From: Dehalococcoidia bacterium
GTDB taxonomy: Bacteria > Chloroflexota > Dehalococcoidia > Bin125
Assembly (NCBI GenBank): GCA_022825855.1
Contig: JAJDWB010000013.1
Location: 186,001 to 250,000, forward strand
Direction: 5' to 3'
Length of the DNA: 64,000 nt
The position numbers were made by a program, and so were the translations under genes. The notes under the pieces are model-generated. The model saw only the letters and a program-made list of their open reading frames with translations, did no database searches and had not been told where the DNA came from. Below are positions 1 through 64,000 of the stretch, one piece after another (positions within the stretch are counted from its first letter, which is position 1; each line of letters starts with the position of its first letter).

Positions 1-1206
1 CAAACCCCGCAGGGAGTCCGGCGTGCGTGCGATGTCGGTTGGACGGATCGCCTCGTGGGCCTCTTGAGCGTTGCGGGAGCGAGTTCGGTAGGTGCGGAAC
101 TGGTGGTAGTCCTCGCCGTAGGTGTTCTTGATATAGCTGGAGGCTTGGGCGAGGGCCTGGTCGGAGAGGGTGACCGAGTCGGTGCGCATGTAGGTGATCA
201 GTCCGACCCGCTCCGCGCCGAGGTCGACCCCCTGGTAGAGCCGCTGCGCCGCGGCCATGGCGCGGGCGGCTCCCATGCCGAGGCGGTTCGACGCCGCCTG
301 CTGCATGGTGGACGTGGTGAAGGGCGGCGCCGGGCGCATCCGGGCGCGGGTCTTGGCGACGGTCGACACGGTCCAGTCGGCGGCGTTCAGGGCGGGACGG
401 AGGCCTTCGAGCGATTGCTCGGTCTCCCAGCGCTTTTCGGTCGCGGAGAGTTGACCGGTTGCGGAGTCGAAGTCCGAGGTCTGGCTGGCAAGTTCGCGGT
501 CGGCGAGCGAGAAGAGGCGGGCGCCGAGCTCGCTGTCGCCGACCTCGAAGGCGGCGTTGGCGCCCCAGTACTCGGCGCTGACGAACGCCATGCGCTCGCG
601 CTCGCGGTCGACGAGGAACTTGAGCGCCACGCTCTGCACACGACCGGCGGAAGTGCCCTGTCCGAGCTTGCGCCAGAGCACAGGACTGAGCGAGTAGCCG
701 TAGAGGCGATCGAGGATGCGGCGCGATTCCTGCGCTTCGACGAGGTGCTCGTCGATCTCGCGGGGCGACTCGAGCGCAGACTCGATGGCTGAGGCGGTGA
801 TCTCGTGGAAGACGATCCGTTCGTAGGGCACCTTGGGCTTAAGCACTTCTACGAGATGCCAGCCGATCGATTCGCCTTCGCGATCTTCGTCCGTGGCGAG
901 CAGCACGCGATCTGCCTGCTTCAGTTCCTTGCGCAGGCGGGTGACGTGTTTCTTCGATTCGCCGGGGACGATGTAGTAGGGCTGGAATCCGTGGTCGACA
1001 TCGACGGAGAAGTCGGCCCAGGGCTGACCCTTGATCTTGGCCGGGCGCTCGGCCGCGCGGCGGGGCAGGTCGCGAATGTGGCCGAAACAGGCAGTGACGA
1101 CATAGTCGTCGTCGAGGAAGCGGGAGATCGTCTCGGCCTTGGCGCCCGACTCGACGATGACCAGTGTCTTGCCGTCGCGGGTTGCGTTCCGATCAGCGTC
1201 GGGCAT
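1..1206 (-). CDS. topA: DNA topoisomerase I (type IA), 3' part cut by window edge
   Basis: This enzyme relaxes negative supercoils by passing one DNA strand through a transient break. The ATG at 1204-1206 opens a frame that runs without a stop to base 1, giving 402 codons; the C-terminal part, including any zinc fingers, lies outside the window. The Toprim domain shows Glu19 (LVIVES) and the acidic triad D106-x-D108-x-E110 in LLATDEDREGE. The catalytic tyrosine is Tyr339 in LITYMRTDS, with its codon at 190-192. The start lies inside the last codons of dprA (14-bp overlap), so the two are likely translated together. The dprA-topA order is common in Gram-positive-type bacteria and Chloroflexota. 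Identity is very secure. Confidence 0.97.
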   Translation of the reverse strand, partial: MPDADRNATRDGKTLVIVESGAKAETISRFLDDDYVVTACFGHIRDLPRRAAERPAKIKGQPWADFSVDVDHGFQPYYIVPGESKKHVTRLRKELKQADRVLLATDEDREGESIGWHLVEVLKPKVPYERIVFHEITASAIESALESPREIDEHLVEAQESRRILDRLYGYSLSPVLWRKLGQGTSAGRVQSVALKFLVDRERERMAFVSAEYWGANAAFEVGDSELGARLFSLADRELASQTSDFDSATGQLSATEKRWETEQSLEGLRPALNAADWTVSTVAKTRARMRPAPPFTTSTMQQAASNRLGMGAARAMAAAQRLYQGVDLGAERVGLITYMRTDSVTLSDQALAQASSYIKNTYGEDYHQFRTYRTRSRNAQEAHEAIRPTDIARTPDSLRGL

Positions 1207-2302
1207 AGGTCATTGGTCCTACCTGATGGATCAGTCCCTTGAGTTCCAGCGTGGCCATGGCTGCCGCGGTTTCGTGGACGGGTTGCCCGAGCAGCCTCGA
1301 GAGCTCGTCCACGTGGATCGGCTCGCTGCCGATCTGCTGCAACAGCATGGCCTCAACCGGGTCCTCGGGCAACTGCTCGGCCAACTCGGCCTGCCGTTCG
1401 ATGGGTCCGACGTTGAGTTCGTCCAGCACATCCTGGGCGCAAGAGACGAGCTTACCTAAGCCACGCTTGATGACGTTGTTCGCGCCAGTGGACTGCTCGG
1501 AGGTGATGGGTCCGGGGACCGCGAAGACCTCGCGGCCCTGGTCGAGCGCCGAGGTCACTGTATGCCAGGTGCCCGACTTTTCACCCGCCTCGGTGACCAA
1601 CGTCCCCAGGGTGACTCCGGCGATGATCCGGTTTCGGCGTGGGAAGAACCGGGCGTCAGGGCGCGTGCCGAGCGGATACTCGCTGAGCAGTGCGCCGCCG
1701 GACTCGAGGATCTGCGCGGAGAGACGCTGGTGTTCAGGCGGATACACAAGGTCAAGTCCGCAGGCCACCACGGCGACGGTTCGGGCGCCGCGCTCCAGCG
1801 CGGTCTCGTGGGCAATGCCGTCGACGCCGCGCGCGAGTCCGGAGACGATTGTCAATCCGGCGTCGGCCAGCTCGCCAGTCAGCGACCGCGTCACCTGTCG
1901 GCCGTAGGCGGTAGGCCGCCTGGTGCCGACAATGGCAATCGACCATTCGTCGCGCTCGGCCAACTCACCCTTGAGATAGAGCAGCGGCGGCGGATCGGCG
2001 ATCTCCCGCAGGCGCCTGGGATAGCCGTCGTCTGAGATGGTCAGCGCGACGACGCCGGCATCGAGCATTTCGGTGTGGACCTGGAACGGATCGAGCGTCG
2101 CCCGGGCAGACTCCAACTCTTCGATAGCGCGCGCGTCGAGGCCGGCCTCGCGCAGCATGGAGCGGTCCGCCGACCACGCCTGGTCCAGGCTCTCGAACGT
2201 GCGCTCAAGCGCCGACATGCGGGCCGGACCGATTCCCGTGACGTGGGAAAAGGCGACTCGATACGGAGTATCGGAAGTCGTCGATGGGTCGAGATTTGAC
2301 AC
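1193..2302 (-). CDS. dprA: DNA-processing protein DprA/Smf
   Basis: DprA binds incoming single-stranded DNA and loads RecA during natural transformation; in non-competent bacteria its role is less clear. The 369-residue protein starts with GTG and has an N-terminal helix-hairpin-helix-like segment (THVTGIGP-type: HVTGIGPARM, about 20-30). The Rossmann-like core carries IVGTRRPTAYG, VSGLARGVDGIAHE, FFPRRNRIIAG and TEAGEKSGT, the family hallmarks. A C-terminal winged-helix (about 305-369) completes the long form of the family. Its end overlaps the topA start by 14 bp. No strong Shine-Dalgarno is visible before the GTG. No other competence genes are in the window, so a transformation role is inferred from the family only. 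Confidence 0.95.
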   Translation of the reverse strand: MSNLDPSTTSDTPYRVAFSHVTGIGPARMSALERTFESLDQAWSADRSMLREAGLDARAIEELESARATLDPFQVHTEMLDAGVVALTISDDGYPRRLREIADPPPLLYLKGELAERDEWSIAIVGTRRPTAYGRQVTRSLTGELADAGLTIVSGLARGVDGIAHETALERGARTVAVVACGLDLVYPPEHQRLSAQILESGGALLSEYPLGTRPDARFFPRRNRIIAGVTLGTLVTEAGEKSGTWHTVTSALDQGREVFAVPGPITSEQSTGANNVIKRGLGKLVSCAQDVLDELNVGPIERQAELAEQLPEDPVEAMLLQQIGSEPIHVDELSRLLGQPVHETAAAMATLELKGLIHQVGPMTYARR

Positions 2303-2328
2303 GAGCGCTCACGTTAGCGCGAGTTGCG

Positions 2329-3590
<1,262 letters not shown>

Positions 3591-3594
<4 letters not shown>

Positions 3595-5027
3595 GGCATC
3601 GGCTCCGATGCGAGGCGGTCCGCGCGCGACTGAGCGAGCCGCGCGGGGTGGCCGAGGGCGCTGGCGTCGTCGGGGACATCCTTGGTCACAACCGATCCAG
3701 CCCCGGTGCGGGCGCGGTCTCCGATTCGAAGCGGTGCAACCAGCATCGAGTCGCTGCCAATGAAGGCGTCGTCGCCGATGATCGTGCGGTGCTTTGAGAC
3801 GCCGTCGAAGTTGCAAGTGATCGCGCCGGCGCCGATGTTGGAGCGCGCGCCAACCTCGACGTCGCCGAGATAGCTGAAGTGTCCAATCTGGACGCCGTCG
3901 CCGATCCGCGCCTGCTTGAGCTCCGCGTGGGTGCCGATGTGCGCATTCGGACCGATCTCACAGCCGGGCCGGATGGTCGAGTAGGGTCCCACCTCGACGT
4001 CGCGACTCAGCGTCGAACCGCGGATCGTGCAGGACTCGATAGTGCAGCGTTCACCAATGCTGGAGTCTTCGATCACGGCGTTGGGCCCAATGCGGGCGCT
4101 CGCGCCGATTGTGCTCTGTCCGCGGATGTGGACGCCGGGTTCGATTACAGCTCGGGGTGCGATCGTGGCCTGAGCATCGATCCAGACGGCGTGAGGATCG
4201 CGGATGTGGACGCCGGCGTGCAGGTGCCGCTCGACGATCCGCCGGCGAATCAGGGCCGCAGCGTTGGCGGCGTCGGCAGGGGTCTCTACATTCATACGTC
4301 CATTGGTGAGCGGTACCTCAACCGCCACTGCGCGCCCCAACTGAACCGCTAGGGGAATAGCGTCGGTGGCATAGGCCTCGCCGGTCTGTGACGACGCGGC
4401 GACGATACGTTCCAACTCGGGCCAGAGGAAGTCGCTGCGGAAGAGGTAGATGCCGAGGTTGACCTCGTTGTCGTGCCGCTGCTTCTCCGATGCGTCTTCC
4501 CACTCCACGATGCCCGCGAGCGAACCGCACTGCGCGCGCACGATCCGGCCCATCTTCGCAGGTTCGGAGACTCTGGCCGTGGCGATGATGGCGTCGGCGT
4601 CAGGCAGTCGGAGGAGGGGCGAAATCTGCTCGGGGGTGATCAGCGGCAGGTCGCCGTTGACGACGAGCAGGTGTGAAGTGGAGACATGGTCGCGAGCCGC
4701 AAGGACGGCGTCGGCGGTGCCTCGCGGGTTGGTCTGGACGGCGTAGGCGAGGTTGAGCTCGGCGGGATCGCCGGCGAGCGCTTCGCGTACGGCATGGCCG
4801 CGGTCGTTGGGAGCGACCACTGCGACGGCCCGGCGCACGCCGGCCGCGCTCAAGGCGTGCAGGACGTGGGCGGACATGGCTCGACCGCAGATGGGGAAGG
4901 CGGGCTTGGGGAGATCCGAAGCCAGGCGGCGCCCCTCGCCCGCCGCGAGCACCACGGCGGTGATATGTGGATAGGGGTCAGATTCTGGCGGATCGTCGTC
5001 GGAACTCAATCGGGGCTCCGATTCCAT
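3591..5027 (-). CDS. glmU: Bifunctional N-acetylglucosamine-1-phosphate uridyltransferase / glucosamine-1-phosphate acetyltransferase
   Basis: GlmU makes UDP-GlcNAc, the precursor of peptidoglycan. The N-terminal nucleotidyltransferase carries AVVLAAGEGRRLASDLPK, NPRGTADAV and the GDLP metal site. The C-terminal half is a left-handed beta helix with hexapeptide repeats and the acetyltransferase segment SNIGAGAITCNFDG. The ATG at 5027 gives 478 residues and is preferred because a good -35/-10 pair (TTGACA, 18 bp, TAGCGT) at 5044-5073 would place transcription start near 5037. An alternative ATG at 5063 lies upstream of that start point. The stop overlaps the next gene by 4 bp. The repeat sequence is somewhat divergent but all main motifs are present. 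Confidence 0.95.
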
Positions 5028-5043
5028 CGTTTTGGTGGACTCC

Positions 5044-5073
5044 ACGCTAGGTAGGCAGTTCATTGACTGTCAA
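5044..5073 (-). promoter_or_regulatory. Predicted promoter of glmU operon
   Basis: On the minus strand, TTGACA (5073-5068) and TAGCGT (5049-5044) are separated by 18 bp. The predicted start point is near 5037, about 10 nt before the ATG at 5027. It sits back to back with the alaS promoter region. Confidence 0.5.
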
Positions 5074-5120
5074 CCGCGTCGACGGCGCCCGGCCGCAGAC
5101 TGCCTGTGGGTTGGGTTGCC

Positions 5121-5130
5121 TGCGTATACT
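5121..5130 (+). promoter_or_regulatory. Predicted -10 region of alaS operon (TGCGTATACT)
   Basis: TATACT at 5125-5130 lies 91 bp upstream of alaS. The surrounding word TGCGTATACTC recurs exactly at 36301-36311 before another gene. No clear -35 is seen at the standard spacing. Confidence 0.45.
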
Positions 5131-5220
5131 CGATTTCTGTGGCTGCTTCCGCAGGGGCAGCATTGATCGACGTGTGCACTGGCGCAGCGCGCTCCCGATT
5201 CCCAAGGTGACCGGCGAACC

Positions 5221-7869
5221 ATGGACGCTCAAACCATTCGCAAGACTTTCACTGACTTCTTCGTTGAACGGGACCATCTCGCCGTGGCGTCGGCTCCGTT
5301 GACGGCGCCCGGGGATCCGACGTTGCTGTTTACCAGCGCGGGGATGGTGCCGTTCAAGCCGTATTTTCTCGGCGAGGCACAGCCGCCGCACCACCGCTTG
5401 ACTTCGATCCAGAAGTGTTTCCGTACGACCGACATCGACGAAGTCGGAGACGCCTCGCATCTGACCATGTTCGAGATGCTGGGCAACTTCTCGCTCGGTG
5501 ATTACTTCAAGGCAGAGGCGCAGGCGTGGGCGTGGGAACTGGTCACCGAAGTGATCGGAATTCAGCCGGAGCGGCTGGTCGCGACCGTGTTCACGGACGA
5601 CGACTTCGCATACGACCAGTGGAAGAAGATCGGACTGCCGGACTCGAAAATCTACCGCTACGGCGAGGACCAGGGCAACTTCTGGGCGGCCGGTCCGACG
5701 GGGCCGTGCGGGCCGTGCTCGGAGCTGCATTACGACATGCGGCCTGGTTACCGCGTCGATGCCGGTCCGGCCGAGGCCGAGGAAAAGTGGCTGGAGATCT
5801 GGAATCTGGTCTTCATGCAGTGGACGCGCTTTGACGACGGTCGCCGCGAAGACTTGCCCGCGCAGAGCATCGACACCGGAGCCGGTCTCGAGCGCTGGGC
5901 GATGATGCTGCAGGACCAGGACAACCTGTACGACACAGACTTGTTTGTGCCGCTGCTCAACTACATCGGGGAGCGCTGCGAACGCGAGTACAAGTCGGCG
6001 GCCGAGTCCGAGCGGCGGGCGATGCGCGTGGTGGCCGAGCACGGCCGGGCAATGACGTTCCTGATCGCGGACGGCGCGATTCCCGGCAACGAGGGCCGCG
6101 GTTACGTGCTGCGTCGCCTGATCCGGCGTGCGTTGTACATGGCCGATTCGCTGGGGATCGAGGACGACCTGCTGTCGGATCTGGCAGTTCGCGTGCGCGA
6201 GGTGATGGCGGCCTGGTACCCGGAGTTGGACGAGCACTCGGCGCTGGTCGCCAATGTGCTGAACCAGGAAGAACACCGTTTCAGGCGGACGCTCTCTACG
6301 GGGCGATCACTGCTGGAGGGCAGGATTGCGGCGCTGGACTCCGGCGCGATCAGCGGTCGGGACGCGTTCGAGCTGTACGACACCTACGGCCTGCCCTTCG
6401 AGGTGACGGCCGAGGTGGCCAGGGAGCGCAACGCCTTGGGTGACGCGGAGCAGATGCGGGCGCAGTTCGACGCCGCACTGGAGGAGCAACGCGAGCGATC
6501 GCGGCAGCAGGCGACGTTTGCCTATGACGAAGACGCCGCGCGCTATGCCGAGCTTGAGACGGCGACCGAGTTCACCGGCTATCAATCCATTGAGGCCGAA
6601 GCGCAGGTGATCGCGATCGTCGCCGGCGGCGAGCGAGTGGCGTTCGCTTCTGCGGGAGACGACGTGAGCGTCGTGTTGAGCCGGACCTCGTTTTATCCCG
6701 AGGGCGGCGGTCAGGTCGGCGATGCAGGCTGGCTGCGCGGCGACGAGTCCCAGGTTGACATCCACGACACCCGCGCCTTTGGCGACGTGATTGCGCACAT
6801 TGGCACGGTCACTTCGGGCGAGGTCTCGGTCGGTGATCGGATCTCCGGGACTGTAAGCCGCGCGCGACGCGCAGATGCGGCCCGCAACCACACGGCGACC
6901 CATCTGTTGCATGCTGCGTTGCGGCAGGTGCTGGGCGATCACGTGCGGCAGGCCGGTTCGCTGGTCGCGCCGGATCATCTGCGCTTCGACTACACGCAAC
7001 CCGAGGCTCCGGCATCGTCCGACTTGCGCCGGGTGCAGCAGCTTGTACAGGAACGGATCCGGGACAACATCCCCGTCTCGACGACCGAGATGTCCTACGA
7101 CGACGCACTCAAGACCGGCGCGATGGCAATCTTCGGGGAGCGATACGAGACCGATGTCCGTGTCGTGGAGATTTGCGATCCCGACCCGCATGTGCACGAC
7201 TGCTTCTCGAAGGAGTTGTGCGGCGGCACGCACGCGCCGGCGACTGGATTCGTGGGGGCGTTTCAGATCATCTCAGAGGGCGGCGTCGGGGCCGGTGTGC
7301 GCCGGATCGAGGCGCTGACCGGGGCGTCGGCGTCGGACTGGACCGACTCACGATTGGATGCGCTGGCGGAGATCGCGACTTCGGTGCGGGCGACGCCCGA
7401 CACGGCAGGCGAGCGGATTGGCCAGTTGCAGGCGGAGGCTGCCGGGTTGCGCCGGCGGCTGCAGGCGGTCGAAGCGAAGGCGGGCGCGACCGTCGCGGAG
7501 GAGATCGCGGCGAACGCGGTGGACATCGGAGCGCTGGCGGTGGCCTCGGGACGAGTTGCGGTTGAGTCGGCGGACGCGCTGCGCCGGGCCGGCGACGAAG
7601 TGCGCCGCCACCTGGGCGACAGCGGTCGCGAGGGCGTCATCGTTGTGGGTGCAGTGGCCAATGATCGGCCGCTGTTCGTGGCGATGGCGACGGACGGTGC
7701 GGTTTCGGAGGGAATCAACGCGGGCCAGCTGATTGGCGGGATCGCGCGGATCGCCGGCGGCGGTGGCGGCGGCGCGCCCGACATGGCGCAGGCCGGCGGG
7801 CGCGACGCCGGCAAGCTCGACGATGCTCTGGCTGCGGTCGCCGACGCGGTTCGGGAGCAGCTTGGATAG
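5221..7869 (+). CDS. alaS: Alanyl-tRNA synthetase
   Basis: This 882-residue enzyme charges tRNA-Ala and edits Ser/Gly mischarged products. The class II catalytic core is seen in FTSAGMVPFKPYFLG, the RTTDIDEVGDASHLTMFEM-type motif 2 region and the C-terminal end of the core (NEGRGYVLRRLIRRA). The editing domain has the zinc motif HTATHLLH and CGGTHAPATG. A coiled coil (near 715-760) precedes a glycine-rich C-Ala domain ending GGGGGGAPDMAQAGG. Length is normal for the family. It heads a run with ruvX, mltG and aroE, an order typical of Firmicutes and Chloroflexota. The roughly 90-bp leader shows no T-box-like structure. Confidence 0.98.
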   Translation: MDAQTIRKTFTDFFVERDHLAVASAPLTAPGDPTLLFTSAGMVPFKPYFLGEAQPPHHRLTSIQKCFRTTDIDEVGDASHLTMFEMLGNFSLGDYFKAEAQAWAWELVTEVIGIQPERLVATVFTDDDFAYDQWKKIGLPDSKIYRYGEDQGNFWAAGPTGPCGPCSELHYDMRPGYRVDAGPAEAEEKWLEIWNLVFMQWTRFDDGRREDLPAQSIDTGAGLERWAMMLQDQDNLYDTDLFVPLLNYIGERCEREYKSAAESERRAMRVVAEHGRAMTFLIADGAIPGNEGRGYVLRRLIRRALYMADSLGIEDDLLSDLAVRVREVMAAWYPELDEHSALVANVLNQEEHRFRRTLSTGRSLLEGRIAALDSGAISGRDAFELYDTYGLPFEVTAEVARERNALGDAEQMRAQFDAALEEQRERSRQQATFAYDEDAARYAELETATEFTGYQSIEAEAQVIAIVAGGERVAFASAGDDVSVVLSRTSFYPEGGGQVGDAGWLRGDESQVDIHDTRAFGDVIAHIGTVTSGEVSVGDRISGTVSRARRADAARNHTATHLLHAALRQVLGDHVRQAGSLVAPDHLRFDYTQPEAPASSDLRRVQQLVQERIRDNIPVSTTEMSYDDALKTGAMAIFGERYETDVRVVEICDPDPHVHDCFSKELCGGTHAPATGFVGAFQIISEGGVGAGVRRIEALTGASASDWTDSRLDALAEIATSVRATPDTAGERIGQLQAEAAGLRRRLQAVEAKAGATVAEEIAANAVDIGALAVASGRVAVESADALRRAGDEVRRHLGDSGREGVIVVGAVANDRPLFVAMATDGAVSEGINAGQLIGGIARIAGGGGGGAPDMAQAGGRDAGKLDDALAAVADAVREQLG

Positions 7870-7879
7870 GACGCCGTCC

Positions 7880-8386
7880 ATGTCAGGCGGCTGTGCGGTC
7901 GCGATCGATCCGGGAGAGCGCTGGATTGGCGTGGCCCGAGCCGCGCCCGGTTCCTCGCTCGCCCTGCCCGTGGGAACCCTGGATCGCAGCCAGGGAGACT
8001 CAGCGACGGTTGACGCCATTCGCGGCCTGCTTGGCAACGAGCGCGTGGCCCACGTGGTCGTCGGCGTGCCGCTGCGTCCGGACGGCCGCGAGGACGAGCA
8101 AGCTGTTCGATTCCGCCGGTTCGGAGAGGCGCTGGCCGAAGCGCTTGGGGCCGACTGCGTTGCCCAGGACGAGCGATTCACCAGCGACGGGTCGTTCGCC
8201 AGGTTGATATCCGCCGAACGGAGCGCGAGCCGCAAGTCGCGGTCACCGGGCCGCAAGAGCGTTCAGCGGCAGCGCCGAGAGCGGCAGCGGGCGCACGCGG
8301 AAGCCGCCGCTCGGATCCTGCAGCGCTGGCTTGACTCCGAAGCAGGATCGAGGGCTCGTGACCTGGCGGACGGTGAACGGCCATGA
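7880..8386 (+). CDS. ruvX: Putative pre-16S rRNA nuclease, YqgF/RuvX family
   Basis: The 168-residue protein belongs to the RuvC-like YqgF family, implicated in maturing the 5' end of 16S rRNA. The first acidic site DPGERWIGVA (near 9-18), the VVVGVPLRPDG strand and QDERFTS are present. The position directly after alaS and before mltG is the usual one for this gene. Two things are odd. The loop after DERFTS is replaced by a long Arg/Ser-rich stretch, and the final family aspartate (normally D-x-x-A-A before the last helix) appears as histidine in AHAEAAARILQ. The ATG at 7880 gives the family-like N-terminus. The stop overlaps mltG by 4 bp. Activity is therefore uncertain although the family is clear. 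Confidence 0.85.
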   Translation: MSGGCAVAIDPGERWIGVARAAPGSSLALPVGTLDRSQGDSATVDAIRGLLGNERVAHVVVGVPLRPDGREDEQAVRFRRFGEALAEALGADCVAQDERFTSDGSFARLISAERSASRKSRSPGRKSVQRQRRERQRAHAEAAARILQRWLDSEAGSRARDLADGERP

Positions 8387-9453
8387 CCTCGTCGCCGCTG
8401 AGGCTAGGCGTCACGGTGGCGATGTGTGCCGTGGTCTTTGCCGCCGTCGCGACGGCGGCGGTGTCGCTGTCACGGACTCCCGGCAGGCAAGAGGTCGAAC
8501 CTGGTCCGCGGGCGAGCGTCACAGCGACTGACAACACCGCGGTAAGCGTCGTAGCCGGCGACACGGCTGCATCGATTGGCCGGCGGTTGGCCGCGAACGA
8601 CGTGATTGACTCCTACTATCGATTTGAGTTGCTGGCCCTGCTCCTGGGGTGGGAGTCGCACCTCGAGCCCGGCGCGTACAGTTTCGAGCCCGGTCTCACG
8701 ACCTACGAGATCCTGCGGCGCATACACTTCGGAGAGACGTCGCCCTGGCGGGTGGTGTTTCCCGAGGGTCTGAGGCTCGAACAGGTGACGGACCGTCTGG
8801 TGGAGTCGAACGTGGTCGATGCAGCATCATTCCGGGCCGTGCTTGAAGATCCGTCGCCGGAGGTGGTCGAGGGGACGCTGGCCGCGCGGCGTCCCTCGGG
8901 CACGTCACTCGAGGGGTATCTCTTCCCCAGCGCCTATACGTTCCCGTTGGACGGCACGGCCGAGGACGCGGTGCGCCAGATGCTGCAGCGCTTGGATGAG
9001 TCGATCACGCCACGCGTGTGGCATCAGATCAACGAGTCGGGACGACCATTGCACGAGATTCTGACCATCGCCTCGATCATTGAGCGGGAAGTGGTCGACG
9101 ACGCCGAGCGAGTGCTGGTCTCTGCCGTGATCTGGAATCGTCTTGCGGCCGGGATGCCGCTGCAGATGGACTCCACGGTCCAATACGCCGTCGGCCATGC
9201 GGACGAGTGGTGGAAAGGTGAGCTCTCGCTGGGCGACCTCGAGAAGGAGTCGCCGTTCAACACGTACGTCGTGCCGGGTCTGCCGCCGTCGCCGATCGCC
9301 GCGCCCGGTCTCGCATCGATTGAGGCGGCCGCCAATCCGGCCGCGGTGCCGTATCTCTACTTCGTCGCCCGGGGCGACGGCACGCACGCCTTTGCCGTGA
9401 CCTATGAGGAACACCAGGCCAACGTGGATCGATATCGGGGCGCGGGCCAATGA
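8383..9453 (+). CDS. mltG: Endolytic murein transglycosylase MltG
   Basis: MltG cuts nascent peptidoglycan glycan strands at the membrane. The 356-residue protein has one N-terminal membrane anchor (about 8-30), a LysM-like region (VAGDTAASIGRRLAANDVI) and the YceG core. Recognisable segments are EGYLFPSAYTFP, the catalytic glutamate in IASIIEREV, MDSTVQYAVG and the ending SPFNTYVVPGLPPSPIAAPG. Both ends overlap neighbours by 4 bp (ATGA), so ruvX, mltG and aroE are probably one transcript with coupled translation. Length is typical. Nothing appears to be missing. Confidence 0.96.
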   Translation: MTSSPLRLGVTVAMCAVVFAAVATAAVSLSRTPGRQEVEPGPRASVTATDNTAVSVVAGDTAASIGRRLAANDVIDSYYRFELLALLLGWESHLEPGAYSFEPGLTTYEILRRIHFGETSPWRVVFPEGLRLEQVTDRLVESNVVDAASFRAVLEDPSPEVVEGTLAARRPSGTSLEGYLFPSAYTFPLDGTAEDAVRQMLQRLDESITPRVWHQINESGRPLHEILTIASIIEREVVDDAERVLVSAVIWNRLAAGMPLQMDSTVQYAVGHADEWWKGELSLGDLEKESPFNTYVVPGLPPSPIAAPGLASIEAAANPAAVPYLYFVARGDGTHAFAVTYEEHQANVDRYRGAGQ

Positions 9454-10310
9454 CCCATCGCGTTGGCGTCATTGGTCACCCGGTCGCGCACAGCATCTCG
9501 CCGCGGTTCCAGCAAGCCGGATTCGACGCGGCGTGCATCGACGCGCGGTACGAAGCCTGGGACCTGCAGCCGACCGAGCTGGAATCGTTCGTCAACGGCC
9601 TGCGCAGCTCGGACTCGCTGGGTGCCAATGTGACGATTCCGTACAAGGAGGCCGCGTTGCGACACATGGACGGACTGCATCAGACGGCCCGATTTGTGGG
9701 CGCGATCAATACGATTGTCAACAACGACGGTCATCTGCAGGGCTACAACACCGACGTGACGGGGTTCCAGAGATCGTTGTCGGAGGCCGACTTCGATCCG
9801 CGGGGCACGCGGGCCGTGCTCTGGGGAGCAGGCGGTGCGGCGCGGGCAGTCGCCTGGGCGCTGATCTGGCGGGGCGTGGAGGCGCTGACCATCGTGAACC
9901 GGACGGCTGTGAGGGGCGGACGGCTGCGGCACGACCTGGCCTCCGCCTCGGCCGGCGTCGCGCTCAAGTCCCTGGGCGCGGACGAGGAAGGAGTTTCGGA
10001 CGCGCTCGGCAGCGCGGACCTGGTCGTGCAGTGCACCTCGGTCGGGCTGCGAGGCAGCGAGACCGAAGGCCGGTTGCCCTTGGAGGTCTCCAGGCTGTCA
10101 TCGAGCGCGTTCGTTGCCGATCTGATAGCCAATCCGGTCGAGACGGCACTGGTTCGGGAGACGCGCGCGTCCGGCCGGCAGGCGATCGGCGGCCTGCCCA
10201 TGCTCGTCTACCAGGGCGCGGCGTCGTTCGAGCTGTGGACCGAGCAAGCGGCGCCGGTCGAAGTGATGCTGAACTCCGCCGAACAGGCGATGTTGGAGGC
10301 AGGCGCGTGA
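9450..10310 (+). CDS. aroE: Shikimate dehydrogenase (NADP+)
   Basis: AroE reduces 3-dehydroshikimate to shikimate in aromatic amino acid synthesis. The 286-residue protein shows the substrate-binding segment GHPVAHSISPRFQQ, the catalytic lysine in NVTIPYKE, the aspartate in GYNTDVTGF, the nucleotide loop GAGGAARA and NRT for NADP phosphate. It is followed after one small gene by aroC and aroKB, so most of the late shikimate pathway is encoded here. Start and stop overlap neighbours by 4 bp each. Confidence 0.96.
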   Translation: MTHRVGVIGHPVAHSISPRFQQAGFDAACIDARYEAWDLQPTELESFVNGLRSSDSLGANVTIPYKEAALRHMDGLHQTARFVGAINTIVNNDGHLQGYNTDVTGFQRSLSEADFDPRGTRAVLWGAGGAARAVAWALIWRGVEALTIVNRTAVRGGRLRHDLASASAGVALKSLGADEEGVSDALGSADLVVQCTSVGLRGSETEGRLPLEVSRLSSSAFVADLIANPVETALVRETRASGRQAIGGLPMLVYQGAASFELWTEQAAPVEVMLNSAEQAMLEAGA

Positions 10311-10960
10311 GCGAGGGCGTGACGATCGGTTTCGCGATCATCGCCGTGCTCTTCGGCGGAATCGGGCTGTTGCTGTTCAAGGAGGCGCGCACGCACCGGT
10401 TCTGGCGTCAACTGGTCGCCGAGAATGACATGGACGCGATCCGCGGCATTCTTGACCAGGAGATCGAGCACTGGCGCACGCAGCGTCCACCCAAGGACGT
10501 GAGCGCCGTGGTCTGGGCCGGAGTCCAGGGACTCGACCTGGTGGGCGCGTCGGCACAGCATGTGCGAGTCAGCACCTCGGCGGACCCCGAGTTCGGCACC
10601 GTGGACGGCAAGCGGGAGCAGATTTCATCTTCGCTCGACATCGCGTACGCGACCGCGATGCGTTTGGTCGAGATGATCTTCTACGACGTGCCCAACTTCC
10701 GTCCCGACCACGCGCGGGTCGATGTCTACACCACGTTTCGCGATTCGGAAGGCCGTGCCGAAGCGTTGCCGATTCTCTCCGTCCAAGCCGACCGCCCATC
10801 GGCAATGAGCCTGGACTGGAATCTGCCGCCGGCCGCCCTCGCCCGAGAGTTCGAGACGACCGCCAATCGTGCGCCCAATGGCGAACCGCGGCCGATTGAA
10901 CTGCCTGATGATCCGTTCGCCGATATGGTGGATCAGACGACGGCGACCAGCGCCGACTGA
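10307..10960 (+). CDS. Membrane-anchored protein of unknown function
   Basis: I do not recognise this 217-residue protein. It begins with GTG overlapping the aroE stop (GTGA). One membrane segment (about 4-22, TIGFAIIAVLFGGIGLLLF) is followed by a cytoplasmic or external domain of about 190 residues with mixed alpha/beta character and a Pro/Asp-rich tail (IELPDDPFADMVD). No catalytic motif is visible. Its place between aroE and aroC, with tight spacing, suggests co-transcription but not necessarily a shikimate role. Confidence 0.75.
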   Translation: MSEGVTIGFAIIAVLFGGIGLLLFKEARTHRFWRQLVAENDMDAIRGILDQEIEHWRTQRPPKDVSAVVWAGVQGLDLVGASAQHVRVSTSADPEFGTVDGKREQISSSLDIAYATAMRLVEMIFYDVPNFRPDHARVDVYTTFRDSEGRAEALPILSVQADRPSAMSLDWNLPPAALAREFETTANRAPNGEPRPIELPDDPFADMVDQTTATSAD

Positions 10961-10983
10961 GCCGGAAAACAGGGGATCGAGCG

Positions 10984-12183
10984 ATGGGCAGTCTGCGCTG
11001 GTTCACGGCGGGCGAGTCGCACGGACCCGGTCTGACCGTGATTATGGACGGCGTGCCGGCCGGACTGCCTTTGTCTGAAGAACAGATTCGGCAGCAGTTG
11101 GCGCGTCGGCAGAAAGGCTATGGACGCGGCGGTCGGATGAAGATCGAGACCGATTACGCGGAGATCCGAGGCGGTGTACGCCAAGGCCGGACGATTGGCA
11201 GTCCGGTCGCGCTGTGGATCGAAAACCGCGACTTTGACCAGGGTCTGGGTCCGGACAAGCGTCCCTGGCGCGAGACGATGTCACTGGAGACGGTGGATCC
11301 GCCGCCGACGCAGGTGACGCGGGTGCGGCCGGGTCATGCCGACCTGACGGCCTCGCTGAAGTACGGGTACGACGACGTGCGCGACTCGCTGGAGCGCGCC
11401 TCGGCCCGAGAGAGCGCGGCCCGAGTCGGTGCAGGCGCCGTCGCCCGGCGGCTCTGCGAAGAACTAGGCTGCCGGTTCAACAGCCACGTCGTGCAGATCG
11501 GCTCGGTCGCTCTCGGCCTTGATGCTGACGTCGACTGGCAGGCAGTGGAAGCATCTCCCGTCCGCTGCACCGACGAGTCGGTGGCCGGCGCGATGATCGA
11601 CGCGATCAATGCGGCCAAGCAGGACGGCGACACGCTGGGCGGCACGCTGGAAGCGAGAGTCGGAGGCGTGCCGTTCGGCCTGGGATCGCATGTCCAGTGG
11701 GATCGCAAACTGAGCGGCAGGATTGGCCAGGCGATTCTCTCGATGAACGCGTTCAAGGGCGTCGAGATCGGCGACGGGTTTAGCGGCGCGACGCTGACCG
11801 GCCGGGGCTATCACGACGTCGTGCTGCCGCAGGACGCCTGGGGAGAGCATCCCTGGCGGCGTCAGACGAATCACGCCGGCGGCATCGAAGGCGGCATCTC
11901 CAACGGTGAAGACTTGGTCGTCCGGGTCGCGGTCAAGCCGATCGCGACGCTCGCGCATCCCTTGCCGTCCGCCGATCTGAGCACCGGCGAACGCGTTGAG
12001 GCGCATTACGAACGCTCGGATGTCTGCGTCGTCCCGGCGGCCGGCGTGATTGTCGAGGCGATGCTCGCGTTGGTTCTGGCCGACGCCATCCTGGAGAAGT
12101 TCGGCGGAGATTCGCTGTCCGAGACCCGACGAAACATGGAGGCGTTTCAGGCCACGGCCGTGCCTCGCGGGGAGTGGACATGA
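10984..12183 (+). CDS. aroC: Chorismate synthase
   Basis: AroC converts EPSP to chorismate using reduced FMN. The 399-residue protein carries the N-terminal signature RWFTAGESHGPGLTVIMDG, RRQKGYGRGGRMKIE, the catalytic region RPGHADLTASLKYGY, and ARESAARVGAGAVARR. The C-terminal part ends RRNMEAFQATAV. It follows a 23-bp gap containing a weak purine-rich site and overlaps the aroKB start as ATGA. Length is within the longer bacterial class. Confidence 0.97.
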   Translation: MGSLRWFTAGESHGPGLTVIMDGVPAGLPLSEEQIRQQLARRQKGYGRGGRMKIETDYAEIRGGVRQGRTIGSPVALWIENRDFDQGLGPDKRPWRETMSLETVDPPPTQVTRVRPGHADLTASLKYGYDDVRDSLERASARESAARVGAGAVARRLCEELGCRFNSHVVQIGSVALGLDADVDWQAVEASPVRCTDESVAGAMIDAINAAKQDGDTLGGTLEARVGGVPFGLGSHVQWDRKLSGRIGQAILSMNAFKGVEIGDGFSGATLTGRGYHDVVLPQDAWGEHPWRRQTNHAGGIEGGISNGEDLVVRVAVKPIATLAHPLPSADLSTGERVEAHYERSDVCVVPAAGVIVEAMLALVLADAILEKFGGDSLSETRRNMEAFQATAVPRGEWT

Positions 12184-13925
12184 ATCTGCACGAAGGTCTG
12201 AAACGCGTCGTGCTGATCGGTTTCAGCGCCACCGGCAAGTCGGTGCTCGCTCCGTTTATCGCGCATCGGCTTGGCTGGACGGTCGTTGATCTCGACGTGG
12301 AGATCGAACGAATCGCAGGGCGGACGATTCCCCAGTTGTTCACCGACGAAGGCGAATCCGGCTTCCGCCGCCGCGAACTCCAGGCTGTGCGTGACGCGGC
12401 CGAACAGGACGGCGTCGTGATTGCCACCGGCGGCGGCGTCTGGCTGAGCGCGGAGAACCGCGCGCTGCTGGCCGACGGCGGTTTCGTCGTCACGCTGGAG
12501 GCGCGGGCGGCCACGATCCTGGCCCGCTACGCGCAGACCGAGCAGGGCGCGACGGAGGTGCGTCCGATGCTGGACGGAGCCGACCCGCGGCACCGGGTCG
12601 AGACGCTCAAGGCGGCCAGGCAGCCGTTCTATGCGCTCTCCGACCTCACCGTGCATACCGACGAGATCGAGATTGGCGAAGCGGTTGACGAGATCGTTGA
12701 AGCCGTGACTCGGCGCTCGCCAGGCGTGCTCGCGTCGGACGCGCGAATTCGGGAAATGCAGAACGGACCCGGTGTCGATCCGCCGGCGCTGATTGACTTC
12801 GGACCCGATCTGGGCTGCATCGTCGACGCAGGATCTTCGCGGTATCCGGTCTACTGCGCCTGGGGTCTGCTGGAGCGGGCGGGCGAGATCCTGGATCGGC
12901 TGGGGTTGTCGGGCCGCATGTTCCTGATCGCCGATCGCGCAGTGATGGACTCGCATGGAGCGACGGCGCTGGAGTCGCTACGCCGCGCCGGACGCATCGT
13001 GGAAACCCACGCAGTGCCGTCGGGGGAGGCAAGCAAGTCGCTCGACTCGCTGCAGCGGCTATACGACTGGCTGTCTGCGCATCGAGCTGAGCGGCGAGAC
13101 GTCATCTTCGCGCTGGGCGGCGGCGTGACCACCGATCTCGCCGGCACCGTGGCCGCGACCTATCTGCGGGGAATGCCCCTGGTGCACGCGCCGACGACCG
13201 TGCTGGGGATGGTGGACGCCGCGATCGGCGGCAAGGTCGCCATCGACCTGCCCTCCGGCAAGAACCTCGTCGGTGCGTTCTATCAACCTCGGGCCGTGCT
13301 CGCCGACGTAGCCACGCTGGCCACTTTGCCGCCGCGCGAACTCCGCTCCGGCTTCGCCGAGGTGATCAAGCACGGATTCATCCGCGACGAGCCCATGCTG
13401 GACTTGCTGGAAGAGACCGCGGACTCGCTGCTTGACCCGGCGGCCGGTTCGTTGGATTCGTCGAGGCGGCAGTTGCTGGTCGACGTAATCACGAGAAACC
13501 AGGCGATCAAGGCCGCTGTCGTGTCCGCCGATGAACGCGAGTCCGACATCCGCGCCATTCTCAACTACGGACACACGCTTGGACACGCGATCGAGGCGGT
13601 CACCGGCTACAGCTCGGTGCTGCACGGTGAAGCCGTGGCGATGGGCATGGTCGCAGTCGCGGAGATGGGCTGCGCGATGGGCTTGATCGACGAAGCGCTG
13701 GTCGCCCGACACCGCCGCTTGATTGAGCGCTTCGGGCTGCCCACCAAGAGCCCTCCCGGTTTGGGTCGGGCCGAGATTGACGAGGCCATGTCGCGCGACA
13801 AGAAGGTTGTGGGCGGCAAGCAGCGCTGGATCCTGCTCGAGAGCGTCGGCAATCCGATCGTTCGCGACGACGTGCCCGCCGAGGTCGTCTCCGACGCCAT
13901 CGACGCGGTGGTCGGCGTGTCCTGA
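12180..13925 (+). CDS. aroKB: Fused shikimate kinase / 3-dehydroquinate synthase
   Basis: One 581-residue chain combines two shikimate-pathway enzymes. Residues about 1-180 are shikimate kinase, with P-loop GFSATGKS (14-21), DLDVEIE, GFRRRE and ATGGGVW. Residues about 210-581 are 3-dehydroquinate synthase, with PSGEASKSL, ALGGGVTTDLAGTVAATYLRG, PTTVLGMVDAAIGGK, the metal ligands in GFAEVIKHG and NYGHTLGHAIE, and the second histidine in LHGEAVAMGM. The ATG at 12180 overlaps the aroC stop and has GGGGAG six bases upstream; a GTG at 12174 is less likely. AroKB fusions are known in some bacteria such as Thermotoga. Both halves look active. Confidence 0.95.
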   Translation: MNLHEGLKRVVLIGFSATGKSVLAPFIAHRLGWTVVDLDVEIERIAGRTIPQLFTDEGESGFRRRELQAVRDAAEQDGVVIATGGGVWLSAENRALLADGGFVVTLEARAATILARYAQTEQGATEVRPMLDGADPRHRVETLKAARQPFYALSDLTVHTDEIEIGEAVDEIVEAVTRRSPGVLASDARIREMQNGPGVDPPALIDFGPDLGCIVDAGSSRYPVYCAWGLLERAGEILDRLGLSGRMFLIADRAVMDSHGATALESLRRAGRIVETHAVPSGEASKSLDSLQRLYDWLSAHRAERRDVIFALGGGVTTDLAGTVAATYLRGMPLVHAPTTVLGMVDAAIGGKVAIDLPSGKNLVGAFYQPRAVLADVATLATLPPRELRSGFAEVIKHGFIRDEPMLDLLEETADSLLDPAAGSLDSSRRQLLVDVITRNQAIKAAVVSADERESDIRAILNYGHTLGHAIEAVTGYSSVLHGEAVAMGMVAVAEMGCAMGLIDEALVARHRRLIERFGLPTKSPPGLGRAEIDEAMSRDKKVVGGKQRWILLESVGNPIVRDDVPAEVVSDAIDAVVGVS

Positions 13926-13960
13926 CGCTGCGGATATCGGTGCGCGGCGGCGTCCCTCCC

Positions 13961-15286
13961 TCAGTCGACGGCCGCCTCAACTTCGACGCCGGCGTGAGCG
14001 CGACCGCTTGAACGCTCGACGCGAACGTCGAGATGCCTGAGTCCGCGCAGGACGATGTTCTGCTTGTAGACGGGGGTTCGAGAGCCGAACTGCAGGTCGT
14101 CGAATCGTTCCAATAGCGCCTCAAACGCGATCTTGCCCTCAAGCCTCGCTAGCGGCGCGCCGAGACAGTGATGGATGCCTCGGCCGAAGGAGATGTTGCC
14201 GGCGTCTTCTCGGGTGATGTCCAGCGTCTCCGGATCGCTGAACTCCTCGGGGTCGCGGTTGGCGCCGCCGACCAGCAGCGAGACCGGTCGCCCCGGCTTC
14301 AGCGTGTGGCGGTCCAGGTCGAACTCGTCGAGCGTGACCCTCCCGTCCAATTGCACCGGCGAGTCGTAGCGCAGCAGCTCCTCGATCGCGTTGTCGATCA
14401 GTTCCGGGCGTTGGCGAAGCAGTTCAAGCTGGTCCGGATGCTCGAGCAGTGCCTTGAGTCCGTTGCCAATCAGGTTTGTGGTCGTCTCGTTGCCGGCGAC
14501 GAGCAGCAGCCGCAGCGTGACGATCATCTCGTCCTCGGTCAGCTTGTCGCCTTCTTCCTCCGCCTCGATCAATCGCGAGACCAGGTCGTCCCGGGGCTGC
14601 GAGCGGTGTTCTGCGACGATGCCCTTGAAGTACTGGTCGAAGAGTTGGGCGGTGTCGAAGACGACGCCCAACTCGCTCTCGCTCAGGTTCGGTTCCAGCA
14701 CGCGGGCGAACTTGTCGGACCACTCCTTGAACTGCTGTCGATCCTCGGTCGGCACGCCGATCATCTCGGCGATCACCACGGTCGGCAGCAGCGCGGCCAG
14801 GTTGGACATCAGGTCGAACTCGTTCTGGCCTTCGACCTCGTCGAGCAAAGCGTGCGCCGTCTCGCGGATGTGGTCTTCCATCTTCGCGATCTGACGAGGC
14901 GTGAATGCCCGGCTGACGAGGCCGCGCAGCCTGGTGTGGTCGGGTGGATCGAGGGAGAGCATTGAGGGCTGCAGCTCGTTCTCGATCTGTTCGCCAATGT
15001 TGCGGCGGTTGCGGGTACCGACCGGTCCTCGTTCGTTGGAGAAGACCTTGTAGTTGCGCAGGATGGCGTCCACGTCGTCGTACTTCGAGACCACCAGTGC
15101 GCCGGTCAGCGGGCTGGGGTGATAGGGGTCGCGCTCACGCAGCTCCTTGTAGGTCGGATAGGGATTGGCGATGAAGTCGGGATCGAGCGGGAACCAAACG
15201 ACGCCCGACTGCAGGCGTTCCTGCATCAGCCGCGCCTTGATGTACCACGGGGTCACAGCCGATCGGATAGCGGTTCGTACGGACAT
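13961..15286 (-). CDS. Cytochrome P450 monooxygenase
   Basis: The 441-residue protein is a soluble bacterial P450 of the CYP107/CYP102-like actinobacterial style. The I-helix motif AGNETTT lies near 264, the K-helix ExxR in EELLRY near 302, and the heme loop FGRGIHHCLG at about 367-376 with Cys374 as the iron ligand. The C-helix DPPDHTRLRGLVSRAFTP is also clear. The ATG at 15286 is chosen because it gives the normal family length and has GAGAGC upstream. It lies 35 bp after moeA in the same direction, but no ferredoxin or reductase gene is nearby, so the electron donor must be encoded elsewhere. Substrate is unknown. Confidence 0.93.
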   Translation of the reverse strand: MSVRTAIRSAVTPWYIKARLMQERLQSGVVWFPLDPDFIANPYPTYKELRERDPYHPSPLTGALVVSKYDDVDAILRNYKVFSNERGPVGTRNRRNIGEQIENELQPSMLSLDPPDHTRLRGLVSRAFTPRQIAKMEDHIRETAHALLDEVEGQNEFDLMSNLAALLPTVVIAEMIGVPTEDRQQFKEWSDKFARVLEPNLSESELGVVFDTAQLFDQYFKGIVAEHRSQPRDDLVSRLIEAEEEGDKLTEDEMIVTLRLLLVAGNETTTNLIGNGLKALLEHPDQLELLRQRPELIDNAIEELLRYDSPVQLDGRVTLDEFDLDRHTLKPGRPVSLLVGGANRDPEEFSDPETLDITREDAGNISFGRGIHHCLGAPLARLEGKIAFEALLERFDDLQFGSRTPVYKQNIVLRGLRHLDVRVERSSGRAHAGVEVEAAVD

Positions 15287-15321
15287 GCTGCTCTCGATTC
15301 CTTGTTCGCGAACTTGCGGGT

Positions 15322-16647
15322 TCAGTCGAGCGGTTGATCCCAATCGACCATGATCACATCGCACTCCTCGCCGGCATGGACGCGCTCACGGTCTTCCGGG
15401 CACACCGCATAGCCACTCGCGAGCGCCATTGAGGTGAGCACACCGCTGCCCTGGGGTCCGGTCAGGCGTGCGTGCCAGCGGCCCTCGGCGTCCTGCTCGA
15501 GAATGGCTCGGGCATAGACCCGACGCCAATCTGTGTTGACGATGTCCTCTTCGGCGATCGCGCGGACAATCGGTCTCGGCTGCGGCCTGCGGCCCATCAT
15601 CTGTTGTATCGCCAAACGACCGAACAGCTCGAACGCCAGCAGCGAGGACACGGGATTGCCCGGCAGGCCGATATGGGGCACGCGGCGACCGTCGGGTGCT
15701 GCGAACTCACCAAAGGCGAGCGGCTTGCCTGGCTTCATCTTCACCGTCCAGAAGTCGATCGCTCCTTCGCGAGCCAGGACCTCCTTGACCACGTCGAAAT
15801 CGCCCCGCGACACACCGGCCGACGTGATCACCAGGTCGCAGGTCTCCAGCGCCTCGTTGATCTTGGCGGTCAGCGCGGGGATCGTGTCCTGGGCGATACC
15901 GAATCGCTTTGGAATTCCGCCGTATTGCGAGACCAGCGCGCTCAGCCCGTAGGAGTTGGAATCGTAGATCTTGCCCGGTGCGGGAGGTTCGCCGGGCGTG
16001 AGCAGTTCGTCGCCGGTCGAGAGGATCGCGACGCGCGGCCGGCGAATGACGTCCACTTCGCCCACGCCCAGCGAGGCGAGCACCGCGACCTGCGGACCGC
16101 GCAACACGGCGCCCGCATCGAGTACCTGCTGCCCCTGGCGCACATCTTCTCCTCGACGGCGGATGTTGTTTCCCGGACCGGCCGCTTTGAGAATCCCGAC
16201 GTCGTCGATCGCGGCGTGCTCCTGGCCTGGAGCGCGCAACCCGATCTCGTCCGTCTCCTCGAAGGGCACGATCGTGTCGGCCCCGTCCGGCATCGGAGCG
16301 CCGGTCATGATCCTGACCGCCTCGCCTGGGCCAACCGATCCGTCGAACAGGTAGCCCGCGGCCAATTCGCCTATCACCTTGAGCCGCACCGGATTCGACT
16401 CCGCCGCGCCGTCGGTGCTGTCCGATTGGACGGCGTAGCCGTCCATGGCCGTGTTGTCGTGCGGGGGGATGTCGAATGGCGCGGAGATGTCGGTAGCCAG
16501 CACCTGTCCGACGGCGTCTTCAATCGCCAGCCTCTCTGCAGGTAACGGTGCGCAGAACGACAGGATGCGTTCGGCGGCGTCCTCAACGGGAAGCATGTCA
16601 ACGGGCGGCTCAGTGGACCGCGACTCGGGCGGCGGTGCAGTGGTCAT
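15322..16647 (-). CDS. moeA: Molybdopterin molybdenumtransferase
   Basis: MoeA inserts molybdate into adenylylated molybdopterin. The 441-residue protein shows all four domains of the family. Diagnostic stretches are PPHDNTAMDGYAV, RIMTGAPMPDGADTIVPFE, the MoCF-fold motifs ILSTGDELL and SAGVSRGDFDVV, KMKPGKPLAFG and GLPGNPVSS. The C-terminal domain IV ends near VIMVDWDQ. No other molybdenum cofactor genes are in the window. It is followed on the same strand by the P450 gene. Confidence 0.95.
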   Translation of the reverse strand: MTTAPPPESRSTEPPVDMLPVEDAAERILSFCAPLPAERLAIEDAVGQVLATDISAPFDIPPHDNTAMDGYAVQSDSTDGAAESNPVRLKVIGELAAGYLFDGSVGPGEAVRIMTGAPMPDGADTIVPFEETDEIGLRAPGQEHAAIDDVGILKAAGPGNNIRRRGEDVRQGQQVLDAGAVLRGPQVAVLASLGVGEVDVIRRPRVAILSTGDELLTPGEPPAPGKIYDSNSYGLSALVSQYGGIPKRFGIAQDTIPALTAKINEALETCDLVITSAGVSRGDFDVVKEVLAREGAIDFWTVKMKPGKPLAFGEFAAPDGRRVPHIGLPGNPVSSLLAFELFGRLAIQQMMGRRPQPRPIVRAIAEEDIVNTDWRRVYARAILEQDAEGRWHARLTGPQGSGVLTSMALASGYAVCPEDRERVHAGEECDVIMVDWDQPLD

Positions 16648-16691
16648 CGGCGAAGCGTTCTAGTTGGTCGTGGCCAACAGCGGTCGGCCTG

Positions 16692-16940
16692 CTAGACCTG
16701 GATCGTGAGACAGGTCGTGGTGCGCTTGACGCCGGCGACCGTTTGAATCGAGTCGGTGATGCAACTTCCCAGCCGCTCCAGGTTCTCCGCCTCAACCAGG
16801 CAGATCACATCGAACGGTCCGGTGACCAGTTCCACGGACTTGATTTCGCCGTCGCTGTGGGTAATGTCGGCAAGCGACAGCGCCACCTGCTTGGCCGTGC
16901 CGACATCGGTTTCAATCAAGATGTAACTCTTCACTGCCAT
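16692..16940 (-). CDS. Stand-alone Lrp/AsnC-type ligand-binding (RAM) domain protein
   Basis: This 82-residue protein matches the C-terminal RAM domain of Lrp/AsnC regulators and has no DNA-binding helix-turn-helix. It runs AVKSYILIETDVG, then alternating strands and helices, with the GPFDVICLVEAEN segment and the ending RTTTCLTIQV. Such single-domain proteins usually form dimers and bind amino acids or act as partners of full-length Lrp proteins. The ATG at 16940 is chosen because it begins exactly at the domain edge. An upstream extension to 17033 has no family match. It sits 45 bp before moeA on the same strand. Confidence 0.85.
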   Translation of the reverse strand: MAVKSYILIETDVGTAKQVALSLADITHSDGEIKSVELVTGPFDVICLVEAENLERLGSCITDSIQTVAGVKRTTTCLTIQV

Positions 16941-17075
16941 GGCGGACGCTCCAGAAACCAGAACTGCACGCGGATCCGCTGCCTCGAACGGTCCGACAGT
17001 TCGCTCAAGTCTACTATCCGCTGCGCGAGGCAAATCCCTGAGCAGCGCCGGATTCGACGCTGGCGGATCGGCGGG

Positions 17076-17081
17076 TACGAT
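17076..17081 (+). promoter_or_regulatory. Predicted -10 box of pheST (TACGAT)
   Basis: TACGAT sits 40 bp before the pheS start. The same hexamer is used before lepA (30035) and at 37132. No convincing -35 is visible. Confidence 0.4.
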
Positions 17082-17121
17082 ACGTGACAGATGCGTGACC
17101 GGTCAGTGATGGAAATGCGCC

Positions 17122-18120
17122 GTGGTTGATCTTGAGGCGTTGGAGGCGGAGGCGCGGGCGTCGCTCGCCGAGGCGGGCGACGAGGCCTCGCTGGACGCCT
17201 GGCGCGTGGTGTGGCTGGGCCGCCGGGGACGGCTGACTTCGGTGCTGCGCGGCGTGCGCGATCTGCCGGTCGAGGAGCGCCCCCGAGTGGGCGCGGGAGC
17301 GAATCGGCTCAAGGTCTCCTTGGAAGAAGCCGTGGCCGCGCACCGATCGCAGTTGCTGGCCTCGGCGGCCGATACCGACGCAATCGATGTGACGCTGCCC
17401 GGTCGCGCGCCGCCGCTCGGTTCGCTGCATCCGATCACGTTGACCAGGCGCATGCTTGAACGCACCTTCCGCGACATGGGGTTCGATGTCGTCGAGGGTC
17501 CCGATGTCGAGCTGGAGGAGTACAACTTCGATCGGCTGCGCATTCCCGCCGGACATCCCGCCCGCGATATGTGGGATACGATCTGGGTCGCCGATGACGG
17601 CGATAGTGGACCGCGACAGTTGTTGCGGACTCACACGTCGCCGATGCAGATCCGCTATCTCGAGCGACGCAGCCCGCCGATCCGGGTGATCGTGCCCGGC
17701 ACCTGTTACCGCTACGAAGCGACCGACGCCACCCACGAATGGATGCTGACCCAGATCGAGGGCCTGGTCATCGACCGGAACCTCTCGATGGCGCATCTGA
17801 AAGGGACCCTGGAAGCGTTCGTGCGCCGCATGTTCGGCGCCGACATTGAGACGCGCTTCCGCTGCGACTACTTCCCCTTCGTCGAACCGGGCGCCGAACT
17901 CGGCGTCCGCTGGCAGGGCGACTGGCTCGAGATCCTGGGCTGCGGCATGGTCCATCCCGAGATCATCGAAGACGCCGGGTTGGATCCTGAGCTATACACC
18001 GGGTTCGCCTTCGGCATGGGCGTCGAGCGTGTCGCCATGCTCCGCTATGGCGTCCGTGACATCCGCCACTTCTATCGCAACGACGTACGTTTCCTGCGTC
18101 AGTTCGAAGGGCGCCGATGA
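17122..18120 (+). CDS. pheS: Phenylalanyl-tRNA synthetase alpha subunit
   Basis: PheS is the catalytic subunit of the alpha2beta2 enzyme that charges tRNA-Phe. The 332-residue chain has a short N-terminal coiled coil (about 1-85) for tRNA binding, then the class II core. Motif 1 lies in LERTFRDMGFDVVEGPDVE, motif 2 in GTCYRYEATDATHEWML, and motif 3 in GFAFGMGVERVAMLRYG. The GTG at 17122 follows GGAAA by six bases. The stop overlaps pheT by 4 bp. Confidence 0.97.
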   Translation: MVDLEALEAEARASLAEAGDEASLDAWRVVWLGRRGRLTSVLRGVRDLPVEERPRVGAGANRLKVSLEEAVAAHRSQLLASAADTDAIDVTLPGRAPPLGSLHPITLTRRMLERTFRDMGFDVVEGPDVELEEYNFDRLRIPAGHPARDMWDTIWVADDGDSGPRQLLRTHTSPMQIRYLERRSPPIRVIVPGTCYRYEATDATHEWMLTQIEGLVIDRNLSMAHLKGTLEAFVRRMFGADIETRFRCDYFPFVEPGAELGVRWQGDWLEILGCGMVHPEIIEDAGLDPELYTGFAFGMGVERVAMLRYGVRDIRHFYRNDVRFLRQFEGRR

Positions 18121-20531
18121 TGGACGTCCCCCTTAAGTGGCTCGCCCGCTACGTCGATTGGGATCTCTCGGTTGAAGAGCTCGCTCATCGGCTGAGCATG
18201 GCCGGCGCAGAGGTCGAGTCGATCAGGAGCAGCGGCGGCGAGTGGGATCAGGTGGTCGTGGGACGCGTCGCCGCCGTCGATCCGCATCCCAACGCCGACC
18301 GCCTGCGTCTGGCTACCGTCGAGTTCGGAGCCGACGAGCCGCTGCAGGTGGTCTGCGGCGCGCCCAACCTGGAGGCTGGTCAGACGATCGCCTTCGCCCA
18401 GGTGGGAGCCCAACTGATCGATCCGGGGACCCGCGAGCCGCGCAAACTGCGCCGCGGCAAGATTCGCGGCGTGACCTCAATGGGCATGGTCTGTTCCGAG
18501 CGCGAGCTCGGACTCTCGGACGAGCACGAGGGCATCCTCGTCTTGGACACCGATGCGCCGCTCGGCACGCCGCTCGCCGACGTGCTGGGTGATGTCGTGC
18601 TCGACATCAAGCCAACCCCCAACCGTCCCGACCACTTCTCCATCCTCGGCATCGCCCGCGAGGTTGCCGCCTTGACCGGCGGATCGGTGATCGAGCCGGC
18701 GTCGGTCTACCCCGAGTCGGATATCCCGATTGACGCGCGATCCAGCGTCACGATCGAAGACGCCGAGGGTTGTCCTCGATACACGGCCATCGTGATTGAT
18801 GGAGTGCGCATCGGTCCGTCGCCCGAGTGGATGCAGGAAGCGTTGCTGTCGGCGGGCATGCGACCGATCAACAACATCGTCGACGTAACCAACTACGTCA
18901 TGCTCGAGTGGGGTCAACCGCTGCACGCCTTCGACTTCGACTTGCTGCGAGAGCAGCGGATCGTCGTCAGACGGGCCCGCGCCGGCGAACAACTGGAGCT
19001 GCTGGACGGCTCACAACTCGAGCTCCAGACCGACGATCTCGTGATTGCCGACGGCGAGCGGGCGGTCGCCCTGGCCGGCATCATGGGCGGCGCCGACTCC
19101 GAGATCTCCGAGGCCACCACGACGGTGCTGCTGGAGACGGCCAACTTCCAGGAGGCGACGATCCGCCGCAGCCGAGCCATGCATACCGAGACGGGGACGG
19201 AGGCAAGCAGACGTTTCGAGAAGTCGCTCAACCCTGAACTGGCCGATCTGGCCGCTCGTCGAGCCGCGGCGCTAATCATCGAAACCGCCGGCGGCCAGGC
19301 GCTGGCCGGCTTGGTCGACGCGTATCCGGGCAAGACGCATCCACCGCAGGTCGTCGTCACCCAGCGCCGCATTGAGCAAATTCTCTCGCTGCTGCCCAGC
19401 GTGGAGGAAGTGCGCGGCACCCTGTCGGCGCTGGGCATCTCCAACCGTTGGATCCCGCCCGACCGGTTCGCGGTGAGCTGCCCGCCCTGGCGCTCGGACA
19501 TCAAGGTCGCCGACGATGTCATCGAAGAGATCGGACGGATCCTCGGCTACGACAATCTGCCTTCCGCTCCCTTGCCCGGAGCCGTGCCCGATCCCGATAT
19601 CGACCCACAGCGAGATCTGGGAGAACGGATTCGCGACACCCTCAGCGGTCTGGGACTGCGAGAGATCATCACCTACGTGACCGTCGCTGCCGAGGAATCC
19701 GCGGCGACTGCTTCGTCGGGCGACGACAACCGCATTGCCGTGCGACTGCAGAATCCGATGAACGCGGAGCGGGATCGGATGCGGCCGAGTTTGAGGCCTT
19801 GGGGACTGCGTTCGTTCGCCCAGAATCAGCGCGAGGCCAGAGGCGGCCTGGGTCTGTTCGAGGTGGGCAAGACGTTTGCCCCCAATCCCGGTCGCCAGCC
19901 GACCGAGACGCGAACTCTGCTGGCGTTGCTGGGCGGCGAGTCCGCTGCGACCGTGCACGGGGAAGCAGCGCGCGCGATCGACTTCTTCGACGCCAAGGGT
20001 CTGCTCGAGCAGCTCTGCGCCGGCTTGGGTGTGGAGTTCGCGCTAAGCGCCGACGCCGGCGACGCGTTCCTGGCCGGCGGGCAGTCCGCGACAGTGAACG
20101 TGCGCGGGCAGGAAGTCGGCGTGATCGGCAAAGTGCGGCCCTCGGTCGCGTCGACATTCGACGTGCAGGGCGACGTATTCGCGCTGGAGCTCTCGATGGC
20201 GGCGCTGGCCCCGGTGCTGGGCGAGTCCGAACCGGTCCCCTCGCCGTCGGTCTACCCGTCTGCAGTCGAGGACTTGGCCCTGGTGGTTGACGCGTCCTGC
20301 CCGGCAGGCGATCTTGCCGCTGCGATTTCCGGTAACGGGCTGGTCGAGAGGGTCGAGCTGTTTGACATCTATAGCGGCGACCAGATTCCCAACGGACAGA
20401 AATCCCTCGCGTTCCGCGTGTACTACCGCTCGCCCGACCGGACGCTAACCGATCGCGACGTCGAGAAAGCCCGTCGAGGCATCGTGCGGCGGCTGGAATC
20501 GCAGTTCCAGGCGTCGCTGCGCGACTCCTGA
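18117..20531 (+). CDS. pheT: Phenylalanyl-tRNA synthetase beta subunit
   Basis: The 804-residue beta subunit shows the full bacterial domain series: an N-terminal tRNA-binding (EMAP-II-like) domain (about 38-150, with VVGRVAAVDPHPNADRLRL), the B3/B4 editing domain, the B5 domain, a degenerate synthetase core, and a C-terminal ferredoxin-like anticodon-binding domain (about 710-804). TPNRPDHFSILGIAREVAAL and NNIVDVTNYVMLEWGQPLHAFD are typical. It is coupled to pheS by a 4-bp overlap. After the stop comes a 143-bp gap with a CIRCE-like element. Confidence 0.97.
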   Translation: MMDVPLKWLARYVDWDLSVEELAHRLSMAGAEVESIRSSGGEWDQVVVGRVAAVDPHPNADRLRLATVEFGADEPLQVVCGAPNLEAGQTIAFAQVGAQLIDPGTREPRKLRRGKIRGVTSMGMVCSERELGLSDEHEGILVLDTDAPLGTPLADVLGDVVLDIKPTPNRPDHFSILGIAREVAALTGGSVIEPASVYPESDIPIDARSSVTIEDAEGCPRYTAIVIDGVRIGPSPEWMQEALLSAGMRPINNIVDVTNYVMLEWGQPLHAFDFDLLREQRIVVRRARAGEQLELLDGSQLELQTDDLVIADGERAVALAGIMGGADSEISEATTTVLLETANFQEATIRRSRAMHTETGTEASRRFEKSLNPELADLAARRAAALIIETAGGQALAGLVDAYPGKTHPPQVVVTQRRIEQILSLLPSVEEVRGTLSALGISNRWIPPDRFAVSCPPWRSDIKVADDVIEEIGRILGYDNLPSAPLPGAVPDPDIDPQRDLGERIRDTLSGLGLREIITYVTVAAEESAATASSGDDNRIAVRLQNPMNAERDRMRPSLRPWGLRSFAQNQREARGGLGLFEVGKTFAPNPGRQPTETRTLLALLGGESAATVHGEAARAIDFFDAKGLLEQLCAGLGVEFALSADAGDAFLAGGQSATVNVRGQEVGVIGKVRPSVASTFDVQGDVFALELSMAALAPVLGESEPVPSPSVYPSAVEDLALVVDASCPAGDLAAAISGNGLVERVELFDIYSGDQIPNGQKSLAFRVYYRSPDRTLTDRDVEKARRGIVRRLESQFQASLRDS

Positions 20532-20607
20532 TCGGGTCATTTCCCCTGCCAACCGACGAGTTCTGTGTCCCGTGTTGCACATTCGTGTCCGCGTCGGCGT
20601 GCGGAAC

Positions 20608-20634
20608 TTGGCACTCTCATGTGGAGAGTGCCAG
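20608..20634 (+). promoter_or_regulatory. CIRCE-like HrcA operator
   Basis: The sequence TTGGCACTC-N9-GAGTGCCAG is seen directly. The HrcA operator consensus is TTAGCACTC-N9-GAGTGCTAA. The left arm differs at one base and the right arm at two. The A-to-G and T-to-C changes at the inner position compensate each other, so an 8-bp perfect inverted repeat (TGGCACTC / GAGTGCCA) is kept with the canonical 9-bp spacer. It ends 40 bp before the start of the following gene, a normal place for a repressor site at the transcription start. Confidence 0.7.
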
Positions 20635-20674
20635 AATTGCATTCAACAGCAGATCCTGCGGAAAGGCACCGATC

Positions 20675-21190
20675 ATGACCTACGTGCATCCGAACCTGTC
20701 CGAGAACTACGGCAGTGCCTTCGACCTCGGAGATCTGACCCACCGGCTCAACGATGCGGCCGACCACGTCGAACTCGCTTCGGTGCTCTACGACGCGACC
20801 GCCCTGCCTCCGATCGAGCTGCGCCGCGTGATGCGCGCCATGGCCCGGCGCGAAGGCGGCGCCTCGGTCGAAACAGCGCACGAGCTGGCCACGACGAGAC
20901 TGCGCGCCTTCCTGCGGCTCGACGTTGAAGATGCGCGAGTTGCCGCTCGCGCCTTCGCCGACGCGCACATCGACCTGCCGGATCCCTGGCGCGAGCGCAA
21001 TCGCGAGATCGAGTTTTCCGCGATCAAGAACGCGCTGCATCTGCGTGAGTTCGTCGCCCTCACCGAGATCGTGCCCTGGCTGCGCGACCATGAAGGAGCG
21101 CAGTGGATGCTCGATCGAGTGCCAGAGGGCGACACCTTCGAGATCGTGGCCGATTCCAGCGGGACGCCGACGCTGGCGGCAAGTTCATAA
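20675..21190 (+). CDS. Protein of unknown function, candidate HrcA-regulated gene
   Basis: I do not recognise this 171-residue protein. It is acidic and largely helical, with a repeated Ala/Arg/Glu-rich pattern and an Ala/Thr/Ser-rich C-terminus. There is no signal peptide, membrane segment or Cys motif. The ATG at 20675 is preceded by GGAAAGG (20660-20666) at good spacing, better than an in-frame ATG at 20585 that would include the operator. The CIRCE-like element lies in its leader and a strong terminator follows, so it forms a single-gene unit. The operator suggests a heat or protein-folding stress role; that is inference. It is not GroES, GrpE, DnaJ or a small heat shock protein by sequence. 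Confidence 0.8.
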   Translation: MTYVHPNLSENYGSAFDLGDLTHRLNDAADHVELASVLYDATALPPIELRRVMRAMARREGGASVETAHELATTRLRAFLRLDVEDARVAARAFADAHIDLPDPWRERNREIEFSAIKNALHLREFVALTEIVPWLRDHEGAQWMLDRVPEGDTFEIVADSSGTPTLAASS

Positions 21191-21219
21191 CGCCCGCATA
21201 GCGCGTATCCAGACCGCAC

Positions 21220-21260
21220 AACGCCCGGCTCGCCACGCTGGCGACGCCGGGCGTTCTTGT
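21220..21260 (+). terminator. Intrinsic terminator
   Basis: A near-perfect hairpin pairs AACGCCCGGC (21220-21229) and TCGCCA (21230-21235) with TGGCGA and GCCGGGCGTT (ending 21255), with one bulged C. It is followed by a T-rich tail, TTCTTGTCT. It ends the unit of the unknown gene and separates it from convergent rplT. Confidence 0.85.
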
Positions 21261-21294
21261 CTGCGCAAATTACCCGCAGGAAGAATGGTCGGGG

Positions 21295-21645
21295 TCAGGC
21301 CGCCTGAGCGCGTTCAACCACGGAGCTGAAGCCGGCCGGGTCGTGGACCGCCATCTCGGCGAGCACCTTGCGGTCAATCTCGATGTCCGCCTGCTTGAGG
21401 TCGTGAATCAGGCGGCTGTAGGTCGTGCCGTTCAGGCGCGCCGCTGCGTTGATTCGCTGGATCCAGATCCGGCGCATGTCGCCCTTGCGCTCGCGTCGAT
21501 GCGCGTAGGCATAGGACAGAGCGTGCAGCCGCGACTCGGAGGCTCGCCGGTACAGGCGATTGCGTACGCCGTGGTGGCCTTTGGTCTGCTTGAGGACTTT
21601 CTTGTGGCGGCGTCGCTCGCGAGGGCCGCCCTTTACTCGTGGCAT
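21295..21645 (-). CDS. rplT: 50S ribosomal protein L20
   Basis: L20 binds 23S rRNA early in 50S assembly. The 116-residue protein is full length and carries PRVKGG, KKVLKQTKGHHGVRNRLYRRA, RRERKGDMRRIWIQRINAA and a normal C-terminal domain. It is last in the classic infC-rpmI-rplT operon. In several bacteria L20 represses its own operon by binding the leader. Confidence 0.98.
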   Translation of the reverse strand: MPRVKGGPRERRRHKKVLKQTKGHHGVRNRLYRRASESRLHALSYAYAHRRERKGDMRRIWIQRINAAARLNGTTYSRLIHDLKQADIEIDRKVLAEMAVHDPAGFSSVVERAQAA

Positions 21646-21678
21646 GGCAAAACTCCCTGTTCCGTCTGGCTAGTCTGA

Positions 21679-21885
21679 CTAGGGTGAGCCGTAGGGCAGC
21701 AGCCGCTTGACCCGCTTCTGATCGCCGAGCCGTTTGACTTCGTGCATTCGGCTCTGTGCGCGCAGTGTGCGCTTGTGCTTCTTCTGCTTGTTGTGGCCGC
21801 GGTAGCCCTTCATCCGCATCACCTTGCCGTTCCGCGTGATTCGGAATCGCTTCGCCGCGCCCTTGTGGGTCTTCATCTTCGGCAT
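21679..21885 (-). CDS. rpmI: 50S ribosomal protein L35
   Basis: L35 is a small, very basic protein of the large subunit. The 68 residues begin MPKMKTHKGAAKRFRITRNG, the usual N-terminus, so the ATG at 21885 is chosen over an upstream in-frame start at 21906. The Lys/Arg-rich middle GHNKQKKHKRTLR is typical. It lies 33 bp before rplT and 148 bp after infC on the same strand. Confidence 0.97.
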   Translation of the reverse strand: MPKMKTHKGAAKRFRITRNGKVMRMKGYRGHNKQKKHKRTLRAQSRMHEVKRLGDQKRVKRLLPYGSP

Positions 21886-22033
21886 TGATGTCTGTCTCCA
21901 GCGCAAACGCAGCCCGGGCGCAACCCGCCGGCGCGTGTCCTCAGCTTACGGGCTATCCGGACACAGTCCAATCAGACCCGACACACAGGTAGACGCGGGA
22001 GTCGACCCGGACAACTGCTTCTCGAACCGAACG

Positions 22034-22684
22034 CTAGCCGGCGGCCTCTGCCGTCTCCGCCGCCACGCTTGCCTCAGGCGCATCAGTCGATTCTGCGGCC
22101 TCCGCCTCGGCAGCGGCCTTGGCGTCCGCGATTGCCTTGGCCTTCGCCTTGTCCTCGACCACGATCACCGACATGAAGCGGCCCTCGGTCGTGATCGGCT
22201 TCTCGACCACGGTGGGCACGTCGTTCTCGGCCAGCGTGTCGAGCATCTCCTGGATCCGCTCCTGGCCGATTTCACGATGCGTGATCTCGCGGCCTCGGAA
22301 CATCACTGAGATCTTGACCTTGTCGCCGTTGCGCAACAGACGGGCCGCCGTGCGGCCTTTGGCTTCCATGTCGTGTCTGCCGATGTTGGGGCGCATCTTC
22401 ACCTGGTGCAGCGAAGCAGTCTTCTGCCGCCGCCGGCCTTCGCGCTCGCGCTTCGACTGTTCGTACTTGAACCGCCCGTAGTCCATCATTTTGGCGACGG
22501 GCGGGCGCGCGTTCGGCGCTACCTCCACCAGGTCCAAACCCTGTGCGCGCGCAAGATCGAGCGCCTGGGCGGTCGGCATGATGCCGAGCTGCTCGCCCTC
22601 GGAGCCGATCACCCGCACTTCGCGAATTCGAATCGCTTCGTTGACGCGCTGTTCTCGTTGTGCTCGTTGATCTTTGACGGCCAG
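22034..22684 (-). CDS. infC: Translation initiation factor IF-3, apparent CUG start
   Basis: IF-3 checks start-codon and initiator tRNA fidelity on the 30S subunit. The conserved N-terminus RVNEAIRIREVRVIG lies upstream of the first in-frame GTG (22618), so that GTG cannot be the true start. Reading upstream, no ATG, GTG or TTG occurs in frame before the stop near 22740. A perfect AAGGAG (22692-22697) lies seven bases before CTG at 22682-22684, giving a 216-residue protein. Rare start codons at infC (AUU in Escherichia coli) serve autoregulation, so CUG here fits the same logic. The C-terminal tail, about 40 residues rich in Ala and Glu, exceeds the normal domain. A TAGTAT box at 22734-22739 may be the -10. 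Confidence 0.93.
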   Translation of the reverse strand: MAVKDQRAQREQRVNEAIRIREVRVIGSEGEQLGIMPTAQALDLARAQGLDLVEVAPNARPPVAKMMDYGRFKYEQSKREREGRRRQKTASLHQVKMRPNIGRHDMEAKGRTAARLLRNGDKVKISVMFRGREITHREIGQERIQEMLDTLAENDVPTVVEKPITTEGRFMSVIVVEDKAKAKAIADAKAAAEAEAAESTDAPEASVAAETAEAAG

Positions 22685-22791
22685 AGGAAATCTCCTTCGC
22701 TGCGAATCGTCCTCCGATTCGCGCTGTTGTCGCCGATACTAGGTCCGCCGCCGCGCGGTTTCAATTTGTCCGCAGGGGAATTTTGCGAAAC

Positions 22792-23307
22792 TCAGTCAGA
22801 TTCCGTGTCGATCACCAGCATCAGGTCGCCCTGATCGACGGCATCGCCCGGATTCACGTTGACTTGCGTGATCTTGCCCGTCGCCGGAGAGCGAATCTCG
22901 TTGTTCATCTTCATCGCCACCATCACCAGTAGGCCGTCGTCCTCTGCTACCTCGTCGCCTTCAGCCACCAGCACTTCGGTGACCTGGCCGGTCATCGGCG
23001 CGGTCAATCGAACCTCTCCCGCGATCGCCGGTCCGGTCTGACTCAGCACCCCGGCGCTGCGTTCGATTTCGGCGCCGAAGCGGTCCGGGCCGATGAACAC
23101 GTCCAGCGACATGCCGTCGCGCCGGATCGCAATCGGCGTGCTCTGGCCGTCGATCCACAGCCGGAACAGGCTGCTGTCATCCAGCGCCACGAGTTCCAGT
23201 TCGTGCGTCCGACCGTCGAAGTCGGCCCGATAGCGGCCGTCGGCTGCTTCTTCGATCGCGACTTCGCGCAAGGCGTCCTGGACGATTAGCCGGTAGTTCT
23301 TCGCCAT
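22792..23307 (-). CDS. Biotin carboxyl carrier protein of acyl-CoA carboxylase
   Basis: This 171-residue protein carries biotin for an acyl-CoA carboxylase. The C-terminal biotinyl domain (about 95-171) contains APMTGQV and the biotinylation site VAMKMNNEI with Lys133. The N-terminal part (about 5-85) resembles the linker domain found between the carboxylase and biotinyl parts in fused propionyl/methylcrotonyl-type alpha subunits. The start overlaps the end of the biotin carboxylase gene by 22 bp. Together they look like an alpha chain split in two. No carboxyltransferase gene is in the window, so the acyl substrate is unknown. Confidence 0.88.
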   Translation of the reverse strand: MAKNYRLIVQDALREVAIEEAADGRYRADFDGRTHELELVALDDSSLFRLWIDGQSTPIAIRRDGMSLDVFIGPDRFGAEIERSAGVLSQTGPAIAGEVRLTAPMTGQVTEVLVAEGDEVAEDDGLLVMVAMKMNNEIRSPATGKITQVNVNPGDAVDQGDLMLVIDTESD

Positions 23308-24848
23308 CCGTGCTCCACGAGATTTCGGCGTCCGCGCGCGCTCCGCGCCCACGGACGGTGCCTGGTGGAGGGACCGCCGCGCTCGGCGTCGGCGCGCTCC
23401 CCTTGAGTGTGGAAGAACAGAGCCGCCGCAAGCGCGGCCTCGTGTTCGCCCGACGGCCGGCCGGCCGGATCCAGAATCTCATTCTCCTCCACGTACAGCG
23501 TGTGAATGTCGCCGTCGCGGAAGCTGCCGTCGTCCAACAGTGCCTGATGGAATGGAATCGAGGTGCTCACGCCCAGGATCAGATACTCGCCCAGGGCCCG
23601 CTTCATCCGCCGGATGCATTGGTCCCGCGTTTCGCCCCAGGTGATCAACTTGCTGATCAGCGAGTCGTAGAACGGGCTCACGCCCACGCCGCGGGCCAGC
23701 ATCGAGTCCAGCCTCACGCCCGGACCGCCCGGCTCCCGGAACCACGCGATCGGCCCCACCGAAGGCGTGAAGTCCCGGAACGGATCCTCAGCCGTGATTC
23801 GGCACTCCATCGCCCATCCGCGGATCGGACGCTCTGCGGCCGTGTAGCCCAGCGGTTGGCCGCCGGCGATCTTCAACTGGTCCTGGACGAGGTCAACCCC
23901 CCGGACCAGTTCCGTAACGGGATGCTCGACCTGCAGGCGTGTGTTCATCTCCAGGAAGGCAAAGTTCTGACCGTCCGGCTCGTTCGGGTCGTCCCAGACC
24001 AGGAACTCGACCGTGCCGGTCGAGGTGTAGTCACAGGCGCGAGCGGCGTTGGTCGCTGCTTCTTCCATCCGCGCCCGGAGCTGAGGCGTCATCCCCGGCG
24101 CCGGCGACTCCTCGACCAGCTTCTGACGCCGGCGCTGGGCCGAGCAATCGCGCTCGCCCAGGCAAACGATGTTGCCGTGGGTATCGGCGACGACCTGGAT
24201 TTCGATATGCCGGGCAGGCCGCAGCAACCGCTCGACGAACACCGCGCCGTCGCCGAAGGCCGTGATCGCTTCCTCCTGCGCCTGCTGCACCGCGCGCTCG
24301 ATCTCCTCCGGAGACTCCACGACTCGGATCCCGCGGCCGCCGCCGCCGGCCGCCGCCTTGATCACCACCGGATAGCCGATCTCGTCTGCCGTGCGGCGCG
24401 CCTCGTCCGGATCGGAGAGCGGGTCGATCGCGCCGGGGATGATCGGCACGCCGTGCTGTTGCATCGTGCGGCGCGACTCGATCTTGTCGCCCATCAGCTC
24501 GATCGCCTCGGGCGAGGGACCAACAAAGATGATGCCGTTGTCGCGGCAAGCGCGGGCGAAGCGGGAGTTTTCGGACAGAAAGCCGTAGCCGGGATGAATC
24601 GCGTCCGCGCCCGATTCCTTGGCGGCGGCCAGCACGGCGTCGATCGAGAGATAACTGTCGGACGGCGGCGAATCACCGATCCGCACTGAGTCGTCGGCCA
24701 TCCGCACATGCCTGGCGTTGCGGTCGGCGTCCGAGTAGACCGCCACGGTGCGAATGCCCAGGTCGCGCGCGCCGCGGATCACGCGCACGGCAATCTCCCC
24801 GCGATTGGCGATCAGAAGCGTGTCGAAGGGCCGCTGATTCTCGCTCAT
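23286..24848 (-). CDS. accC: Biotin carboxylase subunit of acyl-CoA carboxylase
   Basis: The 520-residue enzyme carboxylates biotin with ATP and bicarbonate. It has the N-terminal domain LIANRGEIAVRVIRGAR, the ATP-grasp region with KAAAGGGGRGIRVV, ERDCSAQRRRQKLVEESPAP, the signature FLEMNTRLQVEHPVTE and the C-terminal domain with ECRITAEDP. It continues past the normal end with about 45 residues rich in Arg and Ser, where the reading overlaps the BCCP gene. It sits between thrS and infC, which normally adjoin. TATGAT on the minus strand at 24928-24933 may be its -10. Confidence 0.93.
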   Translation of the reverse strand: MSENQRPFDTLLIANRGEIAVRVIRGARDLGIRTVAVYSDADRNARHVRMADDSVRIGDSPPSDSYLSIDAVLAAAKESGADAIHPGYGFLSENSRFARACRDNGIIFVGPSPEAIELMGDKIESRRTMQQHGVPIIPGAIDPLSDPDEARRTADEIGYPVVIKAAAGGGGRGIRVVESPEEIERAVQQAQEEAITAFGDGAVFVERLLRPARHIEIQVVADTHGNIVCLGERDCSAQRRRQKLVEESPAPGMTPQLRARMEEAATNAARACDYTSTGTVEFLVWDDPNEPDGQNFAFLEMNTRLQVEHPVTELVRGVDLVQDQLKIAGGQPLGYTAAERPIRGWAMECRITAEDPFRDFTPSVGPIAWFREPGGPGVRLDSMLARGVGVSPFYDSLISKLITWGETRDQCIRRMKRALGEYLILGVSTSIPFHQALLDDGSFRDGDIHTLYVEENEILDPAGRPSGEHEAALAAALFFHTQGERADAERGGPSTRHRPWARSARGRRNLVEHGWRRTTG

Positions 24849-25001
24849 GCACTGCCTCTGCGGCTGGGCGGCGGTTCGCCGGTCGGAATCGATCCAGGGG
24901 TCGCCGAACGCGCTGCGACCTCGGCAATCATACTCGCCGAAGCGGTTCGAGGGTATCGAGCCTGAGACCTGGTCCCCGCGGCTGCGACGGTTCGGCCGCC
25001 C

Positions 25002-26837
25002 TCACTTCGGCTCGGCAGCCCGCGACTGCTTGAGATCGCTGAGCATCGCGCGAATCTGGTCGAGCGTCATCTCCCCAAGATCCTCGCCGTTGCGCACCCG
25101 TACGGCGGCGGAACCTCCCTCGACCTCCCGGTCGCCAATCACAAGCATGTACGGAATCTTGCGCCGTTGACCGTTGCGAATCTTGGCCTGCATCCGCTCG
25201 TTGCCATCGTCGACGTCAACCCGCAAGCCCGCCGCGCGCAGATCGGTCGCGACCTCGTGCGCCCAATCCTGGTGCCGATCGGCGATCGGAATGCAGCGCG
25301 CCTGGGTCGGCGCCAGCCAGAGCGGAAACGCGCCGGCGTAATGCTCGATCAGGATGCCCATGAACCGCTCGAACGATCCGTGTATCGCGCGGTGGATGAC
25401 CACCGGCGTGCGACGCTCGCCGTCGTCGGCAACGTAGACGCAGCCAAGTCGCGCAGGTTGAATCAGGTCGAGCTGGATCGTCGAGAGTTGCCACTCCCTG
25501 CCCATCGCATCGGACACGAACAGGTCGGCCTTGGGCCCGTAGAAGGCTGCCTCGCCTTCCTGCTCCACATAATCCACGCCGGCCTGATCAAGCGCTCCCC
25601 TCAACGCCGTGACCGCCGTCGACCACGCCTGCGGGTCGTCGACGTACTTGCCGCCCTCGCCGGGCAGCGACAGCTCGTAGCGGAAGTTCGGCATGCCATA
25701 GGTCGTGAACAGCGTCTGCACCAGCTCCAGGACTCTCGCCACCTCATCCGAAATCTGCTCGGGCGTGATGAAGATGTGGCAATCGTCCTGGGTCAGCGAT
25801 CGTACCCTCGTCAGCCCCGAGAGTTGGCCCGACTTCTCGTAGCGGTAGAGCGTCGTGTACTCGGCGTAACGCAGGGGCAGCTCGCGGTAGGAATGCAGCG
25901 AGTGGTTGTACAGCGTCATGTGCACAGGGCAGTTCATCGGCTTCAGGTAGTACGCGTCGGCGTCGTCGTCGGTCTCCTCGTGCTCGCGCATCGCCGGGTA
26001 CATCACATCGGAGTAGTTCTCCAGGTGCCCCGAGCGCCGGAACAGTTCGCCCCGCGCCAAATGACCGGTCCACACCTCGCGGTAGCCGCGCGCATCCTGC
26101 AACTCGCGGATCAGACGCTCCATCTCCTGCCGCACCACCGCCCCGTCCGGCAGCAGCAAGGGCACCCCGGCCCCGACCAATTCATCGAACGCGAACAGGT
26201 CCAGATCCCGGCCCAGCCGTCGATGGTCGCGCCGCTGCGCCTCCTCGATCCGGGCAAAGTGGGCGTCCAGTTCCTCCCGGGTCGCGAACAGCGCGCCGTA
26301 CACGCGTTGCAGCTGCGGTCGCTGCTCGTCGCCGCGCCAGTACGCGCCGGCCACGCTGGTCAGGCGGAACGGGCCGATCTGCCGCGTCGATTCCACGTGC
26401 CCGCCTTGGCACAGGTCGGTGAACTCCGCGTGCGTGCAGATCCCCAGGCGATCTGACTCGAGCGAGAACTGGTCGATCAACTCCTGTTTCAGCGGCTGAT
26501 CGGCAAACCGCTCGCGCGCGTCATCGACCGAGATCTCTTCCCACGCGAAGCGATGATTGCGCCCCATCTCCTTCCGCATCCGCTTCTGAATCTGCGAGAG
26601 ATCCTCGGGCGTCAGCGGACGCGGCAGGTCGAAGTCGTAGTAGAAGCCGGTATCGATCGGCGGGCCGATCGCGATTTTGCCCTCAGGGAACATCTCCAGG
26701 ACGACCTGGGCCAGCACATGGGCGGCCGAGTGCCGCATCCGCTGCAGCCAGTCCGCCTCGTCCACCTCGCCCTGCGCGGCCACCGCGGGTGCGCCCGCTT
26801 GCAGTTCCGGCTCAAGATCAAACGGGTCTTCGGCCAT
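25002..26837 (-). CDS. thrS: Threonyl-tRNA synthetase lacking the TGS domain
   Basis: The 611-residue enzyme charges tRNA-Thr. The editing domain starts almost at once, with the zinc-type motif HSAAH (36-40), IAIGPPIDTGFYYDF and CQGGHVESTRQIG. The catalytic core has MNCPVHMTLYNHSLHSYREL with the zinc cysteine near residue 303, RVRSLTQDDCHIF, and IHRAIHGSFERF. The anticodon-binding domain ends the protein. Bacterial ThrRS usually has an N-terminal TGS domain of about 60 residues; here only a 30-residue acidic leader remains. It follows tRNA-Val on the same strand by 67 bp. Confidence 0.96.
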   Translation of the reverse strand: MAEDPFDLEPELQAGAPAVAAQGEVDEADWLQRMRHSAAHVLAQVVLEMFPEGKIAIGPPIDTGFYYDFDLPRPLTPEDLSQIQKRMRKEMGRNHRFAWEEISVDDARERFADQPLKQELIDQFSLESDRLGICTHAEFTDLCQGGHVESTRQIGPFRLTSVAGAYWRGDEQRPQLQRVYGALFATREELDAHFARIEEAQRRDHRRLGRDLDLFAFDELVGAGVPLLLPDGAVVRQEMERLIRELQDARGYREVWTGHLARGELFRRSGHLENYSDVMYPAMREHEETDDDADAYYLKPMNCPVHMTLYNHSLHSYRELPLRYAEYTTLYRYEKSGQLSGLTRVRSLTQDDCHIFITPEQISDEVARVLELVQTLFTTYGMPNFRYELSLPGEGGKYVDDPQAWSTAVTALRGALDQAGVDYVEQEGEAAFYGPKADLFVSDAMGREWQLSTIQLDLIQPARLGCVYVADDGERRTPVVIHRAIHGSFERFMGILIEHYAGAFPLWLAPTQARCIPIADRHQDWAHEVATDLRAAGLRVDVDDGNERMQAKIRNGQRRKIPYMLVIGDREVEGGSAAVRVRNGEDLGEMTLDQIRAMLSDLKQSRAAEPK

Positions 26838-26904
26838 CCGTCTGCCGTCAAGCTGCCGCCCGGAACCTCGCCGTCGAATCCCCGGGCTCTATCTGGTAGG
26901 AGAG

Positions 26905-26981
26905 TGGTGGGCGATACTGGACTTGAACCAGTGACCTCTGCGATGTCAACGCAGCGCTCTAGCCAACTGAGCTAACCGCCC
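26905..26981 (-). tRNA. tRNA-Val(GAC)
   Basis: The minus strand folds into a cloverleaf beginning GGGCGGT and ending ATCGCCC-A-CCA, with CCA encoded. The anticodon stem is CTGCG/CGCAG and the loop TTGACAT gives anticodon GAC (plus-strand 26945-26947). The T loop TTCAAGT is normal. It lies just upstream of thrS on the same strand. Confidence 0.97.
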
Positions 26982-27315
26982 GCAACGCCACGTTCGCTCG
27001 CTCGCGTTCCGTCGCGATGTGGCCTGGATTCATCGTATGCTCCGGCTTCACGCCGGGTCAACGAGAATTCCGATCGATCGCCCGCCGCCCCTCGCCGCCG
27101 ACCCACTAGAATCTGTGTCAACTCGTTGACGCGCTGCAAGGTCTTGGCTAGCTTGCAGGCCATGCCAATCCGGAGCTGAAGTGGAACAACCGAATAGCGA
27201 GCCCCTCCAGGAGCCGCCGTTGAGCTGTCAGTCCCCGCGCCGCGCCAGCGCCGGGGGCGGTGTAAGATTGTGGGACGCCGAGATGCGACCCGTGTCCGGC
27301 GGCAACCACACGCGC
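26982..27315. other. Intergenic region between divergent tRNA units
   Basis: I see no credible gene in these 334 bases. The region must hold the promoters of tRNA-Val/thrS (minus) and tRNA-Lys (plus). A TAAGAT box at 27263-27268 could be a -10 for the tRNA-Lys unit, and TTGACG at 27126-27131 with TAGCTT 17 bp later is another weak promoter-like pair. Short inverted repeats near 27058 (CTTCACGCCGGG region) are not T-rich enough to call terminators. Confidence 0.4.
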
Positions 27316-27391
<76 letters not shown>

Positions 27392-27477
27392 CACGTCTCA
27401 GCAGCATGGGCTGTCGGCCCACGCTTCTGCGCCGTTCGTCCGAGGTCGTCGCACTGACGACGCCTTCGGTCGCATCG

Positions 27478-27562
27478 GGGGAAGTGTCGGAATTGGCAGA
27501 CGAGCATGATTTAGGTTCATGTGCCGCAAGGCGTAGGAGTTCGAGTCTCCTCTTCCCCACCA
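27478..27562 (+). tRNA. tRNA-Leu(TAG)
   Basis: This class II tRNA of 85 nt starts GGGGAAG and ends CTTCCCC-A-CCA. The anticodon stem CATGA/TCATG holds loop TTTAGGT with anticodon TAG at 27512-27514. A long variable arm (GTGCCGCAAGGCG) supports Leu identity. It precedes the ABC transporter genes. Confidence 0.97.
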
Positions 27563-27649
27563 GTCCCCCCAGGCAACTCCGCCGTGACGAATCCTCGCTC
27601 ACGGCGGGACACGTCATCGAACCAGAGGCGTCGCTCAAGGAGTGTTCTT

Positions 27650-28696
27650 ATGGCTGACCCGCTGCTGAGTGTCCAGAATCTCTCGACGAGTTTCTTCACA
27701 TCCGAAGGAGTGGTGAAGGCCGTCAACGACGTCTCCTACGACCTGTTGCCCGGACAGACGCTGGGTCTCGTCGGCGAGTCGGGCTCCGGCAAGAGCGTCT
27801 CCGCACTCTCGCTCCTGCGCCTGATCCCCAACCCGCCCGGCAAGATCGTCAACGGCGAGGTCTGGTTCGACGGCGAAGAGCTCATGGCCGTCGACGACTC
27901 GCGCATGCGCGAAATCCGCGGCAACGACATCGCCATGGTCTTCCAGGAGCCGATGACCTCGCTCAACCCCGTGCTGACCATCGGCCGACAGCTCACCGAG
28001 GCCATCGAGTTGCACATGGGCCTCAACCGCACCCAGGCCAATGAACGAGCAATCGAACTGCTCAACATGGTCGGCATCCCCGCCGCCGAACAGCGACTCT
28101 TCGACTTCCCCCACCAGTTCTCCGGCGGCATGCGCCAGCGCGTCATGATCGCGATGGCGCTCTCCTGTGACCCCAAGCTGCTGCTCGCCGACGAGCCGAC
28201 CACCGCGCTCGACGTGACCATTCAGGCCCAGGTCCTCGAAGTCATGGCCCGGCTCAGCCGCGAACTCGGCACCGCCGTGATCGTCATCACCCACAACCTG
28301 GGCGTGGTCGCCCGCTACGCCGACCGCGTCAACGTCATGTACGGCGGCCGCATCGTCGAAAGCGGCGACGCGACCGAAATCTACGCCCGACCCAAGCACG
28401 CCTACACCCTCGGCCTGCTCGAGTCGGTGCCCCGGCTGGACGCTCGTACCGGCCGCCTGATCCCCATTGAGGGCACGCCTCCCGACCTCACCAACCTGCC
28501 CGACGGCTGCTCGTTCGCGCCGCGTTGCCGCTTCGCGACCGATCAATGCATCAACGAGCGACCCGAACTGGTCGAGTTCGCGCCCGGTCACCTGGTTGCC
28601 TGCTGGCAATCCGACGAGGTGGCCGACGAGGCCGACCGCATCCTGGCCAGCGCCCACACCGTGGAAATCCTGGAAGAGGAGACTGCCAATGTCTGA
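27650..28696 (+). CDS. oppD: Oligopeptide/dipeptide ABC transporter ATPase (DppD/OppD type)
   Basis: This 348-residue protein powers import of peptides or related solutes. It has Walker A GESGSGKS (42-49), Q-loop region [12 protein letters not shown], signature FSGGMRQRV, Walker [13 protein letters not shown] and the H-loop THNLG. The C-terminal oligo_HPY region includes the cysteine cluster [14 protein letters not shown] typical of OppD/DppD. The ATG at 27650 has AAGGAG eight bases upstream. It overlaps oppF by 8 bp. No permease or substrate-binding protein gene is adjacent, which is unusual. Confidence 0.93.
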
Positions 28697-29948
28697 GAAT
28701 GAACTGTCTGAGAATGAGCAGGCCCCCGACACCGAGGACGCGCAGTCCCAGGAAGACGTCCAGTCCCAGGAAGAGGCCGCCGTCGGTACGATGACGCCCG
28801 AGCAGATGCGCGCGGCTGCCGCCGCGTCCGTCAGCCAGGCCGCCGCGGCGATGGTCGAGCACGAGGGCAGCGGCCGGACCGAGCCGCACGAGAACACCTT
28901 GCTTGAGATCCAGGATCTCAAGATGTACTTCCCGGTCACGGCCGGGCTCCTGCTCAAGCGCAAGGTCGCCGACATCAAGGCCGTCGACGGCATCTCCTTC
29001 GCGGTCCGCGAGGGCGAGACCCTCGGTCTTGTCGGCGAGTCTGGTTGCGGCAAGTCCACCACCGGCCGCGCCATCCTCCAGCTCTACCGCCCCACCGGCG
29101 GACAGGTCTTCATGTCGCCGCCGCGCTACACCTCGCACATCGGTGTGGAGGAGAACGGCGCCGACGCAGCCGACGAAGAACTCACCCCAGAGGTCGCCGC
29201 CGGCGGACCGGTCGATCTGACCGAACTCTCCGGTCGCAACCTGCGCGCCTACCGGCGCCAGATGCAGATGATCTTCCAGGACCCCTACGCGTCCCTCAAC
29301 CCCCGTATGAGCGTCGGCAGCATCGTCTCCGAGCCCATGGTGATTCACGGATTGCAGAAGGGCCGGCGCAAGGAGCGCGTCCGCGAGCTGCTCGAGACGG
29401 TCGGGCTGAATCCCTACTTCGCCAGCCGCTATCCACACGAGTTCTCCGGTGGACAGCGGCAGCGCATCGGGATCGCCCGGGCGCTCGCCGTCGAACCCGC
29501 ATTCATCGTTTGCGACGAGCCCGTTTCGGCGCTCGATGTGTCGATTCAGGCGCAGATCATCAACCTGCTTGAGGACCTGCAGGCCGACTTCGGCCTCACC
29601 TACCTGTTCATCGCGCACGACCTCTCCGTAGTGCGGCACATCTCCCACCGCATCGCGGTGATGTACCTCGGCAAGATCGTCGAGTTGGCCCAATCGGACC
29701 AGCTCTACGAGAACCCGCTGCATCCCTACACCCAGGCGTTGATCTCGGCCGTCCCGATTCCCGACCCGGCATTGGAACGTCGGCGCGAGCGCCTGATCCT
29801 CACCGGCGACGTGCCCAACCCGATCGCGCCGCCGCCGGGCTGCAACTTCCACACGCGCTGCCCGATCGCCATCGACATCTGCCGCGAGGAAGACCCCGAG
29901 TGGCGCGAAATCGTCGAGGACCACTTTGTGCGTTGCCACCGCGTCTAG
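28689..29948 (+). CDS. oppF: Oligopeptide/dipeptide ABC transporter ATPase (DppF/OppF type)
   Basis: The 419-residue partner ATPase has Walker A GESGCGKS (116-123), signature [15 protein letters not shown], Walker [13 protein letters not shown] and [10 protein letters not shown]. The C-terminal cysteine motif is [14 protein letters not shown]. Two additions make it longer than usual: an acidic, Gln/Glu-rich N-terminal extension of about 70 residues, and an insert of about 35 residues (around 145-180, acidic) between Walker A and the Q-loop. Both are low-complexity and could be regulatory or simply linker. The gene overlaps oppD and is followed by a clear terminator. Confidence 0.92.
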
Positions 29949-29973
29949 CGTGCCGGCCAGCCGCACTGATCCG

Positions 29974-29999
29974 GAACGGGGCCGCAAGGCCCCGTTCTG
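29974..29999 (+). terminator. Hairpin terminator after oppF
   Basis: GAACGGGGCC-GCAA-GGCCCCGTTC forms a perfect 10-bp stem with a stable GCAA tetraloop, 26 bp after the oppF stop. The T-run is short (TTCT), so termination strength is uncertain. Confidence 0.7.
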
Positions 30000-30034
30000 C
30001 GTATCCGCCACCCAGACTTCGGCGCGCTGACTGG

Positions 30035-30040
30035 TACGAT
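30035..30040 (+). promoter_or_regulatory. Predicted -10 box of a leaderless lepA transcript
   Basis: TACGAT ends eight bases before the lepA ATG, so transcription should begin at or within a base or two of the start codon. No ribosome binding site precedes the ATG. Confidence 0.5.
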
Positions 30041-30048
30041 CTGCGCAC

Positions 30049-31899
<1,851 letters not shown>

Positions 31900-32014
31900 C
31901 CCCGACTGCCTGCCCAGCTCTTGTTGCCTGCGCTACCTCGCCCCTGCGCGCAAGAACGTGCGTGCGGATACAATCGGCGATCCACAGCAACAGACGGCAA
32001 CCCGGGAGCGCCTC

Positions 32015-32128
32015 ATGAACCACGCCAACCCACCCAACATCGCTCGACATGACCCAACCTCAGTCGCCCTGCCTCACCCGGATCTGACCTCACTCACCCA
32101 AAATCCGACAGGATCTGACCAAATCTGA
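32015..32128 (+). CDS. Possible 37-residue peptide, unproven
   Basis: An ATG at 32015 follows GGGAG (32004-32008) by six bases, and a TACAAT box lies at 31969-31974. The 37 residues are rich in Pro, Asn, Thr and His and resemble nothing I know. The 3' half of the reading frame is made of the 10-bp repeats described separately, so it may be a chance frame. It is recorded because promoter-like and ribosome-site signals line up. Confidence 0.2.
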   Translation: MNHANPPNIARHDPTSVALPHPDLTSLTQNPTGSDQI

Positions 32129-32130
32129 CA
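32081..32130 (+). repeat. 10-bp-phased ATCTGAC repeats
   Basis: ATCTGAC occurs at 32082, 32113 and 32123, and the variant ATCCGAC at 32103. All are on one 10-bp register apart from a one-base shift of the first copy. The stretch is poorer in G and C than the genes on either side. A similar phased array lies at 37252-37331. Confidence 0.6.
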
Positions 32131-32238
32131 TCCCCCAGCATGATTTCCCAGCCCACAGCGCCAAATCCCGGCAATTCAGCCGCCGTCGCCTCAGAAAAGG
32201 CTGAAAAAGAAAGGATGGTGAACAAGCCCGAACCGAAA

Positions 32239-33639
32239 TCAGGCCGGATCCGGAGCGCCCACGACGGCGCCGTTGTCCGCTCCCACAGAAGTTTGCTCTT
32301 CTGGCGCGTCCTCGACCTCGTCGTCGGCTTCGTCCTCAGGCGCGATCTCCAGTACTCCGGCGGTCTCGGCAATCGACTGGCGGATGTCCTGCAGCACGTC
32401 GGGCTCGTCGCTCGCCTCAGCCGCGAACGTGACCAGTTCGAACAGCGCCTCCGACGGGATAAGGGCGAACCCGTAGGTTTCGCAGGCGTTGATCAGCGTC
32501 TGCGGGAACGGATCGCGGCGGATGCGCGGATCGGTGCCGCGGAACCCGTTGGCCACGATGATCCCCTGCGGCCGACTCTTGCGCCGCAAGAAGTGCTCCT
32601 CGATCCGCTGCTGCAACGTCAGATACAGCCGATCGCTGACCGCGTTGTTGGACGACGCGATCTCGACCAGGACCGACTTCGAGCCGTCGCGAATCTCCAT
32701 CGCCTCGCTGGACGAGGAGACGCTGTAGCCGAGCAGACGGAAGGCGTCCTCGATCACCTCGCGGAACGCGGCATTCTGGCTCTGCCAGAGCATGCCCTGG
32801 AAGCGGGTCGCGTCGGCGAGCAGCGATCGCGCCTCCTGCACCCGCCGTTGCGCCTGCTTGAGTCCATCTTCCGCCGCCGCCAGGTCGTCGCGAACGGTGG
32901 CCGACTCAGGCGTGTCGTAGCGGCGGACCCAGACCGGCGCTTCAGCCACATCGGGTTCCTGCAGCAGCCGCTCGATGCACTCCAGCAGCGCCGACGTGAA
33001 CACCTTGCGTTGCGTCGCCGCCAACGCATCGGGAGGCGGCAGCAACACGATCCGTCCCGCGCCGACCCGGAACTCGGCGGCAATGGCCGCGCCCCCGACC
33101 GAGCGTCCCAACACCGTGCCGTCGTGTGAGGCGTTCAGGTCGAGAATCGCCCGGTAGCGCAAGCGACCCGCCAGATCGTCCAGGTACCCGCTGGCCGCGT
33201 GTTGCGGGATGACCGGGCGCAGGTCCTTGCCGTCGGCGGGACGCAGCGTGGGCCACTTGAACGGCTCGCCCTCCGGACTGGGAATCAGCGAATAGCGATG
33301 CAGACCCGGGAACGAAGCCACGCTCGGATGCCGCACGTTGGCATACGCGAAGACGATCAGCAAGCCCCCGCGCTCCAGCAACTGCCGCAGCTCAAGCTGC
33401 CGCGCTTCCAGCAGTTCGCCCAGGCCGAAGTGGTACGCGCCCGATTCCCCCGTCGAGATCGCCCGTCCGTCGGGCGACTTCGCATCCAGCGTCATCCCCG
33501 CAATGCCTTCGATCTGTTCCGAGACCGCTTGCGTATCGATGATGCAGGCGTCGTAGTCGAAGATCGACGGCGCATTGGCGATCGAGTGGTTATCGACGTG
33601 AGGACTGGGTACGGGGCAGCCGATCGAAATGATTCGCAC
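32239..33639 (-). CDS. Unknown protein with a PD-(D/E)XK nuclease-like C-terminal domain
   Basis: The 466-residue protein starts with GTG at 33639, six bases after AAGGAG; longer in-frame starts lie further from any ribosome site. Residues about 1-220 look like an alpha/beta fold with strands such as GGLLIVFAYAN and GRIVLLPPP. A coiled coil rich in Ala, Arg and Glu (about 240-290) follows. The region about 305-420 contains GYSVSSSSEAMEI, SVLVEIASSNNAVSD and QGIIVANGFRGTDPRIR. This order resembles restriction-endonuclease-like domains (core strand with Glu, then a helix, then a hydrophobic strand), although the catalytic lysine after the Glu is not seen. The tail is very acidic. Fold assignment is inference; activity is unknown. 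Confidence 0.75.
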   Translation of the reverse strand: MRIISIGCPVPSPHVDNHSIANAPSIFDYDACIIDTQAVSEQIEGIAGMTLDAKSPDGRAISTGESGAYHFGLGELLEARQLELRQLLERGGLLIVFAYANVRHPSVASFPGLHRYSLIPSPEGEPFKWPTLRPADGKDLRPVIPQHAASGYLDDLAGRLRYRAILDLNASHDGTVLGRSVGGAAIAAEFRVGAGRIVLLPPPDALAATQRKVFTSALLECIERLLQEPDVAEAPVWVRRYDTPESATVRDDLAAAEDGLKQAQRRVQEARSLLADATRFQGMLWQSQNAAFREVIEDAFRLLGYSVSSSSEAMEIRDGSKSVLVEIASSNNAVSDRLYLTLQQRIEEHFLRRKSRPQGIIVANGFRGTDPRIRRDPFPQTLINACETYGFALIPSEALFELVTFAAEASDEPDVLQDIRQSIAETAGVLEIAPEDEADDEVEDAPEEQTSVGADNGAVVGAPDPA

Positions 33640-33739
33640 GGGCGGCTCCTTGTCTCTGCCGGCTGGGTTCGCTCGGCGTCCTCTGCCGATGAGTGTATCC
33701 GCGCCTGCCCTTGCGGCGGTTGATGGTAACGTTATTGGC

Positions 33740-34008
33740 GGTCGTGCTAGACGGGGAGCTAGCGGTGCCCTGTACCCGCAATCCGCTCTAGCGGGGTTGA
33801 ACTCCTGAGTTGAGGCCGGTGATATGAGACCTACCGACGCCAAGCAGTGATGAAGTCTGGGTCCCGCGCGGCGGCCCGCCGTGAACCCCGTCAGGTCCGA
33901 GAGGAAGCAGCGGTAAGCGGTCGTTTGGTCGGGTGACGCGGGAGTGCCTGGGCGGAGCCGGCTAGCGAAGGCAAGCTCGTGGAGTCGGTCGATTCCAGGT
34001 GCACGACC
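33740..34008 (+). ncRNA. ffs: Large signal recognition particle RNA
   Basis: The 269-nt RNA has closing stem GGTCGTGC (33740-33747) paired with GCACGACC (34001-34008). The 5' Alu-type domain reads GACGGGGAGCTAGCGGTGCC and continues CTGTACCCGCAATCCGCT, matching Bacillus-type scRNA. The conserved domain IV that binds Ffh is GTCAGGTCCGAGAGGAAGCAG at 33890-33910. It partners Ffh and the receptor FtsY, which is encoded at 48016. The following gene rsmA starts 45 bp later. Confidence 0.95.
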
Positions 34009-34052
34009 ACACTACGCACCCTCCTCCAACGCCCAATCAGCCGGGACGCAGC

Positions 34053-34895
34053 ATGAGTGGACGCCGCCGGCGAGCTCGCCTGGGTCAGCACCTGCTCCGC
34101 GATCCGCGCGTGCTCGACGACATCATTGAGGCGCTGCCCGATCGACCCGCACCGATCCTCGAAGTCGGCGCCGGCGACGGCGCACTGACCGAGAGACTCG
34201 CGCAGACCGGCCGGCCGTTGGTATCTATCGAACTTGATGAGGCGATGGCCTTCCGCACACGCCGCAGACTCGCCAACGCCGGCCTCGACGCCGCAACCGC
34301 GGTGCTGGAACAGGACGTGCTCGACCTCAACCCGCCGGAAGCGCTGGCGGCGGTGGCAGCCGCCCCGCCCTACGGCCTCGTCGGCAATCTGCCCTACGCC
34401 ATCACCGCGCCCATCTTCCGCAAGTTCCTCGAAACCGAAACCTGCCGCCCGGACTGGATGCTGGTCATGATCCAGCACGAAGTCGCCCAACGAATCACCG
34501 CGCGCCCAGGCAAACTCTCCCTGATCGGCGTCTCGGTCCAGTTCTACGCCCGGCCGGAACTGCTCTTCACGGTCGAGCGCGAGGCATTCGACCCGCCGCC
34601 CCAGGTCCGCTCCGCCGTCGTGCGACTTGAAGTGCTCCCTCAACCAGCCGTCGACGTGCCCAGCGTGGACCGCTTCTTCGAAGTCGTCCGCGGAGGATTC
34701 CGCAGCCCGCGCAAGCAGTTACATAATGCCCTCGCACAGGGAGTCTGGTTGCCGCCTGACGGCGCCGCCGACTGGCTCGACGCTTGCCGGATCGATCCGG
34801 CCCGGCGTCCCGGGACTCTGAGCCTCGACGAGTGGGCTCGCCTCGCCTGGTGGCGTGAAGAGCACATCGCCGAGTACGGCGGGCAACCGCGATGA
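34053..34895 (+). CDS. rsmA: 16S rRNA dimethyladenosine transferase (KsgA)
   Basis: RsmA dimethylates two adenines near the 3' end of 16S rRNA. The 280-residue protein has the family start LGQHLLRDPRVLDDII, the SAM-binding loop EVGAGDGALTE, and the catalytic NLPYAI motif followed by the helical C-terminal domain. The ATG at 34053 is chosen because an upstream in-frame start (33999) would lie inside the SRP RNA. It overlaps ispE by 4 bp; the rsmA-ispE pair is common in Gram-positive-type bacteria. Confidence 0.95.
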   Translation: MSGRRRRARLGQHLLRDPRVLDDIIEALPDRPAPILEVGAGDGALTERLAQTGRPLVSIELDEAMAFRTRRRLANAGLDAATAVLEQDVLDLNPPEALAAVAAAPPYGLVGNLPYAITAPIFRKFLETETCRPDWMLVMIQHEVAQRITARPGKLSLIGVSVQFYARPELLFTVEREAFDPPPQVRSAVVRLEVLPQPAVDVPSVDRFFEVVRGGFRSPRKQLHNALAQGVWLPPDGAADWLDACRIDPARRPGTLSLDEWARLAWWREEHIAEYGGQPR

Positions 34896-35833
34896 CCACC
34901 TGGACCACGCTTGCCCCGGCCAAGCTGAATCTGACTCTCGAAGTGCAGGGCAAACGCAGTGACGGCTTTCACGACCTCGCGTCTGTCGTCGTCGCGCTGG
35001 ACCTGGCCGACGAAGTGCGTCTCAGCCCCGGCGCTGCGGAGCGCTCGATTTCCTACCGGGACGACAGCGGCCGGCCGGTCTCCATCGAAACCTCGGACGA
35101 CATCATCCAGCGGGCCTGGTCCGCCCTCGAGCGTCGATCTCGCTTGCCCTCCGGCGCCGCGGTCCAGGTGACCAAGCGGATTCCGATCGCAAGCGGACTC
35201 GGCGGCGGCTCAACCGACGCCGCAGCATTCCTCCGGCTCGCGCGCGCCGCCTGGCAGCTCGACCTGTCGGACGAAGAACTCTACGAAATCGGCGCACAGG
35301 TCGGCTCCGATGTCCCCGTCTGCCTGATGAGCGGTGCCGTCCAGATGCAGGGACGCGGAGACATCCTGACGCCGCTCAAGCTGCGCGAGTCTCAATTGGA
35401 CGGCCGCCTGATTCTCCTGCACCGGGCCGAGATTCCTGTGCCGGAATCCAAGACGGCAACGATGTATCGATCCCTCCGCTCGTCCGACTTCCGCCGCGGC
35501 GAGGCGACGGCGAACTTGACCGATCTGCTCCGCAACGGACACCACGTGAGTCAGGATGATTGCCTGAACTCGTTCGATGCACCGGCGCGAGAGGTCATGC
35601 AAGGCCTGACCGGGGCCTGGAGAACGATGGGCGCCGCCATCGCGCATGCCGCCCAGGAGTCGAATCAGGAACCGGTCGTCCCTTTGCTGGCAGGCGCCGG
35701 ACCGACGCTCTTCGCGCTGCTCTCGGCGTCGACGGCGCAGCGCGCCGCCGCACGGCTGGCCACGCGCCGTGGCTTCACTCGTGTGGTCCGCCCGATCATT
35801 GGACGCGAACTCACGGACGTGCGGCAGCTCTGA
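34892..35833 (+). CDS. ispE: 4-diphosphocytidyl-2-C-methyl-D-erythritol kinase
   Basis: IspE phosphorylates CDP-ME in the MEP isoprenoid pathway. The 313-residue GHMP kinase has the substrate motif APAKLNLTLEVQGKRSDGFHD, the ATP loop IPIASGLGGGSTDAAAFLR and the C-terminal LLAGAGPTLFALL. It overlaps rsmA and is 2 bp from the next gene, indicating one operon. Length is slightly above average. Confidence 0.95.
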   Translation: MTTWTTLAPAKLNLTLEVQGKRSDGFHDLASVVVALDLADEVRLSPGAAERSISYRDDSGRPVSIETSDDIIQRAWSALERRSRLPSGAAVQVTKRIPIASGLGGGSTDAAAFLRLARAAWQLDLSDEELYEIGAQVGSDVPVCLMSGAVQMQGRGDILTPLKLRESQLDGRLILLHRAEIPVPESKTATMYRSLRSSDFRRGEATANLTDLLRNGHHVSQDDCLNSFDAPAREVMQGLTGAWRTMGAAIAHAAQESNQEPVVPLLAGAGPTLFALLSASTAQRAAARLATRRGFTRVVRPIIGRELTDVRQL

Positions 35834-35835
35834 GC

Positions 35836-36255
35836 ATGGAAACCGTGGCCGCGCTGTTCTCGGGCTTCGTCGCCGGCGCTGCGGTCGGCGTGCTGAGCCT
35901 CGGCATCTTCGGTCCGCTATTGGTCAGCGTGCCCACGACGAACTGGCTCCGTCGCCAGTTTCCCGACCCGTCCAACTGGGTCATGGTCAGCCTCGGCGCA
36001 GCGCTCGTGGCTCAGGCCGGTTGCGCCGTGCTCGGACTGCTGCTCGGCGTCGCGTTTCTCAACGTCGCCGACGGCGGCTCCGGCGGATTGGGCAGCCCTT
36101 CCTGGCAGTTCACGACGGGCGTGATCCTCGTCGTCGCGCTGCTCGCGCTCGCCGCCGCCTTATGGCAGCCGGCGCTGTGGCGCAGGTTCGTTCTGACCGC
36201 CCTGCTCGCGATCGGTTGCTACGGCTGGATGCTCCCACACCTCGCCGTCTCTTGA
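35836..36255 (+). CDS. Small integral membrane protein of unknown function
   Basis: The 139-residue protein has four predicted membrane segments: about 4-28, 48-72, 87-107 and 113-133. A Gly-rich loop (NVADGGSGGLGSP) joins segments two and three. No family is recognised. It starts two bases after the ispE stop and is the last gene of that unit. Confidence 0.75.
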   Translation: METVAALFSGFVAGAAVGVLSLGIFGPLLVSVPTTNWLRRQFPDPSNWVMVSLGAALVAQAGCAVLGLLLGVAFLNVADGGSGGLGSPSWQFTTGVILVVALLALAAALWQPALWRRFVLTALLAIGCYGWMLPHLAVS

Positions 36256-36300
36256 TACGCAGGTCCGTCGATTCGTGCGAGCCGGGCGCTGTCGGATCGG

Positions 36301-36310
36301 TGCGTATACT
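36301..36310 (+). promoter_or_regulatory. Predicted -10 region (TGCGTATACT) of the PHP gene
   Basis: TATACT at 36305-36310 precedes the GTG at 36351. The 11-base word TGCGTATACTC matches the one before alaS exactly. AGGAG at 36341-36345 then serves as ribosome site. Confidence 0.45.
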
Positions 36311-36350
36311 CACATGAGCAACTCGCAACCGCCCCGGAGCAGGAGCACTG

Positions 36351-37082
36351 GTGGATCCACAGTCACTTCCCGGAACCATCCTCGACGCCCACATTCACAC
36401 CGTTCGCGGCGCAGCGGATTCGGCGCTGCAGCCCGATGAGTTGATGGATGAGGCGCAACGGATCGGTCTCACCGGCGTCAATCTGAGCGAGCACGACCGC
36501 GTCTGGGAACGCTACGACTGGAATCGCTACAACGAATCGATGGGCGAGGCCGGCATCTACCTCAATCCGGGCATGGAGGTCTCCACAGACCTGGGTCACA
36601 TCCTCGTCTTTGGCATTGACCAGTACTACCCGGGCATTCGCTCAGCAGAGCGGCTGCGCGAAGTCTGCGACGAGATTGGCGCGTTCATGTCGGTCGCGCA
36701 CCCGTTCCGCCACTTCTTCGATCCGGTCACCTTCCGCCGCCGCGGTGAGGAACCCTTCTCAATGACGCCCGAAGAAGCGGCCGAGAAAATGCACGTCTTC
36801 CAGGTCGTACACGGAATCGAAGTCGGCAACGGGGGCAATACGCGACGCGAGAACCTGTTCGCGCTCGAGGTCGCTCGCATCCTCGACAAGCCGATGACCG
36901 GCGGCTCCGACGCGCACTCCACCTCCGGGATCGGCAGCTACACGACGGTATTCCCCGAGAAGCTGACCGGCCGCGAGCACACCGTGCAGCTCCTCCATGA
37001 CGGCGCGACGGTGTGCTACGAAGGACTCAACGTCGGCGAGTTCCGCCCCTTCGCTCCCTGCGCCGGCGACGAGGCGCCCTGA
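36351..37082 (+). CDS. PHP-family metal-dependent phosphoesterase
   Basis: The 243-residue protein has the metal-binding motifs of the PHP superfamily: HIH (near 14-16), SEHD, the glutamate in GMEVS, the histidine in VAHPFRH, and the final GSDAH. Members hydrolyse phosphoesters such as nucleoside 3',5'-bisphosphates, oligonucleotides or histidinol phosphate. An extra His-rich stretch (FRHFFDP) sits after the fourth site. It appears to be a single-gene unit with its own promoter. The exact substrate is not known. Confidence 0.88.
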   Translation: MDPQSLPGTILDAHIHTVRGAADSALQPDELMDEAQRIGLTGVNLSEHDRVWERYDWNRYNESMGEAGIYLNPGMEVSTDLGHILVFGIDQYYPGIRSAERLREVCDEIGAFMSVAHPFRHFFDPVTFRRRGEEPFSMTPEEAAEKMHVFQVVHGIEVGNGGNTRRENLFALEVARILDKPMTGGSDAHSTSGIGSYTTVFPEKLTGREHTVQLLHDGATVCYEGLNVGEFRPFAPCAGDEAP

Positions 37083-37131
37083 CCCGGACCTCGCGGTTCC
37101 CTGGCCATCTCATCGTCGGCGTGATTCGCGC

Positions 37132-37137
37132 TACGAT
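37132..37137 (+). promoter_or_regulatory. Predicted -10 box upstream of dinG (TACGAT)
   Basis: TACGAT ends eight bases before an ATG at 37146, the same geometry as at lepA. A transcript from here would either be leaderless for the 115-codon frame or carry a leader of about 335 nt to dinG. Confidence 0.4.
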
Positions 37138-37145
37138 AAGAACGG

Positions 37146-37493
37146 ATGACCGCTAAAGGGAAGGTGGCCAGAGTGCTCCGAGCGTCAGTCCGTTCTCGCC
37201 CAATCCGCGTCTCGCGCCCGGCGCTGAAGCCTCATCGTGTTCGCCTCGGTCCCGAACGCTGCCGAACACTCCCGAACAAAACCAAACATAACGAACCGAA
37301 AAAACCTGAAAAAACCCGAAAATTCCTGAAACTGTTCAGCGCCCAATTTCCCGTAAAACACTGGGAATCATGCTCGATCGCCGGCCGAAAAAAAAAATCT
37401 CCCCGAAAGGCTGAATGTCCAAATTCTCTCGTTCGGCCGAACACGCTCCGAGCCCGCAACGCCGCAGACGCTGATCGCTGGTGCCCGGGGTGA
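37146..37493 (+). CDS. Possible leaderless 115-residue basic protein, unproven
   Basis: An open frame of 115 codons begins eight bases after a TACGAT box, as lepA does, and ends 13 bp inside dinG. The product would be very rich in Lys, Arg and Pro and matches nothing I know. Its codon use and base composition differ from every confident gene here because it runs through the phased A-tracts and a run of ten A. It may be an orphan gene, a leader peptide for dinG, or a chance frame. Confidence 0.22.
   Translation: MTAKGKVARVLRASVRSRPIRVSRPALKPHRVRLGPERCRTLPNKTKHNEPKKPEKTRKFLKLFSAQFPVKHWESCSIAGRKKKSPRKAECPNSLVRPNTLRARNAADADRWCPG
37252..37331 (+). repeat. 10-bp-phased CCGAAC / A-tract array
   Basis: CCGAAC starts at 37252, 37262 and 37272 and CCAAAC at 37282, exactly 10 bp apart. 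A-tracts then start at 37299, 37309, 37319 and 37329, again exactly 10 bp apart (A6, A6, A4, A3). Phasing near the helical repeat is the classic signature of intrinsically curved DNA. A run of ten A follows at 37388-37397. Confidence 0.75.
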
Positions 37494-40270
37494 CTGATCG
37501 CACCTACGCCGCCATCGACCTGGAGATGACCGGCCTCAAGCCCGGCTTCGACGAGATCATCGAAGTAGGCATCATTCGCTGTACGCCGGAGCAAGTGCTG
37601 GACCAGTGGCAGACGCTCGTTCGGCCGCTGGAAATGCCGCCGCTCCGCGTCCGCCGTATGACCGGGATCACCGAAGAGATGCTGCAAGACGCGCCGACCT
37701 GGGACCAGGTCGAAGACCGCGTGCGCGAGCTCCTGGACGGAGCGACCTTGATCGGTCACAACGTCGGCTTCGACGAGGACTTCCTCAAGGCCGTCGGGAT
37801 CGAATCGTCCGCCCCCTCCGTGGACACGCTGCCGCTGGCGCAGATGATCGATCCGGTTGCGTCCTCGCACCGTCTGGGTGATCTCTGTGAGCGCTACGGC
37901 ATCGCGCTCGACGACGCCCATCGCGCGCTGGCGGACGCCGAGGCGAGCCGACAAGTGTTTCTCAAACTCCGGGAGCGCTTTGCCGCGACTCCGCTCGAAG
38001 CTCGCGACGCCCTCGCCGAGGTCAGCAGCGCCGGTTCCTTCTTCTGGCCGCCGGCACGCGTACTCCGAGACTGGGAGCGGACCGCGCCTCGCGCTCAGGC
38101 CGACGAACGGTCGGTCCACCCCCGACCCGCTCCTGCTCGCGCGCCCGTTCGTGTCGACTTGCCGCCCGGCTCTCTGGCCAGCCTGACGCAGGCCGCGTTC
38201 GCCTCGCTGGATGACGGAGCGTTCGAGCATCGAACCGAACAACTCGAGATGGCCCGCGATGTCGCCGAGTCGCTGCAGAACGGCGGCACGATGATCGTTG
38301 AGGCCGGCACCGGCACCGGCAAGTCGCTGGCCTACCTGGTGCCCGCCGCGCTCTGGGCGCTGAAGACGGGCAGCACCGTGATCGTCAGCACCCACACGAT
38401 CAATCTGCAGCAGCAACTCGAGCACAAGGACATCGAGTTTGCCCGCCAACTGATCGCAGGCGTCAGCCAGGAAGCCGCCGAGGCGCTCAAGGCCACCGTG
38501 GTCAAGGGACGCGACAACTATCTCTGCCAGGAGAAGCTCGACCTCGAGCTCGGCCGCTGCGCCGACTGGGAGGACCCGCTGCTGCTCGCCCGAGCCGCAG
38601 TCTGGCGTTCGCTGACCGACCGCGCCGATCGCGCCGAACTGCGACTCCCGGCGCCAATGCTCGATCTCTGGCCCAAACTCTCTGCGAACGACACCCTCTG
38701 TCTCTCCGATCGCACCTGCGAGTACACCAACAACGGCTCCTGCTTCCTGCTCCAGGTCCAGCGCCAGGCGGCCGCCTCCCACATCGTGATCGCCAACCAT
38801 GCGCTCCTGACCCGGGCGCTGATCGGCGGCGCGATCACCGTGCCCGACGCACCGGTGGTGATCATCGATGAAGCGCACGCGTTTGAGGATGTCGCCACCG
38901 ACCAGCTCTCTCTGACGATGAACGAGGGCTGGATGATGGAAGCGGTCATGAAGGTCGCACACGGCGCCGACTCGTTGGCCGCCGGCGCATCCCGGTTCGG
39001 GCTTGAGGGGGAGGCTGCAGGGGCCGCACAGGCCGCTGCTCGGTCTGAGACATCACTCGCCAAACTGTTCGAAGACATCGCCGCCTTCGCATCCGAGTAC
39101 GCCGAAGACCGCATGGGCAACGAGGACCGCGTCATGCTCACTCCCGGCGCGCGCGGCACGCGCGCCTGGTCCGACCTGGAAATGGTCTGGGAACACGCAC
39201 GGGAGGACTTGGCCGCGCTGGTCTCTGACGTCCAGGAGATATCCAACCTCTGTCTCGCGAAGGCCTCCGACCTGCAGGGCGAGGCGGAGCAGGAGGTCCT
39301 CGCATTCGCCGCTGAGGCAGAGATGCTGCTCGGAGATCTCAGGGAGCGCATGGACCAGCTCAACCGGGCCGTCACCGAACATTCACTGGACGTCGTCGCC
39401 TGGGTCGCGCGTGAGACCAGGAGGTCCGAGCGGGCGAGCGTCAATGCCGCGCCGCTTAGTGTCGCCCAACACCTGCAACCGCTCTGGCAACAGCGTCACG
39501 CAACGGTACTGACCGGCGCGACGCTCGCCGCCTCGTCACCGGAACAGGCCGACTTCGGCTTCCTCCAGGAGCGTCTCGGCATCGCCGACGCCGCCGAAGC
39601 GCAATACGGTTCACCCTTCGACTACAAGCGCCGTTGCCGCATCTATCTGCCCAGCGACATCATCGACGCGAACAGTCCCGAACATCACGATTCGGTCGCC
39701 GACGCCATCGCCGAACTGGCCGAGGCCGCTGACGGACGGACGATGGTCCTCTTCCGGTCATACAGCGCCATGAATCAGGTGGCGCGGCGCGTGCAGGACC
39801 GTCTTGAACGGGCGGGATTGGTGCTGATCCGGCAGGGTCGAGACGGATCGGCGGCCGCAGTCGTCGAGGCGCTGCGCCGCGACTCCCGATCCGTGCTCTT
39901 CGGGGTCAACGCACTCTGGACCGGCGTGGACATACCCGGCGACGCGCTGTCGTCGCTGATCGTGACGCGATTGCCCTTTGCGCCGCCCAACGATCCCGTG
40001 CTTCGCGCTCGCGGCGAACAGTACGACAACGAGTTCATGGACTTCACGCTGCCGGCTGCGATTCTCCAGTTTCGGCAGGGCGTGGGCAGGCTGATCCGCA
40101 CGCAGTCCGACATCGGCGCCGTCGTCATCCTCGACGGCCGTGTCGTCAATCGTCGCTACGGACAGCGCTTCCTCGACGCGATGCCGCCCGCGCCCGTCAG
40201 GCAGATCCCGATTGCGGCCGCCGCCGCCGAGCTGCGAGAGTTCCTGCCGGCCCGGGAGACGACGCCATGA
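37481..40270 (+). CDS. dinG: DnaQ-type 3'-5' exonuclease fused to DinG-type helicase
   Basis: The 929-residue protein joins two domains, as in Bacillus DinG. Residues 8-165 form a DEDD exonuclease with D13-x-E15 (AIDLEMTG), D98 (HNVGFDED) and the HxAxxD motif H147-D152. From about 240 follows an XPD/DinG superfamily 2 helicase: Walker A EAGTGTGKS with Lys281, iron-sulfur-type cysteines in LCQEK, CLSDRTCEYTNNGSC, DEAH in IIDEAHAFED and motif VI FRQGVGRLIR. All exonuclease residues are intact, so nuclease activity is plausible. GTG at 37481 or 37490 are both possible starts. It overlaps the GNAT gene by 4 bp. A role in DNA or RNA-DNA hybrid repair is inferred. Confidence 0.93.
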   Translation: MPGVTDRTYAAIDLEMTGLKPGFDEIIEVGIIRCTPEQVLDQWQTLVRPLEMPPLRVRRMTGITEEMLQDAPTWDQVEDRVRELLDGATLIGHNVGFDEDFLKAVGIESSAPSVDTLPLAQMIDPVASSHRLGDLCERYGIALDDAHRALADAEASRQVFLKLRERFAATPLEARDALAEVSSAGSFFWPPARVLRDWERTAPRAQADERSVHPRPAPARAPVRVDLPPGSLASLTQAAFASLDDGAFEHRTEQLEMARDVAESLQNGGTMIVEAGTGTGKSLAYLVPAALWALKTGSTVIVSTHTINLQQQLEHKDIEFARQLIAGVSQEAAEALKATVVKGRDNYLCQEKLDLELGRCADWEDPLLLARAAVWRSLTDRADRAELRLPAPMLDLWPKLSANDTLCLSDRTCEYTNNGSCFLLQVQRQAAASHIVIANHALLTRALIGGAITVPDAPVVIIDEAHAFEDVATDQLSLTMNEGWMMEAVMKVAHGADSLAAGASRFGLEGEAAGAAQAAARSETSLAKLFEDIAAFASEYAEDRMGNEDRVMLTPGARGTRAWSDLEMVWEHAREDLAALVSDVQEISNLCLAKASDLQGEAEQEVLAFAAEAEMLLGDLRERMDQLNRAVTEHSLDVVAWVARETRRSERASVNAAPLSVAQHLQPLWQQRHATVLTGATLAASSPEQADFGFLQERLGIADAAEAQYGSPFDYKRRCRIYLPSDIIDANSPEHHDSVADAIAELAEAADGRTMVLFRSYSAMNQVARRVQDRLERAGLVLIRQGRDGSAAAVVEALRRDSRSVLFGVNALWTGVDIPGDALSSLIVTRLPFAPPNDPVLRARGEQYDNEFMDFTLPAAILQFRQGVGRLIRTQSDIGAVVILDGRVVNRRYGQRFLDAMPPAPVRQIPIAAAAAELREFLPARETTP

Positions 40271-40836
40271 GACCACCGATCGCGTGGCCGTCGATGGTCA
40301 CCGGCGAACGCGCGGCGATCGCCGTGTTCGACGAACCACCGGTGTTGGTCGAGTGGTTCGAGGAAGCTGCGCAGGCGATCGCCGGTCGGGCCGAGCCTTG
40401 CCGGATCGAGCATCGCTTGTCGGAGGGCGATCAGGGATGTTGGATCGTGGCAGAAGGGACCAACGCCGGCGCGCTCTGCGTCCGGATCGCAACCACGGCC
40501 GAGACTCCTGAGCGGATGGCCGTGATCTGGACTTGGCTCGCCGTCGACGCTCGCTGGCGAGCCTACGGCTTCGGCGGCGCTGCCGTGCCCCTGGTGGAAT
40601 CCGCGGCCCGCTCGGTCGGCGCAACCGTCGCGCTCGTCCCGCTGCCGCCCGACAATGGAGTCGCGCTCTACTTCTGGCTACGCTTGGGCTACACGCCGCT
40701 GCGCTCGGTCGATCTCAGAGCTCGGGATTGGCCTTCCGGAGTCGCCCGGGACGCGTTGTGGATGCAGCGCTCGTTGACTTCCACCGAACCACCAGAGGAC
40801 GGAGCCGCCGCCGATGCCAATGATCTTGCCCGATGA
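40267..40836 (+). CDS. GNAT-family N-acetyltransferase
   Basis: The 189-residue protein has the GNAT acetyl-CoA signature in the form LAVDARWRAYGFGGAAVPLV, where the usual Q/RxxGxG/A loop appears as RAYGFGG. A later strand-helix pair (DNGVALYFWLRLGYTPL) is the typical final part of the fold. Substrate is unknown. It overlaps dinG (ATGA) and the next gene by 23 bp. Confidence 0.82.
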   Translation: MRPPIAWPSMVTGERAAIAVFDEPPVLVEWFEEAAQAIAGRAEPCRIEHRLSEGDQGCWIVAEGTNAGALCVRIATTAETPERMAVIWTWLAVDARWRAYGFGGAAVPLVESAARSVGATVALVPLPPDNGVALYFWLRLGYTPLRSVDLRARDWPSGVARDALWMQRSLTSTEPPEDGAAADANDLAR

Positions 40837-41233
40837 CGTCAAGGACCGGGTCAACCGCGCCCTCGACGAGGGCTTCCCGCTCTCCTTCATGGCCGTCGGC
40901 AGCGACGCCCAACCCGTCGTCAGTTTTCGCGGCAGCGCCCAGACCTTCGGCGACGATTCGCTCGCCATCTGGGTGCGCGGCGAGCCGTCTTCTACGCTCG
41001 AAGCGATCGCCCTCAACCCGAGCGTCGCCATGACCTACACCAACATGCCCGCGCGCAAGTTCTTCATCTTCCGCGGTCAGGCGGCGGTCACGACCGATCA
41101 GGCGCAGCGCGACGCCGTCTGGGAAGGTCAGCATGACCTTGAAAAGTCTCGCGACACGGAGCGGACCGGCACCGCCGTGATCATCCGCCTCGACTCGGTA
41201 CAGGGCAGCGGAGTCAACCTCACGCGGGACTAG
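40814..41233 (+). CDS. Pyridoxamine 5'-phosphate oxidase-like flavin-binding protein
   Basis: The 139-residue protein fits the small split-barrel PPOX family, which binds FMN or F420. It starts with a helix (LPDDVKDRVNRALDEG), then strands PLSFMAVGSDAQPVVSFRGSA, SLAIWVRGEPSSTLEAIALNPSVAMTY-type residues and a C-terminal strand. The family includes pyridoxal oxidases, heme-degrading enzymes and F420 reductases, and this sequence does not decide between them. It is translationally linked to the GNAT gene and converges on the minus-strand gene that follows, with 4-bp overlap. Confidence 0.8.
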   Translation: MPMILPDDVKDRVNRALDEGFPLSFMAVGSDAQPVVSFRGSAQTFGDDSLAIWVRGEPSSTLEAIALNPSVAMTYTNMPARKFFIFRGQAAVTTDQAQRDAVWEGQHDLEKSRDTERTGTAVIIRLDSVQGSGVNLTRD

Positions 41234-41529
41234 CGCCGACGCTCCATTCGGCTCTGCAGCGAGCGACGAAAGATCCGTCCGCCGCCCAGACCCGCCATCA
41301 GCACCCCGACCCACAGGGCGATGTCTGCCGGCCATCCCCCCGCCCCACCGAACGCGAGCCCCAGCCAGATACCGACGCCCGTCCCCGTGACGATCCCGGC
41401 CGACGGCAGCCAGCGCCGCAACGAGGGCTGCTCAGCCGGCTCCGAATGCGGCTCGGCGACCGTGACTTGAGCGGTGCCGGTTCCAGCGGCGCTGCGTCGG
41501 CGTCGGCGTCGAGGTCGCTGTCGAGGCAT
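41230..41529 (-). CDS. Small membrane protein of unknown function
   Basis: The 99-residue protein begins with an extremely basic stretch (PRQRPRRRRRR) and has two membrane segments (about 46-64 and 69-85) in a Gly-rich context. It ends with Arg-rich residues. The ATG at 41529 comes two bases after the preceding gene's stop; a longer in-frame start at 41688 would overlap that gene. No family is recognised. Confidence 0.65.
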   Translation of the reverse strand: MPRQRPRRRRRRSAAGTGTAQVTVAEPHSEPAEQPSLRRWLPSAGIVTGTGVGIWLGLAFGGAGGWPADIALWVGVLMAGLGGGRIFRRSLQSRMERRR

Positions 41530-41530
41530 C

Positions 41531-41875
41531 TCAGCGCCGCCTTCGCGCAAGATCGCGAGCCGACGCACCGCCGGTCGCACGGCGAGCCCTCGGCCTGGAG
41601 GGGCCAGGATCAGCCTCCGATTGCAGCGGCTCGGCCGGCGTGGGGGCAGGCTCGCCTCGTTGCTCGGCCAGACAGTTGTGGCAGGCAAACTGCAGCGCCA
41701 TCACCTCATCGTCAATCCAGACATCGCCGCAGTCGGGACCGGTGGCCGTGGTCGTCAACCGCAGGTGAAAGTACTCGCCGCAGCGATAGCAGTCCGATCG
41801 CGCCTCCGCAGCGGCCGGCTCACCGCAGACGACGCAAGCGATCGTTCCCGATTCCAGCGCTGCATCCATAGTCAT
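41531..41875 (-). CDS. Zinc-binding protein of unknown function
   Basis: The 114-residue protein carries CVVC (14-17), then CYRC, a Cys-rich link with histidines (GEYFHLRL) and CHNC, giving three pairs of likely zinc ligands in a treble-clef or RING-like arrangement. The C-terminal third is Pro/Arg-rich and disordered. It overlaps the nucleotidyltransferase gene by 4 bp and the small membrane protein gene follows within two bases, so the three are probably one operon. Confidence 0.7.
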   Translation of the reverse strand: MTMDAALESGTIACVVCGEPAAAEARSDCYRCGEYFHLRLTTTATGPDCGDVWIDDEVMALQFACHNCLAEQRGEPAPTPAEPLQSEADPGPSRPRARRATGGASARDLARRRR

Positions 41876-43134
41876 CGCGACAATCGTATCTGTTCTTCAA
41901 TCTGCGCCATAGACACCGGGTCGTTCGGGTCGAGCGCGCCGTCCCAGACCTCCGCCTCAAGCGATCGCAACCGCTCGCCGAGCGCAACGCCCGGCTCCAG
42001 GCCCAGCTCTCTCAGTCGCGTCGCCGAGATCGGTGAGCGGACGTCATCCCGCCGCGCGAGGTATGTGCTGACTGCGCGCCCCGACGCCGACGCGCCCCAC
42101 AGAGTGGCCGCCGACTCCAGCGCGACATCGGGAATCCTCGACAGCGCGGCGGCCACCCTTGACGGTCGTCTCATCGCGCCGACGCTGCGCCTCAGCCCCC
42201 GCAACTCGACGCCGGCCGCAAGCGCCGCCCGCTCCTGTCGGCGCATGCCCACGGATTCGGGCAACCACCGCTCGATCTGGTCCGACCGGCTGGTCAGCCC
42301 GACGCAAGACCAGAAGAACTCCGCGCCCCGCGGCCAATCGGCGCATCTCGCCGGCAGCGACCATCTCGCCTCACGGCTCTGCGTAATCTTGAGTCGACGT
42401 GTAATCCTCAGCGCTTTCGACGAGGCCTGGTCATTGAGCAGCAATCTCCAGGCATCCCCGAATCGACCTATGCTCAGCAATGAGAGCGTTGGTCGGTCTC
42501 GCCGGGCATCGCGAACGGTGCTGCGTGCGATGGTCCCGCCAATCCGGGCCGCGTACCGAGCCGCTCTAATCAGCCGCGTCGGGTCGTCGCGAAACGAGTC
42601 GCGATGCAGCGTGCGAATCACTCGAGCGTCCAGGTCGGCTGAGGCGCCGAACGGGTCAAGCAGCCACCCGGAGTTCGGGCCGGACAGTGCCACCGCTGCC
42701 GAATGAATGGTGAAGTCGCGGCGCGCGAGATCCACATCGATCGGCGCCGGCTCGACGATCGGCAGCGACCCCGGCGCCGGATACCGCTCCGACCGAGTGC
42801 GGGCCAGATCGATGCTGGCGCCGTCGGACAGCCTGACGCTCGCCGTGCCAAACCGATCGTGGCGCGTCGCTGCGACAGCAGCCGCGTCCGTGATCACCGT
42901 TCGATACGGTGTCGGGTCGGCATCGACGGCGACATCAAGGTCGAGTGACTGCTGCGGAGTCTGGTCGACGCCAAGCAGCATGTCCCGCACGACGCCGCCG
43001 ACGACGAAGAGTGGCTCACCCCTGAGTTCCGCGGTTTGACATAATGCAAACAACACCGCTCCGGCGGTCTCGGATCGCTGGCTGACGAAATCGAGCACCC
43101 CTCGCTGTGGAAACTTGCGATTCATGCCCTCCAC
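41872..43134 (-). CDS. cca: CCA-adding / poly(A) polymerase-family nucleotidyltransferase
   Basis: The 420-residue protein has the class II nucleotidyltransferase head: FVVGGVVRDMLLG, LDLDVAVD, the RRDFTIHSAAV motif and DPFGASADLDARVIRTLHRDSF followed by DDPTRLIRAARYAARI. These regions bind NTPs and the tRNA acceptor end. The C-terminal half is helical and diverged, without an HD domain. Whether it adds CCA or poly(A) cannot be told, and the three tRNAs here all have encoded CCA, so repair is the likelier job. An alternative ATG lies at 43125. Confidence 0.88.
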   Translation of the reverse strand: MEGMNRKFPQRGVLDFVSQRSETAGAVLFALCQTAELRGEPLFVVGGVVRDMLLGVDQTPQQSLDLDVAVDADPTPYRTVITDAAAVAATRHDRFGTASVRLSDGASIDLARTRSERYPAPGSLPIVEPAPIDVDLARRDFTIHSAAVALSGPNSGWLLDPFGASADLDARVIRTLHRDSFRDDPTRLIRAARYAARIGGTIARSTVRDARRDRPTLSLLSIGRFGDAWRLLLNDQASSKALRITRRLKITQSREARWSLPARCADWPRGAEFFWSCVGLTSRSDQIERWLPESVGMRRQERAALAAGVELRGLRRSVGAMRRPSRVAAALSRIPDVALESAATLWGASASGRAVSTYLARRDDVRSPISATRLRELGLEPGVALGERLRSLEAEVWDGALDPNDPVSMAQIEEQIRLSR

Positions 43135-43188
43135 CGTACGCCGATGCCATGCTGACTCAGTGTGTGTCTCGAAAACTGATCACCTGAG

Positions 43189-43194
43189 TACACT
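43189..43194 (+). promoter_or_regulatory. Predicted -10 box of rnc-smc (TACACT)
   Basis: TACACT lies three bases before ATG 43198 and nine before ATG 43204. A start point near 43201 would make the second ATG the practical start of a leaderless message. Confidence 0.35.
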
Positions 43195-43197
43195 GAG

Positions 43198-43917
43198 ATG
43201 ACTATGTGCGTGCGCTCGGAGGAACAGTTCGACCGACTGCAGGACCGACTGCAGTATCGCTTCACCGATCCTGCTTGCCTGGCCCAGGCGCTCGTGCACC
43301 GATCCTGGCTCAACGAAGCAGCGGGCGCGGGCAAGCAATCCAACGAGCGGCTGGAGTTCCTTGGCGACTCCATCCTCGGTTCGGTCGTCGCGCGTCGGCT
43401 GTTTCTCGACTTTCCCGACGCCGACGAGGGCTGGATGACGGTTGCGCGCTCTTCTCTCGTGCGCAAGGAGACCTTGGCCGCCATCGCCAGAGTGCTCGAA
43501 ATCGGTCCCTGCCTCCTGATGGGCGCCGGAATCGCGAATGACGGCGCTCGCGACCGCGACACCGTGCTCAGCCGTGCTCTCGAAGCGATCCTCGGCGCGG
43601 TCTGGATTGACGGCGGAAGCGACGCGGCGGAACAGGTCATTCTCCGGCTGCTGTCCGAGGAACTCACGGCCATTGCCGATGCCGGCGTGACTCGAGACGC
43701 CAAGTCGCAATTGCAGCTCGTCACCCAGGCCCGGAGTGGCGCTCAGCCGGTCTACGCGATCCTCGACGAGCGTGGACCGCAGCACGATCCTTCGTTCCGG
43801 GCGGTGGTCGAAGTCGACGGCGCCGAATTGGCGCAAGGAGAAGGCCGCAGCAAACAGGCCGCCGAAATGGACGCCGCGCGCCGCGCGTTGCGCCTTCTGC
43901 TGGAGGAGTCGGCCTGA
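43198..43917 (+). CDS. rnc: Ribonuclease III
   Basis: RNase III cuts double-stranded RNA and processes rRNA precursors. The 239-residue protein has the catalytic signature NERLEFLGDSILGSVV, the second acidic cluster EAILGAVWIDGG, and a C-terminal double-stranded RNA-binding domain (about 165-239, ending MDAARRALRLLLEE). The first residues are MTMCVRSEEQ; the internal ATG at 43204 may be the real start because the -10 box is so close. The stop shares a base with the smc ATG. Confidence 0.96.
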   Translation: MTMCVRSEEQFDRLQDRLQYRFTDPACLAQALVHRSWLNEAAGAGKQSNERLEFLGDSILGSVVARRLFLDFPDADEGWMTVARSSLVRKETLAAIARVLEIGPCLLMGAGIANDGARDRDTVLSRALEAILGAVWIDGGSDAAEQVILRLLSEELTAIADAGVTRDAKSQLQLVTQARSGAQPVYAILDERGPQHDPSFRAVVEVDGAELAQGEGRSKQAAEMDAARRALRLLLEESA

Positions 43918-46900
43918 TGCGCCTTCGCTCGATCGAGCTGCACGGCTACAAGTCCTTCGCCGCACGCACGGCGCTGCAGTTCGACTCGCCGCTCACCGCC
44001 GTGGTCGGACCCAATGGCTCCGGCAAATCCAATGTCATGGACGGCTTGCGCTGGGTCATCGGAGCCGGCTCCGGACGCGCGCTGCGGACACGGCGCGCCG
44101 AAGACGTCGTCTTCACCGGTGGCCGCGATCGTGCTCCAGCCGGATTCGCCGAGGTTCGCGTACAACTCGACAACAGCGAACGCTGGCTCGACCTCGATGC
44201 CGCCGAAATCGAAATCGTCCGCCGGGTCCATCGTGATGGGCAATCCGACATCCGCGTCAATGGGAGACCGGCGCGATTGCGCGAGGTCCAGGACCTGTTC
44301 CGCAACAGCGGACTGGGCACCGGCGGCTTTGCGCTCATGAGCCAGGGTCTGGTTGACGAAATGCTTCGGCTGCGGCCGTTCGAACGCCGGCAGGCAATCG
44401 AGGAAGTCGGCGGCGTACGCCAACATCGCCACCGAATGGAGGAGTCGCGCCGACGTCGTGAGCGAGCCCAGGATCACCTGGAACGTGCGCGCCTGCTTCG
44501 CGACGAACTCAGCCCTCGACTGAAGAGTCTCGAACGCGCTGCCCGGCGCGCGCGCCAGTTCCACAAGGTCAGCCTGGAGCTCGACGAGACTCGGCGCGAC
44601 TACTTCCACGCCGCCGCGGCGGAGCTGGAGCAAGAACTGCTGAATCGCAACGACGCGGCCTCCTTGGCGGCCGACGCCCGGGCGTCGGCGGAAGCCGAAC
44701 GCGCTTCGGCGACCAATGCGCTGGCGAACGCGGAGCGCGAGGCCGCAGACGCCCGCCAGACGGTCGAGTCGTCCGCCGAGCACATCCGCAACGCCAGATC
44801 GCAACTGCGAACGCTGGAACACCAGCAGGAACTCGATCAGCAGCAACGCTCCTGGCTCGCTCGCCAGATCGGCGACCTCTCAGAGCGAGTCCAGTCCCAG
44901 GCGTCCGAGCAGTTCTCGGGCGATGTTGACGCCGCAGCACGGCAACTCGCCCAGGCCGACATCGAGCTGTCAGCCGCCCGCAAGGAGCGAGACGAATACG
45001 AACACAAGCGGGCAGGAGCGTTGTCGCGCCGGCGCCGGGCGCAGGCCGAGATCGAGGAGTGCAGGACGCAGGCGACGGGCCTGGCTCGACGTTGGCGCAT
45101 GAACGCTTCTGAGCTGGCCCTCTCGATCTCGGAGATCTCCGCCGCCAGGACGGAACACCAGGTGCGTGAGGCCGAATGGCGCGCGGCGGCAGAGCGCCTC
45201 GACAGTGCCGATCAGCGTCTGGCCGAGGCTCGCGAGGGCTACGAGCTCAACCAGCGCCGCGCTGCCAGCCTGGACCGCAGAATCCAGGAAATCGATACAC
45301 AAACGAATGCGTTTGAACGACGACTTGCCGCGGCCGACACGCTCCGAGCCCGCGTCTACGAGCTGACGGACGACCACATCCGCGCCGACGCCATCTTCGG
45401 CGAGTTGATGGATGCCACGCTGCACGACTCGATCGAAGAGGCCATTGACACGGTCCGTCGCGTCGTCGAAGGCGACGCAGGTCGCGCTCTCGGTCTCCCC
45501 CTCGACCGAGCTGACGAGCTCATTCGAACAACGCTCGAGTCCGTGGACTTCGTCGACACCCTCGGTCAGGCCGGCAGCTCAATCACCGACAGCAGCACTA
45601 TCGCGACGCCCGAGGGCATGGTGATCAGGCCCGATGGCGTGATCCAGGGTGGCGGCTCGCAGCCCGGCGCCGCGCGGCTGCGACGCCAGCTTGACGAGCT
45701 GCGCTCTGAGCGCTCGCAGATCGAGCTGGAGCTTCGCGCCATCCCGCCCGCCGAACAGACCAAGGAAGAGCTCAATTCGGCAGAACAGACACAACGAAGC
45801 TGCGCAATCGAACGGGAAAACGCTCGCTTGGCCGCCACCAGCGCGGCAGACGAACTCGAGACGCTGCGCCGCCGGCGCGGCGCGGTGCTCTCGCAACACC
45901 AGTCGCTGCGTGCCGACACTGAGCGGGTCCGGGTCCGTCTTGCTGAAGCGCGCAACAGCGAGTTGCGAGCGTCCAGTGAGTTCGAACACATCGCGAGCAA
46001 CAGTCCGCCGGACCTTGCGTTGCTGGAACGTCGGCGCGACGACTGCGCTGCGGCGCTGGCTGAAGTGAGAGCTCGTGCCGCGTCCGCCGACCGCGACCGA
46101 GCCGACCGCGCGCGGCTTGCGTCGCACCGGCGCGAACTGGCCGATGTCGAATCGGCGATCCGAGAGCGCGAGCCGCAACTCGAAGCAGCGGCGTCGGCCG
46201 CAGCCGAGACCTCCGCGCACGACCTGGCCCGTGAACACCTGGACACGATTGAGCAGCGGCGAGCAGAGGCGCACCGGCAGGTCGAGCGAACCCAACAGGC
46301 GCGGCTGGCGTCCGAAGGGCGAGCGGTTGAAGCCGACGCGTCGCTACGCGAATCCGAGGCCGCGAGAGCCCGGCTTGCGACTGAGGCCGCAGCCGTAGGC
46401 ATAGATCTGTCGCACCCGCATCCGAGTTCGCAATCTTCGCAACCGCCCCTTCGGCTCAACGGATCGCGGCCGGCAGCCAATGGGGCAGACGCCAGCGGTG
46501 GATCGGCGCACGCGACGGCCGCGACAACGGTGGCGCTGGCCGAGCCCAAACCGATCCCGGTTTCCCAGCTCAGACAGCAGGTCCAGGACCTGGAGTCGAG
46601 GCTGCAGCGTCTGGGCCCGGTCGATCCCGGAGCCGCCGCCGAGTACGAGTCCGAACACGCACGCTGGGAGAAGATGGAAGCCCAGATCGAGGACCTCGAG
46701 CAGACTGAGCAATCGCTGCGCGAGGCCGAGCGAGACCTGGAGCAGCAGATCGAGCGTCAGTTCCGGGAAGCCTGCCGCAAGGTCGACGAGGCGTTTCAGC
46801 GCTACTTCCAGCTCATGTTCCGAGGCGGTCACGCCGAGTTGGTACTGACCGAAGAGTCGGACGGAACCGCCGAGGACGGTGAGCTCGAAGATCAGCTACG

Positions 46901-47261
46901 GAAGCAAGTCGGCGTGGAAATCCGTGCGCAACCGCCGGGCAAGCGCGTGTCGACGCTTGGACTTCTCTCTGGCGGCGAGCGCGCACTGACTGCGATCGCC
47001 TTGCTCTTCGCGCTCCTCGAAGTCCGGCCCGCGCCATTCTGCGTCCTCGACGAGGTCGATGCCGCGCTCGATGAAGCCAACGTCGAGCGATTCGTCAACG
47101 CCCTGAAGGAACGCGCCGGGCAAACGCAGTTCGTGGTCATCACCCACAATCGCCGAACGATCGAACAGGCCGACAGCATCTATGGCGTCACCATGGGCGC
47201 AGCAGGCGTCAGCCGGCTGCTCTCGGTCAGGGTCGATCAGGCGGCCCAGGCCGCGTCATGA
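43917..47261 (+). CDS. smc: Chromosome segregation protein SMC
   Basis: SMC forms the condensin-like ring that organises and segregates chromosomes. The 1114-residue chain has Walker A GPNGSGKSNV (31-40), two long coiled coils, a central hinge (about 465-570), an ABC signature LLSGGERALTAIALLFAL and Walker B FCVLDEVDAALDEANV. The linker around 830-880 is Pro/Ser/Ala-rich. It is a little shorter than typical 1180-residue SMCs. It lies between rnc and ftsY, the usual neighbourhood, with an esterase gene inserted before ftsY. No scpA or scpB is nearby. Confidence 0.96.
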   Translation: MRLRSIELHGYKSFAARTALQFDSPLTAVVGPNGSGKSNVMDGLRWVIGAGSGRALRTRRAEDVVFTGGRDRAPAGFAEVRVQLDNSERWLDLDAAEIEIVRRVHRDGQSDIRVNGRPARLREVQDLFRNSGLGTGGFALMSQGLVDEMLRLRPFERRQAIEEVGGVRQHRHRMEESRRRRERAQDHLERARLLRDELSPRLKSLERAARRARQFHKVSLELDETRRDYFHAAAAELEQELLNRNDAASLAADARASAEAERASATNALANAEREAADARQTVESSAEHIRNARSQLRTLEHQQELDQQQRSWLARQIGDLSERVQSQASEQFSGDVDAAARQLAQADIELSAARKERDEYEHKRAGALSRRRRAQAEIEECRTQATGLARRWRMNASELALSISEISAARTEHQVREAEWRAAAERLDSADQRLAEAREGYELNQRRAASLDRRIQEIDTQTNAFERRLAAADTLRARVYELTDDHIRADAIFGELMDATLHDSIEEAIDTVRRVVEGDAGRALGLPLDRADELIRTTLESVDFVDTLGQAGSSITDSSTIATPEGMVIRPDGVIQGGGSQPGAARLRRQLDELRSERSQIELELRAIPPAEQTKEELNSAEQTQRSCAIERENARLAATSAADELETLRRRRGAVLSQHQSLRADTERVRVRLAEARNSELRASSEFEHIASNSPPDLALLERRRDDCAAALAEVRARAASADRDRADRARLASHRRELADVESAIREREPQLEAAASAAAETSAHDLAREHLDTIEQRRAEAHRQVERTQQARLASEGRAVEADASLRESEAARARLATEAAAVGIDLSHPHPSSQSSQPPLRLNGSRPAANGADASGGSAHATAATTVALAEPKPIPVSQLRQQVQDLESRLQRLGPVDPGAAAEYESEHARWEKMEAQIEDLEQTEQSLREAERDLEQQIERQFREACRKVDEAFQRYFQLMFRGGHAELVLTEESDGTAEDGELEDQLRKQVGVEIRAQPPGKRVSTLGLLSGGERALTAIALLFALLEVRPAPFCVLDEVDAALDEANVERFVNALKERAGQTQFVVITHNRRTIEQADSIYGVTMGAAGVSRLLSVRVDQAAQAAS

Positions 47262-47350
47262 CGAACTCTTGACGCGCTGCTGACAGTGCACAGACATTGA
47301 TCAAAGATCCGCCGACAGTCTGCACGCCACGCTGTCGTAGTCTGAGTGCC

Positions 47351-48016
47351 ATGGACTTCATACACGCTGTCTGGACCCCGGCTGGCCCGGGACCTCATCC
47401 AACCCTGATCGCCTTGCACGGACACGGCGCGCACTGCCAGGACCTGGCTCCGCTCGCACCGCTGCTGGCCGATGGTCAACTCCAGGTGATCTGTCCGCAG
47501 GCCGAGTTCCGCCTCGAGGGCGCGCCCTACTCGTACGCACCCATGTACACCTGGATGCGCCGCGGCGACAATGACCGACCGCTCGACGGCGAACTCGCGC
47601 GCGTCGCAGCGTCCCTCTCACTGTTCGTCGACGCGGCCTGCGAGCGCTATCAAGTGGACACCCAGCGGCTGGCGCTCTTGGGATTCTCGCAGGGCGGCTC
47701 GCTCGCCTATCGGCTCGCTCTGAGCGAGCCCCGTCGCTGGCGCGGCGCCGCCATGCTGTCAACCTGGTTCTCCGACGAAGCCGCCGACGATGTGCATGTC
47801 GACGCTCCCGACCTGCCGCTGCTCGTCCTGCACGGCACGAACGACCCGCTCGTCGAAATCGATCGCGGTCGCAACTCTCGCGACCGTCTTCAGGCCATGC
47901 GGATGAACCTCGACTACCGCGAGTATCCAATGCAGCATGAGATTGGACGCCAAAGCCTGCACGATCTCTCCGCCTGGCTCAGTGAGCGACTGCTCGGCGA
48001 AGAGGCCGGCGACTGA
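47351..48016 (+). CDS. Carboxylesterase/phospholipase-like alpha/beta hydrolase
   Basis: The 221-residue protein belongs to the small esterase family related to YpfH and phospholipase/carboxylesterase. It has the oxyanion-hole region ALHGHGAHCQD, the nucleophile elbow GFSQGGS, the acid in LHGTNDPLVE and the histidine in MQHEIG. The ATG at 47351 lies seven bases after TAGTCT, another leaderless-like arrangement. The stop shares one base with the ftsY start. It is inserted between smc and ftsY. Confidence 0.88.
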   Translation: MDFIHAVWTPAGPGPHPTLIALHGHGAHCQDLAPLAPLLADGQLQVICPQAEFRLEGAPYSYAPMYTWMRRGDNDRPLDGELARVAASLSLFVDAACERYQVDTQRLALLGFSQGGSLAYRLALSEPRRWRGAAMLSTWFSDEAADDVHVDAPDLPLLVLHGTNDPLVEIDRGRNSRDRLQAMRMNLDYREYPMQHEIGRQSLHDLSAWLSERLLGEEAGD

Positions 48017-49026
48017 TGGCCAGACTCTTCGGACGCTTGCGCCGCGGCCGCGGCGAGCAGCCGGAACAGGTCGCGGCGCAGGATGCCCAGGATTCTGCTG
48101 AGCTGCGCGACGAATATCAGCGCAGCGTGGCCGCTACCCGCCGTGGTCAGCTGGGCGCGCTGCGACGCATCTTTCGACGTTCCCGCGTCGACGACGACTT
48201 CTGGGAAGAGCTGGAAGAGACTCTGATTCTGGGCGACGTCGGCGGTGCGACATCGGCGCGATGGGTAGAAGAACTGCAGGAAGAGTCGACTGGCCAGGAT
48301 GCCGCCGCCGTCCGAGGCATGTTGCGCGATCGGATGATCCGGGGCTTGGAGCGTCCGTCGGGCGACGGATCTCTCTGGAACTCGGAGAACGGCTCGGAGC
48401 CCGCGAACACGCCCCACATCATCCTCGTTGTCGGCGTTAACGGCGCCGGCAAAACCACCTCAATCGCCAAGCTGGCTCACGCGTACCAGACAGAGGGCAA
48501 GTCGGTCATCCTGGCCGCCGCTGACACCTTCCGCGCCGCTGCGATCGAGCAACTCCAGACTTGGGGCGAGCGAATCGATGCCCCGGTCATCGCCCATCAG
48601 CAGGGCTCAGACCCAGGCGCCGTCGCCTACGACGCAGTCGAAGCCGCGATTTCGCGGGGCGCTGACATCGTGTTGATCGACACCGCCGGCCGGCTCCAGA
48701 CCCAGCGCAACTTGATGTCCGAGTTGGGCAAGGTGCGGCGAGTGGTCGAGTCTCGCCATCCCGGTGCGCCGCACGAGGTCCTGCTGGTGATCGACGCGAC
48801 CAGCGGACAGAACGCGCTCAGCCAGGCACGGCAGTTCTCCGACGCAACCGGAGTCACGGCCGTCTGCCTGGCCAAACTGGACGGCACCAGCAAGGGCGGC
48901 ATCGTGTTCGCCATCGCCGAAGAGCTCGGCATCCCCGTGCGCTTCGCTGGTACCGGCGAACGGCTCGGCGACATCGCGCCCTTCGAGGCGGCGGCATTCG
49001 TTGACGCGTTGCTCTCGGACGATTAA
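48016..49026 (+). CDS. ftsY: Signal recognition particle receptor FtsY
   Basis: FtsY docks the SRP with its nascent chain at the membrane and hydrolyses GTP with Ffh. The 336-residue protein has a basic N-terminus (MARLFGRLRRGRG) likely to touch the membrane, an N domain, then the G domain with GVNGAGKTTSIAKLA, AADTFRAAAIEQL, DTAGRLQTQRNLM, TKLDGTSKGG-type (AKLDGTSKGG) and GTGERLGDIAPF. The acidic A domain is absent, as in many Gram-positive-type species. Its RNA partner is encoded at 33740. Confidence 0.97.
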   Translation: MARLFGRLRRGRGEQPEQVAAQDAQDSAELRDEYQRSVAATRRGQLGALRRIFRRSRVDDDFWEELEETLILGDVGGATSARWVEELQEESTGQDAAAVRGMLRDRMIRGLERPSGDGSLWNSENGSEPANTPHIILVVGVNGAGKTTSIAKLAHAYQTEGKSVILAAADTFRAAAIEQLQTWGERIDAPVIAHQQGSDPGAVAYDAVEAAISRGADIVLIDTAGRLQTQRNLMSELGKVRRVVESRHPGAPHEVLLVIDATSGQNALSQARQFSDATGVTAVCLAKLDGTSKGGIVFAIAEELGIPVRFAGTGERLGDIAPFEAAAFVDALLSDD

Positions 49027-49051
49027 CCGCTACATAACGGAGGCGAGACCT

Positions 49052-50071
49052 ATGTTGGGCCAAGTGCTGAATCTCAGCCCGCGGCGGCTGCTCATGCTCG
49101 CGCTGCTCCTCGCCGGTGTGGCCCTGGCCGCGCTGCTGATCGTCCTCTGGCAAGTCGGCATCTTCGACAGCGCGCCGCCGCCGGCGGCACTGGAATCGGT
49201 GGTTGAGTCGGTCACTCCAGAAGGACAGCAAGACACGCCAGACCAGAGAAACTCAACGCAGGAGTCTGCCGCTGAGTCAGTGAGACAGCAAGAGCAGCAA
49301 GAGCAGCAAGAGCAATCCGCAGCCGCCGACACAAGCGCTGCGCAGCCCCAACAAAACCTGCAGGACGCGGAGGCCGCACCGTCGGAGCAGACTGCCGTCG
49401 ACCAGTACCAGGATCAGTACCAGGACGATTACGAGGCCGAGGCCCAACAGGATGCGGAACCGCAGCAACAGGTCCAGCAGGCGCAACCGCAGCAGGATCA
49501 GCAAGATTCCAGTGGACAGCCGTCAGGTCTTGCCGACCTCGCCGGCTCGTGGACTATCTCTGAACGTGGCGAGTCGTTCGTTGGCTATCGGATCGGTGAG
49601 GAGTTGGCCAACATCGGCACCACAACCGCCGTGGGGCGCACGGGCGACATTGAGGCAGCCCTCGAGTTCGACGGCGCCGCGATCACGTCGGTCGTGATTA
49701 CTGCCGACCTCCGAACCCTGCGCAGCGACCAGTCGTTCCGAGACAGCGCCCTGCGCACGCGCGGCATTGAGACCGACACCTACCCCTTCGCCACCTTCAT
49801 GCTGACGGAGCCGATTGCTATCAGCGAGTTGCCGGTGGCCGGGCAGACGCTCAATGTGACCGTCGGGGGCACGCTCGAACTGCACGGCGTCACCAATGCC
49901 GTTGCCATCGACCTCCAGGGTCAATACGTGGACGGACTCGTCGTCGTTGCCGGTTCGACCGAGATCGCCCTTGCCGACTATGACATCGAGAAGCCGACCG
50001 GATTCCGCGTCCTATCGATCGAAGACATCGGGATCATGGAGTTCGAGCTCGTCTTTGAGCGAACCGAGTGA
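49052..50071 (+). CDS. Membrane-anchored YceI-domain protein
   Basis: The 339-residue protein has one N-terminal membrane anchor (about 12-36), a long Gln/Glu/Asp-rich low-complexity linker (about 50-155) and a C-terminal YceI beta-barrel (about 160-339, with GSWTISERGESFVGYRI, ITADLRTLRSDQSFRD, FMLTEPI and GTLELHGVTN). YceI barrels bind isoprenoids or amphiphiles in other bacteria. GGAGG at 49039-49043 precedes the ATG by eight bases. The linker includes perfect 9-bp repeats GAGCAGCAA at 49292-49309, so length variation is likely. Confidence 0.9.
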   Translation: MLGQVLNLSPRRLLMLALLLAGVALAALLIVLWQVGIFDSAPPPAALESVVESVTPEGQQDTPDQRNSTQESAAESVRQQEQQEQQEQSAAADTSAAQPQQNLQDAEAAPSEQTAVDQYQDQYQDDYEAEAQQDAEPQQQVQQAQPQQDQQDSSGQPSGLADLAGSWTISERGESFVGYRIGEELANIGTTTAVGRTGDIEAALEFDGAAITSVVITADLRTLRSDQSFRDSALRTRGIETDTYPFATFMLTEPIAISELPVAGQTLNVTVGGTLELHGVTNAVAIDLQGQYVDGLVVVAGSTEIALADYDIEKPTGFRVLSIEDIGIMEFELVFERTE

Positions 50072-50083
50072 CCTGCGCAGTCA

Positions 50084-50119
50084 GTTATGTCGCCATCTCG
50101 GATTTAGGACCGACATAAC
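50084..50119 (+). terminator. Inverted repeat after the YceI gene, possible terminator
   Basis: GTTATGTCG (50084-50092) and CGACATAAC (50111-50119) form a perfect 9-bp stem with an 18-base loop, between converging genes. It is AT-richer than its surroundings and lacks a T-run. It may be a terminator for both directions or a binding site. Confidence 0.45.
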
Positions 50120-50162
50120 CTGCATAGTGCGATCATGACTCCGCACGGCGCGATCAGATCGA

Positions 50163-50483
50163 TCAGAGATCGCCGCTGTTCCTCGTAGCCGCCAGATCGA
50201 ATCTCAGATTGCCAAACGAATCCTGTTCGACGTTGCGTATCTCGCCTTCGGCGTCGAGATGACCGAGGATCTGGAACAGATCGAGCCGGCGCAGGTCTTC
50301 ATCCGAGTGCTCCATCAGCATCGTCACCGAGATCCGATCTCGGCGACCCAACCGCTTCGACTCCGCCAGCAAGGCGCGTCGCACGGTCTCGACGTCGGCC
50401 AGCGTCGCCGCTTCGGCCTGCGACGCTTCGCGCACGTCGTTGACTTCAGACAGGCGGCGGCGCAGTCGGTCGAGCAATCCCAT
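50163..50483 (-). CDS. Unknown small protein with amphipathic Arg-rich N-terminus
   Basis: The 106-residue protein begins GLLDRLRRRLSEV, an amphipathic basic helix, followed by an Ala/Glu-rich helical region and a short alpha/beta C-terminal part. No catalytic motif is seen. The ATG at 50483 overlaps the end of the preceding gene by 38 bp. The N-terminus resembles that of its upstream partner and that of FtsY. Confidence 0.65.
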   Translation of the reverse strand: MGLLDRLRRRLSEVNDVREASQAEAATLADVETVRRALLAESKRLGRRDRISVTMLMEHSDEDLRRLDLFQILGHLDAEGEIRNVEQDSFGNLRFDLAATRNSGDL

Positions 50484-51069
50484 CGTCGATATCCGCATCC
50501 AGGTCGAGTCCGAGGCTCAGCGCTCGTTCCACGATAGCCAGTCCGTCCGGATGTCCGTTCTCCAAATTGTCGAGGCGGACATCTGCGACCCCGGCCAGCC
50601 GCCACAACGTCGTCAGCAGCATCGCCGCCGACTCCCAATCCGCTTCCGAAGCCGGAAACTCGTCCTGCGGCGCGAAGCCCCGCGCCAGGATCACCGCCCG
50701 ACGGCCGTCTGAAGCCTCGCGCTCGGCGCCGAACTCCTCAATCACCGCATCGAACTCGTGCTCAGCGTGTTCCAGTTCGTCTCGTGCGAGACGTACCAGG
50801 CCGTGTATCAACCGCGAGTCGACATCATACGGACGCCGGTCCGCGGCCCGATAGGACGCGTCCAGGGCAGATTCCAGGTTGCCTCGAAACAGCGCGACCC
50901 AGGACGACTCGACATCGTTATGTCCGGTTAGGCCCTGCACGACTTGCTGAATCATCGCAACCGATCCGCCGTCGCGCAGCATCCGCTCGGCTGCTCCCAG
51001 ACTGCTGCGTCGCAGCTCGGACTCCGGGTCAAGCCCGATCCGGCGGCGAAGGCGGCTGAACAGACTCAT
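50446..51069 (-). CDS. Unknown protein with TPR-like helices
   Basis: The 207-residue protein begins SLFSRLRRRIG, then helices including SSWVALFRGNLESALDASYRA and RPYDVDSRLIHGLVRLARDE, which look like tetratricopeptide pairs. A short C-terminal segment is Asp-rich. The ATG at 51069 gives a better start than longer in-frame choices, which would cross the dinB start region. It overlaps the downstream small gene. The role is unknown. Confidence 0.7.
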   Translation of the reverse strand: MSLFSRLRRRIGLDPESELRRSSLGAAERMLRDGGSVAMIQQVVQGLTGHNDVESSWVALFRGNLESALDASYRAADRRPYDVDSRLIHGLVRLARDELEHAEHEFDAVIEEFGAEREASDGRRAVILARGFAPQDEFPASEADWESAAMLLTTLWRLAGVADVRLDNLENGHPDGLAIVERALSLGLDLDADIDDGIARPTAPPPV

Positions 51070-51111
51070 CGTTGCCCCCGTGCCGGCTTCCGCTATTGAT
51101 AGCGTAGTGGC

Positions 51112-52341
51112 GTGACCACCCGCCCAAGCCTCCGACACGTCATTCACGCCGATATGGACGCCTTTTTCGCCTCGGTCGAGCAGCGCGACCGGCCCGAACT
51201 TCGCGGCAAGCCGGTGCTGGTTGGCGGCTCGCCAAAGGGCCGGGGCGTCGTAGCCGCGGCCTCCTACGAGTCGCGCGTCTTCGGCTGCCGATCGGCCATG
51301 CCGATGCGCACGGCCGTCCGTCTCTGTCCGCACGCCGAGATCGTCCGGCCCCGATTCTCCCGCTATCGCGAGATCTCCTCGCAGGTGATGTCCATTTTCC
51401 GCGACGTCTCGCCCCTGGTCGAGCCGCTCTCGGTCGACGAAGCCTTCATCGACATCAGCCATCGCGTCGACGCAGGCGACATGCCTGCTGAGGTCGCCCA
51501 ATGGATCCGTCAGCGTGTGCGCCAGGACACGGCGCTCACGGTCTCCTGCGGCGTCGCCACGAGTAAGTCCGTGGCCAAAATCGCGTCCGACCAGCACAAG
51601 CCCGACGGGCTGACCGTCGTCGCCCCGGGAGATGAGGCCGCCTTTCTCGCCCCGCTGCCGATCTCCGACCTTTGGGGCGTCGGCCCGAAGACAGCCGACC
51701 GGTTGCGCAACGCTGGCATCGAGACGATCGGCCAGCTAGCCGAGCGGCCGCTGCCCTGGCTGATCGACCGCTTCGGGTCGCGGGGCGAGTTCTTCTGGCA
51801 GCTCGCGCGAGGCATTGACGAGCGGGAGATCAGCCGCGACCGCGAGACCAAGTCGATCTCTTCCGAGATCACGTTCGCCGAGGATGTTGGCGATGCCGAG
51901 CGGCTGCGCGCAGTCGTCAGGGAGCAGTCCGCCGGTGTCGCCAATCGATTAGTCGAGCACGGCTTCCGTGCTCGGACCGTCCAGGTCAAACTGCGCCTCT
52001 CCGACTTCACGACGTTCACGCGCCAGCGCACCCTCTCAGATCCCACCAACGATGCGGCGAGGATCGAGCGTACGGCCCAGGACCTGCTCGACGAACAACT
52101 CTCGCCCTCGCGTCGCTTCCGACTGATTGGCGTAGGCGTCGCCGGGCTTGAGCATCAGGGAGTCGCAGCGCAACTCTCGCTCTTCGACCAGTCCGGCGAA
52201 TCCGCCCTTGAGCCGCCGCAGTCCGCGGCCCGGCGCGCTCGCCAACGCGTCGTTGACGAGGCCGTCAGTGAACTGAACCAGAAGTACGGTGGCGATATCG
52301 TGCACTTTGGCCCCACGCCGACATCCGGGGAATCTCGATGA
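51112..52341 (+). CDS. dinB: DNA polymerase IV (Y-family)
   Basis: DinB copies damaged DNA at low fidelity. The 409-residue protein has HADMDAFFASVEQ, AASYESRVFGCRSAMP, PLSVDEAFIDIS, the thumb motif WGVGPKTADRL and the little-finger domain. The C-terminal sequence QLSLF is a beta-clamp-binding motif. The GTG start is six bases after TAGCGT, a leaderless-type arrangement; no ribosome site is seen. It overlaps the HAD gene by 4 bp. No LexA-type box is recognised. Confidence 0.95.
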   Translation: MTTRPSLRHVIHADMDAFFASVEQRDRPELRGKPVLVGGSPKGRGVVAAASYESRVFGCRSAMPMRTAVRLCPHAEIVRPRFSRYREISSQVMSIFRDVSPLVEPLSVDEAFIDISHRVDAGDMPAEVAQWIRQRVRQDTALTVSCGVATSKSVAKIASDQHKPDGLTVVAPGDEAAFLAPLPISDLWGVGPKTADRLRNAGIETIGQLAERPLPWLIDRFGSRGEFFWQLARGIDEREISRDRETKSISSEITFAEDVGDAERLRAVVREQSAGVANRLVEHGFRARTVQVKLRLSDFTTFTRQRTLSDPTNDAARIERTAQDLLDEQLSPSRRFRLIGVGVAGLEHQGVAAQLSLFDQSGESALEPPQSAARRARQRVVDEAVSELNQKYGGDIVHFGPTPTSGESR

Positions 52342-53024
52342 TCCATCCACGCGACGCAGCCGTGATCACGTTCGATTGCTACGGCACGCTGATCGACTGG
52401 CAGACCGGTGCTCGCGCCGCGGTGCGGGCGATTCCCGAGCTGGCCCACCTGGACGTGGAGGCGCTGATCGCCCGCCGGCTGGAGGTCGAACTCGTCGTCG
52501 AGCACGAGTTCTACCGACCGTACGACCAGGTGCTTGCGCTCTCGATTCAACGAACAGGCGCCGAATTCGGCGCGTCAGTCTCCGACGCGTCGGCTCAGTC
52601 TTTCGCCGATTCGATCGCCCACTGGCCGCCGTTCCAGGATGCCGGCGGTTTCCTCAAGCGGCTGGCCACCGTTCAGACCCCGATGGCGATTCTCTCGAAT
52701 GTCACCAGGTCGAGCCTCGATGTCAGCGTGCGCAAACTCGGTGCCGTCTTCAGCCAGCTCGTGACCGCCGAAGACGTTCGCAGCTACAAGCCCGACCACG
52801 ATCACTGGCGCGAACTGCTACAGAGCCGCGGTATCACCGCCGACCAGCAACTCCATATCGCCGGCTCAATCACGCACGACATCCGACCCGCTGTCGAAGT
52901 CGGCGCGCACACAGTCTGGGTCAGGCGGGCCAATGAGCCGATTCCCGACGACGTCCGGCCCGACCTGATCGTCCAATCGCTCGCCGAACTCGGCGACTAC
53001 TGGCGGCTCTACTACTCGCGATAG
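52338..53024 (+). CDS. HAD-superfamily hydrolase (haloacid dehalogenase type II-like)
   Basis: The 228-residue protein has motif I FDCYGTLIDW with the nucleophile Asp near 13, a helical cap, motif II ILSNVTRSS, motif III lysine in SYKPDHDHW, and motif IV-like HIAGSITHDIRPAVEVG. This fits 2-haloacid dehalogenases and related phosphatases. The usual motif IV acid pair is replaced by SITHDI, keeping one Asp. Substrate is unknown. It is coupled to dinB. Confidence 0.85.
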   Translation: MIHPRDAAVITFDCYGTLIDWQTGARAAVRAIPELAHLDVEALIARRLEVELVVEHEFYRPYDQVLALSIQRTGAEFGASVSDASAQSFADSIAHWPPFQDAGGFLKRLATVQTPMAILSNVTRSSLDVSVRKLGAVFSQLVTAEDVRSYKPDHDHWRELLQSRGITADQQLHIAGSITHDIRPAVEVGAHTVWVRRANEPIPDDVRPDLIVQSLAELGDYWRLYYSR

Positions 53025-53045
53025 CATCTGCTCAGGAGGTCCGTG

Positions 53046-53432
53046 ATGAGACTCACGAGGATGTATCAGGGCGAAGACGGAACTTCGCAGTTCGAGGACA
53101 TCGAGATCGGCATGAAAGAGTTCGATGTGGGCGCATTCACGCGCAATCTGCGCCCCGAACAGATGTCGTTCCGCGTCTCGCAACCCGGTCTGGTCAACGA
53201 CTGGCACAACGCCATGCAGAAGACCATGATCATCGTGATCCAGGGCTCGGTCCAAACCCAGGTCTCAAACGGCGACACACGCAGCTTCGGTCCCGGCGAG
53301 ATCTGCTACGCCGAGGATGTCGATGGTCCAGGCCACCTGACCACCGATCTGGAAGGTCCGAGGCTCAGCCTCATGGTGTTTCTGCCCGACGACTTCGACG
53401 TCCACCGCTGGGCCAGACAGTTCGACGAGTGA
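53046..53432 (+). CDS. Cupin-fold protein, first of a tandem pair
   Basis: The 128-residue protein is a small one-domain cupin: VNDWHNAMQK carries a histidine, followed by IIVIQGSVQTQVSNGDTRSFGPGEICYAEDV and LEGPRLSLMVFLP. It lacks some of the usual metal-binding residues. AGGAGG at 53034-53039 lies six bases before the ATG at 53046. The next gene is a paralogue (same domain order and the endings D-x-EGPR-x-SL and PDDFDV / PEDFDV). Confidence 0.82.
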   Translation: MRLTRMYQGEDGTSQFEDIEIGMKEFDVGAFTRNLRPEQMSFRVSQPGLVNDWHNAMQKTMIIVIQGSVQTQVSNGDTRSFGPGEICYAEDVDGPGHLTTDLEGPRLSLMVFLPDDFDVHRWARQFDE

Positions 53433-53446
53433 CGGGAGCATCCGCC

Positions 53447-53821
53447 ATGCAAATCACGCGCGTATACACCGGCGACGACGGTGAATCCCATTTCGAGACC
53501 ATAGAGGTTGCGCAATCCGAGAGCCGCTACGGCGCCCTCTCCGAGATGTTCGACGCCGAAGGCGTCATCTTCCGCACCACCCCGGTTGGCGGCGAGCTCG
53601 ATTTCCACAACGCCCCACGCCGCCAGTTTGTCGTCACCTTGAGCGGAACGGTTGAGATCGAGGTCGGCGACGGGACCAGGCTCCGCCTGCACGGCGGCGA
53701 CATCCTCCTCGCCGACGATGTCAGCGGTCGCGGGCACATCACCCGAGACATCGAAGGCCCGCGCCAGAGCCTGTTCATCCCATTGCCCGAGGACTTTGAT
53801 GTCGATGCGCTCAGGGGATAA
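53447..53821 (+). CDS. Cupin-fold protein, second of a tandem pair
   Basis: The 124-residue protein shares layout with its upstream neighbour: start MQITRVYTGDDGESHFE, FHNAPRRQFVVTLSGTVEIEVGDG, GDILLADDVSGRGH and DIEGPRQSLFIPLP. Similarity suggests a recent tandem duplication, perhaps forming a heteromer. GGGAG precedes the ATG. A GTG at 53429 overlapping the upstream stop is an alternative start. Function is not known. Confidence 0.8.
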   Translation: MQITRVYTGDDGESHFETIEVAQSESRYGALSEMFDAEGVIFRTTPVGGELDFHNAPRRQFVVTLSGTVEIEVGDGTRLRLHGGDILLADDVSGRGHITRDIEGPRQSLFIPLPEDFDVDALRG

Positions 53822-53824
53822 CGA

Positions 53825-54409
53825 TTAGCGGCCCACCTGACCGCTCCAGCGCCAGAAGTGGTCGAACGCCGCGATCGTCAGCGCGTGCGTGATCGACTTG
53901 TCGTTGAGCAAACCGGGGATCTCGTCCAACGGCACTCTCGTCACCTCGATCGCCTCGCTCGACGTGCCCACCACGTGATCGTCGTCGACCGCCAACTCAA
54001 CATCCTGCGCCAGATACGACCAGCAGCGATTCTCCTGCAGCGCCGGATTGGGGTGCACCCAGCCCAGCTCCACCACGTTGGCGGAGTGAAAGCCCGACTC
54101 CTCGAACATCTCTCGAATCGCCGCCTCTTTGGGCGACTCGCCCGGGTCCACGATGCCGCCGGGAATCTCCAGTGTCAGTTCTCGCGTGCCGTGCCGAAAC
54201 TGATTGACGAACACCACCTCACGCTCGGGAGTGAGCGGCATGATGTTCACCCAGTCGGGAAACTCGAAGATGAAGAACCGGTGATCGCGTCCGGTGGTGG
54301 GATGCCGTGAGATGTCCCGCCGCAGCTTGAAAAATGTGAAGTCTTCGATCGTCTCCGAACTCATTCTCCGCCAGTCGTCGATGCCGCCTGCCTCGTTCGG
54401 ATGACTCAT
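53825..54409 (-). CDS. Nudix hydrolase, ADP-ribose pyrophosphatase-like
   Basis: The 194-residue protein has a full Nudix box GGIVDPGESPKEAAIREMFEE followed by SGF, in a beta-strand context (FVNQFRHGTRELTLEIPG) like ADP-ribose/NADH pyrophosphatases. A helix upstream and the FFKLRRD segment are family-like. It overlaps the ferritin-like gene by 4 bp and is the second gene of that unit. Confidence 0.9.
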   Translation of the reverse strand: MSHPNEAGGIDDWRRMSSETIEDFTFFKLRRDISRHPTTGRDHRFFIFEFPDWVNIMPLTPEREVVFVNQFRHGTRELTLEIPGGIVDPGESPKEAAIREMFEESGFHSANVVELGWVHPNPALQENRCWSYLAQDVELAVDDDHVVGTSSEAIEVTRVPLDEIPGLLNDKSITHALTIAAFDHFWRWSGQVGR

Positions 54410-55233
54410 GTCGCCGCATTGATCACTTTCGCGTAGGTGTCGATCTTGAGGAATGAGTCCAACCCCGCATCCACGAACTGGGCCTCCAGATTCTCCAACA
54501 GCGTCCGCTTGTACTCGTCCACGTCAATGCCCAATGCAGCCACGTCCCCCTTGATTCGCCGCAGCCCCAGGGCGACCGCACCCGCCAGCAGAATCTGGCT
54601 TTGCCAGATGTACATCCGTCCGGCCGATGGCAACCGATCGATCAACTTGGGCAGAATCGTGTGCAGGAAGTTCACATGCCGAACCTCGTCCCTCAGGATC
54701 AGCCGGAAGATCTCCTTGGCCAGCGGATCGACATCGTCAAGCTCCAGCGCCCGCTGCAGAAACAGGGCCGCGAAGTTCTCGCTGAACAGCGTCGACGTCA
54801 GCCAGTTCTCGACCCGGTAGAAGCCCCACGATGCCATCCCCCCGAAGCGCTCGATCAGGAACCGTTCGGGCCGCGAGATGAATCCATGCCCGTTCACCTC
54901 GCTCAGATAGCGATCCAGGACGTACACATGCCGAGCTTCGTCCTGGCACTGTGCCGCCAGGTACAGATTCAGCGCCGGATCCCGCACCTGGTGGGTCGCT
55001 TGGCTCATCATCACCTGAATCGTGTCCAGGCCCATCACTTCGAGCCCCAGGAACACGTTCATCATTCGCAGCCAGGCGGCTCGCTTGGAGTCGGGAATCT
55101 CCGACCCGGCCGCCCAATCGACATCCCGGTCCGCGTTCCAGAGCCGGTCGCTCTGCTGCCGAAACAGCGTGCGGAACGCGTCGGCCTGCTCGACAGAGCG
55201 ATGAGGGCGTACGGCGCTGGGCGATCGTCGCAT
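54406..55233 (-). CDS. Ferritin-like di-iron carboxylate protein
   Basis: The 275-residue helical protein has a complete six-ligand di-iron set: E65 (GLEVM), E99 and H102 (DEARH), E152 (SENFA), E183 and H186 (DEVRH). This E / ExxH / E / ExxH pattern is shared by ferritin-like oxygenases, R2 ribonucleotide reductase relatives and AurF-type N-oxygenases. The radical-site tyrosine of R2 is not obvious. A TATGAT box (minus, 55254-55259) lies 20 bp before the ATG. The Nudix gene follows with 4-bp overlap. Confidence 0.85.
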   Translation of the reverse strand: MRRSPSAVRPHRSVEQADAFRTLFRQQSDRLWNADRDVDWAAGSEIPDSKRAAWLRMMNVFLGLEVMGLDTIQVMMSQATHQVRDPALNLYLAAQCQDEARHVYVLDRYLSEVNGHGFISRPERFLIERFGGMASWGFYRVENWLTSTLFSENFAALFLQRALELDDVDPLAKEIFRLILRDEVRHVNFLHTILPKLIDRLPSAGRMYIWQSQILLAGAVALGLRRIKGDVAALGIDVDEYKRTLLENLEAQFVDAGLDSFLKIDTYAKVINAAT

Positions 55234-55253
55234 CGGAGTTGGGCCTTTGCCCG

Positions 55254-55259
55254 ATCATA
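55254..55259 (-). promoter_or_regulatory. Predicted -10 box of ferritin-like/Nudix unit (TATGAT)
   Basis: TATGAT on the minus strand places transcription start near 55247, about 14 nt before the ATG at 55233. It faces away from the divergent box at 55307. Confidence 0.4.
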
Positions 55260-55306
55260 CTCACCGGCCTGGCGTCAGGCAGCGCGTGCCGCGCGGACGC
55301 TGATCG

Positions 55307-55312
55307 TATACT
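55307..55312 (+). promoter_or_regulatory. Predicted -10 box of leaderless 143-residue gene (TATACT)
   Basis: TATACT ends six bases before the ATG at 55319 and no ribosome binding site is present. It shares GTATACT with the boxes before alaS and the PHP gene. Confidence 0.5.
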
Positions 55313-55318
55313 GCAGCC

Positions 55319-55750
55319 ATGCCCGACGAAGGATTCGACCTCGAAGAGACGCTGCGCGCCTTACGGGAGGCCGATGTCGTCGTGATCGGGTTCGGCTGGC
55401 TCCAGGAGCGGCTGTTGATCGATGGCCGTCGCAACGAGACCGACGGCCCCTACATTCGAGTCGTCGAGCCGGTCAGGTCGCCGCAAGACCGGATTCGAGA
55501 GCTGCGCAAGCTGCGCCCCAGTTTCGACGACCCTGAGTCTTTTGTCTTTTTCCCCTGGGCAGGACGGGTCGACTCATTCGTCGAGGCCGACCTCTTCGAC
55601 CGCATTCTCGAGCGTTGCGACGGCGACCCCACCGCGGAGGACGACGCGCGGGCCGCATTGAGCCGGCTGTACGAACTCGACCGCGAGGACATTCGCCAAG
55701 CCATCGCAGGCGGCGAGAAATATCACACGCTCTATGAGCGCACGCTGTGA
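55319..55750 (+). CDS. Unknown acidic protein
   Basis: The 143-residue protein is acidic and mixed alpha/beta, with strands VVVIGFGWLQERLLID and PYIRVVEPV, then FFPWAGRVDSFVEADLF. No known motif is seen. The ATG sits six bases after a TATACT box. It is divergent from the ferritin-like gene. Confidence 0.7.
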   Translation: MPDEGFDLEETLRALREADVVVIGFGWLQERLLIDGRRNETDGPYIRVVEPVRSPQDRIRELRKLRPSFDDPESFVFFPWAGRVDSFVEADLFDRILERCDGDPTAEDDARAALSRLYELDREDIRQAIAGGEKYHTLYERTL

Positions 55751-55810
55751 GCGTTCTGTTCACTGCACAGTTACGTCACCGGCTTTGTGAGTGTTAGCTG
55801 CTTATCATAG

Positions 55811-55827
55811 GCTGAACGCAGTTCAGC
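55811..55827 (+). promoter_or_regulatory. Palindrome at a predicted transcription start
   Basis: GCTGAAC-GCA-GTTCAGC is a perfect 7-bp inverted repeat. It lies three bases after TATCAT (55803-55808), so it covers the expected start point of the small zinc-protein gene at 55861. It could be an operator or a 5' hairpin. Confidence 0.5.
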
Positions 55828-55860
55828 GTGCCCTGATGGCTGATCGACAAGGCGGAACAC

Positions 55861-56082
55861 GTGGTTGAGCGTAGAACAAAGCCCCAGCACCAGGCCGAGG
55901 CGAACGAGCCGGAGATTGGCGAACCGGCTCTTGAGACCGTTGAGTGCTCACACGTTTGGGAAATAGATCGCCCCAATCAGCAGGTCTCCCACGGACGTTG
56001 TTCCAAGTGCGGCGCTGAGAAAGACTTCCTCAACTACGGCGAAGAGCTGAGAATGCCGTTTGGCCGCCGCCGCCGTTCCTAG
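55861..56082 (+). CDS. Small zinc-knuckle protein
   Basis: The 73-residue protein starts with GTG after AGGCGGAA. Its core CSHVWEID, then GRCSKCGAEKDFLNYG, supplies Cys, His, Cys and Cys for one zinc. Similar short domains with a CxHxW start and CxxCG end are common in Chloroflexota, from memory; the function is unknown. The last residues are GRRRRS. Confidence 0.75.
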   Translation: MVERRTKPQHQAEANEPEIGEPALETVECSHVWEIDRPNQQVSHGRCSKCGAEKDFLNYGEELRMPFGRRRRS

Positions 56083-56115
56083 ACCCCGTCCAAGCCGGAC
56101 AATCGACTCCCCGAC

Positions 56116-56994
56116 TCAGGGCGGCGGAGCTGCCACTTCCACGCGGACCGCGATGATCCGCTCGATCTCATGGAACGCAACGAGATTGAAAGCCGCTGGA
56201 CTCATCTGCAGGTCCGTGTTCGTCGCCTCTGTGCCGCGTACGACCACCAGAGCCTGCGCGCCCACGACCGCGGCCTGCTGCTCGTCGGTCAACAGCGTCG
56301 CTCCGGGCAGCCTGGTCAGTCGTAGCGTCGTGCCCACAGGCCAGCGCGACGTGAACACGGTCGCCGGTTCGGTCGGGTCGTAGTCGGCTCCGTCGGCCAG
56401 CGTTCGCGGAATCCCCGATGGAATCGCTTCCGCCGTCACCCGCTCCGCCACGATCTCTGCGCCGCCAATCTGAGCGGGCGTCACCGCCTCCTCGCTCACC
56501 GTCGGCGTAATGGCCGACACTGAAGGCGGTGCCGCCTCAAGCTCTCCTTGTTGTTCGGCGTCAGGCTCCGTCGCCTCCGGCGCCGAGGACTGGGATGCCT
56601 GATCCTGAGCCGCTCCCTCGCTGTCGGCCTCGTTCGACGCGGTGTCCGCCGCCGGCTGCTCGGCCGCTGCGGGCTCGTCCGGTGGTGACGTCGATCCTTG
56701 CCCCTCCGCCGGCTCAGCCTGCTCGGTCGCTTCCACACTGGTGGCGGCCGGCGTCTCGTCTTCCTCGATCAGCTCCGTAACGCCGAAGTACACGCCCACG
56801 CCGATCCCGCCGACGGCGGCCAGCGTCAACAGCGCGCCGAACAGGCGGCGGAGCTTGGGACCGATCGGTGGTCCTTCATTGGGCAATCGGAGGCGCTGAC
56901 TGCTGTACTGACGAAAGTCGTTCGCGCCCCGAACGCGAACCTGGGGACTGGAAAAGTCCCGCGCCCCTCGCGGGTCCCGGGAGAATTGACTCAT
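56116..56994 (-). CDS. Membrane-anchored RlpA-like (double-psi barrel) protein
   Basis: The 292-residue protein has a cytoplasmic N-terminus of about 45 residues, one membrane segment (about 51-72), a long Glu/Ala/Ser/Pro-rich disordered region (about 78-180) and a C-terminal domain. The last part, with VFTSRWPVGTTLRLTRL and then TDLQMSPAAFNLVAF and AVRVEV, follows the RlpA double-psi barrel pattern (strand, GT.L, then DLSPAAF). The catalytic Asp of RlpA is not obvious. The ATG at 56994 matches the coding start best. A cell-wall role is inferred. Confidence 0.75.
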   Translation of the reverse strand: MSQFSRDPRGARDFSSPQVRVRGANDFRQYSSQRLRLPNEGPPIGPKLRRLFGALLTLAAVGGIGVGVYFGVTELIEEDETPAATSVEATEQAEPAEGQGSTSPPDEPAAAEQPAADTASNEADSEGAAQDQASQSSAPEATEPDAEQQGELEAAPPSVSAITPTVSEEAVTPAQIGGAEIVAERVTAEAIPSGIPRTLADGADYDPTEPATVFTSRWPVGTTLRLTRLPGATLLTDEQQAAVVGAQALVVVRGTEATNTDLQMSPAAFNLVAFHEIERIIAVRVEVAAPPP

Positions 56995-57059
56995 GAACGC
57001 AGGGTATGTGATCAATTCCCGATGACGGTAGCCGCAAACACCGGCAATGCCGCTGTCGA

Positions 57060-57065
57060 TAGGAT
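57060..57065 (+). promoter_or_regulatory. Predicted -10 box of a leaderless zinc-protein gene (TAGGAT)
   Basis: TAGGAT ends six bases before the ATG at 57072 and no ribosome site is present. Confidence 0.4.
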
Positions 57066-57071
57066 GACACT

Positions 57072-57446
57072 ATGGCTGCCCAAGTCGCCACCAGGCACAT
57101 CCGCTGCCCCAACTGCTCTCATGCCCTGGATGTCGGCATTCCGCCGGAGACCGGCCGGACCCGGCGGGTCGTCACGCGATGTGCGCAGTGCAATCACGAC
57201 CTGGTCGTCTCGCGGGCCCAGAAAGAGGGCGAACCGCTCCGCATCCGCGCTTGTCTGCGCTGGGACGTCACCTGTCCGTACTGCCAGGAAGCAACCGTCG
57301 CCCGTGTACCGCCCAAGGGGCTGCTGCGCCGCAAGGAAACGACTCCCTGTCGGCTCTGCCGCAAACCGCTCATTGTCGAGCGACGCGAAGAGGGGCAGCT
57401 CGTCCTACGAGCTCATCGCGGCATCCTCGAAGGCTCCCTCTTGTAG
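57072..57446 (+). CDS. Zinc-ribbon protein with four CxxC knuckles
   Basis: The 124-residue protein has four CxxC pairs: CPNC (12-15), CAQC (37-40), CPYC (68-71) and CRLC (93-96). They form two zinc-ribbon units of about 30 residues each, joined by a basic linker. No enzymatic domain is present. Nucleic acid or protein binding is inferred. It is a single-gene unit. Confidence 0.78.
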   Translation: MAAQVATRHIRCPNCSHALDVGIPPETGRTRRVVTRCAQCNHDLVVSRAQKEGEPLRIRACLRWDVTCPYCQEATVARVPPKGLLRRKETTPCRLCRKPLIVERREEGQLVLRAHRGILEGSLL

Positions 57447-57636
57447 CTGCGCGGTTCCTGGCGGCCCGTATTGGCGCCTACTTGGTGATCGGGATGTAAT
57501 CGCTGCTACGTATCGCCTGTTCCGACCCCATGTCCGACGCTTCTCTAGTGACCGATTTCACTTACGCGTTTACAGTGCAGGAATACCAATTCGCGGCCCC
57601 GGCGCTCCGTCGCGAGGCCTCAGAAAGAGCGGGAAC
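57447..57636 (+). other. Leader region of malic enzyme gene
   Basis: These 190 bases contain no gene. A TACAGT box near 57572-57577 could be the -10 for malic enzyme, about 60 bp before its ATG. GGGAAC lies just before the start and is a weak ribosome site. Confidence 0.35.
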
Positions 57637-58794
57637 ATGAGCGACTACGACCAGCGCGCCATTGAGATGCATCGTGAATGGGGCGGCAAGGTCGACTACG
57701 CCTCCAAGGTCACCGTCGAGAACCACGACGACCTCTCGGTCGTCTACACCCCTGGCGTCGCCGCCCCCTGCCTCGAGATCGCCCGCGACCCGGAGCTCGC
57801 TCGCGTGATGACCGGCGTCGGCAACCTGGTCGCCGTGATCACCGATGGCTCCGCCGTGCTCGGACTCGGCGACATCGGACCCCAGGCAGCGCTCCCGGTA
57901 ATGGAAGGCAAGTGTGTCCTCTTCCGCAGCTTCGCGGGCGTCGACGCGATTCCGATTGCGCTGTCGGTCCGTGAGGTTGACGACATCGTTGCGGCGATCG
58001 AGGCCATCGCGCCCTCGCTCGGCGGCATCAACCTCGAGGACATCTCCGCGCCGCGTTGCTTCGAGATCGAGCAGCGCCTGCACGACTCCCTGGACATTCC
58101 GGTGATGCACGACGATCAGCATGGCACGGCCGTGGTCGCTCTGGCTGGGGTGATCAACGCGCTGCGTCTGACCAACCGCGACTTCAAGGACATCCGCACC
58201 TCCATCCTCGGCGCGGGCGCCAGTGGCATCGCCTGCGGGGCAATCTTGCGTGAGATGGGCTGCGAAGATGTCGCCCTGATCGACTCCAAGGGTCTGCTCA
58301 CCATCGACCGCGAGGACCTCAACCCCTGGAAGCGCGCTGCCGCCGAATGGTGCGAGTACCGCAACAACCCCGACGGCAGCATTCCCCAAACCTCACAGGT
58401 CATGCGCGGGACCGACCTCTTCCTCGGCCTCGCCGGTCCCGGTCTCGTGACCGTCTCCGATGTCGCCTCGATGAACGACAACGCGATGGTCTTCGCGATG
58501 GCCAATCCGACCCCGGAGATTATGCCCGACGAGGCGGCCGAGGCCGGCGCGTCGATCGTCGCCACCGGACGCTCAGACTTCCCCAACCAGATCAACAATG
58601 CGCTCGGCTTCCCGGGTATGTTCCGCGGTCTGCTCGACGGCGGTATCCCCAAGATCGAGGACGAGCACAAGATTGCGGCTGCACAGGCGATCGCCGACTT
58701 CGTCGCCGATCCTACGCCCGACCGGATCGTGCCCAGCATCTTCGAGGAAGGCCTGGCCTACAAGGTCGCCGACGCCGTCAAGGCCACCGGCTAA
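57637..58794 (+). CDS. Malic enzyme (oxaloacetate-decarboxylating malate dehydrogenase)
   Basis: The enzyme oxidatively decarboxylates malate to pyruvate. The 385-residue protein is the short bacterial form. It has the tyrosine in [15 protein letters not shown], the lysine in [19 protein letters not shown], the metal-binding [12 protein letters not shown] and [10 protein letters not shown], the NAD(P) loop [11 protein letters not shown] and [10 protein letters not shown]. Cofactor preference cannot be read reliably. No phosphotransacetylase domain is attached. It stands alone with its own leader. Confidence 0.95.
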
Positions 58795-58812
58795 CCCCGC
58801 AATCCCCAACCC

Positions 58813-59751
58813 TTAGGGAGAGGGCCCCTGGTCGGCGGCGGCGGATCCCCCGTAGACGTCCAGCGCCTGGGCCAGCGCACCGCGCAGACCCAGCAACGGT
58901 GCATAGCCCAGCGACACCCGCGCTCTCGAGTCGTCGATCAGATGCGGCCGCCCGGTCATGTCCACATACCCGTCCACCCCTTCGGGCTCAGGCAGGATCC
59001 AGGCCGACAGGCGCAGGGCGTCCATGCCTCGCGCAAACAGGTACGGCGCGCTCCAGAATCGACCCTCCACGCCGCGTAGCTGGCACGCCTCGCCCGCCAA
59101 CTCCCGCCAGGTCGTGTGCGCCGAGGCGACGTGAAACACCTGGTCGACCGCTTCGTCGGTGTGATTCAGCATCGCCCATACCGCGCGCCCCAGGTCTGCG
59201 CCGGCGAGAATCGAGAGCGGCGCTCGGCCCCCGTCGACCAACGCACCCCGAGGCCGCGAGATGAAGTGCCTGATCGTATCCATCAACGCTCCACCGTCGC
59301 TGACGACTACCGGCGCCGCCCGCAAGATCGAAAGCGGCACGCGCCGTCGGTACGTCCTCGCCACGCGCTCCGCCGCGACGCGACTCTGCTGCGCCGGGCC
59401 GAGCGGTCGCGGAATCCAGCTCTCGGTCACTGGCCAGGGAGGCAGCCGGCGGCCGTAGGTCTCCGTTGTCGAGATCAACAGCACCTGCTCAAGATCCTGC
59501 TGCCGGCAAGCGTCCAGCAACGTCGTGGTCGCGTGGACGTTGGCAGCCGTATAGGCCGAGGCTGAGTGCCCCGGCTCCGTCAGCGACGCCGCGTGCACGA
59601 CGTGCGTGACCTGCGCGGGAAGCGTGACGGCGCCTGCGTCCACACCAATCTCAATCGGCACAATCTCCACGTCTTGCCGCACCAATTCGCGGTACACCGC
59701 CCCGCCCAAGGCCTGCTCGCTGCCGGTCAACGCGATCCGCATCGTTGCCAT
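58813..59751 (-). CDS. NAD-dependent epimerase/dehydratase-like SDR, degenerate active site
   Basis: The 312-residue protein has an extended SDR fold: a dinucleotide loop in IALTGSEQALGGAV, HVVHAASL, LISTTETYG and a C-terminal substrate domain. The usual YxxxK pair is missing: the tyrosine region reads ETYGRRLPPW, and where YGRSK is expected there is QQSRVAAER. The dinucleotide loop is also unusual (GSEQALG for GATGFLG). It may bind NAD without the standard chemistry. AGGAGG lies upstream of the ATG at 59751. It is divergent from the hydrolase gene. Confidence 0.82.
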   Translation of the reverse strand: MATMRIALTGSEQALGGAVYRELVRQDVEIVPIEIGVDAGAVTLPAQVTHVVHAASLTEPGHSASAYTAANVHATTTLLDACRQQDLEQVLLISTTETYGRRLPPWPVTESWIPRPLGPAQQSRVAAERVARTYRRRVPLSILRAAPVVVSDGGALMDTIRHFISRPRGALVDGGRAPLSILAGADLGRAVWAMLNHTDEAVDQVFHVASAHTTWRELAGEACQLRGVEGRFWSAPYLFARGMDALRLSAWILPEPEGVDGYVDMTGRPHLIDDSRARVSLGYAPLLGLRGALAQALDVYGGSAAADQGPSP

Positions 59752-59847
59752 GGAATCCTGCCTCCTCCAATGACCCCGCTGCTAGCCTCCGCCCTGCATG
59801 CAGAGCGTATGCCTTGAACAGTGATTCCTCAGCATCCGGAGGTTGGA

Positions 59848-60630
59848 ATGCCGACTCTTTCTCGACCGAACTGCGACATCTTCTACGAGGAGACGGGCAG
59901 CGGACCGGCCATCATCTTCGCGCACGGCGCCGGCGGTAACCATCTCTCCTGGTGGCAGCAGGTTCCGGTGTTTGCCCACTCCTACCGTTGCGTCGCGTTC
60001 GATCACCGAGGCTGGGGCCGCAGCATTCCCAGCGGAGGTCCGGGACGCGCCGCCTTCGTTGACGACCTGTTGGCCTTGATGGACGAACTGCGCATCGACC
60101 GCGCCGCTCTCGTCGCGCAATCCATGGGCGGCTGGTCCTGCCTCGGCGCCGCAGTCCAGGCGCCCGAGCGTGTCTCGGCACTAGTCATGGCCGACACCAT
60201 GGGCGGACTAATGACTGAGGAGATCAGAGAGCTGTGGGAAGAGACCCGGCGCCTCGTCGAAGCTCAGGGACTCGGCTCGCTCGCCTACGACCAGACCCTC
60301 AAGGAGCGCGATCCCGCCCTCGCCTTCCTCTACGACGAAATCATGGCCATGAACCCGCCGCGCGACCCCGATCTGGTCGACTCCCTCAACGAGCTCGCCC
60401 CAGATCCGGACGCGGTCGCCAGTCTCTCAATGCCGGTGCTCTGGGTGGTCGGCGGCAACGATCCCCTGACCTCGCCGGCAATCATCCGCGCCGCTCACGC
60501 ACACGTGCCCGGCTCGCAGTACTACGAGATTCCGGCCACCGGCCACAGCGTCTACTTCGAGCGGGCCCAGGAGTTTAACGGGCAGCTAAGCCGCTTCCTC
60601 GTCGACGCTGGTTGGGGCGCCGGCATCTAG
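59848..60630 (+). CDS. Alpha/beta hydrolase
   Basis: The 260-residue protein has the oxyanion region FAHGAGGNHLSWWQQ, the nucleophile elbow in AQSMGGW, a cap region, the acid in VGGNDPLTSP and the histidine in PATGHSVYFE. This is the epoxide hydrolase/haloalkane dehalogenase-like branch. GGAGG lies seven bases before the ATG at 59848; an upstream in-frame start at 59821 is less likely. Substrate is unknown. Confidence 0.88.
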   Translation: MPTLSRPNCDIFYEETGSGPAIIFAHGAGGNHLSWWQQVPVFAHSYRCVAFDHRGWGRSIPSGGPGRAAFVDDLLALMDELRIDRAALVAQSMGGWSCLGAAVQAPERVSALVMADTMGGLMTEEIRELWEETRRLVEAQGLGSLAYDQTLKERDPALAFLYDEIMAMNPPRDPDLVDSLNELAPDPDAVASLSMPVLWVVGGNDPLTSPAIIRAAHAHVPGSQYYEIPATGHSVYFERAQEFNGQLSRFLVDAGWGAGI

Positions 60631-60633
60631 CCG

Positions 60634-62025
60634 CTAGCTGATCGTGGACCAGGAGATGCTCAAGGCGAGCTCCAGCGCCTGCTGCTCGTAGCTCAGCGAC
60701 GGATCCCAGAGCATAAACCCGACTCCGCCGGCCGCAGCCGTTGCCGCAATCTGGGCGTGGACCTGCTCGGCGTAGTACGGCAGGCCGCGGGACTGATAGT
60801 CGTGAAAGTCCTGCAGCCAGGGGCGAACCAGGGCCGAGCCCGGGTCCTCGATCCGGTTGACAGTCGCTTCGACGTTGAAACGAACCACCGGACCTGGGTG
60901 CTCTGGTGGATAGGCGTAGCCGAACGAACCGGGTGTCCAGCCGCTTGGATAGACCATCGGCGAGATGTAATCGAGATACGGAGCCAGGCTCTCAACCGAC
61001 TGACCGATCCCCTGGTCATTGCCTGCCGTCGACACCACACCAAACGTGTCGAACGATACGGCCACGCCCGCAAGATGGAGCGCCTCGCTCGCCTCTTGCG
61101 CGAATCGCGTGATTGCCGCGACCCGCGCCGCTTCACTCTTCCGTTCCAACAAACCGTTCTCGTACGGCAGTCGGACGTAGTCGTATTGAATCTCTTCGAC
61201 GTAATCCGCCGCAGCAACCCCGATCTCGATGTTGTAGCTGCGAGCGCTGGAGTTGTAAGCGGATGACCATGTGCTTCCCATGCTGTCAATGAACAGACCG
61301 CCGGCAAGATTGTGCAGAGCATTGTCTACAAACCACCGGGGATAGGTTCGGTCTAGGAAGGTCACGACCCGGCCGATTCGATAGACACCTTTCTTCTGCA
61401 GCTCCTGCAGGAAGGTGCCGACCGACTCGACGTCGCGATCGGCATTGATCTGCTCGACGGTAGGCGTCGCGGCAATCGAAAACACCTGCCCCGACTCGTC
61501 CTTGATGTCGACCACTACCGCGTTAATCAAATCTCGATCCACGAGGTTGTGTGCCCATGCCTGCACCGATGGCTTGGTCACTTCATCGAACGGGATGTAC
61601 ACCGCCCGCACAACCAGGTTGCGCAGCACGATCACGGTTCGGTCGTAGTAGATCGGCCGCCTCACCACGTCGTATCCCGGTTGAATCACCGACAGCGATC
61701 CCGTCCGCTTGCCCGGCTCGAACAGGAATCGGCCGCTGCTGTCGGTCCGTACCATGGCGCTCCCGGTCGAGACCCGCGCCTGCGAGGCAGGTCGCAGGCG
61801 TCCCTGGTCCCACACGTAGACGCGGCCACTCAGATCCTCTGAGACCGCCGATGCAGTCAGACCAATCAGCTCTCCACTCTCCGGCCCGTGAGCTCCCACC
61901 TCGACCGGTTCCTCCGCGTCAACAATGCGCAACGCCGCTCCCGCGACGAACGCGAGCACCACAACTGCGGAGAGAATGGCAATTCGTATCAGTCGGGTCC
62001 AACGCAATCCATCTTGAGACAACAC
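60634..62025 (-). CDS. DUF4015-type putative glycoside hydrolase, membrane anchored
   Basis: The 463-residue protein starts at GTG 62023-62025, nine bases after GGAAGG, giving a good signal anchor (about 12-33). An upstream in-frame ATG at 62169 would sit before the likely promoter (TACAAT near 62077-62082 on this strand). A small beta domain (about 60-130) with SGRFLF and GYDVVRRPI resembles carboxypeptidase-regulatory repeats. The rest has the DUF4015 barrel with VVDIKDE, YVRLPYENGL-type and ISPMVYPSGW segments. A role in cell-surface polysaccharide turnover is inferred. Confidence 0.85.
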   Translation of the reverse strand: MLSQDGLRWTRLIRIAILSAVVVLAFVAGAALRIVDAEEPVEVGAHGPESGELIGLTASAVSEDLSGRVYVWDQGRLRPASQARVSTGSAMVRTDSSGRFLFEPGKRTGSLSVIQPGYDVVRRPIYYDRTVIVLRNLVVRAVYIPFDEVTKPSVQAWAHNLVDRDLINAVVVDIKDESGQVFSIAATPTVEQINADRDVESVGTFLQELQKKGVYRIGRVVTFLDRTYPRWFVDNALHNLAGGLFIDSMGSTWSSAYNSSARSYNIEIGVAAADYVEEIQYDYVRLPYENGLLERKSEAARVAAITRFAQEASEALHLAGVAVSFDTFGVVSTAGNDQGIGQSVESLAPYLDYISPMVYPSGWTPGSFGYAYPPEHPGPVVRFNVEATVNRIEDPGSALVRPWLQDFHDYQSRGLPYYAEQVHAQIAATAAAGGVGFMLWDPSLSYEQQALELALSISWSTIS

Positions 62026-62175
62026 CTGAATGTGCCTTCCCCCCAACGCACGAATAGCCCTGCCACTATCCACATTGTACACATAACTACTTGACAACGT
62101 GATCTGCCCCTCACTCGGCGTCGACCTGCCGGTGTGATGCTTCGTCGTCTGGCTCAATGCTGCAGTCATGATTGA

Positions 62176-62532
62176 TTAGGCGGCACCTGAGTCGCTTGAC
62201 TCCGCAGCCTGGCACAGATTCAACAGTCCCTGGTGGGCAGCAGCCTCGAGCGGACGCATACCGCGTCCGAACAGGAACACATTGCTCAGCCTCCAGCGCC
62301 AGCCCAGCGGCCGCAATTGGTCGGATACCAGACAGCGATCGCCGCGCCGTTCAATCCGGTACGCATGCTGGACCCGGAAGCCGACACCCATCCGCACTTC
62401 AATCAACAACTCGCGCGGCGGATGCTCCACCAATATCTCCGCCTGTCCATCCGCCTCGCCCTCGCCTGCCTCATCGCGCAGCAGTCTCCACAGACGCTCG
62501 GCCGATGCTGCCGTCTCAATCGGTTCAATCAT
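62176..62532 (-). CDS. SRPBCC (START-like) fold protein
   Basis: The 118-residue protein fits the SRPBCC/polyketide cyclase family by its order of strands: ILVEHPPRELLIEVRMG, HAYRIERRGDRCLVSDQL and the long C-terminal helix. The family binds hydrophobic ligands. It overlaps the HAD gene by 8 bp. The ligand is unknown. Confidence 0.65.
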   Translation of the reverse strand: MIEPIETAASAERLWRLLRDEAGEGEADGQAEILVEHPPRELLIEVRMGVGFRVQHAYRIERRGDRCLVSDQLRPLGWRWRLSNVFLFGRGMRPLEAAAHQGLLNLCQAAESSDSGAA

Positions 62533-63103
62533 CGCGAGCCACCCCCTCGATCAATCCCCGAACCGCGTCGAGGTCCTCGCATCGGGTCACCAGTTCCGGA
62601 TAGGCCAGACTCCGGTTCCGAGGCCAACTCACCAGACCGACGCGGATCCCGTTGCGTGCCAGCACCGCCGCGGTCGCGGCATCGTCATCGATGTGCAGCG
62701 CTGCGTCGATCCCGCCCAGGTACGCCTCCTTGTATCGCGCAGACGCGAGCGACGTGCCGTTCATCACGAGTTCCTCGATCATCGGGTCAAAGCCGTGCCG
62801 TTCCAACCACGCCTGCGTTTGTGTCCGCCCGCGTTCATGACGTCCCGTCAGGACAATCACTCGGCCATGGTTCGATGCAGCCTGAAGCGCCTCCCTGGCG
62901 CCCCGCCGTGGCGGACGCAAGACATACCGGAACCGATACCAGGTCCCTTCCAGCGCCCGGTCGACGAATCCACGCTTGCGTCGCGGCGCCGGCATCCCCT
63001 GTGACGCAGGCGCCAGCGAGACATCGCGATTGATCGCCGGATTCCAGCCGAACGGCGGCTCGGCCAGCACGCCGTCGAGATCGAACGACCACACTCGAGT
63101 CAT
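62525..63103 (-). CDS. HAD-superfamily phosphatase-like protein
   Basis: The 192-residue protein has motif I SFDLDGVLAEPP, motif II VIVLTGRHERGR and the acidic motif HIDDDAATAAVLARNG. These fit HAD hydrolases with DxDGV. It overlaps the SRPBCC gene by 8 bp and follows the SDR gene by 14 bp. The ATG at 63103 has GGAG five bases upstream. Substrate is unknown. Confidence 0.8.
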   Translation of the reverse strand: MTRVWSFDLDGVLAEPPFGWNPAINRDVSLAPASQGMPAPRRKRGFVDRALEGTWYRFRYVLRPPRRGAREALQAASNHGRVIVLTGRHERGRTQTQAWLERHGFDPMIEELVMNGTSLASARYKEAYLGGIDAALHIDDDAATAAVLARNGIRVGLVSWPRNRSLAYPELVTRCEDLDAVRGLIEGVARDD

Positions 63104-63117
63104 CGCCGCTCCAGTCG

Positions 63118-64000
63118 TCAAACCCAGCCCTGGTCGCGATACCAGTTCATCGTCTCGCGCAGCCCGGCCTCCAGTGGCGTGCTCCGCCGCCAGCCGGTGT
63201 CCTCAGTCAACGGCAGCGAATCGCACAGCCACGCCCGCTGGCGCATCTCCAAGACTCGTGTCCGATCGAGCGCCGGCTCCGACCGGCTCAGCTTTGCCCA
63301 CCACTCGGAACAGCGGGCGATGCCGTGAAACGCCGCGGGCGGCAGCGACGCAAGCAACAACCGCCGGCCGACCGCATCGCCAAGCGCCGACAGCATGTCG
63401 TTCCAGCTGAACGGACCATCCGCATCGCTGACGTGGTAGCAGCGTCGGCTGTCGATCCTGGCGTCCAGCAGCGCGGCCACAGCGTCTGCCAGATCAGGAC
63501 CGTAGATCACGTCAACCAGGCGCGATCCGTCGCCCAAGCGAACCGAGAATCCGCGCCGCGCCATCCAGAAGAACGCCAGCAGGCCCGAATCGCGGGGACC
63601 ATAGACCAGCGGCGGGCGCAACATGATGACGTCGGTGCGGTCCGAGACTGCCTCCAGCTCTCGCTCGCCTTCCAGCTTCGACCGGCCGTACGCCGACACC
63701 GGGTGCGGCGTCCCTTCGGTCGATTCCACGGCTCCGCCCGGTGACGGCCCCTGCGCCGCCAGGGATGAGATGTAGACGATCCGCTTCACGCCAGCAGCCG
63801 CGGCCGCCTCTGCCAGATGACGCGTGCCCTCGCGATTGGCCCTCATGAACTCCTGCGGATTCGCGGCCCGTAGCACCGCCGCTGAGTGAACCACGGCCTC
63901 CACGCCCTGACAAGCCGCCCGCAACGACTCAGGTTGGCGCAAGTCGCCGCTCGCTCGCTCGAAGTCGATGTCGTCAACAAAGGATGTGTCGCTGGTCGGT
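63118..64000 (-). CDS. NAD-dependent epimerase/3-beta-HSD-like SDR, 5' part beyond window
   Basis: The frame is open to base 64000 and no start is visible, so the N-terminal dinucleotide loop lies outside. The visible 293 codons show an extended SDR: GDLRQPESLRAACQGVEAVVHSAAV, YISSLAAQGP, the active-site YGRSK (with Tyr and Lys present), and LRPPLVYGPRD. Unlike the SDR at 58813 this one keeps the catalytic pair. It heads an operon with the HAD and SRPBCC genes. Confidence 0.88.
   Translation of the reverse strand, partial: PTSDTSFVDDIDFERASGDLRQPESLRAACQGVEAVVHSAAVLRAANPQEFMRANREGTRHLAEAAAAAGVKRIVYISSLAAQGPSPGGAVESTEGTPHPVSAYGRSKLEGERELEAVSDRTDVIMLRPPLVYGPRDSGLLAFFWMARRGFSVRLGDGSRLVDVIYGPDLADAVAALLDARIDSRRCYHVSDADGPFSWNDMLSALGDAVGRRLLLASLPPAAFHGIARCSEWWAKLSRSEPALDRTRVLEMRQRAWLCDSLPLTEDTGWRRSTPLEAGLRETMNWYRDQGWV

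Follow-up and report, generated by a model that had tools for sequence, protein, structure and literature searches.

Between pheT (18117..20531, plus strand) and the convergent rplT (21295..21645, minus strand), both identified by Pfam and both outside the transcription unit, lies a single gene. It was found in a window of 64,000 nucleotides, the whole stretch of Dehalococcoidia DNA that was analysed, and is predicted to encode an all-helical heat-shock protein of 171 residues that belongs to the HrcA regulon. The reading frame occupies 20675..21190 on the plus strand, from an ATG at 20675 to a stop codon at 21188–21190. This start is backed by 15 orthologues that align from the ATG and by a conserved GGA-rich Shine-Dalgarno sequence. 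A GTG at 20585, which would give a protein of 201 residues, was rejected on the same evidence and because its frame would cross the operator. The operator, a candidate CIRCE element at 20608..20634, sits 76 nt past the pheT stop codon and 40 nt ahead of the ATG, where it overlaps the sole promoter-like site of the region. Beyond the gene, a GC-rich hairpin read in the sequence (AACGCCCGGC...GCCGGGCGTT, 21220..21255) is a likely bidirectional terminator between the convergent genes, and orthologous loci show a similar hairpin in the corresponding position. An initial annotation of this DNA had called it a strong terminator; the long GC-rich hairpin stands, but the T-run is weak and an automatic terminator scan scored only the inner five pairs. 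That annotation had also described a 171-residue protein lacking a known chaperone motif as the only downstream product, which is confirmed, as no known domain was found.

HrcA binds TTAGCACTC-N9-GAGTGCTAA and represses transcription (PMC7464140). On the plus strand at 20608..20634 the window contains the exact dyad TTGGCACTC-TCATGTGGA-GAGTGCCAG, which keeps the fixed 9-base spacer and matches the core at 12 of 12 positions. The predicted HrcA site, TTGGCACTC-N9-GAGTGCCAG, has pairing arms TGGCACTC/GAGTGCCA of 8 bp and differs from the canonical element by one compensated change, A-T to G-C, exactly the spacing and dyad first described. Within the genus, the groEL2 and groES operators show the same A-to-G (or T-to-C) variants. 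The stem reaches 10 bp through TC/GA pairs inside the spacer, an extension that is not kept in the aligned upstream regions of relatives. Shuffled windows are expected to hold 0.04 matches each at three or fewer mismatches, and perfect 12-base cores are expected from base composition at 0.007 per 64 kb and 0.33 per 2.82-Mb genome, versus 4 observed in the genome. The reversed pattern, used as a control, is absent from the same genome, and across 294 genomes of the class it occurs 0–1 times on each strand of a genome. A chance dyad was rejected on the genome counts, these controls, and the phylogenetic footprint described below.

HrcA regulons are mostly described as sets of chaperones. The genome encodes HrcA (PF01628, E 7.8e-33, 114.5 bits versus a cut-off of 22.2), and a pattern search of its 2.8 Mb returns exactly four perfect GCACTC-N9-GAGTGC sites. 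They precede hrcA-grpE-dnaK-dnaJ, groES-groEL, a second groEL (groEL2), and the 171-residue gene. Throughout the genus, every classified CIRCE site belongs to one of these four target classes (hrcA, groES, groEL2, and this gene), so the gene recurs as a target no less consistently than the chaperone operons do.

Conservation of the dyad follows the gene closely within the genus. Protein searches recover one orthologue in each of 15 genus genomes, the present one included, and one in a genome of a neighbouring genus. All 15 genus members have a perfect core CIRCE about 40–50 nt before the ATG, and two of them (G007 and G008) have a tandem pair 43 bp apart. When 13 of the 15 are aligned on the dyad, the arms are nearly invariant at 1.94 bits per column, followed by the spacer at 0.75 and the upstream sequence at 0.48. 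Counting against conservation, both dyads of the neighbouring genus (G017) are degenerate, TTGGCACTC-N9-GAGTGATGA and TTGGCACTC-N9-GAGTGATAAGAT, with degraded right arms in both copies (GAGTGATGA, GAGTGATAA). Searches of three further genera of the family (G015, G016, and G018/G019) did not recover the gene, which suggests that the wider heat-shock response can do without it. In G016, pheT and rplT are ~48 bp apart with no gene between them, while the absence in G015 and G019 is uncertain because those assemblies are 79–84% complete; the genomes compared are incomplete assemblies throughout. The named public relatives are metagenome-assembled Dehalococcoidia/Chloroflexi, several of them presumably sponge-derived, going by their isolate names.

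Homologues in other families of the class were found by a protein profile alone, a search that is blind to DNA signals, and the CIRCE-linked ones, at about 30% identity, come from two further families (f53 and f2). The f53 homologue (G354) is preceded by a perfect TTAGCACTC-N9-GAGTGCTAG; there is no pheT in the 5.4 kb upstream, and the contig ends just past the gene. Among the f2 genomes, G569 has a perfect CIRCE before its homologue, and G460 has the compensated form TTAGCAGTC-N9-GACTGCTAA, in which one base is changed in both arms and the symmetry is kept. A third f2 genome (G545, locus L195 on contig C4) has a perfect core CIRCE ahead of a homologue whose coding sequence is broken into two frames, either a pseudogene or an assembly error. 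Neither pheT nor rplT was seen in the DNA read around the homologues of G354, G569, and G460, which links the gene to CIRCE rather than to its neighbourhood.

A sister clade of uncharacterised Dehalococcoidia proteins shares the homologous helical core and is found by the same profile, but it differs in its C-terminal tail and in its upstream DNA. Its 11 members (L133, L193, L194, and L196–L203, among them a second copy in G354, G542, G606, and others) end in a Trp-rich C-terminus (..PWWKFW). CIRCE is absent from all 11 in up to 500 nt of upstream sequence, where the best candidates have 2–5 mismatches in the 12-base core and none is a symmetric CIRCE form. The tree parts the CIRCE-linked from the CIRCE-less clade on a branch with 100/99 support, although long branches call for caution on the deeper order. 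The clade without the operator offers a ready comparison.

The promoter of the gene appears to be built from the operator itself. In a promoter scan, the left end of the CIRCE arm forms a −35 hexamer, TTGGCA (20608..20613, plus strand), and the right arm is overlapped by an extended −10 hexamer, CAGAAT, preceded by TG (20632..20637, plus strand), which the alignment also points to. Together they match 9 of 12 consensus positions with an 18-nt spacer (20608–20637) and constitute the only promoter-like site in 20500–21400, where shuffles give 0.1. The −10 is mostly CARAAT, and its final T is invariant in the 13 aligned genomes. Because the arms supply the −35 and overlap the extended −10, the promoter is probably embedded in the operator, and HrcA bound at 20608–20634 would cover the core promoter. 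The other three operons of the genome differ in having CIRCE just after the −10. Across the genus, hrcA, groES, and groEL2 share a conserved −10 (TACGAT; CACAAT at groEL2) located 7–8 nt before CIRCE, so bound HrcA would sit at the start point. No conserved −10 of this kind is found ahead of CIRCE in the aligned upstream regions of the 171-residue gene. An overlap of operator and promoter is known from the groEL2 promoter of M. xanthus, where CIRCE overlaps the −35 region (PMC9040617), but that target is a chaperonin and the operator described here spans −35 to −10. In G017, the altered right arm turns the −10 into TAAGAT, which would fit a double role of the arm. The embedded promoter goes beyond the initial annotation, as does the placement of the protein in a broader family.

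The protein has a mass of 19.1 kDa and a pI of 5.0, with one Lys, 17 Arg, and no Cys. It has no match in Pfam (E up to 1), NCBIfam (E up to 10), PHROGs, or PADLOC, including the known chaperone and co-chaperone families of Pfam and NCBIfam, and a sequence search of the PDB returned nothing usable. AlphaFold predicts a confident all-helical superhelix over residues 15–130 followed by a disordered tail, with 106 residues at pLDDT ≥90. For a HEAT, MIF4G, or MA3-like alpha superhelix, comparison of the model with the PDB gives a best Z of 8.1 and an rmsd of 2.9–3.1 over 106–109 residues, a level that the yardstick of the comparison tool assigns to the background among helical proteins. These generic matches include the cap-binding complex, SOSS1, Pdcd4 MA3, and CTD-interacting domains, and Foldseek returned no match under E 0.001. 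Assignment of function by fold was rejected, since the matches to two AlphaFold models were all generic helical repeats with Z at most 8.1. With no recognised domain, a role in protein quality control is proposed through guilt by association.

The probability that the gene belongs to the HrcA/CIRCE heat-shock regulon, with the dyad at 20608–20634 as a functional operator, is put at about 0.88 from the sequence comparisons. As the pairing of CIRCE and gene is kept in at least three bacterial families, this is very probably a new heat-shock gene. The initial annotation had raised membership of the regulon as a possibility and had named three findings that would speak against it: a genome lacking hrcA, chaperone operators clearly different from this dyad, and a dyad not conserved before orthologues. 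None of them occurred. The hrcA gene is present, the genome scan it proposed places the same dyad at the hrcA, groES, and groEL2 operators, and the dyad is kept in 15/15 genus genomes and before distant homologues of other families.

A coincidental likeness to CIRCE, with the dyad acting as a pheT terminator or a 5′-UTR hairpin, draws on the 10-bp stem possible in this genome and on the closeness to the pheT stop codon. It is nonetheless very improbable, and a pheT-specific or RNA hairpin signal was rejected: no T-run follows the dyad, spacer bases vary freely and the extra pairs are not kept, the sequence of the arms and not just their pairing is invariant and the same as at the chaperone operators, and the dyad accompanies the gene in genomes without the pheT context. 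If instead HrcA binds and controls the gene while its product is unrelated to protein stress, loss of the site would be expected, yet the pairing persists at ~30% protein identity across families and differing neighbourhoods, and no part of the upstream region is more constrained than the operator arms. Such a passenger is improbable, even though the gene is missing from related genera and the protein has no chaperone domain.

Less easily set aside, but still unlikely, is a protein that acts back on the regulon by binding HrcA or GroEL and is not a client co-chaperone. Sharing the operator of hrcA and groEL would suit such a regulator, and M. xanthus provides a precedent in MXAN_4468, a response regulator that tunes HrcA binding at CIRCE (PMC9040617). 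The 171-residue protein, however, has no DNA-binding or receiver domain, and in the genome its gene lies apart from hrcA and groEL.

By analogy with Bacillus and other systems, heat-shock regulation of the gene would proceed as follows. In the unstressed cell, HrcA on the operator would keep the gene off, and RNA polymerase is proposed to be shut out because the arms double as the −35 and as part of the extended −10. When GroEL is titrated by misfolded proteins, or HrcA is inactivated by heat, the repressor would leave the operator, and the gene would be expressed along with hrcA-grpE-dnaK-dnaJ, groES-groEL, and groEL2. For B. subtilis, modulation of the CIRCE regulon by GroE has been described (Mogk et al. 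1997, cited in PMC9040617). HrcA binding, repression, and GroEL feedback at this gene are all inferred from those systems. The 19-kDa superhelix would then act in the heat-stress response, perhaps as a modulator of the chaperonin/HrcA loop or, as the favoured but tentative role at somewhat under even odds, as a protein-binding adaptor or co-chaperone. A more speculative proposal is a dedicated heat-shock protein of a new class: a helical adaptor working with or feeding back on the GroEL/HrcA circuit, which would have been recruited to CIRCE in these Dehalococcoidia, unlike the sister clade, and whose promoter elements are the operator arms.

The dyad, its spacing, the HrcA of the genome, and the shared operators of hrcA, groES-groEL, and groEL2 all resemble the HrcA/CIRCE regulon of the Bacillus subtilis type, from which the locus departs in that its target is an uncharacterised protein. 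Non-chaperone targets have precedents. A Campylobacter hrcA mutant shows a rise in Cj0168c (PMC7464140), and in Chlamydiota the gene wcw_0502/ctl0271 has a conserved CIRCE with HrcA occupancy by ChIP-qPCR (PMC12038028). The latter is likewise a lineage-specific non-chaperone protein, but its published description is that of a secreted effector containing a cystine knot (PMC12038028), whereas the 171-residue protein has no cysteine and is predicted to be helical; no evidence of kinship with Wcw_0502 was found. Judged by titles, abstracts, and term counts, the papers searched gave no description of the protein family or of Dehalococcoidia CIRCE targets. The regulon type is known; the target would be an addition to it, from an uncharacterised protein family. 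Genes of Dehalococcoidia are hard to study by mutation. That one protein family retains CIRCE in several bacterial families and gene neighbourhoods points strongly to a component of bacterial protein quality control that has gone unrecognised, and the 171-residue gene is a testable candidate for it.

Class-wide CIRCE targets were drawn from a subset of sites, and counts are among the matches listed. At least five genomes have a perfect CIRCE before a small zinc-ribbon gene (Pfam Zn_ribbon_8, FmdB type; L089, L091, L171, and L173 in f33, and L217 in f53), which would make it the second non-chaperone gene under HrcA in the class. In the f33 copies the spacer contains TTGAC, so that here too the −35 may lie within the operator. 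In the present genome, the CIRCE-groEL2 unit is directly preceded by two genes, one for an FmdB-like zinc ribbon and a short one that is signal-peptidase-like (contig C17, L003), and the zinc-ribbon match recurs ~0.7–0.9 kb upstream of groEL2 across the genus. At least two f2 genomes have a perfect CIRCE before a gene of ~300 residues of the PAC2 family (proteasome-assembly-chaperone-like, PF09754; L208 in G561 and L209 in G630), which may tie the heat-shock response to proteolysis. A CIRCE dyad with TTGAC in its spacer precedes a gene for a GPR1/FUN34/YaaH-family membrane protein (L165, contig C3 of G051), and a more classical target, an Hsp20 gene, follows CIRCE in G466 (L075).
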